From a virus, in IMG/VR virus record IMGVR_UViG_3300022198_004043, positions 1 through 36,411 of that record: a stretch of 36,411 nucleotides of DNA. The stretch is one strand, 5' to 3'. Within the stretch, counting starts at the first letter, position 1. Every line of letters begins with the position of its first letter. The notes under the pieces were generated by a model. The model had not been told where the DNA came from, searched no databases, and saw only the letters and a list, made by a program, of their open reading frames with translations. Below are positions 1 through 36,411 of the stretch, piece by piece. The position numbers and the translations under genes are program-made.

Positions 1-2243
1 TTAAGGAATTCAAACCCGCCATTAGATACTCTATTGCCAGTGAACCTCCATAGACCACCATTAGCATCCTTCAGTAACTGGTAATCTTTAGGTTCCTTCC
101 AAGACTTAAGCATAGATTTGATTTGGGTATTATACTTCTCTGCGTTAGCGTTACCCTTAAATTTCATGTTAGACAAAAGAATATCAATATTATTGATTTC
201 ATCTTTATCCAATTCATGATTATAACCCTTAATATACTTAACAAGACGGTCATTAAATCTCTTAATCTCTGGAGATTTCACAATACCTGATTCATCAAGA
301 ATAGAAGTGATTTTGTTTATAGCATCCTGAGAGGTGCCATTATCATCATTATGGACTTCCATAATGCTGTTATACACATAATTCATCAGATCATTATGCT
401 TATCTTCTTCCTCTTTCCGTAGACGCTCAATCTCTTCCTTCTTCCTACTCTTAAATGTCACTTCCCCATTTTTGTAACTAATTAAATGAGTATCTGTTTC
501 TGCTCCAAGTGCTCTGGAGAGTTGAGCAATTGCCTCTTGGGTATAAATAGCATTATCCTCATCCACATATATAGCACCTGTAAACCCGTTAGCATCCAGG
601 ATTTTCTTAGCATTGGACTTACTAAGACTCGGGGATTTCATTTCCCGAATAGAGCTGATTGCCTGACTGCCCTCATACTCAACTTTTGTGGATTCCAAAT
701 TTATAGATTCCACAGGAATTCCAATATTCGCTCCTATGGAACCTGCATTCAAATATGCCTTCCCATCCTTTATGTTTTTGATCTGACCATTCAGAATCAT
801 TCCATTATCTTCATAGGAGACATAATCCCCTATCTCAAGCCCACCATACACACTCTTTTTGTCATATGGCATAAGGACATGATTAGCGACCGATATAAGC
901 ACACCGGTATCCAGCCTTACCTCCGACTGACCATCTTTCAATGGCTTAATATATGTGGCAGTCTCATTTTGTCCCGCTAATTGATATGTGGCACCTATCT
1001 GAAACCTCTGTGGCGTGGGGCGAGACTGTTCTTCATGGTACTGCTCACCCCTCTCAAGCCTTTCTATATCCTCCTGAACCTCTGCCTCAACAGAAGCCAG
1101 AGCACTCTCATTGATGGTCTCATCTGCTGGATTATGAAAACCCTCAATCAAGCTGGCCTGCATACCTCCAACTGCCCCCAGGATTCCGGCATCAATGAGC
1201 ATCTTCTTCTCTTCGTGACTGAGAGCCTGCCAAGTCATCTCCTCGCCCTTGGCATACTTCTCTGCCATAAGGTTCACAAACTCCTGTGCATACTCTGTCC
1301 CTCCTTCGATCACCATGTTCTTTGGCAGTGATCGGACAAACCTCCACCAGTACTGCGACCCGGGATTTCCGGTCTTGGTGATAAAATTCTTCAGTACCAT
1401 GGATGGGAGAATTGAATCCATCGACCCAGACACTGCACCCCCCATAAGTGCTGCTGCACGAGCATCTTCAAGTGGAACATAATCCTCGTGATTCTCATCC
1501 AACTCTGTGTACGGCAACAGTGACCCATAAATCTCACCAGCATTCATCCCCACACTATTCAATGCCGTGCCAGCAAACATACCATTCAAGGCCCATTGCT
1601 GCTCAATCCATTGCCGTTGATTGACACTCCTCATCTTCCCGTCTGGCATCCGGCGAAGAATCATTTTATCCTTCGGGATGTCCTTTGTCACAATCTTACT
1701 GACGTTTTTGGACAGGCTGGAGAATGTCTTTCCTGCTACCAAACTCTCAAGAAGTGATGCACCCGCTTGGCCGGATACTGACATCGCACCACGAATCGAT
1801 TCATCCAAACGATCAAACCCCCACCTTACATCGGTTGGTGATGTTATGGTTGGCTTGTATTTGCTCGCTTGATCTCTCAGTGAGGATGCCACTCCAGTCA
1901 ACCAATCATGGACTCCCATAGTCGGCTCTTGTGCGAATGGCATCGCTGCAAAATCGAATCCAGAGCTTACCAACCCAAGACCAGACATAGCAAGCCCCTT
2001 ACCAAACTCCCTGGCGTACCCAGTCGGACCCCTCATGTCCTCACCTGGGGCATTTACCACATCCAAATACTCATTCCTAAATGTTGGATATTTTGCCAGA
2101 TCAACCCCTTTGGATCTGGCCAGTTCCCCGAGCCTCCTGATAAGCTCACTGTCGGGAACCAATGTTAAGTCTTCTCCCTGTGCCTTTAACTGCGTCTTGT
2201 ATGCATGTAGCTGGGGAGATTGTTGCTTGAACTCATTTGGCAT
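1..2243 (-). CDS. Large internal virion (ejection-type) protein, C-terminus cut by window edge
   Basis: The frame is open from an ATG at 2243 to the window edge with no stop, giving about 747 residues of an incomplete protein. I see no catalytic motif. The N-terminal third is rich in Gly, Ala and Ser, with hydrophobic stretches such as KGLAMSGLGLVSSGFDF and AALMGGAVSGSM, followed by EGGTEYAQEFVNLMAEKYAKG. Alternating glycine-rich helices and an EGGTE-like motif are common in very large phage virion proteins thought to be ejected with DNA. Around residues 595-625 there is a charged, probably coiled-coil run (SRKKEEIERLRKEEEDKHN). It is the most promoter-distal gene visible in the late operon, 19 bases after the previous stop. 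The role as an ejection protein is inferred from composition and position; a polyvalent-type protein with an enzymatic domain beyond the edge is possible. Confidence 0.6.
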   Translation of the reverse strand, partial: MPNEFKQQSPQLHAYKTQLKAQGEDLTLVPDSELIRRLGELARSKGVDLAKYPTFRNEYLDVVNAPGEDMRGPTGYAREFGKGLAMSGLGLVSSGFDFAAMPFAQEPTMGVHDWLTGVASSLRDQASKYKPTITSPTDVRWGFDRLDESIRGAMSVSGQAGASLLESLVAGKTFSSLSKNVSKIVTKDIPKDKMILRRMPDGKMRSVNQRQWIEQQWALNGMFAGTALNSVGMNAGEIYGSLLPYTELDENHEDYVPLEDARAAALMGGAVSGSMDSILPSMVLKNFITKTGNPGSQYWWRFVRSLPKNMVIEGGTEYAQEFVNLMAEKYAKGEEMTWQALSHEEKKMLIDAGILGAVGGMQASLIEGFHNPADETINESALASVEAEVQEDIERLERGEQYHEEQSRPTPQRFQIGATYQLAGQNETATYIKPLKDGQSEVRLDTGVLISVANHVLMPYDKKSVYGGLEIGDYVSYEDNGMILNGQIKNIKDGKAYLNAGSIGANIGIPVESINLESTKVEYEGSQAISSIREMKSPSLSKSNAKKILDANGFTGAIYVDEDNAIYTQEAIAQLSRALGAETDTHLISYKNGEVTFKSRKKEEIERLRKEEEDKHNDLMNYVYNSIMEVHNDDNGTSQDAINKITSILDESGIVKSPEIKRFNDRLVKYIKGYNHELDKDEINNIDILLSNMKFKGNANAEKYNTQIKSMLKSWKEPKDYQLLKDANGGLWRFTGNRVSNGGFEFL

Positions 2244-2262
2244 AGTTTAATATGTAAACGCT

Positions 2263-3936
2263 TTATTTGGTGGCAGATTTTGAGTCAGAATGGGCCTTGT
2301 AGATATCATAGGCAAACCACAATAAACTTGCCGCAGCAATACCCCATCCAACAGGCCCACCCACAAGCCCTCCCGCAAGCCTTCCTCCCATCTGTTTCGC
2401 ACCCTGGAGTCCAGCCTTCGCAACCACTCTGCCTGTCAAGGAGGCCATCTGTCCAGTAGCCTTTTTACCAGCATGCTTTTGGTAAAGTTTCGTAAGTTCT
2501 TTTTGCAGAACCTTGTCGCTCTTAAGCAGTCTGGCACCTTTCTTATCATTGGCAAGCAAATTTTTCAACTCTTCTACAGCCTGCTGATTGGTTGCCCCCT
2601 GAGGCAGGGTGACGTTATTACCCTTAAGAACATTCTTGGCAAAATTACCAATATCATCCAACTCAGCACCACTTATCTTTGTAGGAAAATCTGGAGTGCG
2701 TCTCACCATTTCTGTAAATGCCTTAACTTGCCCTCCTTTTATGAAGCTGCTTGCCGCTGAGTAGGCGGTTCCGCCTATTGTCGCTTTATGGATCGCATTC
2801 CCAATGTAATTGTGATCAACCGTTGCTGCGTCTGGGTCTTCTGGGTTCTTAAAAACACCCCCAATATCGACATTATCACTGCCTGCATCTGCATTGTCTG
2901 GGTTGCTATTAAGATCATTCCCACCCCCATTGTCAGTTAGCCTATAATTACTGGCAGGAAAGCTTTGAAAATTTACTGCCCCCTGGTTGTATAATGCCGT
3001 TTTTTGCCTGCTTATATCGTTCAACTGAGAAGTAAGGGAGTTCAATTGTGACCCTCTCTCTTCTGCCCATCCAGAACTTATATTTGATCTTATCTGAGCA
3101 AGTGCGAGCGGGATATCATCTTTATCAATATCTTCAAGGCTCGTTAGACCCCTCATTTTAAGAAATTCACTGATTTTTGCGTCTCGATAATAATCAGGCA
3201 CTTTGCCACTAAGAAGATCGTTCATCTTAGTGTGAACATCCTGCTCTTTCCTATGTAAGGCGATAAGTGAATTATCATTGGCACTCGACCTAACTCTTGC
3301 GTTGTCGCCCATTGCATCTATGTCGCCACGAAAACCACGCTTTCGTGACTCCGTTCTCGCATCATGATCTGTGTTTAGCCTAACCTGTTCGCCAGTCGCC
3401 CTTGTGTTGGCAAGATTATTAACACCTTGCAGGGCCGTAACATCCAGTTGGTTTTGCCCCATTTTTTCAAGCCGTGCCAGCTCAAATGGAAGAGTTGCTT
3501 TAGCCTTTGCTATTTCAAGTGCGTTATTGTGAGTAGCAAGACCTCTGTCCATCTCATACGAAACCTGCTTCTCACTAAGGGCGTTTTCCCGCATGAGGCC
3601 ATAAAGGCGTTCCAGCCTAACCAGTTCATTAATATTTGCGTCCCTTGTGTCTTCCTGCCCATATCTATGAAGGATCTTATCACGATCCAATGTGTTCTCG
3701 TGAGTGCTATCTCCCTCTACAAGCTTATGCTTATGTAGCTGCTCATTCGTTTGCATATTAAGGGCGTTGATGAACTCCTGCTGCTGATTATTGAGCCTGG
3801 ACCTCAAAATAGCATTGCGGTCGGCTGCATGAGCTTGGTACGCATGTGCCGCAGCTTCGGGCACGGCTACCACCAGGGGATTAGACTGAGAAGATCTTAC
3901 ATGGATCCTATTTACAATGTCGGCTGCTGAACTCAT
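2263..3936 (-). CDS. Internal virion protein with C-terminal glycine-zipper membrane segment
   Basis: A 557-residue protein. The first ~330 residues are polar and helical (many Q, N, R, E), suggesting long coiled helices. A short Asn/Asp/Gly-rich linker (NGGGNDLNSNPDNADAGSDN) follows. The last ~45 residues contain a glycine-zipper hydrophobic stretch (GGRLAGGLVGGPVGWGIAAA, then SLLWFAYDIY) that could insert in a membrane. Soluble helices plus a membrane-active tail fits an ejection protein that helps DNA cross the host envelope, but this is inference. The start overlaps the stop of the upstream gene by one base (TAATG), so translation is probably coupled. No enzymatic motif was found. Confidence 0.6.
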   Translation of the reverse strand: MSSAADIVNRIHVRSSQSNPLVVAVPEAAAHAYQAHAADRNAILRSRLNNQQQEFINALNMQTNEQLHKHKLVEGDSTHENTLDRDKILHRYGQEDTRDANINELVRLERLYGLMRENALSEKQVSYEMDRGLATHNNALEIAKAKATLPFELARLEKMGQNQLDVTALQGVNNLANTRATGEQVRLNTDHDARTESRKRGFRGDIDAMGDNARVRSSANDNSLIALHRKEQDVHTKMNDLLSGKVPDYYRDAKISEFLKMRGLTSLEDIDKDDIPLALAQIRSNISSGWAEERGSQLNSLTSQLNDISRQKTALYNQGAVNFQSFPASNYRLTDNGGGNDLNSNPDNADAGSDNVDIGGVFKNPEDPDAATVDHNYIGNAIHKATIGGTAYSAASSFIKGGQVKAFTEMVRRTPDFPTKISGAELDDIGNFAKNVLKGNNVTLPQGATNQQAVEELKNLLANDKKGARLLKSDKVLQKELTKLYQKHAGKKATGQMASLTGRVVAKAGLQGAKQMGGRLAGGLVGGPVGWGIAAASLLWFAYDIYKAHSDSKSATK

Positions 3937-4631
3937 TACGCATTAAATTGTACACCTACACTATGCAGGTCATTTTTACGCTTATCGGCCCACAAGCTGC
4001 CACGATTGAATGGCCTCATCCGATCAACTCCCATTTGATCAAAGAAGCTATTGGCAAGGTCTGGAACCTTGGAATATGTGTCAAAAGTCTTTTGGCTCAA
4101 CCCCTCAAGCTCTCCAGCATTCTGAAGGTTGGCATTTGATGCAAGAGAGGCTGCGTTTTGGTTGCCCTGCAGGAAGGCATCTCCAAGCCCATCGGCAAAT
4201 GCAGTAGAGCTACCATTCTCGGCAAGGCCCATTCCGGAAGCCATATTGGCAATGCTGTTTGAGGTTTCTTGCTGGGCATTACTCACACCAACATTGGCAC
4301 CCTGATTTCGTGCTGCAATACGGGCATTTGCTGCGGCTGTCATGTCGCCAAATACGGAGTCAAGGTTGCCCAAAGTGTTCTGGTATGCAAGATCAGTAAA
4401 GGGATTCAACATGGAGGCATCTGCCCTACCCTGTGCAAGCACATCAGTTGCCTCAGGGTACATACCACCCATGCTGTTTACGAAATCCAGCAACCCAGCC
4501 TCTGAGGTCTTAAGGTCAGGTCCATACCTACCAGACCATGCGAATCTGTTCCGCAGAGCTTCCAATTGTGCTCTGGCGAGTTTCATGGCATCCTGATACA
4601 TGTCAGGCATTTTTGGACTAAAGATACCCAT
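3936..4631 (-). CDS. Small Ala/Asn/Gln-rich internal virion protein
   Basis: A 231-residue protein dominated by Ala, Asn, Gln, Ser and Gly (for example ANARIAARNQGANVGVSNAQ and GNQNAASLASNANLQNAGE), with no membrane segment or catalytic motif. This composition, and its place as the first of three co-linear virion-like genes, resembles the small internal core protein that precedes the large ejection proteins in podoviruses (a T7 gp14-like position). The similarity is positional and compositional; I do not recognise a family. It starts with ATG 3 bases after the upstream stop, with AGGA about 11 bases upstream. Confidence 0.55.
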   Translation of the reverse strand: MGIFSPKMPDMYQDAMKLARAQLEALRNRFAWSGRYGPDLKTSEAGLLDFVNSMGGMYPEATDVLAQGRADASMLNPFTDLAYQNTLGNLDSVFGDMTAAANARIAARNQGANVGVSNAQQETSNSIANMASGMGLAENGSSTAFADGLGDAFLQGNQNAASLASNANLQNAGELEGLSQKTFDTYSKVPDLANSFFDQMGVDRMRPFNRGSLWADKRKNDLHSVGVQFNA

Positions 4632-4634
4632 GGC

Positions 4635-5489
4635 TTAGTATTCCTGTATGCAGAGATTGAGTGTTTCTAAGTCTATAATATTGTGTCCATACCCTGGAGT
4701 TGCAATCACAAACCTGCAAAAACTATTGCGATTCTCAATAGTGACACCAAGGCCAAAACTACGGAACTGTGGCTGAGAATAACCATACCCACTGCACTCC
4801 ATAACGTAATTGTCTATAGTTTCAGAGAAATTCACCACATATCCACCCTTACTGACATACAAACTGCGATCCGGAAATATAGCTGATGGAATAGCACCGC
4901 CCAAATTCTGAAGCTTTTGGTTCAGGTAGCAGTCCTGGAAATTGCTTCCGTCACATATCAATTTCACACCATCCTTATAGATACTCAGAAGCACACTTGT
5001 ACCATCTCCGTTAATCTCAACATCTCCTATGGTGTACCTCGTGTCATAAAAACTAAGCTGCCCAGGCTTATCTGTCCCAGAGACAATAAACTCCACTCCA
5101 TTAAGATTTGAAAAAACACTACTGCCACCTTGCAAGATCAACTTACCTGACGGTGACGTGCCAGTAATCTTCATAGCAGCATGTGTACCCAGCTTCAGCG
5201 TTCCCGCAGCAACCGCTATCTTGTACTCCGGTGGGTCTGGAAGTGGATCCCAAAATGGAGGCTCGCTCAATCCACGAGAGGTCAGCACTTTTTTTGCGGT
5301 ACTTTGATCCGGCTTAAATTGCGATGCGACAATATTATTGATCTCTACTGGGGTAGCAGTACCTAATCCTGCGACATCAATTATGAGCGAGTTGATAGCA
5401 TCCTGTATGGTTTGCCAATTATCATCACCCTTCGAGTGATCCATCCCCGAATCTGTGTCACTCCTCTTGTGTAGCTCTATGGGTTCCAT
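4635..5489 (-). CDS. Tail appendage-like protein sharing an N-terminal module with the next gene upstream
   Basis: A 284-residue protein. Residues ~22-41 (DDNWQTIQDAINSLIIDVAG) match a segment at residues 22-41 of the 448-residue product upstream (DANWTSIESKINALISDVDK), suggesting a shared helical anchor. The rest (from ~90) is β-rich with Gly/Ser turns (GTLKLGTHAAMKITGTSPSG), as in small virion surface proteins. A proline-rich linker (SEPPFWDPLPDPPEY) separates the parts. Role inferred: an adsorption or decoration protein attached by its N-terminus. No catalytic motif was seen. It has an ATG start but no clear ribosome binding site, 34 bases after the upstream stop. Confidence 0.5.
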   Translation of the reverse strand: MEPIELHKRSDTDSGMDHSKGDDNWQTIQDAINSLIIDVAGLGTATPVEINNIVASQFKPDQSTAKKVLTSRGLSEPPFWDPLPDPPEYKIAVAAGTLKLGTHAAMKITGTSPSGKLILQGGSSVFSNLNGVEFIVSGTDKPGQLSFYDTRYTIGDVEINGDGTSVLLSIYKDGVKLICDGSNFQDCYLNQKLQNLGGAIPSAIFPDRSLYVSKGGYVVNFSETIDNYVMECSGYGYSQPQFRSFGLGVTIENRNSFCRFVIATPGYGHNIIDLETLNLCIQEY

Positions 5490-5523
5490 ACTGAATAAAT
5501 AAGACCCAATTTAATGCCACAGG

Positions 5524-6870
5524 TCAAGAGTATTTCAGGACTCTGAATGACAGAAACTTGGGTGGATTTGATGATTCACATTCTTCAAAATCAATGGGCA
5601 TAGAAGTGTTTCTGATAAGCCCATACTCTTCCTCTCTGCCAGGAAGTATTGACCAATTCACCACCCCTGTTTCACCAGGATCATTTTGCGTGGCAACGAA
5701 CACTACATGCTGATTACTGGACTCAACCGCAACCACAGTGAAGATCTCATCCTTGTCATGGGCATTATTTATTTCATCATGCAAACTGGCACTGCCATGA
5801 CTTTGCATATACGCCCTGTATTGAATTGCATTCTCATGCAAATTGGGCGATGGAATAATAGGAATCCCCCTGTCCCTATCCCAAAAGGCAACCACTGCAT
5901 CAACATCGCTTCCAGACTTATTGTATTGAGCATGCATCACATACAAACTCCTCCTTCCGCTACCAAGAAAAACAAAATTGCCCTCTACCTTCTTTTGGAA
6001 AACCAACAAAAAAACTGATGGGTGATACCTTTGATGCTCAAAGCCCTGGAAAACTGGCCTATAGAACAAATGCCCTCCAGGAACCCCGGAGCACTGGGCT
6101 ATCTCACCTGAAATAAAGGCGTTATTATTGAATGAAATACCTCCATCCAACTGTATAGTCTCCGTATTGGTTAGTGCACCCTCTTTGGTATAGTGCAATG
6201 AGGCCCAAAACGTCTCCTCCCCCTCAGGAACTCCAGTTATGTGCCGCCTGATATAGCACACTCTATTTGGAAAAAGATTTCCATTTTTTGTGTCTGAAAT
6301 AAAGCACACCCTATCCCCAGTATTGAACCTACTGAAGTCAACAAAGATCTGAGTTATATTGGGCTCCTTCTCCCACTTACTATTCTGGCGAAGCATGCCT
6401 ATTTCGCCTGCATACTCTCCTCCCTGTATTGACTTTACCCTATTGCCATCAACCACATCCAAGTGGGCAAACTTATAGAAGATATCTGGACTGCTCTCTC
6501 CATTTTTATGATTGTTTGATTTCTTTACCACCGGATTCAATATGGTCGGCTTTGTGCTGATATTGTGAGCTGCAGCCAATGGCACATATTCACCTCTCGC
6601 ATCCCAATCCTGGAATGATGGCAACCCGCTTTCACTGCCAACAAATATCTGCCCGTCCTCTCCTGCTGGCTGCAAATTCTTTGGATCCACCTCGATACTG
6701 CCATTGCCGTATATGATGATGTCAAGATTGCGTTTTTCAACTACCTTATCGACATCACTTATCAGAGCATTTATCTTTGATTCTATACTCGTCCAATTCG
6801 CATCGACTTGCTCATGTGTGAGCGATACGCTTGGCGATTCCGAATTCTTAAACAGATCTATTAAGTCCAC
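5524..6870 (-). CDS. Tail appendage / fibre-like protein
   Basis: A 448-residue protein starting at GTG 6870 with GGGAGG about 10 bases upstream, overlapping the preceding gene by 23 bases. The N-terminal helix (LTHEQVDANWTSIESKINAL) is shared with the 284-residue downstream product. At about residues 75-86 is FVGSESGLPSFQ, which resembles FVGDENSPVFQ in the 457-residue fibre-like protein at 11288-12661, so the two may share a short connector. The remainder is β-rich with many aromatic residues and no recognisable enzyme motif. I infer a host-contact or baseplate-appendage protein. Confidence 0.5.
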   Translation of the reverse strand: MDLIDLFKNSESPSVSLTHEQVDANWTSIESKINALISDVDKVVEKRNLDIIIYGNGSIEVDPKNLQPAGEDGQIFVGSESGLPSFQDWDARGEYVPLAAAHNISTKPTILNPVVKKSNNHKNGESSPDIFYKFAHLDVVDGNRVKSIQGGEYAGEIGMLRQNSKWEKEPNITQIFVDFSRFNTGDRVCFISDTKNGNLFPNRVCYIRRHITGVPEGEETFWASLHYTKEGALTNTETIQLDGGISFNNNAFISGEIAQCSGVPGGHLFYRPVFQGFEHQRYHPSVFLLVFQKKVEGNFVFLGSGRRSLYVMHAQYNKSGSDVDAVVAFWDRDRGIPIIPSPNLHENAIQYRAYMQSHGSASLHDEINNAHDKDEIFTVVAVESSNQHVVFVATQNDPGETGVVNWSILPGREEEYGLIRNTSMPIDFEECESSNPPKFLSFRVLKYS

Positions 6871-7057
6871 TATCTATTGCCTCCCTGAGTGATTGTATTA
6901 CTTCCTGAAGATGGACCCATTTTTCTTGCATGGCAACCTCATAGGCATCCGCTCCATCTGGATCAATTGCCCTTAACTTCGGAGGAAACTTTGGTAATCC
7001 GGAACTTAACTCCAGCATAACCACTCCGGCTTTTAATTCCTTTCGCCCAAGTGCCAT
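6848..7057 (-). CDS. Small tail-associated protein (69 aa), function unknown
   Basis: A 69-residue product with an ATG sharing its A with the stop of the very large upstream gene (TAATG), so it is very likely coupled to it. It has a hydrophobic/Pro-rich N-terminal half (VVMLELSSGLPKFPPKL) and a helical C-terminal half (EKWVHLQEVIQSLREAIDSG). The latter resembles the N-terminal helix of the two appendage proteins just downstream, so it could be a free-standing version of the same anchor helix. Small size leaves the function open, but tight packing and composition support a real gene. Confidence 0.55.
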   Translation of the reverse strand: MALGRKELKAGVVMLELSSGLPKFPPKLRAIDPDGADAYEVAMQEKWVHLQEVIQSLREAIDSGLNRSV

Positions 7058-10000
7058 TAGTGATTCTCCATTTCGATTGATCGTGAGAAAGTTCCCCTTG
7101 CCATCATGGTATAACCCAAGTACTTAAAATTCATGTTACCCTGTGAAGGAATCTCCATTCTCAACTGAAAGAATATGCCCTCCATGTGAAGGAATATTGC
7201 CCTATCTCCATCCCCTATATCAATTGTATCAAGCGTTGTATCCGGCTCATCCTCTCCCCACAAATACTTCTCATCCATATTGTAAGCCGAGTAAAAGCCC
7301 ACATCAAGAGTTTCACCGCCCTTAACATCCAAAGCCACCGTGTCGATTGTCTTATTATTAAGGCTATCCCCTAAATCTGTCATTCCATACTGAATTATGC
7401 CAACGAATGGCTTTAATGACTTCGTTACTGGATCATACATAAATGCACTGCCACGGACATGTCGGACTATTTCATTCAAACCGCCCTCAAGTGCCATAAT
7501 AAACCAGAATCCTCCATCCTCCTCAAATCGATGCATTGTGGTTGCTGCAAGAAACCTCAGTTCAGAGGTTGAGAATGTGTCATACTTGTAGTCATAACAA
7601 AGTGTGCCCTCGCCAGGAATTGACAAGTAATACTCAAAGTTTGATGGATTATTCACGGCAAATACCGCTTCCTTGTCTCCAGTGAAGTTCCTCCAAAAAG
7701 AGGAAGCTGCAACCGCCTTCATGGATACAACTGGATAAAATGCACCAACACTAATCTCATAAGGCCCATCATTGCCCCAGTAGATATGCTTATTGCCGAG
7801 GATATTCATTACGGAATTCGGGAATGTTGGGACAGCCTGACCAGTGTAGACAGTCTTCAATCCAAATGGAATCTGCGGATTGGTAGTCTTGCTCATTACG
7901 AAGATTCCATTCTTCCGATACCCAACCATGTAATCCCCAAGTGGCTCAAACTTATTGATGGCCGATCCGTCTTCTTGCCAGTCTTGATACCCCGCACCAA
8001 GAGAGAAGTCATACACATACACCCCTCCAATGTTCACGAATCTGCGAATCTCTGTGTCCAACGCATCACTGGACGCAAACGCATCAAGGACAAATTCCAT
8101 ACCCCATTCCGGCCTCCTGTCCATAATGAACATACCATGACCGCAATATGTGGAATCCCTGTAGGCTGGCACATAGACCCAGCCCCCTATTATATCCGAA
8201 TGCTCATCAATCAAGTCATCATCATACTCCTCGCCAAGACCCCAGTATATCCAATCATCTTCACCATCCGGCAAGTAAAACAATGCCCCCTGTTGAGTCT
8301 CGTACCAAGTTCCAGGATCTCCTTCGGATCCAGGAATCACAGTTCCTGTCGGCTCATTCCACTGATTGTGAACCTTATTCCCTGCAGTAAATTCCCCGCC
8401 CTCTTCTCTTATGATATTGGACACCTCCACGGTTCGTGATGGATCCTTTGCCCATATCCAAATCCAAGGCTCCTTTTCGGACACCCCGTAAGCGTGGCAA
8501 TCAATTACCTCACTCAAAACCGGATTATCCTGAATAAACTCAGCAAGACCAGCAAGGAATAATGCGGCTGCACGATCATTATCATAATCCTCATCAAGGA
8601 CAACGCCCTCGGACGCATGGAACTTTGCCGAAAAATCATACTCAACCTTCACCTCAAGCTCGCCAGTCGTATCCTTATCAAGCAGTAAAGTGATCTGATA
8701 ATTATGGTTGCTGGACTGGCTCACCCTACCCATCATTTCTCCACTCACTCCAATCAAATCATACGGACCCTTCACCCCTAAAATCTTGACTGGATTATTG
8801 AAGGCGTTGTCTATCTGATCAAGCTTCGGGCGACCATACAAAGCAAGGTACGCTTCCTCAATCTGAGCATCAGTTGCACCCCCTGTTGAGTTTGGAGTTA
8901 TAGTGCTTAGCCGAACATTTGTCTCTGCTCCTTCTTGGCCAGTTTCAGATGTCGCAATGGAAACATCAAAACCTCTGCCAGCAATCAGTGACTCCAATAT
9001 AAACCCACCCTGCACAGTCTTTGCCTTCACGATCCTGGAGTCTGCATTTATCTTACTCACCAGAAATCCAATAATCTCATCCTCTGACACCGACCAATGG
9101 ACATCATTTTCCTGTAGGACTCCATCATATGTATCGGTCTCAATGAGGTAGCTTTCCTCACTTATATCCACCCTAAAATACTCCTTCAGAGTAGGCACCA
9201 CAGTTGGCGGAGAGTATTGTATGCGAACACTAACTTCCTGCTTAACGCCACCTTGTATTATGGACTGGAACTCATCATGCAGGTTTGGTCTCATAATGAT
9301 CATATCCCTTATGGAGACAGGGATATCCACTATATTCTGAACGGGGCGACCTATCTGGATCTCTATAATCTCATCCACTCCATCACTCACCTCAACTGGG
9401 TAAAACTCCAGAGAGGCATCCTCAACAGGCTTCAGCTCACCATCATCCATTACACGAAGACCAGATACTTGCCCGAGGTTATTCAACCTCACCCTAATAT
9501 ATGGCCTCTCCACTGACTCGGACTCCATCGACAACCCAGTTGTTGATATGGAAACCGCATCGGTATCGTACCCTGCCCCAGGATCGGTAATCTTGTAACT
9601 CAGGCTGGTTCCATTCAGTGTTAGTGTTGCGGTTGCTCTCCTGCCGATATCATTCGCCAACTGAAACGTGTCATCAGATAAGATCACAACATAGTAATCA
9701 GATCCCACGCCCAAGCCAGACCCGCTACCGATATCAACAATCCTAATACGCTCTCCGTCGTCCAAACCATGTTCTTTTTTGTAAAATATGTTTGATACTG
9801 CCGATATACCCTCAATCACAGTATTGCTTGAATTCTTCAGATCCAACCTTGCACCATTGATGCCTGCAAGCGGGATATACACTGGATCTCCTACACTAAA
9901 TGTTGCCCCTATTCCACCTACCTTACCTGCGTCATGCTTCAGCTTAAATCTGGCACTGCCCTTTTGGATGCTACCCTCAAACCCCTGCTCATAAAGCCAT

Positions 10001-11013
10001 GGATGCCCGTAAGCACTCCACATGATGGAATAGGATACCCTCTCTATCTTAAAGCTGGAATTCACACCAGGATCATCGTACACGCACCCATAAAAACCAA
10101 CTGTCGAGTCATTGGCTAAAAACTCTTGCCCATCCACTATCCTTGTGATGTCACCACATATTAAATTGCCACCATACTTATGTATCGTCCCAACGCTTGC
10201 AATATTGCTCTCCCTCATTCCATAAAGCGGAACTGCCTCATCCCAATCAGTATGGTATATCCTTGGTAGGTCATAGCCATTATTGATGATCACATATCCA
10301 GAACTCTCAACAATCTCCCACCTTCTGGCAGGGCTTCCGTCTCCACGGTAATGAAGACCTCTTGAAATCTCAATCCATCCAGCCGGAATTGTGGACTCCG
10401 AAAAATATCCAGGATCCACATACGGGACATTCACAACCTCAATCTCCAGAGAGTCACCATAGCCATTCCCGCCATCAAGAATCTCAACCTCAATAATTCG
10501 GCCATCCTCTGCCGTAAACCGAAGATCCAACCCACCCCCTGTGGCACCATCTTCTTCCTCAAATGTTGGGCGAACTCCATTTACGGGAGTCCCATAATAC
10601 CCAAACCCAGAGTTAATCAAGCTGGCCCCTACCACGGAACCGCCCTCCAGTGTGAGCACTACTCTCGCTGGTACAATAGGGCGATCCCGCATGTAGGATA
10701 AATGCTTATCATTCCCCAAGTATGCAAAGATGCTTCCGCCCCTGCATCCTATGGCAGATCGATTGCCGTCATGGTCCGTAAACTCATGCAATCCACCAAT
10801 AGGCCCAGATCCTGGCAATATATGAAAATCTTTCCTGCCCTCGATCCGGATAATATCAGTGCCATCCCTTAAGACTTCTCCCTCAAGGTCTCTTCTGATA
10901 TTTCGCTTCTCGGTGTAATTCGCAAGACCTACGGCATTTTCAGCCAACGTCGATGCAAGCTTTCCACCATCAGCTACCTTTACCGATATTGGCTTTGGCT
11001 TCTTCTTTGGCAT
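7057..11013 (-). CDS. Very large tail protein with GGxGY-type β repeats (tail tube/nozzle candidate)
   Basis: About 1318 residues from the ATG at 11013 (MPKKKPKPISVKVADGG), which has AGAGGA about 13 bases upstream; a TTG 45 bases further upstream would extend it but is less likely. The N-terminus is basic. A glycine/tyrosine β-repeat near residues 125-190 (LINSGFGYYGTPV, then ILDGGNGYGDSLEIEVV) and a related one near 480 (ITDPGAGYDTDAVSISTTG) resemble repeats common in phage tail and fibre proteins. The C-terminal third holds WD/Y-rich segments (YIYWGNDGPYEISVGAF type) recalling the tail-nozzle protein of podoviruses, where one large protein closes the tail tube. The position after adaptor and fibres supports this. 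A T7 gp12-like role is an inference. Confidence 0.6.
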   Translation of the reverse strand: MPKKKPKPISVKVADGGKLASTLAENAVGLANYTEKRNIRRDLEGEVLRDGTDIIRIEGRKDFHILPGSGPIGGLHEFTDHDGNRSAIGCRGGSIFAYLGNDKHLSYMRDRPIVPARVVLTLEGGSVVGASLINSGFGYYGTPVNGVRPTFEEEDGATGGGLDLRFTAEDGRIIEVEILDGGNGYGDSLEIEVVNVPYVDPGYFSESTIPAGWIEISRGLHYRGDGSPARRWEIVESSGYVIINNGYDLPRIYHTDWDEAVPLYGMRESNIASVGTIHKYGGNLICGDITRIVDGQEFLANDSTVGFYGCVYDDPGVNSSFKIERVSYSIMWSAYGHPWLYEQGFEGSIQKGSARFKLKHDAGKVGGIGATFSVGDPVYIPLAGINGARLDLKNSSNTVIEGISAVSNIFYKKEHGLDDGERIRIVDIGSGSGLGVGSDYYVVILSDDTFQLANDIGRRATATLTLNGTSLSYKITDPGAGYDTDAVSISTTGLSMESESVERPYIRVRLNNLGQVSGLRVMDDGELKPVEDASLEFYPVEVSDGVDEIIEIQIGRPVQNIVDIPVSIRDMIIMRPNLHDEFQSIIQGGVKQEVSVRIQYSPPTVVPTLKEYFRVDISEESYLIETDTYDGVLQENDVHWSVSEDEIIGFLVSKINADSRIVKAKTVQGGFILESLIAGRGFDVSIATSETGQEGAETNVRLSTITPNSTGGATDAQIEEAYLALYGRPKLDQIDNAFNNPVKILGVKGPYDLIGVSGEMMGRVSQSSNHNYQITLLLDKDTTGELEVKVEYDFSAKFHASEGVVLDEDYDNDRAAALFLAGLAEFIQDNPVLSEVIDCHAYGVSEKEPWIWIWAKDPSRTVEVSNIIREEGGEFTAGNKVHNQWNEPTGTVIPGSEGDPGTWYETQQGALFYLPDGEDDWIYWGLGEEYDDDLIDEHSDIIGGWVYVPAYRDSTYCGHGMFIMDRRPEWGMEFVLDAFASSDALDTEIRRFVNIGGVYVYDFSLGAGYQDWQEDGSAINKFEPLGDYMVGYRKNGIFVMSKTTNPQIPFGLKTVYTGQAVPTFPNSVMNILGNKHIYWGNDGPYEISVGAFYPVVSMKAVAASSFWRNFTGDKEAVFAVNNPSNFEYYLSIPGEGTLCYDYKYDTFSTSELRFLAATTMHRFEEDGGFWFIMALEGGLNEIVRHVRGSAFMYDPVTKSLKPFVGIIQYGMTDLGDSLNNKTIDTVALDVKGGETLDVGFYSAYNMDEKYLWGEDEPDTTLDTIDIGDGDRAIFLHMEGIFFQLRMEIPSQGNMNFKYLGYTMMARGTFSRSIEMENH

Positions 11014-11287
11014 CAGGCTTTTTGTCCTCTTGCTCAAGTGCGGCCTTGAACTCACCAAACGCCTGAAGACGCTCGTAGCTCATATCTGCCTCCGCAACTC
11101 CAGCCTTCGCAAGGCAATACTTGGTGGCATTAATTCCACCGACTAATTGCAGCTCCTTCATTGCAGCTTGTTCCTTCGCATTACGTACTGCAACGAGGTC
11201 GTTATGCATCGACAGCAATGCTTCCATACTACAGGAGAGTATCGGATTTTCCGAAATCTCCTCATTTGTTTTTGGTTTGGTTTCCAT
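10970..11287 (-). CDS. Small hypothetical virion-operon protein (105 aa)
   Basis: A 105-residue, soluble, highly charged helical protein (MSYERLQAFGEFKAALEQED), with a Lys/Glu/Ala-rich C-terminal tail (KKPDAKEEAKANIGKGS). It starts at ATG 11287 immediately after the stop of the fibre-like gene upstream and overlaps the 5' end of the large tail gene by 44 bases. I do not recognise a family. Its place directly before the largest tail gene suggests a partner or chaperone for that protein, as small helical proteins often fill this role. That is inference only. Confidence 0.55.
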   Translation of the reverse strand: METKPKTNEEISENPILSCSMEALLSMHNDLVAVRNAKEQAAMKELQLVGGINATKYCLAKAGVAEADMSYERLQAFGEFKAALEQEDKKPDAKEEAKANIGKGS

Positions 11288-12661
11288 TTACGCTTTTACT
11301 TTTAGTGTTCGATCAGACAGATCCAGATAGAGTGTTCCGCTCGCCACGGCCCCTGGATCTGTAGGTAAATCGTTAAAATTCACAACCGTAACCCCACCTG
11401 CACGATGGATGGTAAATAGGACATCTGGATTACCACCTCCATTAGGGATCATCTCAAACGATAGGGAGTCTCCTGCTTGCACAACGAATCCATCATTTGC
11501 CACAGATGTAACCTTCTTCATCTCCATGCCTGCACCACTTGTATGTGAGTGCATAGTGAGCATCTGGTTACTACTGGTCTTCGTCCTCTCCATATAGACA
11601 TTTGTTCCCAAGGAGTGAGCAAATGCTGACACGCCCTCTTGCCCATCAATATCCGAGAATACATGCGTGGCTGGCTTGGTGCCCTCCTGCCCATATGTGG
11701 AAACGCCGCTAAAAGTCTCACCACCAAGAATGATCTGTGGACCAAACTCAATCGCAGTTGCTGCCTCATTTTGGACTGCTTTACGGAAAGAAGCCTTTAT
11801 GCCTCTGCCGCCAACTCCAGTCCAGTATGTGTCAAAAATCAAGTGCCCATCTTTTGAACCAAGCCTTACGCCTTGTCCGTAATTTCCGATATCCGAAGCA
11901 TCAACTAACTCAAGCCATGCATCAACATCTCCCTCGCTTCCGCCAAGAGCATTGCCATAGAGACGCAAGCGTGATGGACCAGTGTAATCCAGAAGCTCCA
12001 ACTCAAGACCTTCTGCATCATTGCCAACAATACGCATATCTCCATTTACGGACAAAACCCTTTCGCTTGAGTAGGCGGGTGAGGTCTTTAGGTAAACTGC
12101 AACATTTCCAGATCCAAGGCCAGAAATATCCACAACCTGGTTACTGTCATTTTTGAGCTTAAATTCATTGTCAAGGTATCCGCTCTCAATCAGCACTTTG
12201 TATTCCTGCGAGGCTATCAACCCTGCTGGCATGGTGCTATTTGGGCGAGGCACTATCAGCACTGTTTGACCGTCAACAATCTCAGTGCCCCACTGAGCCC
12301 CCAACGCAGCCCTGCTGGCAGGTAGCTTGATCTTATTATTCACAAGATCTAAGTGATCCCCATCAAGAGGGAGGATTGCCATAGGAGCATATACCGGTAA
12401 TGGCGTTCCAATGGATATGTGGTTAGTGTCGATTGCCTGAAAAACTGGGGAGTTCTCATCTCCGACAAAAAATCTATCTGACTGACTGTATGCGATTCCA
12501 GATACCGAAATCTGGCCATCCACTATCTCAAGCCCCCTGCCAACAAGGCCATCCTGCGGAATAAGGTTTCTGAACAATGCCAACCAATCTTCTTTCTCGT
12601 ATGAGTTTAGAAGCTCTCCTGCTTCCGTTGTGCCATAAGATGGCCTTACATCAAAGTTCAT
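11288..12661 (-). CDS. Tail fibre-like protein
   Basis: A 457-residue β-rich protein. The N-terminal helix (YEKEDWLALFRNLIPQDG) is followed by GRGLEIVDGQISVSG and FVGDENSPVFQAID, resembling connector motifs of phage fibres and matching a segment of the 448-residue appendage protein. The C-terminus (NFNDLPTDPGAVASGTLYLD, then LSDRTLKVKA) has the 'LPTxDPxxxGxLYxDxxGTLKV' form seen at the ends of many marine phage fibre or structural proteins. Start ATG 12661 has AGAGGA and AAGGA upstream. I infer a host-contact fibre; I cannot say which receptor. Confidence 0.6.
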   Translation of the reverse strand: MNFDVRPSYGTTEAGELLNSYEKEDWLALFRNLIPQDGLVGRGLEIVDGQISVSGIAYSQSDRFFVGDENSPVFQAIDTNHISIGTPLPVYAPMAILPLDGDHLDLVNNKIKLPASRAALGAQWGTEIVDGQTVLIVPRPNSTMPAGLIASQEYKVLIESGYLDNEFKLKNDSNQVVDISGLGSGNVAVYLKTSPAYSSERVLSVNGDMRIVGNDAEGLELELLDYTGPSRLRLYGNALGGSEGDVDAWLELVDASDIGNYGQGVRLGSKDGHLIFDTYWTGVGGRGIKASFRKAVQNEAATAIEFGPQIILGGETFSGVSTYGQEGTKPATHVFSDIDGQEGVSAFAHSLGTNVYMERTKTSSNQMLTMHSHTSGAGMEMKKVTSVANDGFVVQAGDSLSFEMIPNGGGNPDVLFTIHRAGGVTVVNFNDLPTDPGAVASGTLYLDLSDRTLKVKA

Positions 12662-12683
12662 TTCCTTGGTTCCTCTCTGACTA

Positions 12684-13184
12684 TTAAATGAGTTTCCACT
12701 TGAGGGTATTCACCTCAATTTCAAGCACTTTATGCTGTGCCAGTGGATGGATATCTGGGTTCACTCCAGCAAGAGGGGCAGGCACCGCAAGCAATGGAAT
12801 AAAGCTACCTGAAAAAGATGCCCCAATAATGAGATACTTAATATCCCAACCCGCAGCATTCATCACAGGACTCCATACGACCTTATTGGTGTTTCGCCAC
12901 TTTCGTTCTCCAGCATCATAATTGCGTGGCCCAATATTCTCAGCCACGATTCCTGAAGCATAATTCCCTGTCTCTCCTGAAGGGGAGGTAAAGGTATCAA
13001 ACCCAGATGCCAGCGATGCATCAATAGCAATAGCTGCCTGCAATGTGGCTGTGTCGCCAATGTTATTCAGCCTGAATCCGGTCGGCAAACTTGCTGCCGC
13101 CGCATCTACTGAGTATTGAGTTGTATCCCCAAGAAGATCACCAACCAGGGATTGAAGGAACTTTGAATTGATTGCTGTAGACAT
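12684..13184 (-). CDS. Hypothetical structural protein (166 aa)
   Basis: A 166-residue protein, Ala/Ser/Gly-rich in its first half (DAAAASLPTGFRLNNIGDTA) and β-rich in the second (VVWSPVMNAAGWDIKYLIIG). There is no signal peptide or catalytic motif. It lies between the PAS-domain gene and the fibre-like gene, with ATG at 13184 and no obvious ribosome binding site. The composition suits a virion surface or fibre-accessory protein. Family not recognised. Confidence 0.5.
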   Translation of the reverse strand: MSTAINSKFLQSLVGDLLGDTTQYSVDAAAASLPTGFRLNNIGDTATLQAAIAIDASLASGFDTFTSPSGETGNYASGIVAENIGPRNYDAGERKWRNTNKVVWSPVMNAAGWDIKYLIIGASFSGSFIPLLAVPAPLAGVNPDIHPLAQHKVLEIEVNTLKWKLI

Positions 13185-13235
13185 TGGATGTTTGGGTAAA
13201 AGAATTTGGTTAAAATATGTGATCAGTCAAGACAC

Positions 13236-13829
13236 TTAGTTTGCATTTGGCACAACAAGGTTCATATTCCGAAAAGGAACCTCATACGGAAATATTATCG
13301 CCACTGCCCCTGTACCCTTCGCAGGTGAAGCCGCCATGAATATTGTTGCGGTGAATAGTGACCCATCACTTCTTCTTGCCTCCTTACAAACCAATCCATG
13401 CACCCCAGATCGCCTCTCCATTGCCTTGTCGTAAGCTTTTCTATGATCAGAAATAACGCTGGAATCCATTAAATCCTCAATACACATTGAGAAATAATCC
13501 AATCGATTATAGTTAAACATTTCCGCCGCATTATCGTTCCACCAAGTCAATCTATGGGAGTCATCCGCATGCACTATGCCAGCTCCTACGCTCTCCAAAA
13601 TAGATACAGTAAGATTCTGCTTGTGGGCCAAGTCTGTGAGTTTTAATTCCAGTTTAGCAAAATGCCTCTCTTGCGACTCCCTTACATCACTTGGCTTTGT
13701 TTCACTCTCATAGAACCCTATGGCCGTAAAACAAAGTAAGATTGCGAGCATTACTAAAATAACACCAAACATAACCTCTCTCTTGAGGCTACTTTTGTTT
13801 AGTTCAGAAAAAGGTGTTTGAGTTTTCAT
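13236..13829 (-). CDS. Membrane-anchored PAS-domain protein
   Basis: A 197-residue protein from ATG 13829; a longer frame exists upstream, but it overlaps the preceding gene and encodes implausible Cys/Arg-rich sequence. Residues 19-40 form one hydrophobic membrane segment (MFGVILVMLAILLCFTAIGF) preceded by a basic stretch. Residues 41-75 are a charged helical linker. Residues ~76-181 match a PAS fold: ILESVGAGIVHADDSHRLTW, WNDNAAEMFNYNRL, SDHRKAYDKAMERRSG, RRSDGSLFTATIFMAA, GAVAIIFP. PAS domains sense ligands, redox, oxygen or light, or mediate dimerisation. No kinase, cyclase or other output domain follows. The positive-inside rule would put the PAS domain outside the cytoplasm, but the charge bias is weak. 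It overlaps the 88-residue membrane protein by 26 bases, so the two are probably made together. Confidence 0.7.
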   Translation of the reverse strand: MKTQTPFSELNKSSLKREVMFGVILVMLAILLCFTAIGFYESETKPSDVRESQERHFAKLELKLTDLAHKQNLTVSILESVGAGIVHADDSHRLTWWNDNAAEMFNYNRLDYFSMCIEDLMDSSVISDHRKAYDKAMERRSGVHGLVCKEARRSDGSLFTATIFMAASPAKGTGAVAIIFPYEVPFRNMNLVVPNAN

Positions 13830-14070
13830 TTTTACGCTTCCAGTCCTTGTATAAGTCCTCAAGCTCTTTGTGGACCTCCTCTGGCGACATATTCCCCAGC
13901 CTACCAAAGAACAATACTGCCGATATTTGAAACTTCTTACATTGCGTGTAGTCCTTCCACAGCCATCTGAACACAAACGCCAGCAAGGCAATAAGTATAA
14001 CCCCAACAATTATCAGTAACTTTGCCGCCGAAACATCCGTCTCTAATATCTTGATAAGAAATTCAAACAT
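13804..14070 (-). CDS. Small single-pass membrane protein paired with the PAS protein
   Basis: 88 residues from ATG 14070; an in-frame start 60 bases upstream is possible, but its extra N-terminus looks non-coding. A hydrophobic segment at residues ~15-36 (AAKLLIIVGVILIALLAFVF) is followed by a basic/aromatic boundary (RWLWKDYTQCKK), predicting a cytoplasmic C-terminus. The tail is helical and charged (SPEEVHKELEDLYKDWKRKN). The 3' end overlaps the PAS gene start by 26 bases. By size and position among tail genes it could be a holin or lysis-related protein, but the long charged tail is unusual. No conserved lysis motif was seen. Confidence 0.6.
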   Translation of the reverse strand: MFEFLIKILETDVSAAKLLIIVGVILIALLAFVFRWLWKDYTQCKKFQISAVLFFGRLGNMSPEEVHKELEDLYKDWKRKNENSNTFF

Positions 14071-14141
14071 CGCCAATTTTAATAAGGATGAATATGTGCG
14101 ACCAAGGAATGTGACCCTGGCCGCACACATGCAAGATTGAA

Positions 14142-15371
14142 TTATGCGTTTACAGCAGTTTCGAAGTCGGTGAAATCACCAAGAGCGTCACCACTACTAT
14201 TGATGATCAACTTATCGGTTGGAATATAAACTTCCGCAAGGGCGTATCCGGTAGCCGCAGAAACATCCGTTGTTCCCGCACCGTCTTGGTGTGTGGCAAA
14301 GATGAATCGATCCAAGCCTTCATCCCATCCGAAGAATGCCCCATCCTCGCTTGAGCCACGAGTAAACTGGATACCAGCATCGCCGACAGCATTTGAAGCC
14401 TGGTCAGCATCCTTAGCAATTTCGATAATCTGGTCAGTAACTGAAACAGTTGTGGAATCAACGGTTGTAGTAGTGCCCTGAATAGTAAGATTACCAGTGA
14501 CAGTCAGATTTCCGCCAACAGACATATCAACATCAGTTTGGACAGTGCCAGTCAGGTATCCGCCAGAGAGGTTGATGCCATTCTGGAACTCAGTAGCAGA
14601 GTCAAATACGGATTCTCCTGAAACAGAGATACCCGCAGATCCTATGGCAATTTGATTTGAGTCAGTAATACCCCCACCTTGCAACTCGATAGCTCCTGTA
14701 CCCATGGATAGCGATCCGGATCCAGAGGACAGATTCACGCCACCATTATTACTGAGCGAGATGCCGGATGAGCCAACATCAATACCACCATCTCCGAAAA
14801 GATGTTGAGTAGAGCTTGACGAAGCATCAATGTACGCATTGGAACCAAAGGTAATAACGCCATTTGTTCCCAGTGTGATACTACCATCCGCAAGGGATAG
14901 ATCGATACCACTGGAGCTTGGGTACAGACTTCCGGATCCAGAGGACATATCGATACCGCCTGAGCCGCTAATGGAAATACCTCCATCAGTCATAGTGATA
15001 CTACCATTAGTACCAAAGGTAATAGATCCATCCGCAGAAGAAAGGTCAATGCCGCTTGAAGATGGCAGTAGGCTTCCAGACCCAGAGGACATGTCAATGC
15101 CTCCTGAGCCTCCCATGGTGATGCCAGCAGAGGCTCCAAAGGTTAAGCCGATATCATTCGTTGATATATCGATACCGCCTGAGCCGACTGTGATTGCACC
15201 TCCTCCGGATAGGGAAATTCCACCAGTACCGGAGATATCAAGACCAGTGCTTCCGGTCATGTCGATATCTGGAACCGTCAAAACTCCTGTTAGAGTAGGG
15301 CTATCGCCGCTGATTTTTCCTGCGAGCTTGGTATTAACCAATTGCCCGATTTGAGTCATTAATGAGGACAT
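14142..15371 (-). CDS. Repetitive Gly/Ser-rich tail fibre protein
   Basis: A 409-residue protein with a short N-terminal module MSSLMTQIGQLVNTKL shared with the 118-residue protein just upstream. Residues ~40-235 are β-type repeats of the form GGIxxSSG/GxITxG, including two 48-residue near-identical units starting at residues 91 and 139 (GIDMSSGSGSL, then SSSGIDL, ADGSIT, GTNG). Residues ~285-330 hold VGGNLTVTGNLTIQGTTTTV followed by STTVSVTDQIIEIAKDAD, a motif recurrent in marine phage structural proteins. The composition suggests an elongated β-helical shaft. ATG at 15371 has AAGGA about 7 bases upstream. Likely a fibre; receptor unknown. Confidence 0.7.
   Translation of the reverse strand: MSSLMTQIGQLVNTKLAGKISGDSPTLTGVLTVPDIDMTGSTGLDISGTGGISLSGGGAITVGSGGIDISTNDIGLTFGASAGITMGGSGGIDMSSGSGSLLPSSSGIDLSSADGSITFGTNGSITMTDGGISISGSGGIDMSSGSGSLYPSSSGIDLSLADGSITLGTNGVITFGSNAYIDASSSSTQHLFGDGGIDVGSSGISLSNNGGVNLSSGSGSLSMGTGAIELQGGGITDSNQIAIGSAGISVSGESVFDSATEFQNGINLSGGYLTGTVQTDVDMSVGGNLTVTGNLTIQGTTTTVDSTTVSVTDQIIEIAKDADQASNAVGDAGIQFTRGSSEDGAFFGWDEGLDRFIFATHQDGAGTTDVSAATGYALAEVYIPTDKLIINSSGDALGDFTDFETAVNA
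14814..15101 (-). repeat. 144-bp tandem coding repeat (2 copies, diverged) in the fibre gene
   Basis: The two 48-residue units of the fibre protein correspond to two adjacent 144-base segments starting at about 15101 and 14957 on the minus strand. Both read GIDMSSGSGSL[L/Y]PSSSGIDLS[S/L]ADGSIT[F/L]GTNG. A degenerate third copy (GVNLSSGSGSLS) begins 72 residues after the second. DNA identity is visible but imperfect, so the copies are old or selected for protein rather than recently duplicated. Confidence 0.7.
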
Positions 15372-15407
15372 TATATTTCCTTGTATTTTAGGTTAACAAA
15401 AAGTGTT

Positions 15408-15764
15408 TTATGTGGATGAGGTTACAGTAAGCTCATCATCCTCTCCGCATGTTACGTGGATATGTGTGTAGGCACTTGGGGTCGTGTACGACTTACTTGT
15501 GCCGCCATTGATGGTTGCGGTTGATCCGGTCCGAGTAAAGGAGATGTTATTTGTGCCATCCTTAACTTCAATGATACACCTCAATCCAGCCTTTATCACT
15601 CCATCATCGATCTGGAAATCCACGGAATTTGAACTGGTGTCCACTGGCACAACCTTCTGATTGAATGACATATCCAGATCTGGACTTGCTGCCGTTATGG
15701 GACTTTTGGCACTCAATAGCCTGTCCCTTATGAAGTTACCAACCTGTGTCATCAAGCTACTCAT
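15408..15764 (-). CDS. Small virion protein sharing the fibre N-terminal module
   Basis: 118 residues. The N-terminus MSSLMTQVGNFIRDRLL matches that of the 409-residue fibre (MSSLMTQIGQLVNTKL). The rest is a compact β-rich domain (RCIIEVKDGTNNISFTRTGS ... THIHVTCGEDDELTVTSS). ATG at 15764 overlaps the upstream stop by 4 bases (ATGA) and has GGAGA about 7 bases upstream. The shared leader may be a docking peptide to the same virion site; the small domain could be a cap or collar element. Family not recognised. Confidence 0.6.
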   Translation of the reverse strand: MSSLMTQVGNFIRDRLLSAKSPITAASPDLDMSFNQKVVPVDTSSNSVDFQIDDGVIKAGLRCIIEVKDGTNNISFTRTGSTATINGGTSKSYTTPSAYTHIHVTCGEDDELTVTSST

Positions 15765-17752
15765 GATACGATCTCCATGTCTACACTGAATCTGCCCTCA
15801 ATAGTAAGCTGCGAGTTGCCTCCAACCCCTGCATCGGTTCCCTCCACAACTGAGGATGCACCCCCAGCGGTTAGGCCAGAACTCACCATTGCTATTTGAA
15901 TACCGGAGCTTCTGGTTGCGGAAGTTTCTCCGAACACTGCCTCAATGTTGGACATCTCTATGGTGAAATCATACGGATTGTAGTCCCTCTGAGCAAGAGG
16001 AAGAGGATAAAACAATGGGTTATCACTATATGCAGCATGCAGGGCATCCAGCTCCCCGAAATGCCAAGCCTCAGTTCCGGCATCACCTGAATACTTAGTG
16101 AAGTGATTTGAGAGCATGTGGCCTACTGTTCTTGGTATCCAGTTTTCCATGCTGTAAAATCCTGGCTTAAGGAAGTTTGAATCACTCCATACCTTTCCTG
16201 AGTTGAGATACGGAATCAACGCCAATGGAATAAACCCAATGTTATCATTGAACTTCACCGCCAAGACACAGTGACGATTATCCACATCCATCGTATTATT
16301 TGATGGATTGAACCAAACATATCGATAGTGATTTGAGAAATATGTGTCATCCCAAGCTACAACGCCCGCTGCATTCCTCCACCATCTTGCGTGATAATCA
16401 GGGGTTCTCTGGCCATCACTGACGGTATAATCCGCTGGGTCATCATGGAAGTTCTCAACCGAGTTTAACTCATACCCATTGCTCCATAGAGTGTACCCAA
16501 TGGCATCATGGTAAGAGAGGTAATTTTCACTCGTGTCCCTGAGTCTATGCACGTAACAACCCCGCACAGTGATGTTGATTTCTGTGGCACTTGCAAGACC
16601 TACAGGGGTCCACTCAAGCGGAGTCTGAACCGAATCATGGATTTGTAGATCTCCCGCATATTGGGATCCTGCCACATCCATACTTCCTGGATCAACATCA
16701 AGCCCGGGTATTGCCATATCAATATCACCAAAAGGAACAATGGCTGTCAGGACATTCCATGTGCCTACATCAAACTCAAATCCCTGGACCTCAAAGTCGG
16801 TTTCCAGATCCTCATCCTCTGCGGTCCCAGCCAGATTTACGGCCTCCGCAAAGTCCTCCGCAGTACCAAGCGTCTCCGCAATAATCTGATTGATAAGATC
16901 TGTCAATTCGCCGATGTCTGCACCGCCGCCGCAAGTGTACTGATTCGGATTATCTAAGTCCACCTCCTCAAGCGAGTCATCGCCCTCAGACATCTCAACA
17001 AAGGTGTTCTTGTAAAAATTCATTGGCCATGTGATGGGCCATGTCACCGGAACAAGAACCCTCACAATCCTGGTTGTGCCCTTGCGTCCTGCAAGTGTGA
17101 CTCTCAGGTTCTCTGCGGTATCGCCAGCCTCTTCAACGACAACCGTAATCTCATCCTCCATGCAGCACTTAAATGTCTGTATGCCATTATTGATTCCAGT
17201 CGATCTTGCTCCTCCAGTAATTGATACAGTAGCCTTCTTTGTGCCATTCACATATATGCTTAGCCTTGTGGCATTGGTGCCACTATTACTAAGACTGGCC
17301 CTGACATCATCCACAACAAAAGAGTATGGTGCCCTGAAGGTCATAACTGTGCCAACCTGAACATCCTTTGAGTCCGTCCATAAGGCATCCACATTGAATC
17401 TCTCAATGTCATATCTATTGGCTTCCACGTCCTGGGATAATGCCAATCTCTGGGAGTCCACCAACGCAATCTCTGCCTGGAGTAATTGCAAGAGTTCCAG
17501 TAATCCATTTACTCTCTCCTCCTCACCATCCACTCTATCAGTGAGGCTACTCAAAGAATTTGAAACAGTCTGAATACTTGCACTCAGATTTGAAATATTA
17601 AGCTGTGCACTCCGAACATTCTCTTCTAAGGCAAGATGCTCCTTAAGTGTCACAAGGCCATCAATAAGGGCAGCAAAGCTACTCTCCTGATACTCATCGC
17701 CACGCTGGAAGAGTGACTTGAGGTAATTTCTGCTATACTCTACTCCGCTCAT
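15761..17752 (-). CDS. Tail fibre / appendage protein with coiled-coil stalk
   Basis: A 663-residue protein. Residues 11-37 (YLKSLFQRGDEYQESSFAAL followed by IDGLVTL) follow the 'FxxGDxxxxxxFxxLID' pattern found at the N-termini of many phage fibres and thought to dock them to the virion. Residues ~38-115 are a heptad-rich coiled coil (SNLSASIQTVSNSLSSLTDR; LLELLQLLQAEIALVDSQRL). Next come β-rich domains (120-230), an acidic linker with CGGG (~265), and a large aromatic-rich C-terminal domain (~380-610; WWRNAAGVVAWDDTYFSNHY) likely to contact the host. GGAGGG lies about 11 bases before the ATG. The start shares its A with the upstream stop (TAATG-type junction). Confidence 0.65.
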   Translation of the reverse strand: MSGVEYSRNYLKSLFQRGDEYQESSFAALIDGLVTLKEHLALEENVRSAQLNISNLSASIQTVSNSLSSLTDRVDGEEERVNGLLELLQLLQAEIALVDSQRLALSQDVEANRYDIERFNVDALWTDSKDVQVGTVMTFRAPYSFVVDDVRASLSNSGTNATRLSIYVNGTKKATVSITGGARSTGINNGIQTFKCCMEDEITVVVEEAGDTAENLRVTLAGRKGTTRIVRVLVPVTWPITWPMNFYKNTFVEMSEGDDSLEEVDLDNPNQYTCGGGADIGELTDLINQIIAETLGTAEDFAEAVNLAGTAEDEDLETDFEVQGFEFDVGTWNVLTAIVPFGDIDMAIPGLDVDPGSMDVAGSQYAGDLQIHDSVQTPLEWTPVGLASATEINITVRGCYVHRLRDTSENYLSYHDAIGYTLWSNGYELNSVENFHDDPADYTVSDGQRTPDYHARWWRNAAGVVAWDDTYFSNHYRYVWFNPSNNTMDVDNRHCVLAVKFNDNIGFIPLALIPYLNSGKVWSDSNFLKPGFYSMENWIPRTVGHMLSNHFTKYSGDAGTEAWHFGELDALHAAYSDNPLFYPLPLAQRDYNPYDFTIEMSNIEAVFGETSATRSSGIQIAMVSSGLTAGGASSVVEGTDAGVGGNSQLTIEGRFSVDMEIVS

Positions 17753-18675
17753 TATATCACATTCCCTCCAATTACAGTGGCCTTTGTTGGATCCCTGGAT
17801 TCTGTTGCACGCATACTGTGTCTGGTAATATCCTTCCAGGTTGTGAATATGTGCCGCCTATCTCTTTGGTATTCTGACATGATATTCCTGTAGCCAACTT
17901 CATCCTTGTCAATTTCCCTCGAAAGATGAGCTTTTATGTACAAAGAGCAAGCCCGGGCTTCCCTGATTGTGAAAATTGTTTCATCTCCGTCATGAAGATC
18001 CGTTTCCCAGTATTGCGTCTTTTGGTAGGTCTGGATCCCCGTTCCTTCGATAATCAGCTTCTCATCAACACAAAGCTTTGGATAAAGAATGAAGCCATCA
18101 TCACCAAACGCTATGGAGTTATGACACCTCCCGTATGATGACTCATTTAATATGTGGCGTTCATTCCAAGGGATCCTATCCACCTCACGGTACTGGCTCA
18201 CTTTAAGATCATTGTTATCAAAAGGGAATCTACGAATAAGAATCCTGCTTATCTCGTGGTTGGGAATGGTAACTCGTCCAGTATGTGCACCATCATGTGT
18301 TTCAGCGAGGACATTTATCCTGAACCAGTTATCCGGATCATCCCCGGGAAGACTGCCGCCCTCATCCACATCATGGTAAGACTGAAACACAGGTGTCCCA
18401 AATTTTTCCGCAGATCTCATTAAGACACCTCCAGTCTCCACAACTACAATGGATCCTTTTGCCCATGCTTCATGCGTTGTCCAAATTGAAGGCTCAACGC
18501 TACTCCATGTCACTATCTCAATATCTCGCAAGGCTGACACAAAGTCCTGTAAATCGACAATAGCTGCTCGTGCCAATTGATTGATGTAGGTTTGAATCCG
18601 CTTACCCTTACGAACCGCATCATGCAGGAGCAAATCCCGCATATCTTCTTTGAAATTTCCCCAAGTATATTCCAT
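17752..18675 (-). CDS. Head-tail adaptor / tail tubular A-like protein
   Basis: 307 residues. The N-terminal part (KEDMRDLLLHDAVRKGKRIQ, then TYINQLARAAIVDLQDFV) is helical, like the helical bundle of podovirus adaptors. The middle is β-rich (GFILYPKLCVDEKLIIEGTG), and the C-terminal part (EARACSLYIKAHLSREIDKD, then EVGYRNIMSEYQRDRRHIFT) gives another helical hairpin. This helix-β-helix order resembles the T7 gp11-type ring between portal and nozzle. It follows the capsid gene group and precedes the fibres, as expected. Assignment rests on layout and fold-like pattern, not a clear signature. AGAGG lies just upstream of the ATG. Confidence 0.5.
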   Translation of the reverse strand: MEYTWGNFKEDMRDLLLHDAVRKGKRIQTYINQLARAAIVDLQDFVSALRDIEIVTWSSVEPSIWTTHEAWAKGSIVVVETGGVLMRSAEKFGTPVFQSYHDVDEGGSLPGDDPDNWFRINVLAETHDGAHTGRVTIPNHEISRILIRRFPFDNNDLKVSQYREVDRIPWNERHILNESSYGRCHNSIAFGDDGFILYPKLCVDEKLIIEGTGIQTYQKTQYWETDLHDGDETIFTIREARACSLYIKAHLSREIDKDEVGYRNIMSEYQRDRRHIFTTWKDITRHSMRATESRDPTKATVIGGNVI

Positions 18676-19112
18676 TACCTGCCTCTCGGTACTGCGTAGA
18701 ATCCGACTATTGTTGACATTATTTCTGTAAAACTATGCAGGAGTAATCCTCCAGATATTGTTACCACATGAAATTCTTTACCTGAACCAAATAGGAATGA
18801 CATTATTCCCCCAGACAAGTCCTTTTTCGGAACAATTATGTCGAAAGATATATGTGGGTTTTTCCCGTAATAGATCACCATGTAGCAATACGTTGCCGTG
18901 AGCATACAAAAAAGGACACGCCTGGTAAGCTGAACAAACGGGTCTTTGGCATTCTCCCTTGCTATTTCCGCTTGCACCTTACGCACCTCTGCGTCCTTTA
19001 AGGCACTATTGCGATCAGCGGCCCCCTTACGTTCGATCCAGCCATTTACGATATTGGACACAAGCTTAATGCCTGCACCAACCGCAATATTTGTTACCGC
19101 ACTCCCCAGCAT
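18675..19112 (-). CDS. Membrane protein, holin candidate
   Basis: 145 residues. The N-terminal ~25 residues are amphipathic or weakly hydrophobic (AVTNIAVGAGIKLVSNIVNG), followed by a charged helix (SALKDAEVRKVQAEIARENA). Two hydrophobic segments follow (about 66-82, LFCMLTATYCYMVIYYG; about 116-141, VVTISGGLLLHSFTEIMSTI). The amphipathic start, long charged helix and two C-terminal membrane helices recall a family of phage holin-type proteins with a GxxxGxxxR-rich lead. A structural membrane role cannot be excluded. It is sandwiched between head genes, starting 6 bases after the upstream stop and ending one base into the adaptor start. Confidence 0.45.
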   Translation of the reverse strand: MLGSAVTNIAVGAGIKLVSNIVNGWIERKGAADRNSALKDAEVRKVQAEIARENAKDPFVQLTRRVLFCMLTATYCYMVIYYGKNPHISFDIIVPKKDLSGGIMSFLFGSGKEFHVVTISGGLLLHSFTEIMSTIVGFYAVPRGR

Positions 19113-19118
19113 TGTTGG

Positions 19119-19496
19119 TTACTCAATAAGCTCAGCGTTGCCATCAACAGCTTCCAATTCTCCTGAAATCAATAGATCTATAGCATCCTCACTTGACTCT
19201 TGGGCCGGACGTGCATTGTCAGCACGCTGAGCATGTGGCGGCTTTGTAGGGTCTTCTGCGATGCTTATGTGAGAGTTGGCTTGCTGAGCTTTCCGCCAAT
19301 TTTTTTTTAGAGTTTCATAGTCCTCCTCGGAGATCTCTTTCAGGATTCCAGGGTACTTTTCCAAGGCCAACTTTGCAGTCTCTTCAGAAACTGATGCTAT
19401 ACCACGCCATGTCCTGCCGTGTAATTGAGTAAGAAGCCTGAAATCAGGTAGCTTAAATTGTGCGTTCGCCCTTTCGGTGTAAAGATACTTGCTCAT
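19119..19496 (-). CDS. Small head-region protein, function unknown (125 aa)
   Basis: 125 residues: a compact N-terminal region (residues 1-70, KYLYTERANAQFKLPDFRLL then TQLHGRTWRGIASVSEETAK) and a disordered acidic C-terminus (ESSEDAIDLLISGELEAVDG). It is the first gene after the capsid gene and its hairpin. Head-completion or decoration proteins usually sit here, so such a role is plausible but unproven. No close ribosome binding site is visible before ATG 19496. Confidence 0.5.
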   Translation of the reverse strand: MSKYLYTERANAQFKLPDFRLLTQLHGRTWRGIASVSEETAKLALEKYPGILKEISEEDYETLKKNWRKAQQANSHISIAEDPTKPPHAQRADNARPAQESSEDAIDLLISGELEAVDGNAELIE

Positions 19497-19531
19497 CTTT
19501 TGTCTTATATGTGTCGTGTGATTAAGGTTGA

Positions 19532-19578
19532 GTTCGACAGGTGCGGGAGGTAATCAACCCCCCGCACCTTCATCGAAC
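19532..19578 (-). terminator. Strong long hairpin just after the capsid gene (no U-tract)
   Basis: In the minus-strand transcript two arms of 12 bases pair around a 5-base loop (arms 19557-19568 and 19540-19551). One pair is G·U in this strand, whereas the plus strand would have an A·C mismatch, so the structure suits minus-strand RNA. A further 6-bp outer stem (GTTCGA/TCGAAC, 19573-19578 with 19532-19537) lies beyond a small internal loop. No run of U follows, so it may be a processing or mRNA-stability element, or a weak terminator, rather than a classic Rho-independent one. Confidence 0.6.
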
Positions 19579-19603
19579 ACATAAGGTTGGGGTAATGGCG
19601 AAA

Positions 19604-21583
19604 TTAATCGTCGTCGCCTACTCCGCCGCCAATGTTTTCTCCAGCAGCCTGAGAGATTGCCATCAATGGTGGGGTGTATGTCAATGATCCAGATTTAGAG
19701 ATGGTGACAGTGGTATTTTCATCATCCTTATAGGATACTGTCACTGTATTGGAGAAGTTCTCCAGGAGCAAGTGACGATGGGGGCGATCCAGCATTGCGG
19801 TCCAGGTCTCCGAACGCAAGGAGTACTCACGAGATACGGAGTTCATGCGGCAACGGTAGAGTCGATCAATGGAAGCATTAGGAGACTTCCGAGTAACGGA
19901 ATTCGATCCTGCAGAACCTTTGTGGATATCAGACCAATCCAAAAGCCACAACGCACGAGAGCGATTCATCGCATTTGTGTTTGCTGTTGAATTTGCATAC
20001 TGACCCTGAACGACATTAATCATGTCATCAAAGAATGGATCATGGAAGATAGCCAACTGAACACCTACTTCAGGAATGTCGTAAATGTTGTATTGGAACA
20101 GAATAATGCCGTTATGCTCAATCTTCTGATCGATCTTAGCAGTACGCTCAACTGTCCAGTCGTACTTTTTAATGAAGTACTTATTCATTGCCTCAAAGAT
20201 GTTGTTGGCAGTGATACGGTCAGTCATACCGTCAATAACGAGAACCTTATCCCCGTCTTGTTCACGGTTGCGTTTCAGGTAGTAGAGATCACCAAACAAG
20301 GTATCTAAATCAAGAGCTTCCCCCATGAGGTCACGCACACGCCCTGTGTTATAGAGCATTGTCTTGATACCAAGAGCGTTTGCCTTGTACTCCAAAGTAC
20401 AATTCGGATCTTCCGGATCGGAAACCGTTGGCAGATTCTCATAGTTGTTCGGATTGTTCTGCTCCTCATTGATCGGCTGATTAAACCAGAAGGCACGGTC
20501 CATGTCGTCGTAATAACGCTGAGCAGCTTGCTTATTCTGGTCGGCAAGAGGCTGGTAGACCATGGAATTAAGGAAAGGATTGACCTCGCCATTCATGATC
20601 TTCTTAAGGGTTTCCCTGTACTCCTCATTCACAATACGTGAGTCACGAGAAGTCTGGAGCCAGTTGACGATGAGCTTTACGTTCAAGTTGGTAGGCTGAT
20701 TGTAACACCAGGCTTCATAATCATTCACGTTGTTCGCCAGAGTTTGCACAACACCATGGGTAGGTTTGTAGTGCTCAGGAACTGCACCAGTGGATGCAAA
20801 TCCACCAGCAGGGACATCGCCACCAACTGGATTCAAAAGAACAATAGCCGAGGAATCATCGCCAGTAACGCCCTTTGAGCCAACAATCTCAAACTGAGAC
20901 TCATAAGCGTTTGGAGCATTACTGTTTCCTGAGTCCTCAAACCAACTGGAGATGATCACAAACCCCCCAGGCATGAAATATCGCTCTGGATTAGGGATTG
21001 GAGTCTTCCAGTCGGAGCTTCCAAGATTAATCTTGAGCTTCCAAGTGTCAGTACGAAGAGTGCTGTTGATATAGCCATGCTCTCCTTGACCGATTAAGAT
21101 CTCTCGGTTTGCACCGATGGATCCCGTAGTCATAGCCTTGTATGTGCTAATATCTTCTCCGGTAGCAAATGCACCTGCACCTACCTCATCGGCGATAACG
21201 AAGTAATTCGCATTCAAGACAGATCTTTGCCGCCTTTGAATGAACGGCATGATCACAGATTGACCAGCAACCTTAATCTTGTTCACGAGGGGCTTGATAT
21301 TTCGAACTGAGGAGTTCAATAAATCTGTAAAACCACGCTCTACAACACCAAGCATTTTAGCCTCAGTTGCATTCGCAATTGTTCGGGCCAAATGGATTTC
21401 AGTGTTCTTCATTTCTGCGAAGCGTTTCGGGGTAAGCCCCGATATCTGAGCCCTCGTAAGGGTGCAGCCTGTACTGGTGTCTACCTTGATTACACGAGGC
21501 AACACACCTGGCTGGAGTAAGTCTGTCGAACCCCCCTCTGTAGCAGAAGTATGGGCTGGATGGTTTTGGTTATTTAATGCCAT
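19604..21583 (-). CDS. Major capsid protein (large, 659 aa)
   Basis: A 659-residue soluble protein directly after the scaffold gene, matching the portal-scaffold-capsid order. It has long β-rich regions, a helical middle (NEEYRETLKKIMNGEVNPFL ... DQNKQAAQRYYDDMDRAFWF) and a C-terminal β domain (TVTVSYKDDENTTVTISKSG, then SLTYTPPL). The length far exceeds the ~300-400 residues usual for HK97-fold capsid proteins, so it probably carries an insertion or extra surface domain. No protease or enzyme motif was seen. It is preceded by a 205-base gap with a terminator and followed by a strong hairpin, consistent with its own high-level expression. No good ribosome binding site is close to the ATG. Identification rests on gene order and absence of a competing candidate. 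Confidence 0.75.
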   Translation of the reverse strand: MALNNQNHPAHTSATEGGSTDLLQPGVLPRVIKVDTSTGCTLTRAQISGLTPKRFAEMKNTEIHLARTIANATEAKMLGVVERGFTDLLNSSVRNIKPLVNKIKVAGQSVIMPFIQRRQRSVLNANYFVIADEVGAGAFATGEDISTYKAMTTGSIGANREILIGQGEHGYINSTLRTDTWKLKINLGSSDWKTPIPNPERYFMPGGFVIISSWFEDSGNSNAPNAYESQFEIVGSKGVTGDDSSAIVLLNPVGGDVPAGGFASTGAVPEHYKPTHGVVQTLANNVNDYEAWCYNQPTNLNVKLIVNWLQTSRDSRIVNEEYRETLKKIMNGEVNPFLNSMVYQPLADQNKQAAQRYYDDMDRAFWFNQPINEEQNNPNNYENLPTVSDPEDPNCTLEYKANALGIKTMLYNTGRVRDLMGEALDLDTLFGDLYYLKRNREQDGDKVLVIDGMTDRITANNIFEAMNKYFIKKYDWTVERTAKIDQKIEHNGIILFQYNIYDIPEVGVQLAIFHDPFFDDMINVVQGQYANSTANTNAMNRSRALWLLDWSDIHKGSAGSNSVTRKSPNASIDRLYRCRMNSVSREYSLRSETWTAMLDRPHRHLLLENFSNTVTVSYKDDENTTVTISKSGSLTYTPPLMAISQAAGENIGGGVGDDD

Positions 21584-21664
21584 AGTATTTTAACATTTCA
21601 GCCTCAAATTACCACATATCGAAAAAAAACAACGAATATTCGCATTTTCGTCATACTTTTTACA

Positions 21665-21702
21665 AAAACTGAAAATCAGGACTCAGGACTTAAAACTGAA
21701 AA
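21665..21702. repeat. Direct repeats in the scaffold-capsid gap
   Basis: AAAACTGAAAA occurs at 21665-21675 and again at 21692-21702. Between the copies CAGGACT is repeated in tandem (21677-21683 and 21684-21690). This lies between the terminator and the capsid start, where a promoter or regulatory site is expected. I could not identify convincing -35/-10 boxes here. Confidence 0.6.
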
Positions 21703-21705
21703 CCT

Positions 21706-21774
21706 CCCACATATGCACCCACAAAAAAAGGGGAGCCTCCTTTTATAGAGACCCCCCTCCGTCTGGTATGTGGG
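21706..21774 (-). terminator. Rho-independent terminator with flanking alternative pairing
   Basis: On the minus strand, downstream of the scaffold stop, a stem AAAAGG/CCTTTT (21726-21744, with an inner G-C pair) is followed by a run of seven T (21729-21723). Outside it, CCCACATA (near the scaffold) can pair with TATGTGGG (towards the capsid), arms at 21767-21774 and 21706-21713. CACCCAC/GTGGGTG gives a competing pairing nearby. This could end or attenuate transcription before the capsid gene; the larger fold may regulate it. Confidence 0.55.
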
Positions 21775-21788
21775 TGGAGAAAAATTAC

Positions 21789-23084
21789 TTACTCATCAAG
21801 CCCAAGTGTTGATAAAATCGTGTCCGATAAAGCATTATCACCTCCCCTATTCTTAGGGGCAGGGGCCGCTCCTCTACCTCTGGATGAGGGAGTTCTCGGA
21901 GAAGAAGTTCGGACTTTTTTATCCTTATTTTTTACCTTAGGAATCTTGGATGCTTTTCCATAAGCCCTCATATTCTCATCGTGAGCCTTCAGGGCTGCAT
22001 CTAACTGCTGCTTACTTCTGCCGATAAGTCGCCTCACAACATCCTGGTTTGACCATGTGTAGTAATTATTGATCTTATCAGGTGCCTTTTCCTGGATTTT
22101 CCTATATTCTGTGCGAGTGACAAATTGCCTTCCGTCTGCACTGCGAGTTTTGGCGGTGCCTAAATTCAAGAATGCCTCCTGCTCTCTCTCAAGCCACGTC
22201 AGCAAAGAAGTATGAGTAGGGTTATTTTTATCGAACTGCTTATACCCCTCCTGGATCTCGATAAGCTCTGACACATATTGATTTGCTCGTGTCACATGAT
22301 GGTTCACGAGATCATATTCAAGCGGCATTGCAGCACGAACCTCCTCGGATGTCTTTTCCCTTAACTCGTTTGCCAAACCCTCAGGCACCAGGCCAAATAC
22401 TGCTTGGGTTGCCTGCCTCTTCTGATGCTCAACAATGGGCTTTAGCTGCATTAAGCGTTGCTCATGCTCGGTTTTTTGCAAAGCTGGGCTCACCTGCTCC
22501 ATTACCCTTTGCGTTGTTCTCTCAACGAGCATATCATCCTCGGCTTTGCGAATCTCTTGGCTTGTAACCTTGGGATACCCAGCACGACAAAAATTCTGAT
22601 ACTCCTCATCAGTAGATGGATCAAAGCTTGGATCTTCTGCAACACGCTTTTCCACGTAATCCTTATGCTTTTTCGAGAACTCAATAAAGTCCCTATCCAC
22701 TGGGCGACCAGTAGACTGTGCAACACGCTTGAGGATTTCATACTTGGATTTTTCCTCAGGAACCATATGCCTCGTTAGTTCCTCATCCGGATCATCCTCT
22801 TCCTCCTCCTCTTCCTCTTCCTCAAATGCAGGTCTTACGATTTCACGACGAACAACACGACGAACCTTTCTGCGAGGCATCTCCTCTTCCTCCTCCTCGT
22901 CATCGGCATCACCCTCTTCTTCCTCGTCATCATCGTCATCATCATCCTCCTCCCCATCGTCATAATCGGAATCAATGATAAAGTCGGCAAGTCCTGCACC
23001 AAGATTGCCATCATCTTCTTCCTCGCCTCCCTCAAGGTCCAGGTCTACTTCTTCTTCTTCTGATTCTTCATCGTAATTGCTCAT
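21789..23084 (-). CDS. Scaffold / capsid assembly protein
   Basis: 431 residues. The first ~100 are extremely acidic with runs of Asp and Glu, interrupted by a basic patch (MPRRKVRRVVRREIVRP). The middle is helical and charged (RLMQLKPIVEHQKRQATQAV), and the C-terminus is basic and disordered (KKVRTSSPRTPSSRGRGAAP) with a final hydrophobic motif (LSDTILSTLGLDE). Scaffolds of podoviruses are typically helical, charged, placed between portal and capsid genes, and bind capsid through a basic C-terminal region. All fit. It overlaps the portal stop by 17 bases, with AAGGA upstream of the ATG. The acidic stretch is far longer than usual. Confidence 0.75.
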   Translation of the reverse strand: MSNYDEESEEEEVDLDLEGGEEEDDGNLGAGLADFIIDSDYDDGEEDDDDDDDEEEEGDADDEEEEEEMPRRKVRRVVRREIVRPAFEEEEEEEEEDDPDEELTRHMVPEEKSKYEILKRVAQSTGRPVDRDFIEFSKKHKDYVEKRVAEDPSFDPSTDEEYQNFCRAGYPKVTSQEIRKAEDDMLVERTTQRVMEQVSPALQKTEHEQRLMQLKPIVEHQKRQATQAVFGLVPEGLANELREKTSEEVRAAMPLEYDLVNHHVTRANQYVSELIEIQEGYKQFDKNNPTHTSLLTWLEREQEAFLNLGTAKTRSADGRQFVTRTEYRKIQEKAPDKINNYYTWSNQDVVRRLIGRSKQQLDAALKAHDENMRAYGKASKIPKVKNKDKKVRTSSPRTPSSRGRGAAPAPKNRGGDNALSDTILSTLGLDE

Positions 23085-25362
23085 TTTGCGGATTTCCTTG
23101 TGTGTTTGATTGTTGTGGTTGTTCGATATTTAATGCACTCTCAACGGTGCCGATCCGCTGATTTAATGCCTGCAATGTCTTTAGCATTTCGGGCATTTGC
23201 TGCTGTAATTGTTCTGTAAACTTTTCCGCCTGGATAGACTTCGCTGCACTCTGGTCCTCCACGCTTTCTGCTTCAATCTTAAGATCATACCCAGACCCAG
23301 ACATTCTAAAGATTTCATTCAGCATTTCCATCAATCTATCTGGACCTATCTTTTGAGCCGCCATTGCCGCAAGCTCTGGAGACATCTTCAGAATCTGCAT
23401 AAGCATCTGTGACAACACCTGTGCTGACTGTGTATCTCGTGGCCTTTCCCCGCCATCCCTTGAAGTAAATAGGTAGTCATGCCTTAAATCCTTTGGCATC
23501 CCAATCACATTCCTGCGTCTCGGAACATCATGATCACCAATGTCATCATCGGAACTAACATCAAACCCAGCCTCCTGAATAGTCTTAACAGTGTATCTTC
23601 CGGTCACTGGTAGATCAAATTGCTCATCATCGCAAGATATGGTGTGCTCATAAAGCTGCTTTTTCATCGCAGACCTTAATTCATCAATTCCCTCCGAGAT
23701 GAAGGAGTATAGAGCATTTGTGGTATTGGTAATCTCCGTGATCTCGGTTGCCGACACTTCCCTTGGCGAAGGTTGGCCAAGCTCCTGTGGAGATAAAATC
23801 AAAAGCCTTTCAACGATATTCAGAATACTAAGAATGGCTGTAGTGTGAAACTGCACACATTCCGCCATCTCCCTATGCACATCAACAACAGTAAGGAAGT
23901 TTTTTGGATCAACACCCAAATCAGTCATGCCAGACCCAGAGTAGAAAAACGCTTTAGGGTTGCCGTACCAGTTTCCACCCTTCAGTGACTTCTCAATATA
24001 CTCCTCCTGATCCTCATCAAGTGAATCCCTGTCAATCGCAATGATCTTCATCATGCCAGTCTTCATATCATGAAGCATGGTTGTCATGATGTCATTGAGA
24101 CGATCCTGGAATGGCATAATCTCATGGGCAATGCTGATGTTTGCAAAGCGATCATCATTCTCATTGATACCACCATAGATGGCTGGAATCGACGGCATGT
24201 ATTCCGCAAAAAGAACGGTATTATCAGATGCCACCACAAACCTTACCCACACTGGATACGGATACAACCCAAGATCATAATCACTCGGGATGATCTTCAT
24301 GAATAGATTGGTGATAAACGATGTCTGATCATCTTCCGAGGCAGCATACAATCCCACATTCGCCTTGGAATCATTCCGTAGGGCCAAATCATCATCTGCC
24401 AGCCCTTCGGTTGAAGGAAACTTGATCTTTATGTCGTCAAAGTAATATGTGAAGTAATTCGAGTGCTGATTATGTAAGCCGATGAGGTTCTTTGTGTACT
24501 CAATCTTATCCACATTCCAAAAGTCCGGATCCCTCGCCAGATCCCTATGTGGCACAACATCCCAGTATCCGATATACTCAGGGCCAATATCATCATTGAT
24601 CTGCGGAAGCGGTCTTGACCTATCCCAGAACACCCTTGTTGGATGAGGCTTCACATATAACACTCCTGCTCTTTCTGTAACGGACATAATTTCCTTATCC
24701 CCAGTTGCAGGATCCTCAACCTCAACCCACCCCTTATCCTCATGCCACGCCCCATCTGGAAACAAAACAACACGAGAATACAAAAACATATCTCGAATTG
24801 CCTGGTTGGATATGTGGCGATAACCAAAACTGTCCGTCATAATCTCCATGCGTTGAGATACTACATCTCCACGCAACTTATCACTAACGGAGGTTCCCCT
24901 TGGTTCATATTTGAGATACGGAAATAAATTGGAAAACTTGGAAACCTGTGCAGCAAGCCTGCGGTTGATGTATGAACGGATCAGGTTAATTGACACCTCA
25001 TGCAGTCGCATTTGGTTGATATCAATAATATGTCCATCTTTATCCTTTACCGCAAATTCATCTACACAATTCAGCTTCTCAAGAGAACGGATACATTCCG
25101 TCATCTTGAGCTTTCCCTGTGCATACTGCATCAGTGGAATATTTGCCTTGTTAAGAGGCAGGGAGTCCCACGCTAAATCAACAGCCCTATAAAGATGCTC
25201 ATGTCGGCAACTATACTCTACGCCCTCGTAGATTCTGGACTCAATCAGGTCATCAAGCCTCTTCCTGTGAACCCAGTCTGGATCCCCCTCGCTGCTCGTG
25301 AACACCTCCCTGAGTCTCTGCTCCGTGCATCCCCTCCTCCTCAATAGTCTCAGATCCGTCAT
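23068..25362 (-). CDS. Portal protein
   Basis: 764 residues from ATG 25362; a TTG 21 bases upstream is less likely. The gene lies between terminase and scaffold. It has helical N-terminal segments, a β/α core with YFTYYFDDIKIKFPS and IPAIYGGINENDDRFANISI, a likely stem-forming helical region (~410-545; HREMAECVQFHTTAILSILN), and a C-terminal Gln-rich coiled coil (AEKFTEQLQQQMPEMLKTLQ, ALNQRIGTVESALN) as in the barrel of large podovirus portals. The length agrees with P22-type portals (about 725 residues). The first 110 bases overlap the upstream helix-turn-helix gene in another frame, which is unusually long for this genome. Confidence 0.75.
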   Translation of the reverse strand: MTDLRLLRRRGCTEQRLREVFTSSEGDPDWVHRKRLDDLIESRIYEGVEYSCRHEHLYRAVDLAWDSLPLNKANIPLMQYAQGKLKMTECIRSLEKLNCVDEFAVKDKDGHIIDINQMRLHEVSINLIRSYINRRLAAQVSKFSNLFPYLKYEPRGTSVSDKLRGDVVSQRMEIMTDSFGYRHISNQAIRDMFLYSRVVLFPDGAWHEDKGWVEVEDPATGDKEIMSVTERAGVLYVKPHPTRVFWDRSRPLPQINDDIGPEYIGYWDVVPHRDLARDPDFWNVDKIEYTKNLIGLHNQHSNYFTYYFDDIKIKFPSTEGLADDDLALRNDSKANVGLYAASEDDQTSFITNLFMKIIPSDYDLGLYPYPVWVRFVVASDNTVLFAEYMPSIPAIYGGINENDDRFANISIAHEIMPFQDRLNDIMTTMLHDMKTGMMKIIAIDRDSLDEDQEEYIEKSLKGGNWYGNPKAFFYSGSGMTDLGVDPKNFLTVVDVHREMAECVQFHTTAILSILNIVERLLILSPQELGQPSPREVSATEITEITNTTNALYSFISEGIDELRSAMKKQLYEHTISCDDEQFDLPVTGRYTVKTIQEAGFDVSSDDDIGDHDVPRRRNVIGMPKDLRHDYLFTSRDGGERPRDTQSAQVLSQMLMQILKMSPELAAMAAQKIGPDRLMEMLNEIFRMSGSGYDLKIEAESVEDQSAAKSIQAEKFTEQLQQQMPEMLKTLQALNQRIGTVESALNIEQPQQSNTQGNPQNEQLR

Positions 25363-25654
25363 TGCTAAAATCAAATAAGTCAATTGTGTCGGGGAAGACT
25401 TTCGAAAGAAAGGTATTCTCCAACAGTGTTAAAAGAATACAAACTGGCATCCTCAGGTTGTTGGCGTGCATTGATCGCACGAACTCTTTGTGCTCTATTC
25501 CACATAAGCTTGCGAGTTCATATATTGTAAAATTAAAAGACTTGGCAAGCCTTTCGACCCTTTTCTTATCCCAAATACTCCTGACATTTGCTGTTTCGTA
25601 ATGGGCATCAATTAGTCGAGAAGCCGCTGTCGATGTTGCTTCTCCATTAATCAT
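25253..25654 (-). CDS. Cro/CI-like helix-turn-helix protein within the head operon
   Basis: About 133 residues from ATG 25654 (GTG at 25657 also possible). Residues ~30-90 look like an XRE-type helix-turn-helix: RVERLAKSFNFTIYELASLC (helices 1-2) and GIEHKEFVRSMHANNLRMPV (recognition helix and beyond), then CILLTLLENTFLSKVF. The C-terminal part is Glu/Gly-rich (ETIEEEGMHGAETQGGVHEQ), in the region overlapping the portal gene. It sits between the terminase and portal genes and overlaps the previous gene by 8 bases. It could be a DNA-binding packaging accessory or a late-operon regulator. Confidence 0.55.
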   Translation of the reverse strand: MINGEATSTAASRLIDAHYETANVRSIWDKKRVERLAKSFNFTIYELASLCGIEHKEFVRSMHANNLRMPVCILLTLLENTFLSKVFPDTIDLFDFSNDGSETIEEEGMHGAETQGGVHEQRGGSRLGSQEEA

Positions 25655-25916
25655 CACCTAAATATGATTCCGGATGATCATCATCAGTTCGCCCGAGGAC
25701 ATCATCTTCATCCTCTTCTTCCTCAACTTCATCCCCCTCAATGTCAGAGACGTCCTCAACCCCATCGATAGAGCACTGCACCCTTCGATCCGTGATCTCC
25801 ATAACAGTAGCCTCCACAGTAATCCTCACTGGATCCCCTGGCTTCAGTCCCTGAAAAAGCTTCTCAACCTCTTCATTATCCTCGATGTCAATTGCGATTT
25901 GATTCAGTGATTTCAT
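25647..25916 (-). CDS. Small acidic protein with possible β-barrel (89 aa)
   Basis: 89 residues. The first ~60 (GLKPGDPVRITVEATVMEIT followed by DRRVQCSIDGVEDV) look like a small β-barrel; the rest is an acidic tail (GDEVEEEEDEDDVLG). It is 49 bases after the large terminase gene and overlaps the helix-turn-helix gene by 8 bases. Function unknown; an acidic DNA-mimic-like tail or a packaging accessory is possible but unsupported. Confidence 0.5.
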   Translation of the reverse strand: MKSLNQIAIDIEDNEEVEKLFQGLKPGDPVRITVEATVMEITDRRVQCSIDGVEDVSDIEGDEVEEEEDEDDVLGRTDDDHPESYLGDD

Positions 25917-25965
25917 AAAATTTTACTTTCAAAGCCAGTCACTCAATTCTAAAACCGATCATAGG

Positions 25966-27558
25966 TCAAGATCCAACTTCTACTATTTTAACACCCCTTC
26001 GGGATGCTTCATTCTGGGTAGGCATCCGGCCTGTTGCCGATAACTCCATCATTGGATATGTGGCAGCATCAAACGGGTGAATATAGATACTTCTCTTTGG
26101 CTTAAATGCCATTTCCGGCTCATACTTCCCATCCCTCTCCTTCTCGGAAACCATCTTCTCGAACATGGCAATCATCTTTACGCAATGGGAGTCCACTATG
26201 AATTCATCTTGCTGGAGTTTTGCCGCCATCAGACGAACACGCCCCTCTACCGATCCTGCAAACTTTGGAGCCCGCCACATCTTTATTGGTTCCAACCCAA
26301 AGGTTGCACACTTCTCTCTGGATATCTGCTCAATATCCTGAACGTCATAGCTTCCAGTCTTGGCCCTAAACTGATTGAATGCTGAGTTATCCGACACATG
26401 ACGATATGTGAATTTCGTATTCATCTTATCATTCCAGTACTTCATCCTTCTCATCACCAAAGTAACCATCTTTGGATATGCCATCTTTTCATTGGTCCAA
26501 ACCATTTCATCGAAACATGTCCACAGCATCTTATCCCTACCAATTAAGCACTGCAGAAAGATGATGGCATTATTTACGGTTCCTGGATCCCATCCACATA
26601 TAATTGGAAATTCCGGATGAGGGTGAAGTCGTGTCCTTTTATCACCAAACACATGCAAGGATCTGTGGAAGTATGGACGAAAGATAGCTTCCCCTAATGG
26701 CCGATCAATCCACTTGCCCTCAACCATCCGTTGATACTCAATCGGATCACCCGCAACACCAGCCATAACCCGATCATAGTACCCTGGAGGCAAGTTGTGC
26801 TTATTCTCCTCAATCTTGAGGTGGTAGACTGAGTAATCATCATTCCACTCTCCCTCCGGAGACTTTACTTCACCGGTATCATGGTCAATCGATTCAGCAT
26901 AAGGCATCTCAAAGAACCTAACATAAACCCAGTGGCTGGGGCCATCCGGATTGCAAGCCGCTGTGTACTGCTGTGGACCATTGATTCCAGGACGACGACC
27001 AACCTGCTGAATACAGGCATCAAAGTAATCTGATGTATCGAGAGTCGTAAGCTCATCCACAAATATGTAGCTGGCCTCAAATCCCCTGATTCTGTTTTTG
27101 AGCACAGCTCCAAACGGGCAAGAAATACACACCACACGAGAATACCCTCCAAACCGGTTCTCGACATCTATGTAAATATTCTTCTGTTCATCCCTCCGCT
27201 CCTCACATACTTCGATATCGAGTCCTTCCGCCCACTCCGGAAGAATCTCTGTCTTCAGTTTATGCCAAACCCCACCAAGAGTAGCCTGCGATTTAACACC
27301 AACAATGACAAGTGCCAGTGCATTAAAGTTCTCATACAAGTGCCGAACAAGCTTATGACCCCCAAGGCAGTAAGTCTTTCCGGTTCCACGTTCTCCATAC
27401 GCCAATATGTATGGGCTGGGATCATGGAACATCTCATACTGAGTTGGACTTAAGCTCGGCTCCCATTCTATGTCTCCGTCAGGTCCATAATCCTCTTCCT
27501 CAATCTCCTCCTGAAGATTCTCAAGCTCCTCTAATATACTGGCTATGTCTGCTTTCAC
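25966..27558 (-). CDS. terL: Terminase large subunit
   Basis: 530 residues; the ATP-driven DNA packaging motor and nuclease. Walker A is GERGTGKT at residues 55-62, Walker B YIFVDEL at 164-170 (catalytic Glu after Asp), and a coupling motif TAACNPDG at 199-206. The C-terminal RNase H-like nuclease shows WDPG (Asp ~324), VSDNS (Asp ~390) and HPFDA (Asp ~497), three plausible metal-binding aspartates. GTG start at 27558 overlaps the small subunit stop by 4 bases (GTGA). Size and motifs are typical of the family. The acidic N-terminal extension (LEELENLQEEIEEEDYG) is unusual but short. Confidence 0.95.
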   Translation of the reverse strand: MKADIASILEELENLQEEIEEEDYGPDGDIEWEPSLSPTQYEMFHDPSPYILAYGERGTGKTYCLGGHKLVRHLYENFNALALVIVGVKSQATLGGVWHKLKTEILPEWAEGLDIEVCEERRDEQKNIYIDVENRFGGYSRVVCISCPFGAVLKNRIRGFEASYIFVDELTTLDTSDYFDACIQQVGRRPGINGPQQYTAACNPDGPSHWVYVRFFEMPYAESIDHDTGEVKSPEGEWNDDYSVYHLKIEENKHNLPPGYYDRVMAGVAGDPIEYQRMVEGKWIDRPLGEAIFRPYFHRSLHVFGDKRTRLHPHPEFPIICGWDPGTVNNAIIFLQCLIGRDKMLWTCFDEMVWTNEKMAYPKMVTLVMRRMKYWNDKMNTKFTYRHVSDNSAFNQFRAKTGSYDVQDIEQISREKCATFGLEPIKMWRAPKFAGSVEGRVRLMAAKLQQDEFIVDSHCVKMIAMFEKMVSEKERDGKYEPEMAFKPKRSIYIHPFDAATYPMMELSATGRMPTQNEASRRGVKIVEVGS

Positions 27559-28235
27559 TCAGTCTCCGCCTCCTTAGCCTCCATCCTATCCTTATCCTTA
27601 AGTGCACTGAACCCGGGCTTCCTCTTGCCTCCATTTCTTTTCTTCTTGTTCTTTTCATGCAACTTCAGCATGCACTCCATACCACGCAGAAGCCTCTCAT
27701 AGAACTTACCCTGTTGATCACAGCACATAATGAACTGCCGCATCTTTATAGCTTGCTGATCAGAATTCAGGCTCTTACTCAATATCTCACTCTTGAGCAA
27801 TTCAGACATCTCAAAAAGAGATACATTTTGCCGAACTGCAACTGTGTTTGTAAGCTCCAAAGCACGAGACATAACAAGCCCCAGGTTGCCCTTCATGCCA
27901 TCAAACACTTTCAGCTTACCGATATTGTCTTTGTTTACTACAATATCCTCAATGGCAGACTCAAATATATCCTCCCCATTTGCTTTGATCATCTGAAACT
28001 CTTCAGTCAATCCAAGCTCCTCCATAAGGGAGACTGATCGCATCTCTGACTCTGGGGAGTTAGGTTCAATAACCTTGCCCTCTCCCCATATGGCATCAAG
28101 AATATGCGTAGCTCGGATCCTTTGCTTCAGATACCCAGGCGTAATATCCGCTTCATCTGCCGCCGCCCTAAGGTTTCCGTCATGCTTAAGAAGCAATTCG
28201 TTGATCTCTAATGTCGTCAGTCTTTGATCGCTCAA
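27555..28235 (-). CDS. terS: Terminase small subunit (candidate)
   Basis: 226 residues. The N-terminal part has a Fis-like helix-turn-helix: INELLLKHDGNLRAAADEAD followed by ITPGYLKQRIRA, a layout common in small terminases that recognise the packaging site. The middle is helical (oligomerisation likely) and the C-terminus is strongly basic (NKKKRNGGKRKPGFSALKDK). Start is TTG 28235, with AAAGGA about 9 bases upstream, overlapping the previous gene by 50 bases; no ATG gives a better start. The 4-base overlap with terL supports the assignment. Confidence 0.75.
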   Translation of the reverse strand: MSDQRLTTLEINELLLKHDGNLRAAADEADITPGYLKQRIRATHILDAIWGEGKVIEPNSPESEMRSVSLMEELGLTEEFQMIKANGEDIFESAIEDIVVNKDNIGKLKVFDGMKGNLGLVMSRALELTNTVAVRQNVSLFEMSELLKSEILSKSLNSDQQAIKMRQFIMCCDQQGKFYERLLRGMECMLKLHEKNKKKRNGGKRKPGFSALKDKDRMEAKEAETE

Positions 28236-28680
28236 CTTTCATTTCCTTTCTCCACTCAGCGATGATTTTTATCAACTCAACGAATGTGCTTTTGTAGTGT
28301 GGTGACTTGTGTAGATAGGTAAATTTTGGATTCTTCCGCTTGTATGATGCAGCACGATTCCTGTGTGCGGTCTTCATGGGATCAAAGTCGCAACCCTTGC
28401 AGAACCTCTGAGCATCACCAATAGTGACAGTATCCCAACTCTTGAGTCTTGATATCTGCTTTACTTGCGTTACTGCCAATCCTGACCTTAATGCAATCTC
28501 TTCGTCAGACAGTGCTCTTATGATGCTGCCTGACACAATCTCCCTTGCAAGGCATCTAACCATGACAGGAGGAAGTCCCGATAGATATTTCCATTTCACT
28601 CCTCTTTTACTAAAACCACACACCACATATGCAAGAAAGAAATTCAATAAAAGCCTTGCATGTAATTCTATTTTTGTCAT
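28186..28680 (-). CDS. Helix-turn-helix protein, first gene of the late operon
   Basis: 164 residues from ATG 28680. The N-terminal half (LNFFLAYVVCGFSKRGVKWK) is followed by ALSDEEIALRSGLAVTQVKQ and ISRLKSWDTVTIGDAQRFCK, a helix-turn-helix pattern at about residues 55-85. The C-terminal part is basic and aromatic (HRNRAASYKRKNPKFTYLHK). It precedes the terminase genes and is divergent from the recombination operon with only 12 bases between start codons. It could be a packaging-site protein or a switch regulator. No named family recognised. Confidence 0.6.
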   Translation of the reverse strand: MTKIELHARLLLNFFLAYVVCGFSKRGVKWKYLSGLPPVMVRCLAREIVSGSIIRALSDEEIALRSGLAVTQVKQISRLKSWDTVTIGDAQRFCKGCDFDPMKTAHRNRAASYKRKNPKFTYLHKSPHYKSTFVELIKIIAEWRKEMKVERSKTDDIRDQRIAS

Positions 28681-28683
28681 ACA
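28656..28683 (+). promoter_or_regulatory. Candidate early promoter for the recombination operon
   Basis: TTGCAT (28656-28661), a 16-base spacer and CATACA (28678-28683), with the preceding TGT giving TGTCATACA. The ATG of the ERF gene begins 9 bases after the -10 box and lacks a Shine-Dalgarno, so the mRNA would be leaderless or nearly so. The same TGTCATACA with the same 9-base distance occurs at the far right. Located inside the opposing gene's first codons. Confidence 0.45.
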
Positions 28684-28692
28684 CTTTTTCTC

Positions 28693-29445
28693 ATGTCTGA
28701 TTCCACACACTCAATCATAAAGTCTCTCTTCCACATACAACAGGAAATCAACGCACCCAAAGGAAAGTATAATTCCTTCGGGAAATACATGTACAGGAGC
28801 TGCGAAGACATCCTTGAAGCCGTCAAGCCTTTGCTTCTAAAAAATAAATGCATCATTCTGCTTTCTGATGAATTAGTGGAGATCACTGGCGATACCTACA
28901 TAAAATCTACAGCAGGACTTATTTGCTCGGAAACAGGGAACAAAATAGAGAATGTTGCATTTGCGAAAGAACCTAAATCCAAGAAAGGGATGGATGAATC
29001 ACAAATAACTGGGTGCACCTCTTCGTATGCCAGAAAGTACGCATTATGTGGACTGCTCGCAATTGATGACAACAAAGATCCAGACTCCATAGAGGAAGGC
29101 GTGGATAATGCCGATTCAAAAAAGAAAGAGCAATCTCCGCAACATCCACAACATAATGAAAAGCCAAAGACAGAAGGCGACCTATGGACAACCTGGAGAG
29201 AGTATCCAATTCCGTTTGGTAAAAATCAAGGGATTCTATTAGGATCATTAAATGAAAACCAACTTGAATGGTACTGTAAAAATGTGGGTGGCGACCAACC
29301 AGAATTCCATAAGTGGATAACCGAGGCATACAATGAGGTATTTGCCAACAGAAAATCCCCAGAACAATCAACAAGCGTAACTGCACCACAACAACCCAAT
29401 ACCGGTGCAGGAAGCGATGAAGAGGATGACGATGTCCCATTCTGA
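28693..29445 (+). CDS. erf: ERF-family single-strand annealing protein with DUF3820-like domain
   Basis: 250 residues. Residues ~8-130 fit the ERF annealing family (GKYMYRSCEDILEAVKPLLL; TGCTSSYARKYALCGLLAID, the hallmark SYARKYAL motif). Residues ~168-198 (EYPIPFGKNQGILLGSLNEN, then QLEWYCKN) match the DUF3820 pattern, a small domain often fused to recombination proteins. The C-terminus ends SDEEDDDVPF, like the acidic tip of SSB that recruits repair partners. It anneals homologous single strands during recombination-dependent replication, probably with the nuclease encoded next. There is no ribosome binding site, and the start is only 12 bases from the divergent gene. Confidence 0.85.
   Translation: MSDSTHSIIKSLFHIQQEINAPKGKYNSFGKYMYRSCEDILEAVKPLLLKNKCIILLSDELVEITGDTYIKSTAGLICSETGNKIENVAFAKEPKSKKGMDESQITGCTSSYARKYALCGLLAIDDNKDPDSIEEGVDNADSKKKEQSPQHPQHNEKPKTEGDLWTTWREYPIPFGKNQGILLGSLNENQLEWYCKNVGGDQPEFHKWITEAYNEVFANRKSPEQSTSVTAPQQPNTGAGSDEEDDDVPF
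28714..28740 (-). promoter_or_regulatory. Candidate promoter for the late (packaging/head/tail) operon
   Basis: On the minus strand TTGTAT (28740-28735), a 15-base spacer and TATGAT (28719-28714; 5 of 6 consensus -10 bases). It lies within the start of the ERF gene, as it must because the divergent starts are only 12 bases apart. The spacer is short, so this is tentative. Confidence 0.3.
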
Positions 29446-30580
29446 AGAAGAGGAACTTAAGTTTCCGGATGACATTGATTTTTCCGACGAAAGACTGGGG
29501 CTTCCGTCCGCCTCCGGAATAGAGTCTTACATGCTGTGCCATGGTAAATTTGGTGCAGAGAAAGGAATGCCGGAGATAAAAGTTGATGATGGATCCGATG
29601 AAGGCTCAGAAAGACACTTGCTCGCACAGTATAACATCTCCCCTGCTCTTCTAAGGAATGTGGAGCACATTAAGTGCGTGGAGAAGGCAAGGGAATGTAT
29701 TGAAAAAGTACGAGGAGAAACCATTAAAGGCCACGGATACATATGGACCGAGGAACGCCTTCCGCTCGTTGACCGAGGGCAAATCCCATTCCTTACCGCA
29801 AAGCTGGATTATGCCGAAATTGTGCCACAGAATCAACGTGCACTCATTGTTGATTACAAAATGCTTTATGGGTTTCACACTCCTGCATACATGAACCCAC
29901 AACTATTCACTCAAGGGGCAGCACTTATGCAAAAAAACAAGTCTCTCACTGAGGTCTTTATGATGCTGTGCAATCCCCTTCTGTATCCAGCATACTCCAT
30001 TACCATGTTCCGTAGAGATGATGCCCAAAACTGGGCAAATGAAATACGGAAACTCTCACTCAAAATTCGCACCGGACAACAACCAAGAACCCCAGGGTTC
30101 AAGCAATGCTTCCACTGCAAGGCACTCACCGCATGCCCTGAGGCAATAGAAATGATAGATGAATTTATGCATGATGATATTGAAAAACTATTCAACGACC
30201 CAAAGCATGCCAAGCGTGCGTATGAAATGGGTAAACTTTGTGAGCAGTTCGCCAAGAAAACAAAGGCACTTGCCAGAGATCGACTAATGGTAGGGACTGG
30301 ACGGATAAAGGGATACAAGCTCTCTAAGCCTTCCATGACTGCTGAATATGACGCTAAGGAGCTTTTCCGTGCTCTACAAGATAGAGGGTTTGATATGCAC
30401 ACCATTGCTAAGACCACAGACATTGTGGAAAGCAGGCTCATTGAAGAGTGGTCAAAGAAGACAGGAACTTCATTGAGTGAATCCAGAGAGTCCTTAAGAT
30501 CTGTCATGATCAAGGAGAACGCATGTAAAATGGTGCCTACCCGGGCAAAAATTATTCGTGACGCAACGCAACCAGCATAA
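29432..30580 (+). CDS. PD-(D/E)XK (RecB/Cas4-like, DUF2800-type) nuclease
   Basis: 382 residues from ATG 29432, with AGAGGA 5 bases upstream; ATG codons at 29405, 29417 and 29426 are in frame. The opening LPSASGIESYMLCHG and GSERHLL follow the family's N-terminal pattern. Asp ~126 (TAKLDY) and Asp ~141/Lys ~143 (IVDYKMLYG) make the PD-(D/E)XK core, followed by a QLFTQGAAL helix. Cys ~36 with C226-x2-C229-x5-C235 (FKQCFHCKALTACPEA) could hold an iron-sulfur cluster as in Cas4/AddB. Expected role: exonuclease making 3' single strands for the ERF protein, whose gene it overlaps by 14 bases. Confidence 0.8.
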   Translation: MSHSEEEELKFPDDIDFSDERLGLPSASGIESYMLCHGKFGAEKGMPEIKVDDGSDEGSERHLLAQYNISPALLRNVEHIKCVEKARECIEKVRGETIKGHGYIWTEERLPLVDRGQIPFLTAKLDYAEIVPQNQRALIVDYKMLYGFHTPAYMNPQLFTQGAALMQKNKSLTEVFMMLCNPLLYPAYSITMFRRDDAQNWANEIRKLSLKIRTGQQPRTPGFKQCFHCKALTACPEAIEMIDEFMHDDIEKLFNDPKHAKRAYEMGKLCEQFAKKTKALARDRLMVGTGRIKGYKLSKPSMTAEYDAKELFRALQDRGFDMHTIAKTTDIVESRLIEEWSKKTGTSLSESRESLRSVMIKENACKMVPTRAKIIRDATQPA

Positions 30581-30989
30581 ATACGGGGTTTCCAAAAAAG
30601 AGGACAGAATTGCTGATGGAATCCTTTTTGGATCTAAGCTGGAGAAAAATGGATATGTTCTATTCCGTGACTCTATCGGCCTGGACAGAATCATACTTCA
30701 GCCAAGATTTGAACTGCAGCCAAAATTCAAATTTCAAGGCAAAGGCATCCGTGCTATCCACTACATAGCCGACTTCCTTATTGATTATCATTACGTAATC
30801 GACACAAAAGGAATACTGACTCCTGAGTTCCGGATAAAAGAAAAGATCTTCATGCGGAAGTTTCACCGCCCTATCGTGATTCTTAAATCACAAAAGGCAA
30901 TACGTGAGTTTATTCAGGATCTTCGATCTTCCTTGCGACTCGACCCTTCAGCACAACAGTTCCGGTCTGTATTCGTGTCTCAATCTTAA
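30558..30989 (+). CDS. DUF1064-type PD-(D/E)XK nuclease / resolvase-like protein
   Basis: 143 residues from GTG 30558, overlapping the previous gene by 23 bases. It follows the DUF1064 pattern: KYGVSKKEDRIADGILFGSK with Glu ~29 (LEKNGYVLF), then LQPRFELQPKFKF, Asp ~72 (HYIADFLI), Asp ~82/Lys ~84 (VIDTKG) and a basic helix (EFRIKEKIFMRKF). These residues form a nuclease-like active site; the family is often linked to Holliday-junction or branch processing in phages, but its substrate is not settled. Its 3' end overlaps an opposing gene by 80 bases. Confidence 0.75.
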   Translation: MTQRNQHKYGVSKKEDRIADGILFGSKLEKNGYVLFRDSIGLDRIILQPRFELQPKFKFQGKGIRAIHYIADFLIDYHYVIDTKGILTPEFRIKEKIFMRKFHRPIVILKSQKAIREFIQDLRSSLRLDPSAQQFRSVFVSQS

Positions 30990-31140
30990 CCCACTTCCTT
31001 TTCGGAGGTATGCCATGATCGAGATATTCCTTCCGTATCATTGCCCCGATATCTCCAATCCTAAACTCTTCACCCCTCTCAAGAAGTCGATATCCTTCCG
31101 GAAGCGGAGGGGCTGGCAGAATGCAAAATTTCCAAAACAT
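30910..31140 (-). CDS. Small antisense gene, 'PEGYRLLExGE' type phage protein
   Basis: 76 residues opposite to all surrounding genes. PEGYRLLERGEEFRIGD (residues ~14-30) matches a motif seen in many small phage proteins of unknown function. It is followed by a basic β-rich tail (KRKWVKIETRIQTGTVVLKG). The 3' end overlaps the DUF1064 gene by 80 bases tail-to-tail. A TTGACA-type -35 lies just upstream of the ATG. The conserved motif makes it likely real despite its position; function unknown. Confidence 0.65.
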   Translation of the reverse strand: MFWKFCILPAPPLPEGYRLLERGEEFRIGDIGAMIRKEYLDHGIPPKRKWVKIETRIQTGTVVLKGRVARKIEDPE

Positions 31141-31147
31141 AAAATAA

Positions 31148-31188
31148 TTCAGTCCCTTCTTTCAAAAACTGTCAATTTTAATTTGACT
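31148..31188 (-). promoter_or_regulatory. Candidate promoter for the antisense gene, with dyad
   Basis: On the minus strand TTGACA (31176-31171), a 17-base spacer and CTGAAT (31153-31148), 7 bases before the ATG at 31140. GTCAA (31172-31176) and TTGAC (31184-31188) form an inverted repeat around the -35 box, a possible operator. The -10 match is poor (3 of 6). Confidence 0.35.
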
Positions 31189-31353
31189 CTTGGTATTATT
31201 TCTCCATTTTTTACGCATTGGTTAAATTTGTTTTCTACTTTGTAATCAATCAAGACTCTTCCTTGGAGTTCTCATAAGACCTACGCCACGCTTCAGACAC
31301 ATGGCGAATGATGTTGGAATCACATGGTCTTTTCTAAGGGAGAGTTTTTTTAT

Positions 31354-31380
31354 TTGACACTTCCTTTTCGGTTTTATCTT
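31354..31380 (+). promoter_or_regulatory. Candidate promoter for the replication genes
   Basis: TTGACA (31354-31359), a 15-base spacer and TATCTT (31375-31380). A GAGGA follows at 31383-31387 but is too far (about 21 bases) from the initiator ATG to act as a good ribosome binding site. The -35 box is perfect; the spacer is short and -10 is 4 of 6. Confidence 0.4.
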
Positions 31381-31408
31381 TTGAGGACTCCAACATCTAA
31401 AAAAGCCC

Positions 31409-32299
31409 ATGTGTCTAATAAAACTACATCAGGCTTGGAACTGTCAGACCCTGACAGGCACTACCAAGCTCGTCTTAATGTCCCTGGCCGACGATGCCAG
31501 CAAAGAAGGCTTAGCGACCTCCTCGCTATCCTCAATAATGAAGCAATCAAATTGCAGTGACTCAACCGCTCGCAGAGCAATAAAGGAACTGGAGGAAAAG
31601 GGATTTGTCCAGATACTCAGATCCGGAGGAGGTAGAAACGTCACTGAATATTTCGTGAATCCCATCGCTGATTCCGGCCTCGAAAAATCAATTCTTGAGG
31701 GGTGTCAAAATGATAGGGGTGTCAAAATGACAGGGGGTGTCAAAATGACAGGGGTATCCCCTACTGATAATCAGGGCTCAGAGCCTGAGGGGTGTCAAAA
31801 TGACAGGGGTGAATTACCTATGGTGTCCTCCCCCCTCTCAGACTCTCCCCCCACCCACGTTGGGGGAGTGCGTATGGGTACGCATGAGGAGGGCGATTCC
31901 GGTAGCGACAGGAAGGGCAGGAAGGCACCAAAGGGAAAGCATCCTTTACCGGACGACTGGTATCCAAACGAGCACAGCATTAACGTATGCCGGAATATCA
32001 TGAGGCTAAACCTTCAGATAGCAATGGAGCTTTTTATGAACTGGGCAAAAGGCAAGGGCAAGTTGTACGTTGACTGGGATATGACATTTCAGAACGCTTG
32101 CCGGAAGTGGATCCCAGAAACTCCCAGTGCATTACTGGTGAACACGCCAGAAGACGTGGCCCAGCAAAAAACAATGGATTTTACCATCGACAGCGACAAG
32201 GAGTTTGTCGAGTGGATGAAGGAGCGGGGTTACTGGCAAGAAGGAAGATCTCCTGAAGCCTTAGCGGATTATCGTGAAATGTTTGAAATGGGAGTTTAA
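31409..32299 (+). CDS. Replication initiator, lambda O-like, containing the origin
   Basis: 296 residues. Residues ~18-85 are a winged helix (TKLVLMSLADDASKEGLATS, IMKQSNCSDSTARRAIKELE, KGFVQILRSGGGRNVTEYFV). Residues ~95-175 are low-complexity and encoded by iteron DNA. Residues ~178-235 (LPDDWYPNEHSINVCRNIMR ... DWDMTFQNACRKWI) match the C-terminal motif shared by many phage O-like initiators. The gene lies 3 bases before a DnaB-type helicase gene. Known O proteins bind iterons inside their own gene and recruit the helicase; the arrangement here is the same. The start has no close ribosome binding site. An internal ATG (31478) would cut into the winged helix. Confidence 0.8.
   Translation: MCLIKLHQAWNCQTLTGTTKLVLMSLADDASKEGLATSSLSSIMKQSNCSDSTARRAIKELEEKGFVQILRSGGGRNVTEYFVNPIADSGLEKSILEGCQNDRGVKMTGGVKMTGVSPTDNQGSEPEGCQNDRGELPMVSSPLSDSPPTHVGGVRMGTHEEGDSGSDRKGRKAPKGKHPLPDDWYPNEHSINVCRNIMRLNLQIAMELFMNWAKGKGKLYVDWDMTFQNACRKWIPETPSALLVNTPEDVAQQKTMDFTIDSDKEFVEWMKERGYWQEGRSPEALADYREMFEMGV
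31441..31457. promoter_or_regulatory. 17-bp palindrome at the start of the initiator gene (possible operator)
   Basis: CTGTCAG-ACC-CTGACAG is a perfect 7-3-7 inverted repeat within the first 50 bases of the coding region. It contains the same TGTCA/TGACA half-sites as the iterons 250 bases downstream (there spaced by 3 rather than 5), suggesting the initiator may bind here and control its own gene. Confidence 0.5.
31699..31809 (+). repeat. Four iterons plus three palindromes: likely replication origin core
   Basis: The core TGTCAAAATGACA, itself a dyad (TGTCA-AAA-TGACA) and flanked by GGGG, occurs at 31703-31715 (one change, ATGATA), 31720-31732, 31738-31750 and 31793-31805. The first three repeat every 17-18 bases; the fourth is set apart. 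The gap holds three 11-base inverted repeats in a row: GGGGTATCCCC (31751-31761), CTGATAATCAG (31764-31774) and GGCTCAGAGCC (31775-31785). They lie inside the initiator gene, as in lambda. Confidence 0.8.
31845..31884. other. Two adjacent hairpins to the right of the iterons
   Basis: CTCCCCC (31845-31851) pairs with GGGGGAG (31862-31868). It is followed immediately by TGCGTA-TGGG-TACGCA (31869-31884), a perfect 6-bp stem with a 4-base loop. Being 36 bases after the last iteron they may be part of the origin, for example a primase or host-factor loading structure. Confidence 0.5.
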
Positions 32300-32302
32300 G
32301 CA

Positions 32303-33739
32303 ATGAGAGATACAGAATTACCATTTGACCAATCCGCACAAGGCAGCAATCCGCTTATGAGGGTCACTCCGCATAACGTAGGAATTGAGGAGGCGTGGAT
32401 TGCAATGCTTTTTATGGACTCAAGCCTTATCGATAAGGCTATCGAGGGTGGAATTACCCATGAGTACTTCTACAGCACGAAATGCCGGATCATTTACAGT
32501 ACCATCACCAACCTTTGGAAAACAAACAACCTGAATGAGAATGGGGGGATTGATGAGCTTTCAATTGCTCAAGAACTCAAGAATATCGGGATGTCTGAAG
32601 AGGTTGGTGGATTCAGTGAAATCACGAGAATAACCTCCTCTGCGGAAACGGCAACTTTCTTCGAAACCTACATGGGATACATTCAGGGGTTTCATCATGT
32701 TCGGTCTTTGATATCGGTTTGCAATGAAACGCTGGATGCCGCCTATTCGAATAGTCCGGTAATGAGCCTTTTGGCCGATGTTGACCAAAAGGTAAGCTCC
32801 ATATCAATGTCAGCACTTGCGGTAAAATCGATTCACAATAGCAAGGAGGTTGCCGCAAACGCAAAAGAGATAATCCGGCTAAGAAAAGAAAACCGAGGCG
32901 TTACAGGGGTAACTACGGGCCTTGAGGATCTGGACGGGATCCTGAAGGGATTTAAGCCTTCAGAATTGACATATCTCGTAGCACGGCCATCGACCGGAAA
33001 GACAGCCCTCTCACTCCATATCACCAAGCATGCCGCTAAGCACTTTGGAAGCGTCCTGTACTTCAGCATCGAAATGAGTCACGATCAACTTGGGTGCCGA
33101 ATGATTCAGGCAGAGTCAGGCGTTCCATTCAGGCTCATGGATGACGGACTGCTCAACAAAGTTCAGGAGGCTCAGATTGATGAAGCCAGCGACCGAGTTG
33201 GAGAGTTGCCGATTTACATTGATGATTTCAGCTCACCGACAATGTCTCACATTCGGAGTCGGGCCAGAAGGTTCGCCAATATCGGTCTCAAGCTTATTGT
33301 CGTGGATTACATGCAGTTGATTCAAACAGAGAACCCAAGGACATCCAGAGAGCAGCAGGTTGCCGAAATCTCACGAGGATTGAAGGCACTGGCAAAAGAC
33401 CTGAGCGTTCCTGTTTTGTGTCTCGGGCAATTGAATCGAGATATTGAAAAGGGCGGGAACCGGAAACCCAAACTCTCTGACATAAGGGAATCCGGACAGG
33501 CTGAACAAGATGCGGACGTAGTGCTTGCCCTTTGGCAGGAAAGGCCCGATATCAGGGATTGCGTAGACTGTGCGGTACTGAAGCAACGGAACGGGCCAAT
33601 CGGGGATATCAAGATCAACTATCAGCGAATGACTCAAAGATTTACGAAATACTTAATGCCTAAGGTGGAAACCTCCGATGTGCCTACATCTTGGGCAGGA
33701 TCAACTCACACGGCACGTCAGGAAAGGACGTTTGAATAA
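32303..33739 (+). CDS. dnaB: DnaB-type replicative helicase
   Basis: 478 residues; hexameric 5'-3' helicase that unwinds the fork. The N-terminal DnaB domain spans ~25-150 (IEEAWIAMLFMDSSLIDKAI). The RecA-like domain has Walker A ARPSTGKT at ~227-234, SIEMSHDQLGCRM (helicase motif 1a) at ~255, Walker B LIVVDYMQLI at ~331-340, and SREQQVAEISRGLKALAKDL plus LSDIRESGQAEQDADVVL with the arginine finger region near the end. GGGAG lies about 10 bases upstream; it starts 3 bases after the initiator stop and shares a base with the SSB start. No separate loader gene was seen, so the initiator may load it or it may self-load. Confidence 0.93.
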   Translation: MRDTELPFDQSAQGSNPLMRVTPHNVGIEEAWIAMLFMDSSLIDKAIEGGITHEYFYSTKCRIIYSTITNLWKTNNLNENGGIDELSIAQELKNIGMSEEVGGFSEITRITSSAETATFFETYMGYIQGFHHVRSLISVCNETLDAAYSNSPVMSLLADVDQKVSSISMSALAVKSIHNSKEVAANAKEIIRLRKENRGVTGVTTGLEDLDGILKGFKPSELTYLVARPSTGKTALSLHITKHAAKHFGSVLYFSIEMSHDQLGCRMIQAESGVPFRLMDDGLLNKVQEAQIDEASDRVGELPIYIDDFSSPTMSHIRSRARRFANIGLKLIVVDYMQLIQTENPRTSREQQVAEISRGLKALAKDLSVPVLCLGQLNRDIEKGGNRKPKLSDIRESGQAEQDADVVLALWQERPDIRDCVDCAVLKQRNGPIGDIKINYQRMTQRFTKYLMPKVETSDVPTSWAGSTHTARQERTFE

Positions 33740-34173
33740 TGTCAGGATTCGTAAAAATAACTGCGGTAGGAAATCTTACCGCAGACCCCAAGCATCAAAT
33801 TGTTGGGCAAAATCAAACCAGCAAATGCGAGTTTCGCATTGCTGTAACACCTCGGAAGGATGGGCCTACCTCATTCATTCCGTGTGTAGCGTGGAAAGGA
33901 ACCGCAGACCTCGTATCTAAGTACCTCGAAAAGGGATCAAAAGTACTGGTCCATGGAGAGTGGTCTCAAGATCAGTGGGAAGCTCAAGACGGATCCGGAA
34001 CAAGGCAGAAGGACTATATTACGGTAAATGATGTAGTATTCCTGGGTAGCCCAAATCAAGGCCAACAGACGCAGCAGGCTCAACCGCAGGCTGGATACCA
34101 TAATCAAGGACAGCAGGGACATCGGCCTCCTCCGCCTGCTGGGTACAATAATAACGGCTTTGGGCCTCCGTGA
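33739..34173 (+). CDS. ssb: Single-stranded DNA-binding protein lacking the acidic tip
   Basis: 144 residues. Residues 1-104 form the OB-fold (VKITAVGNLTADPKHQIVGQ; CEFRIAVTP; FIPCVAWKGTADLVSKYLEK; GSKVLVHGEW; ITVNDVVFLG), matching bacterial SSB. The tail is Gln/Gly/Pro-rich and ends GYNNNGFGPP, without the usual DDDIPF-type tip that binds repair and replication partners. Start ATG shares its A with the helicase stop; AAGGA is upstream. Coats single strands during replication and recombination. Confidence 0.9.
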   Translation: MSGFVKITAVGNLTADPKHQIVGQNQTSKCEFRIAVTPRKDGPTSFIPCVAWKGTADLVSKYLEKGSKVLVHGEWSQDQWEAQDGSGTRQKDYITVNDVVFLGSPNQGQQTQQAQPQAGYHNQGQQGHRPPPPAGYNNNGFGPP

Positions 34174-34427
34174 GGATAGAGAGGTACGATTCTCAGGATA
34201 GATTCCTCGTATCCAGCTTGACCAACCCAGATAATGTACATCTTGTGGACATGGAAGAGTATGATGGATACGGGGAATGCTCCTGTGAGTACTGGCACTT
34301 TAATATTGGCCCAAATCTTAAAAAAGGAGAGGAGCCAGTAAAAGCTTGTCGGCACATTATTGCAGTCCGGAATATGCTGGCTCGTGAGTTGAAAAATAAA
34401 TTCAAAAAAATGATTGACGTTAAGTGA
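34170..34427 (+). CDS. Small SWIM zinc-finger protein
   Basis: 85 residues from GTG 34170, overlapping the ssb stop by 4 bases (GTGA). The sequence CSC at ~38-40, a ~21-residue spacer and CRH at ~62-64 fits the SWIM zinc-finger pattern CxC-xn-CxH. The N-terminal β part (RFLVSSLTNPDNVHLVDMEE) is followed by the finger and a basic C-terminal helix (RNMLARELKNKFKKMI). SWIM fingers bind DNA or proteins and occur in recombination mediators; location next to ssb fits a recombination or replication accessory role. Confidence 0.65.
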   Translation: MRIERYDSQDRFLVSSLTNPDNVHLVDMEEYDGYGECSCEYWHFNIGPNLKKGEEPVKACRHIIAVRNMLARELKNKFKKMIDVK

Positions 34428-34443
34428 ATTTTCGTAGTACATT
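34414..34443 (+). promoter_or_regulatory. Candidate promoter for the tRNA and downstream genes
   Basis: TTGACG (34414-34419), an 18-base spacer and TACATT (34438-34443), ending 10 bases before the first tRNA base, a good distance for transcription start just before the tRNA. It overlaps the end of the SWIM gene. Confidence 0.4.
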
Positions 34444-34453
34444 TTTTATCAAC

Positions 34454-34529
34454 GTCAGGGTAGAGCAGTTGGTAGCTCGCCAGGCTCATAACCTGGAGGT
34501 CGGGGGTTCAAGTCCCTCCCCTGCCACCA
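34454..34529 (+). tRNA. tRNA with CAU anticodon, initiator-like
   Basis: A 76-base cloverleaf with encoded CCA. D stem GAGC/GCTC, anticodon stem CCAGG/CCTGG with loop CTCATAA (anticodon 34487-34489), T stem GGGGG/CCCTC with loop TTCAAGT, acceptor GTCAGGG/CCCTGCC with a T·C mismatch at pair 2:71. The A11:U24 pair and the loop/D-arm layout are features of initiator tRNA. But pair 1:72 is G:C (not mismatched) and the anticodon stem lacks three G:C pairs, so it is a hybrid. It could be elongator Met or Ile2 (lysidine-modified). The next gene starts 15 bases downstream. Confidence 0.93.
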
Positions 34530-34544
34530 ATTTTACAACATAAA

Positions 34545-34829
34545 ATGTTATTTGAGTCTGGGTACATAATCACCATTGGGGATTTTAAGATCACCAAGTC
34601 GGACAGATACAACTTTCATGTTGAGTCAATACATGTAGGTAAGAGCGGAAAAAGCTCCTGGAAGCATGAAGGATACTACAGTGATCCAGGAAAGGCTCTT
34701 TGGGCTGTATTCAAATTGAATATGGGCAAAGAGCCAGCCTTTACCGCCGAACAGCTTGCTAAGCAGCTCGACCAGATAAAAAACGAAATATTGAACGCAT
34801 ACCCAGAACCCGCACCAAGCAATGAGTGA
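34545..34829 (+). CDS. Small phage protein, function unknown (94 aa)
   Basis: 94 residues. A β-sheet-like N-terminal half (YIITIGDFKITKSDRYNFHV) with KSGKSSWKHEGYYSDPGKAL resembles a group of small conserved phage proteins having a 'GYYxxxxxAL' motif, of unknown role. The C-terminal half is helical (TAEQLAKQLDQIKNEILNAY). Begins 15 bases after the tRNA, no clear ribosome binding site, and overlaps the next gene by 8 bases. Confidence 0.6.
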   Translation: MLFESGYIITIGDFKITKSDRYNFHVESIHVGKSGKSSWKHEGYYSDPGKALWAVFKLNMGKEPAFTAEQLAKQLDQIKNEILNAYPEPAPSNE

Positions 34830-35295
34830 TAATAAATACGATCTAAACCAAATCAGTCAAAACCAGCAGAATGAACGCATGGCACTTATGCAGCATCAAG
34901 AGAACTGCATGATAATTTCGGAGGCTCTATGCAATCTTGTTGCCCACCAAATGTTTACCAAGTGCTCATTGATGGATGAGTGGGAGAAGCAGCCAATTGA
35001 AGATCACTTAAAGGCATCGCTTAACCAGTATAACAACTTCTCGAAAAACATGGAGGAGCTGGGCGAGATTATTTCCAGACTTGAGAAAGGTGATGAGATT
35101 GAGGCAGATGAAGTTATGTCAAAACTGTCTGAGGTTGCTGGAATTGGTGGAGAGCTTGGGGCATCCATCGCAATATGCATGGACACTGCAAAAGTTCAGG
35201 TCCATAAACTGCTGGCTCAAAAAGATCCTAAAGAGGTTGAGACCCAAATGGAACTCAGGGCAAAAGCTTCTGGTGGCATCATAGAGGATATCTAA
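34822..35295 (+). CDS. Helical protein, function unknown (157 aa)
   Basis: 157 residues, entirely helical and charged, without membrane segments (MEELGEIISRLEKGDEIEAD; AKVQVHKLLAQKDPKEVETQ). Starts within the end of the previous gene (ATGA-type) and overlaps the opposing gene's stop by 4 bases. No family recognised; it is the last gene of the rightward block. Confidence 0.55.
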   Translation: MSDNKYDLNQISQNQQNERMALMQHQENCMIISEALCNLVAHQMFTKCSLMDEWEKQPIEDHLKASLNQYNNFSKNMEELGEIISRLEKGDEIEADEVMSKLSEVAGIGGELGASIAICMDTAKVQVHKLLAQKDPKEVETQMELRAKASGGIIEDI

Positions 35296-35672
35296 TCCTC
35301 CTTGTTTTTGATAAAGTCACTGCAACACCTCTTGTGTCCGTCCGGTATTCCTGGAAGCATTGTAGAGGTTGCAAAGAAACGAACCTTGTGGCCCTTACCG
35401 CAGGGTTTTTTCATGCTATCAAGGTAGAACCTGCATTCCCTACAGAACTTCGCCCTTCCGGAAGCTTTGGCGACTGGTCCAGTTCGCTCTATGCTTCTGG
35501 TCTTCTTTTCCTCTGGTGCCTTCTTTTCCGGAAGCCCATTGAGAATGGATATTGTCCTGCCCTTGAGGGATGGATGCTCCTTTCCTGCGGTAGCAATCCA
35601 CTCCCCAAGTAGCATGACAAGCTTATCAAGCCGCCTCTTCTTGACTATCTTCGTTCCTTGGATCGATGACAT
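35292..35672 (-). CDS. Small zinc-motif protein (126 aa)
   Basis: 126 residues from ATG 35672; an ATG at 35708 would add 12 residues. The N-terminal half is basic and helical (GTKIVKKRRLDKLVMLLGEW); the C-terminal half has a Cys/His cluster (FCRECRFYLDSMKKPCGKGH followed by ... GHKRCCSDF) suited to zinc binding, seen in many small phage proteins. Last gene of a three-gene leftward operon. Overlaps the upstream gene by 47 bases and the opposing gene by 4. Function unknown. Confidence 0.55.
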   Translation of the reverse strand: MSSIQGTKIVKKRRLDKLVMLLGEWIATAGKEHPSLKGRTISILNGLPEKKAPEEKKTRSIERTGPVAKASGRAKFCRECRFYLDSMKKPCGKGHKVRFFATSTMLPGIPDGHKRCCSDFIKNKED

Positions 35673-36036
35673 ATTGGGCGATGTTGATTGAGATAGGTGG
35701 ACCTCCATTGGATGGAACTACAATTAAGCCAAGCACTTCCTTTCCTGCGGGTATCCAAGTGGTGATGACCTTGAATGATCCTTCGGCAATTGCCTGCTTG
35801 AGATCATTGAGGTCAGTGTAAAACTTTTGAGCGTTTACCATGTCTGGGTTCCATCCGGTTCCCGCACATGTTGGGCATAAGTCGGACTTCACTCCGCCTC
35901 CTGTTCCATTACATGCATGGCAGTATAAAGGATCAAGGTGGACACCTACCATATTATGGACATTGAGTGTCCTTGGTAGAAATTCGAGGGATCCCTTGTG
36001 GTTATTGATATGTGGCAGTTTTTGTATTGTAGTCAT
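35626..36036 (-). CDS. DnaJ-type zinc-ribbon protein
   Basis: 136 residues. Two CxxCxGxG motifs (YCHACNGTG at 38-46; LCPTCAGTG at 53-61) form one zinc site like half of the DnaJ cysteine-rich region, without J domain. The C-terminal part is β-rich (FKVITTWIPAGKEVLGLIVV; PPISINIAQYVID). Good ribosome binding site (AAAGGAG about 11 bases upstream of ATG 36036). Middle gene of the leftward operon. Could be a chaperone-like adaptor or a small regulatory protein. Confidence 0.6.
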   Translation of the reverse strand: MTTIQKLPHINNHKGSLEFLPRTLNVHNMVGVHLDPLYCHACNGTGGGVKSDLCPTCAGTGWNPDMVNAQKFYTDLNDLKQAIAEGSFKVITTWIPAGKEVLGLIVVPSNGGPPISINIAQYVIDPRNEDSQEEAA

Positions 36037-36040
36037 TGGT

Positions 36041-36244
36041 TTAGTTCTCCTTTCCTATTGATCTCTTGATCAACATTGAAGTGTGCTCTTTATTTATAAT
36101 GTTTTCAACTACTTTTGTGCCATTTTCGCCCCGCCATTCTTCCAGGTCTTTTATTTGGCTCCGAGTGGAGTCCAGAACCCTGATAGTAAAGGGCTTCCGT
36201 TTTTGGATTTCTGGCAAGGGTTTTCTTCCCCTTTTCTTGCTCAT
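36041..36244 (-). CDS. Ribbon-helix-helix type regulator (67 aa)
   Basis: 67 residues, basic N-terminus (MSKKRGRKPLPEIQKRKPF), then a β-strand (TIRVLD) and two helices (STRSQIKDLEEWRGENGTKV, VENIINKEH), the usual layout of small Arc/CopG repressors that bind operators as dimers. First gene of the leftward operon, divergent from the partial gene at the right edge and preceded by a promoter. Possibly an autoregulator of this region. Confidence 0.6.
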   Translation of the reverse strand: MSKKRGRKPLPEIQKRKPFTIRVLDSTRSQIKDLEEWRGENGTKVVENIINKEHTSMLIKRSIGKEN

Positions 36245-36253
36245 TGCCTTTTC

Positions 36254-36281
36254 TGTATGACATTTATTTATTTTTTGTCAA
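36254..36281 (-). promoter_or_regulatory. Promoter of the regulator operon
   Basis: On the minus strand TTGACA (36281-36276), 16-base spacer, CATACA (36259-36254) within TGTCATACA, then 9 bases to ATG 36244. The -35 box is a perfect match. Spacer, -10 sequence and distance to ATG equal those before the ERF gene, suggesting shared control. Confidence 0.55.
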
Positions 36282-36301
36282 GCCTTGAGAGAAAATTGCA
36301 T

Positions 36302-36329
36302 TTGACTGGTTGAATAGTTTTTTTATCGT
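36302..36329 (+). promoter_or_regulatory. Divergent promoter for the right-edge gene
   Basis: TTGACT (36302-36307), 16-base spacer, TATCGT (36324-36329), 6 bases before ATG 36336. Again the -10 box is nearly adjacent to the start codon. Confidence 0.4.
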
Positions 36330-36335
36330 ATCCCT

Positions 36336-36411
36336 ATGTTTGAACCATTTACAGCTACTCTTGGCCTGCTCTCAAGTGGCATGGGCTTGCTTAGTGCATT
36401 TGGTGGAAAGC
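36336..36411 (+). CDS. Partial gene leaving the window, Gly-rich hydrophobic N-terminus
   Basis: 25 codons from ATG 36336: MFEPFTATLGLLSSGMGLLS then AFGGK, open to the edge. The GLLSSGMGLL stretch recalls N-termini of small internal virion or membrane proteins, but it is on the strand opposite the other virion genes. Too short to assign. Confidence 0.45.
   Translation, partial: MFEPFTATLGLLSSGMGLLSAFGGK

Follow-up and report, generated by a model that had tools for sequence, protein, structure and literature searches.

A membrane-anchored PAS protein and an overlapping small membrane protein encoded among the virion genes of an IMG/VR virus

Described phage PAS proteins are few, and the literature yielded one, VqmA, which acts as a transcription factor. 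In phage VP882 and its relatives VqmA contributes to the choice of lysis (PMC8284805, PMC12802170). In phage T4 the holin T is paired with the antiholin RI, a regulator directed to the membrane or periplasm (PMC8385771, PMC11413866), and the superinfection-exclusion proteins SieA of P22 and gp15 of HK97 are examples of lineage-specific inner-membrane proteins of phages (PMC10883804). Among bacterial proteins, the combination of membrane anchor, helical linker and PAS domain is that of sensor histidine kinases such as AtoS, WalK/VicK and PnpS.

In the present study a 36,411-base IMG/VR virus record (IMGVR_UViG_3300022198_004043, hereafter the window) was analyzed, in which a first-pass annotation made from the letters alone had pointed to a membrane-anchored PAS protein (P0001) and a small membrane protein (P0002). 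P0001 has the layout of the sensor histidine kinases, which are also its best profile matches, but carries no kinase or other output domain and is encoded by a phage late gene. With VqmA, a cytoplasmic receptor and transcription factor with a helix-turn-helix (HTH) domain, it shares the PAS domain and perhaps also the purpose, yet not the architecture, P0001 being a membrane protein without HTH. RI of T4 differs in having no PAS domain, while the pairing of P0001 and P0002 as regulator and holin is one that we infer; we know of no sequence relation between RI and P0001. SieA and gp15 resemble P0001 as lineage-specific inner-membrane proteins, and we know of no exclusion protein of their type that carries a PAS domain. 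No phage PAS protein of the kind of P0001 was found in the open-access literature searched.

The PAS protein and its overlapping partner

The gene of P0001 (13236..13829, minus strand) encodes 197 amino acids (MKTQ...PNAN), arranged as an N-terminal tail, a membrane helix at about residues 19-40, a helical linker at about 46-72, the PAS domain at about 75-184 and a short C-terminal tail. The single membrane helix is strong (Kyte-Doolittle 2.93 over 19 residues). The PAS domain (residues 75-184; 13278..13607, minus strand) is supported by Foldseek matches and by two profiles above their curated cut-offs, PF00989 in the Pfam scan (25.7 against 22.6 bits) and TIGR00229 (25.6 against 22.9 bits), and it is complete. 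All profile matches fell on PAS families or on the PAS part of kinase models, none on a kinase or other output domain, and the chain stops about a dozen residues past the PAS domain. Models of Cache/PDC extracellular sensors gave no match, the Pfam scan returning PAS families only, and neither an HTH nor another DNA-binding domain was detected, for which the protein has no room. The description of P0001 as one anchor plus a PAS domain with no output module, and the profile search proposed to verify it, were thus borne out. The proposed structural check gave a divided result: a single-sequence model of residues 66-185 displayed the PAS element order (two strands, helices, three strands) and its Foldseek matches were overwhelmingly PAS/LOV proteins at a probability of about 1.0, but its pLDDT was 47 and the best E-value, 2e-3, was not below 0.001. 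The full-length model was uninformative at pLDDT 52. A role of H129 as a FixL-like haem ligand was considered but is not claimed.

The first-pass annotation had suggested from the charges that the PAS domain may face outside the cytoplasm. Four positive and two negative residues precede the helix and three positive and five negative ones occur in the 15 residues behind it, a net charge that favours N-in with the PAS domain outside and a pattern that is the opposite of the one known from sensor histidine kinases. However, within 15 residues of the helix the positive ones number three on either side, and PAS domains of the PF00989 type are normally intracellular (PMC4822843), so that an outside position is only weakly indicated. 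The topology of P0002 reads C-in. The orientation matters for the idea of a decoy in host signalling, in which the anchored PAS domain would pair with a sensor kinase or a cyclase of the host and block or bias the signal during infection. Such a role would suit best PAS matches that are the membrane kinases AtoS, WalK, VicK and PnpS and a layout like the sensor half of such a kinase with its output missing, but it requires a cytoplasmic PAS domain, contrary to the net charge, would come late for host reprogramming when encoded by late genes and leaves the small partner unexplained, and we regard it as unlikely.

P0002 (13804..14070, minus strand) is an 88-amino-acid protein (MFEF...NTFF) with a single helix (Kyte-Doolittle 2.96 over 19 residues) and a charged C-terminal tail. 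In this it resembles holins, which are small and have one to three helices and a charged tail, although such features are not specific. Both genes share the 26 bases 13804-13829, as had been noticed at first reading, and the ATG of the PAS gene lies within the small gene, as does a Shine-Dalgarno-like GGAAG read from the sequence at 13837..13841 (minus strand), 7 nt upstream of that ATG; the translation of P0001 and P0002 is probably coupled via this overlap. Before the small gene no clear Shine-Dalgarno motif was seen, and its codon usage is uninformative (z 0.5, with other frames scoring higher). In Markov simulations of local or late sequence an ATG open reading frame (ORF) of at least 85 amino acids arose by chance in 0.7-1.1% of cases, and none (0/4000) combined this length with a helix score of at least 2.5. 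A chance ORF is very unlikely, and the gene was taken as real because of its helix, the overlap and its position.

A modified spanin pair, one of the functions considered at first reading, could draw on the i-spanin-like start of P0001 (an anchor followed by a helical stretch) and on the overlap with its neighbour. It was rejected: neither protein has a lipobox, that strand holds no embedded lipoprotein ORF of at least 30 amino acids, and a globular PAS domain is not a feature of spanins.

Genomic setting and distribution of the pair

The pair is situated on the late strand between virion-type genes, in agreement with the virion-operon position first assigned to it. A second contig, IMGVR_UViG_3300025646_000096, carries both genes with 100% protein identity; its DNA is 99.99% identical to the window over the 14 kb compared, and it is the same virus, which supports the linkage of the two genes but is no case of independent evolution. 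Beyond the window the same virus encodes an ATP-grasp protein of the R2K clade (L028:857-1786; PF14243, 39.2 bits, above cut-off).

In three late intergenic stretches the predicted folding is far stronger than in shuffled sequences, namely in those on both sides of the capsid-like gene and in the one before the pair. The latter forms a strong RNA hairpin (14089..14133, minus strand; -27.9 kcal/mol, z -5.95, 0/200 shuffles as good; z -5.0 in a second test), which is probably a processing or attenuation point between a 409-amino-acid gene and the pair. Upstream of the capsid-like gene the hairpin (21584-21788, z -4.7) is terminator-like with a U7 run; the downstream one lies at 19497-19603 (z -5.6). 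No sigma-70-type promoter for the pair rose above shuffle level.

The window belongs to a large clade of uncultured viruses. With the TerL, portal and capsid-like proteins as queries, over 100 contigs of IMG/VR and two contigs of an archaeal metagenome-assembled genome (MAG) were collected, mostly at 48-66% identity; named phages gave only remote matches to TerL (about 26-29%). Some of the more than 100 IMG/VR contigs of the clade are near 73-81 kb. The two MAG contigs (L025, CALIKS010000067.1; L026, CALIKS010000046.1) represent two different clade members in one MAG labelled uncultured archaeon, which reflects either a link to the host or binning contamination. Upstream of their terminase genes relatives encode a small single-helix protein of about 104-165 amino acids (L020:1123-1620, L021:676-990, L025:5017-5334, L014:158-541), and several of these proteins end in a similar GWHW or GLHW motif.

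The first-pass annotation had proposed to look for the gene pair in related phage genomes and had named its absence from all of them as counter-evidence. PAS profiles run over about 50 related records (G002, then ten and then forty records, G009 being in both latter sets) found no PAS protein outside the window, which is the outcome named as counter-evidence; the absence is strong only for the longer records, as many are fragments. One sub-threshold match of 12.3 bits in G019, in an open frame among DNA-metabolism-like ORFs, was dismissed as spurious. No relative of P0001 or P0002 was found by phmmer over 2.35 Mb of loci, by scans of IMG/VR, the second contig excepted, or by tblastn against phages; against plasmids, where alone cellular homologues were sought, tblastn with the PAS protein gave weak bacterial PAS matches only.

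Because no PAS protein occurs in the approximately 50 related records searched, the pair is accessory. Its absence in relatives speaks against a conserved core role in injection, such as the membrane complex envisaged at first reading, or in lysis, but not against a lineage-specific replacement. A virion or genome-injection membrane component would accord with the location between virion-type genes, but none of the relatives with shared structural genes has the pair, which makes such a component improbable.

An accessory status would also fit moron-type cargo, in which the two membrane proteins would keep out superinfecting phages or change the envelope of the infected cell and the PAS fold would be a binding domain. 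The pair occurs in one virus and is absent in its relatives, its membrane proteins are located in the tail-gene region, it is set off by the hairpin, and inner-membrane exclusion proteins are known, HK97 gp15 being a moron (PMC10883804). Against this, no promoter of its own stands out, the codon usage of the PAS gene resembles that of late genes (z 3.5), and the small gene that is missing elsewhere in the window (see below) is left unexplained. We further know of no exclusion protein with a PAS domain, and consider moron-type cargo a serious if somewhat unlikely alternative.

The post-capsid membrane cassette and a possible replacement

In relatives of the window two predicted membrane genes follow downstream of the capsid-like gene, a small one (48-57 amino acids, or 74-84 amino acids in a coiled-coil form) and a larger one (144-169 amino acids). 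All 32 comparable relatives, i.e., those with both anchor genes, have the small gene: in 29 a small membrane ORF was picked up by a script, for the other three (L066, L068, L151) the ORF lists show one, and these lists also contain the actual member of the family in L025 and L134, for which the script had listed other ORFs. In the window the order is capsid-like gene, a 125-amino-acid soluble gene, six bases and a 145-amino-acid membrane gene. The latter (18675..19112, minus strand) encodes the retained two-helix membrane protein of the cassette, 48-49% identical to a 146-amino-acid gene of L022/L023, and the junction before it (19113..19118, minus strand) consists of 6 bases only, where the 32 relatives carry a gene of 48-84 amino acids.

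Proteins of the cassette are small, with one or two helices and basic tails. Unimolecular spanins combine a lipobox with a C-terminal helix. The product of the second cassette gene in two relatives (L014:13397-13831, L021:13366-13809) likewise begins with a lipobox-like stretch (LVSSC, LFTSC) and has a membrane helix at its C terminus, in the slot that in other relatives is occupied by a two-helix protein. Since this second gene of L014 and L021 is laid out as a unimolecular spanin, the comparison suggests that the post-capsid cassette may serve lysis; no endolysin was recognised among the proteins scanned, so that a function of the cassette in lysis is likewise one that we infer.

The pair is found 5 kb downstream of the cassette. 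Clear small membrane genes are confined to the post-capsid cassette in the mapped late stretches of relatives, and the tail-fibre region of the window, with two small membrane genes, is the sole such case among the mapped late stretches. A homology of P0002 to the 74-84-amino-acid family was considered and discarded (1.5 bits, with 90/500 shuffles equally good).

The explanation we favour, tentatively and at a probability of about 0.35, is that the missing small membrane (holin-like) function is provided by the pair, in which P0001 would be an anchored regulator. In this reading the pair is an accessory module of the inner membrane that is expressed late in infection; the 88-amino-acid protein would take the place of the small holin-like one that is missing, and P0001, as membrane-anchored partner, would tune the 88-amino-acid protein in an antiholin-like manner by binding a ligand or another protein. 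In favour of a replacement are the lack, in the window, of a small post-capsid gene kept by 32/32 comparable relatives, the occurrence of such membrane genes in the tail-fibre region of the window alone, the lysis-like look of the cassette, the holin-like size and charged tail of P0002, and the anchored P0001 with its complete PAS domain and no output. Against it stand the occurrence in one virus only, the distance of 5 kb from the cassette, the want of homology between P0002 and the 74-84-amino-acid family and the failure to recognise an endolysin; confidence is modest because of the single virus and the lacking homology to the missing family. The literature searched did not reveal a PAS-containing holin regulator. 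The missing small membrane gene speaks indirectly for the sensor of lysis timing envisaged at first reading, but not for one that is part of a conserved lysis core, the pair being absent in relatives. A more specific version, in which a holin-like protein under its own membrane-anchored PAS sensor has replaced the ancestral small gene and lets a chemical, redox or energy signal set the moment of lysis, is doubtful, and the probability left over from the readings weighed here belongs to something else.

Here a virion operon combines a membrane-anchored PAS protein and a small membrane protein, and the virus is the only clade member without the usual small membrane gene. Whether phages link a classical bacterial sensor domain to the disruption of membranes can be tested concretely on this pair.

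Follow-up and report, generated by a model that had tools for sequence, protein, structure and literature searches.

An SSB-type acidic tip on the ERF-family annealing protein of a phage whose SSB is tipless

The predicted ERF-family single-strand annealing protein encoded in the window, the whole 36,411-nucleotide stretch of viral DNA analysed here, ends in SDEEDDDVPF (...TGAGSDEEDDDVPF), which closely resembles the acidic tip of bacterial single-stranded DNA-binding protein (SSB). The SSB of the same phage ends in GYNNNGFGPP (...PPPPAGYNNNGFGPP) and lacks such a tip. Both ends had been read in this way in the first-pass annotation and were confirmed. That annotation knew of no description of such a swap for ERF proteins, and literature searches that covered mainly openly available main texts found no ERF with an SSB-type tip. 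We regard the tipped ERF as a genuine variant of a known annealing protein, kept by selection and apparently not described before; our confidence in the sequence facts is high, and the function that we propose below is deduced from them.

ERF and SSB of the window phage

The features of the window on which the analysis draws are as follows, all on the + strand.

28693..29445, +, ERF-family single-strand annealing protein gene (predicted; 250 aa; PF04404 E=8.2e-39, phrog_155 E=1.3e-42, Rad52-type core fold)
28693..29092, +, ERF/Rad52-type core, residues about 1-133 (pLDDT mostly >90; PF04404 match 10-155)
29179..29346, +, small DUF3820 (QSregVF_b)/ExoX-C-like domain, residues about 163-218, containing the motif PFGKNQG (PF12843 below cut-off; predicted structure)
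29347..29424, +, low-complexity tail of ERF, residues 219-244 (mostly pLDDT <50)
29425..29442, +, SSB-type acidic tip DDDVPF of ERF (from sequence; the counterpart DDDLPF is invariant in a second lineage)
29429..30580, +, PDDEXK-type exonuclease gene (phrog_69, DUF2800), likely start codon within the ERF tip codons
30558..30989, +, Holliday-junction-resolvase-like gene (DUF1064, phrog_190; family matches)
32303..33739, +, DnaB-type replicative helicase gene (PF03796 E=1.9e-76)
33739..34173, +, SSB gene, 144 aa, OB-fold present, acidic tip absent (PF00436 E=4e-20, 72.2 bits, cut-off 26)

The match to PF04404 scored 133.5 bits against a cut-off of 25. For the structure of the protein we used a model based on 68 sequences, as an 8-sequence model was poor. 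VIA alignments of the core, covering 108-123 residues, gave Z scores of 10.9 with Gp77 (9y6u, in the RAZR complex), 8.5 with human Rad52 (1kn0) and 8.2 with Sak of 80alpha (8qe9); Foldseek searches with the ERF model were weak, with a best E of 0.011 for yeast Mgm101. According to the model, the core has the Rad52-type annealing fold. The protein resembles other members of the ERF family (P22 Erf, HK97 Erf) in core sequence, in this predicted fold and in its position in a phage recombination module, but differs from the Erfs of HK97, S9-5 and phiC2 in having both the acidic tip and a domain with a PFGK motif.

That small domain, which lies between core and tail and had been overlooked in the first-pass annotation, follows a linker of low model confidence and was modelled as a hairpin and two helices, with pLDDT of about 74-84 in the helices and lower values in the hairpin region. 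PF12843 reached 14.8-16.1 bits here, below its curated cut-off of 22 bits, and a best E of 1e-6 in the second ERF lineage described below, where ExoX-C also matched. Profile A2, which represents both lineages, additionally matched stand-alone DUF3820-like and exonuclease-type proteins in bacterial genomes. Residues about 219-250, mostly with pLDDT <50, form an acidic tail that is predicted to be disordered. The protein thus has the features of the bacterial SSB C-terminus (DDDIPF in E. coli), namely an acidic run and a hydrophobic-Pro-Phe end at a free C-terminus behind a flexible linker, but it carries them on an annealing protein instead of an OB-fold SSB.

In the window SSB, no aspartate or glutamate occurs after residue 104. 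An SSB-type tip was absent from the other two frames just downstream of the gene, which rules out a single frameshift hiding a tip, and a frameshifted SSB tip was accordingly rejected. The contig IMGVR_UViG_3300025646_000096, 99.987% identical over 23.7 kb, adds about 18 kb to the phage, and across it and the window the ERF is the sole protein with an SSB-type tip. The evidence for the window-type tip comes from this one phage, in two near-identical contigs. A database search with the window ERF as sole query returned the same phage only, and its C-terminal half alone gave no usable match among GenBank phages. The large terminase of the phage had weak matches only. Within the replication-initiation gene of the window, a GGGGTGTCAAAATGA-type direct repeat occurs four times at positions 31696-31811, similar to the lambda-O-type iterons that mark origins, and a tRNA-Met (CAT) gene lies at 34454-34529, just 3' of the SSB region.

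Tip distribution in ERF loci and a second tipped lineage

ERF relatives were gathered from IMG/VR, GTDB genomes and GenBank phages. In the first set of complete ERF ORFs (n = 168), 165 were tipless and the 3 tipped ones all came from the window phage. By a lenient rule, 61 of 69 distinct SSBs in ERF loci carried a tip, and among the eight that failed, four looked truly tipless: those of the window, L131 and L148 and the second SSB in L117. A strict rule ([DE]..[DE][ILVMF]P[FWY] at the protein end) was satisfied by 20 of 3669 distinct genes of ERF loci that were neither ERF nor SSB, about 0.5%, a background against which the ERF tip is more than chance; several of these 20 proteins, moreover, had the low-complexity linker ends typical of small ssDNA-binding proteins. 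Small proteins outside the SSB family that adjoin ERF were often tipped, for example in c2 e16 (DIPDEQLPF) and ESCO41 (FEDDIPF). Tipless ERFs together with tipped SSBs or small neighbours indicate that, as a rule, the tip sits on the ssDNA-binding partner and not on ERF. Three small ERF neighbours that are not annotated as SSB (L199:3594-3938, L200:3627-4070 and L203:3608-3937), ending in DIPDEQLPF, FEDDIPF and GDIKIPF, respectively, look like unrecognised ssDNA-binding proteins.

When degenerate DNA patterns for an ERF core with the PFGK motif after it were scanned for, 20 viral contigs came up besides the window phage. These contigs are near-copies of one another, and a Fisher p-value for which approximate counts had been entered is for both reasons given no weight. 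The ERFs of all 20 end in DDDDLPF or SDDDLPF and share 38-41% identity with the window ERF along their full length. Both lineages share the layout of a Rad52-type core, a PFGK domain, a variable tail and a DDDxPF tip. The first-pass annotation had proposed comparing homologous C-termini; the tip is kept in this distant second lineage and absent from the 165 other ERFs. A single clade for the window and second-lineage ERFs was not rejected (AU p 0.817), and a quick tree was poorly resolved; strictly separate origins of the two tips are unsupported.

A search for PF00436, the usual SSB family, found no gene in any of the 20 contigs, two of which are as long as 43 and 46 kb; the contigs may be fragments, and other SSB families were partly covered. 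In the four longest records, which were scanned for tips, the ERF was the only tipped protein. In L187, one of the contigs of this lineage, erf is bordered by Mu Gam-like and replication-initiation genes.

Conservation in the second lineage was uneven along the protein. Invariant columns made up 92 of 125 in the core, 39 of 50 in the small domain and 3 of 43 in the tail, and all 6 of 6 in the tip (DDDLPF), where the terminal Pro-Phe is conserved beside the acidity. Across the lineage, a winged-helix (HTH_39) gene (L187:4641-4913) starts within the ERF tip codons. Changes in these codons were synonymous in the ERF frame, keeping DDLPF, and read MTYLS, MTYHS or MICHS in the overlapping downstream frame. 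Because the changes are silent for ERF and alter the other frame, the tip is maintained as ERF protein sequence, and on this codon pattern we regard the second-lineage tip as kept by selection.

Proposed function of the ERF tip

On bacterial ssDNA, repair and restart enzymes are recruited mainly through the SSB tip. The C-terminus of SSB is also recognised by RecT-type proteins (PMC10711431), and the six C-terminal residues of the SSB of phage HK620 load the annealing protein Sak4 on ssDNA (PMC5928155). Like HK620, the window phage would have an annealing protein working through an SSB-type tip; in HK620 the tip is on SSB and recruits Sak4 in trans, whereas here it is on the annealing protein itself.

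We put it at about an even chance that ERF docks SSB-interacting enzymes directly, acting as the ssDNA docking hub of the phage and replacing the SSB hub. A Rad52-type annealing protein would then have gained a tail in the style of SSB, with DDDVPF at the end of a flexible linker, and many such tips would be exposed wherever ERF forms rings or filaments on ssDNA. Host proteins that normally bind the SSB C-terminus (e.g. PriA, RecO, DnaG or exonuclease I) could dock there, as could a partner from the phage, for instance the exonuclease encoded next to erf, and repair or restart enzymes would be brought straight to the annealing site. In this phage and in the second lineage, in which no SSB gene was detected, the annealing protein itself carries the tip, whereas the usual phages have a tipped SSB that acts in trans. 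Docking, its partners and the replacement of the SSB hub are inferred, and docking is the best supported of the possible functions because conservation extends to the terminal Pro-Phe as well as to the acidic run. If ERF does carry the recruitment tag, annealing and the summoning of the finishing enzymes could be combined in a single protein. How some phages do without a tipped SSB would then have an explanation. Such a protein could also help to make recombineering proteins less dependent on host SSB, and it would be relevant to phage defence systems directed against phage recombinases.

A different role, which we judge fairly unlikely, is that of an internal DNA mimic: the acidic tail would compete with DNA for the ERF core, curb non-specific binding and free the annealed duplex. 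The tail, flexible and acidic, would suit this role, and there is a precedent in E. coli Hfq, also a strand-annealing protein with an acidic tip: there the tip attaches to the basic surface used for annealing and makes duplex release faster (PMC5606850). Hfq anneals RNA, however, and its tip has been shown to bind its own core, as the ERF tail would do in this reading. The Hfq tip (DSEETE) moreover has no Pro-Phe end, whereas the LPF or VPF of the ERFs is as conserved as the aspartates, with synonymous changes only, and about 153 distinct other ERFs manage without an acidic tip. Docking and self-inhibition could both be served by one ERF tail.

The tail might instead specifically recruit the phage's own exonuclease or replication proteins and not host SSB partners, which seems to us improbable. 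In favour of such recruitment, the exonuclease gene of the window comes immediately after erf and overlaps it, probably starting inside the ERF tip codons, and the annealing protein and exonuclease of lambda Red act as a pair. In the second lineage, by contrast, the gene in this overlapping position encodes a winged-helix protein and not an exonuclease, and the tip therefore does not track one phage partner.

We consider it very improbable that the xPF end serves as a degron, by which ClpXP would keep the lifetime of the annealing protein short. The idea has a basis in some Streptococcus mutans strains, in which the last three residues of SsbA, LPF, suffice for ClpXP degradation (PMC5143411). 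In that study, E. coli, S. gordonii and S. sanguinis did not recognise the LPF degron, and no VPF end was noted; the DDD run is dispensable for degradation, yet it is conserved in the ERF tip. Least credible of all is a by-product of gene overlap or of chance at the ERF end: the next gene does start within the tip codons in both lineages and tips do arise in about 0.5% of unrelated genes, but this reading is largely refuted by the overlap substitutions, synonymous for ERF and partly non-synonymous downstream, and it has to accommodate DDIPF tips on two other ERFs.

Other tipped ERFs and annealing-protein families

These two ERFs, in L260 and L261, were found besides the window phage in three scans for an ERF core followed by DD[ILVMF]PF-stop at ERF lengths of roughly 188-252 aa, and they have no PFGK domain. 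Further scans, in which PFGK was allowed a shorter linker or tips were sought on shorter ERFs, gave no match. As the core part of the pattern recognises 144 of the 168 test loci, of which 106 fall within the length windows, tipped ERFs are rare. A further candidate, L259, was rejected, since its untipped ERF is followed by a small tipped protein.

The L260 phage has a tipped ERF and a tipped SSB together, and no PF00436 gene was found in the 34.5 kb of L261. A tipless SSB stands beside a tipless ERF in L131 and L148. The swap that the first-pass annotation had proposed, with the tip on ERF and not on SSB, therefore holds for the window phage but is not general, given both tips in L260 and neither in L131 and L148; across the sequences compared, it is a tendency and not a rule. 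Three of the four lineages with a tipped ERF yielded no tipped SSB in contigs that may be incomplete, and this fits replacement of the SSB hub, with four lineages as the whole sample.

Proteins of phrog_10048 also end in acidic xPF: DLDNLPF in L214 (796-2004), EEDDVPF in L256 (from 4001) and EQDGVPF in L258 (from 4001). Those of L214 and L258 resemble the window ERF further in having an FGK-type ExoX-C/DUF3820-like motif, but phrog_10048 has no detectable sequence relation to ERF, and homology between them was rejected because sequence support was absent. The family may be another group of annealing proteins with SSB-type tails. Only tentatively, and with the balance somewhat against it, we suggest that in a class of phages the docking hub has passed from SSB to the annealing protein (ERF, perhaps phrog_10048), so that the recombinase would recruit the SSB-interacting host enzymes and a tipped phage SSB would be unneeded.

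Short ERFs of about 150-170 aa in IMG/VR (L016, L029, L033, L049, L063, L084 and others), near which SSB was undetected, recurrently end in EDLF, PTEF or DAFDGLM, which are possibly weaker tail signals.

Follow-up and report, generated by a model that had tools for sequence, protein, structure and literature searches.

We read positions 31699-31809 of the stretch analysed here (the window: the whole 36,411-base virus record IMGVR_UViG_3300022198_004043) as the core of the phage's predicted replication origin, lying inside the initiator gene and interrupted by palindromes that are probably decayed or incidental sequence; we give this reading a probability of about two in three (0.68). By inference from phages lambda and P22, this would be an initiator-embedded origin, a known arrangement. 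The repeats, the gene that contains them and their conservation as DNA over two reading frames are observed directly, and so is the recurrence of this dyad in numerous further initiators. An origin inside the initiator gene is a familiar design; the departures here are a phasing of 17-18 bp, the lack of a downstream AT-rich tract and the run of palindromes.

The gene neighbourhood is that of a replication module. Structural genes are read leftward, whereas a rightward block starting at about 28.7 kb encodes an ERF-type recombinase, a PD-(D/E)XK exonuclease-like protein, a DUF1064 protein, the initiator, a DnaB-like helicase and a single-strand DNA-binding protein (SSB) (Table 1), with the helicase gene directly 3' of the initiator, at 32303. 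The HTH_36 match, the O-like PHROGs and a structural model all give the initiator a winged helix-turn-helix (wHTH) N-terminus. The AlphaFold2 model (16-row alignment, mean pLDDT 69.8) predicts an N-terminal winged helix at residues 3-90, with pLDDT at about 90 or above over most of the wHTH, a linker over residues ~91-169 that is predicted to be disordered (pLDDT below 50), and a C-terminal helical domain at residues ~171-236. No RepA_N domain was found among the Pfam matches of the protein up to E 0.1, and a sequence search of solved structures returned no match up to E 1. Foldseek placed 5kbj at rank 10 (E 5.7e-3) and 4pql at rank 14 (E 7.6e-3), both of which we take to be pSK41-type RepA structures, not above generic MarR-type winged helices. 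Elsewhere in the window, a tRNA-Met (CAT) gene lies at 34454-34529, just past the SSB block, and a minus-strand phage protein at 14142-15371 carries long GSGGIDMSSGSGS-type repeats, its internal DNA repeats having ~70% identity.

Table 1. Features of the predicted origin region and adjoining genes (window coordinates)
Feature	Position	Strand	Details
Nearest strongly AT-rich stretch	31126-31250		~70-74% AT; 450-580 bp upstream of iteron 1
Replication initiator, 296 aa	31409-32299	+	HTH_36 E 9.2e-11; PHROG replication initiation / O-like families; AlphaFold2 model
Iteron 1	31703-31715	+	TGTCAAAATGATA; one mismatch in right half-site (ends GATA)
Iteron 2	31720-31732	+	TGTCAAAATGACA, exact
Iteron 3	31738-31750	+	TGTCAAAATGACA, exact
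Palindrome 1	31750-31762		AGGGG-TAT-CCCCT; the G flank of iteron 3 serves as its left arm
Palindrome 2	31764-31774		CTGAT-A-ATCAG
Palindrome 3	31775-31789		GGCTC-A-GAGCC (31775-31785) and overlapping CTCAG-AGC-CTGAG (31777-31789); centre 31780 on 18-bp register
Iteron 4	31793-31805	+	TGTCAAAATGACA, exact; 55 bp (three 18-bp steps) past iteron 3
GC-rich inverted repeat	31845-31868		CTCCCCCCAC/GTTGGGGGAG; downstream of iteron 4
Palindrome	31869-31884		TGCGTA-TGGG-TACGCA
DnaB-like replicative helicase	32303-33739	+	DnaB_C E 1.9e-76; DnaB N-terminal domain E 6.5e-12
Single-strand DNA-binding protein (SSB)	33739-34173	+	SSB E 4.1e-20

Tandem dyad iterons are present inside the initiator gene, as tandem TGTCA-N3-TGACA copies in the middle of a winged-helix ORF. 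The original prediction spoke of four copies of one sequence; there are indeed four dyads, although just three are exact. Their start-to-start spacings are 17, 18 and 55 bp, confirming the predicted 17-18 bases for the first three, but the fourth, which had been called displaced, is in register, since 55 bp corresponds to three 18-bp steps and leaves two slots between iterons 3 and 4. GGGG stands on all eight iteron flanks, with neighbours sharing a G tract, so that the full repeat is GGGG-TGTCA-AAA-TGAYA-GGGG. With up to two mismatches allowed, these four, within 103 nt, are the sole matches in the whole window. The signal lies in their clustering and not in their count: shuffles hold a mean of 1.68 such matches and four or more in 8 of 100, and in 200 mononucleotide shuffles an exact 13-mer reached at most two copies within 110 nt (one copy in 185, two in 15), compared with one 13-mer present four times in the window. 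Iterons 1 and 4 encode GCQNDR and iterons 2 and 3 encode GVKMTG; the same DNA is thus read in two frames, as CQND and VKMT, and it is therefore the DNA and not the peptide that is conserved. The iterons encode residues 99-133, which fall wholly inside the linker modelled as disordered.

Two further structures lie near the start of the gene. TGTCA-GACCC-TGACA, with an N5 spacer, lies at 31442-31456, 33 nt past the initiator start, and is possibly a fifth site or an autoregulatory site. Apart from it and the iterons, the 36-kb window holds no TGTCA...TGACA pair with a spacer of 0-12. Upstream, nested long imperfect inverted repeats (AGACACATGG/CCATGTGTCT and others) occupy 31263-31423, their right arm covering the start codon, with an RNA fold z of -2.47.

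The dyad is not peculiar to this virus. A scan of viral_contigs for two TGTCA-N3-TGACA dyads 16-46 bp apart retrieved at least 119 viral stretches, compared with 19 for a reversed control pattern, and the exact core occurs in 19 stretches of viral_contigs and 45 of genome_contigs, 19 of the latter being one Alicyclobacillus chromosome that was dropped before counting. Among the matches listed, the remaining clusters comprise 93 in ORFs of at least 100 aa (84 unique) and 58 outside such ORFs; tandem copies are present in at least 57 different ORFs from phages or prophages, and the iterons of the 84 unique arrays, again among the matches listed, are mostly mid-ORF. The 84 encoded proteins (the window's and 83 others) include 41 with HTH_36 and 55 matching PHROG 270, "replication initiation protein"; for 43 there is no HTH_36 match at 0.001, and not all are proven initiators. 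Despite a mean column identity of 6%, one residue of the recognition-helix segment, R56 in window numbering, is at least 90% conserved, the sole column to be so. When the neighbouring bases are included, the dyad of the 57 distinct ORFs becomes GTGTCA-N3-TGACAC, with the G in 107 of 149 copies and the C in 115 of 149.

The window shares with this group the half-sites, the 3-base spacer, the mid-ORF placement and the near-invariant arginine R56, yet it has a G where most of the group has the C after the right half-site, and its phasing differs. Among the matches listed, and with our own virus included, 99 of 130 spacings within ORF arrays are 21-24 or 42-45 bp, that is, two or four turns of the helix, although the viral scan accepted every spacing between 16 and 46 bp; 11 of 130 are 14-18 bp, whereas the 17-18 bp of the window make 1.6-1.7 turns. 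Where neighbouring iterons stand 42-46 bp apart, the sequence most like an iteron falls within half a base of the midpoint in 26 of 37 cases, often agreeing at 8 or 9 of 10 positions, so the wide gaps of such arrays are mostly filled slots. A literature string search for TGTCATTTTGACA and TGTCAAAATGACA gave no match and further literature searches turned up no description of the iteron, which is no proof of its being unpublished.

Similar units also occur in other settings. In Alicyclobacillus sp. ALC3 (NZ_CP066784.1; L160, L162 and 17 other loci), long tandem arrays repeat TGTCAAAATGACA with a period of 41 bp; the unit of the L160 array contains GTAGGTGTCAAAATGACACCTAC, and that array lies mostly between larger ORFs. 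The arrays form a chromosomal satellite whose unit resembles a phage iteron. Tandem 41-bp arrays of TGTCAAAATGACA are found as well in L168 and L196 (both Bacillota MAG YS1.bin19) and in L187. A Spirochaetales MAG (L188, from 4230 onward) has eight TGTCA-N3-TGACA dyads 37-40 bp apart, outside ORFs of 100 aa, and exact TGTCAAAATGACA pairs 16 bp apart, likewise outside ORFs of 100 aa, occur in L184, L198, L202 and L204 (Bacteroidales MAGs), L103 and L131.

Among characterized systems, lambda O with ori-lambda and phi80 gp15 resemble the window in having an initiator with the origin in mid-gene and about four dyad iterons, and the lambda iteron CCCTCAAAACGAGGG has a TCAAAAYGA centre in common with TGTCAAAATGACA. 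The lambda spacings are 20, 24 and 23, against 17, 18 and 55 here; lambda has a 40-bp AT-rich tract beside its iterons, which the window lacks downstream; and no row of palindromes comparable to that of the window was noted between the lambda iterons. The gene that follows O is that of the loader P, whereas a DnaB-like helicase gene follows the initiator here. In P22, gene 18 is annotated as an initiator that contains the origin and gene 12, next to it, as a DnaB-like helicase, as in the window, but the P22 iterons have another sequence, spacings of 20, 24 and 23 and an AT-rich tract after them. Published accounts describe lambda O as binding as dimers and opening the DNA (PMC5043065, PMC7466680) and the lambda origin as activated by transcription (PMC5043065). 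On plasmids, the N-terminal DNA-binding domain of pSK41 Rep is described (PMC5703833) as binding four Rep boxes central in rep, the ori-encoded segment forming a linker. The window resembles this RepA_N system in its central boxes within the initiator's own gene and its ori-encoded linker, but pSK41 Rep is a plasmid protein of another sequence family, and the window has no Pfam RepA_N.

The initiators nearest to ours by C-terminal domain (35-37% identity over residues ~170-229; L005-L008) share the DWDMTFQNW-type C-terminal domain and mid-gene repeats, but they have another winged helix and GCACTGTGGC-type repeats without TGTCA-N3-TGACA. These domain differences suggest modular exchange, which fits the domain shuffling described for Gordonia phage initiators (PMC10684548).

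Another departure from the known origins concerns duplex melting. The original prediction of a lambda-like architecture stands as regards gene order (an initiator, then a DnaB-like helicase and SSB) and iterons in mid-gene, as in lambda and P22, but fails as regards the melting tract: no lambda-type AT-rich unwinding tract was found beside the iterons within 100 nt downstream. There, the richest AT 40-mer up to 100 nt past iteron 4 lies 0.09 below the local AT mean, while the same measure is +0.30 in lambda, +0.22 in P22 and +0.20 in phi80, with a family median of +18 points; all 54 family arrays compared are richer in AT downstream than the window, and across 16 width and range settings 0-3 of 52-54 arrays are as low. 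Upstream of its iterons the window has an ordinary AT richness, and with both sides considered 0-16 arrays are as low. In duplex stability, 31826-31926 ranks within the top 0.6% of the window. The AT-rich stretch upstream (Table 1) is a candidate melting region by composition only.

Could the palindromes between iterons 3 and 4, together with the hairpins downstream, be a functional element that replaces the AT-rich tract, as dyad-binding sites, as a cruciform or as hairpins capturing helicase or primase? We regard this as possible though rather unlikely. The original prediction of three consecutive 11-base inverted repeats holds in that three palindromes occupy the gap, but the first is a 13-mer, the 11-mer being its 4-3-4 core, and reuses the flank of iteron 3; the dyads at 31845-31868 and 31869-31884 are additional to that prediction. 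A set of three perfect dyads that do not overlap (arms of 5 bp, loops of 0-3) arose in the 42-bp gap in 1 of 20,000 local dinucleotide shuffles, in 2 of 50,000 when the G-rich flanks were kept constant and in 11 of 50,000 synonymous recodings. (The zero counts of a shuffle test for three 5-1-5 palindromes were set aside, palindrome 1 being 4-3-4 or 5-3-5.) The surrounding 31681-31880 is the window's most dyad-rich 200 bp, with 9 against a mean of 1.15, iterons included; as single-stranded DNA, 31751-31890 folds with z -3.27 (2 of 200 shuffles equally stable), and the 120-mers at 31771, 31801 and 31831 are among the window's four most stable folds. The missing AT-rich tract likewise argues for a substitute. 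Against it, the palindrome pattern is post hoc, with an equally dense cluster arising somewhere in 10 of 200 whole-window shuffles, and the only further copy of the locus, in a second contig of the same virus, has one difference over the 6.9 kb compared and none in the palindrome stretch, hence gives no conservation signal.

Relatives weigh on the same side. No close independent relative in which palindrome conservation could be read was found in phages, genome_contigs or viral_contigs (same virus only); blastn of the iteron array returned one record in phages and eight in plasmids, at E 1 to 4 only, and a helicase search returned the same virus and six distant relatives. In the 57 related ORFs, with near-duplicates and our own virus removed and degenerate iterons (at least 8/10) masked, the stretches between iterons hold 4.3 non-iteron palindromes per kb, which is no enrichment over the 5.4/kb of the remaining ORF sequence; the 90 nt downstream of the arrays hold 6.4/kb. 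A first count of 50 non-iteron dyads against 23 expected (68 arrays), which had suggested a family-wide palindrome element, included our own virus and near-duplicates, and the excess vanished once these were removed and degenerate iterons masked. The predicted additional binding or melting element is therefore not borne out as it was put: the array is locally improbable but has no counterpart of raised frequency between the iterons of related ORFs.

The palindromes could also be remnants of iterons. The two empty 18-bp slots lie at ~31762-31763 and 31780. Slot 31780 is centred on palindrome 3, with an iteron match of 4/10, and within the gap the similarity to an iteron peaks with 6/10 at 31763, one base off register and flanked by two palindromes; by a binomial estimate, a 6/10 match is expected by chance in about every second gap of such size. 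With these values the palindromes were rejected as iterons themselves, and their register with the slots is suggestive only. Decayed or incidental sequence in the slots is most likely, more so than a second element; that palindromes so placed seldom arise by local chance (1/20,000 to 11/50,000) speaks against "incidental".

It is improbable that the repeats instead serve the initiator gene as autoregulatory operators, or act as a roadblock to transcription, with the origin elsewhere, for example in the AT-rich 31126-31250. The N5 dyad near the 5' end of the gene fits such a role, as does the position of the AT-rich DNA, upstream and not adjoining the iterons; yet operators are expected at a promoter, and the lambda, P22 and phi80 annotations label the mid-gene repeats of this protein class as origin or initiator-binding sites. 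GC skew, which the original prediction had offered as a check, with a minimum elsewhere counting against it, was dropped as origin evidence either way. The cumulative minimum of the window, at 31571, looked supportive, but an overlapping 42-kb contig (G001), which shares 23,669 bp with the window at 99.987%, reaches its global minimum at 31,895, a point 12.9 kb to the right of the iterons. Read to the letter, this is the outcome named as refuting the prediction. Skew tracks the coding strand in that contig, however, and because it follows gene strand it does not discriminate, so we do not count the displaced minimum as decisive. That the repeats merely reflect a repeated peptide, as their place inside an ORF might suggest, is scarcely credible, the change of frame between GCQNDR and GVKMTG, in a predicted disordered linker, already contradicting it.

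An origin embedded in the initiator gene is well supported by the identity of the initiator and its neighbours, by four G4-flanked dyads within 111 nt, by two frames and two peptides from one DNA, and by placement in the linker. Against it stand a phasing of 17-18 bp, not whole helical turns and unlike the two and four turns of the family, the absence of a downstream AT-rich tract, the off-site skew minimum of the longer contig and the 58 dyad clusters outside ORFs of 100 aa. At such an origin, dimers of the initiator winged helix would bind each TGTCA-N3-TGACA dyad; the steps after binding are drawn from lambda and P22. The nucleoprotein complex would bend and strain the DNA, the C-terminal domain would recruit the DnaB-like helicase encoded next door (genes 18 and 12 of P22 stand in this order too), and SSB would hold the strands. 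The array may be housed in the disordered linker as a segment tolerant of what the DNA dictates.

How the duplex would open is a matter for speculation. No low-stability tract lies just downstream, so opening driven by transcription (cf. lambda) would naturally take its place. It is a long shot that an origin embedded in the initiator gene dispenses with an AT-rich tract and opens through transcription and structure rather than low duplex stability. Four G4 tracts on the coding (non-template) strand surround the three packed iterons at 31699-31754, the window's only site of four G4 tracts with loops up to 15; any such site appeared in 2 of 300 mononucleotide shuffles, and 9 of 57 family arrays have at least four tracts of four on a single strand. 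Conceivably, the iteron dyads could be the hairpin loops in a G-quadruplex, or an R-loop could be favoured by the G clusters during transcription, and the downstream palindromes and hairpins could then hold the open strands and receive the helicase.

If this origin is active, it would be a natural test of what an initiator-embedded origin needs, with iterons kept and the lambda-type AT-rich melting tract absent. More broadly, GTGTCA-N3-TGACAC recurs with two- or four-turn phasing in many divergent winged-helix initiators; this simple pattern can be used to find phage origins in metagenomes and to approach the co-evolution of initiators and their own coding DNA.
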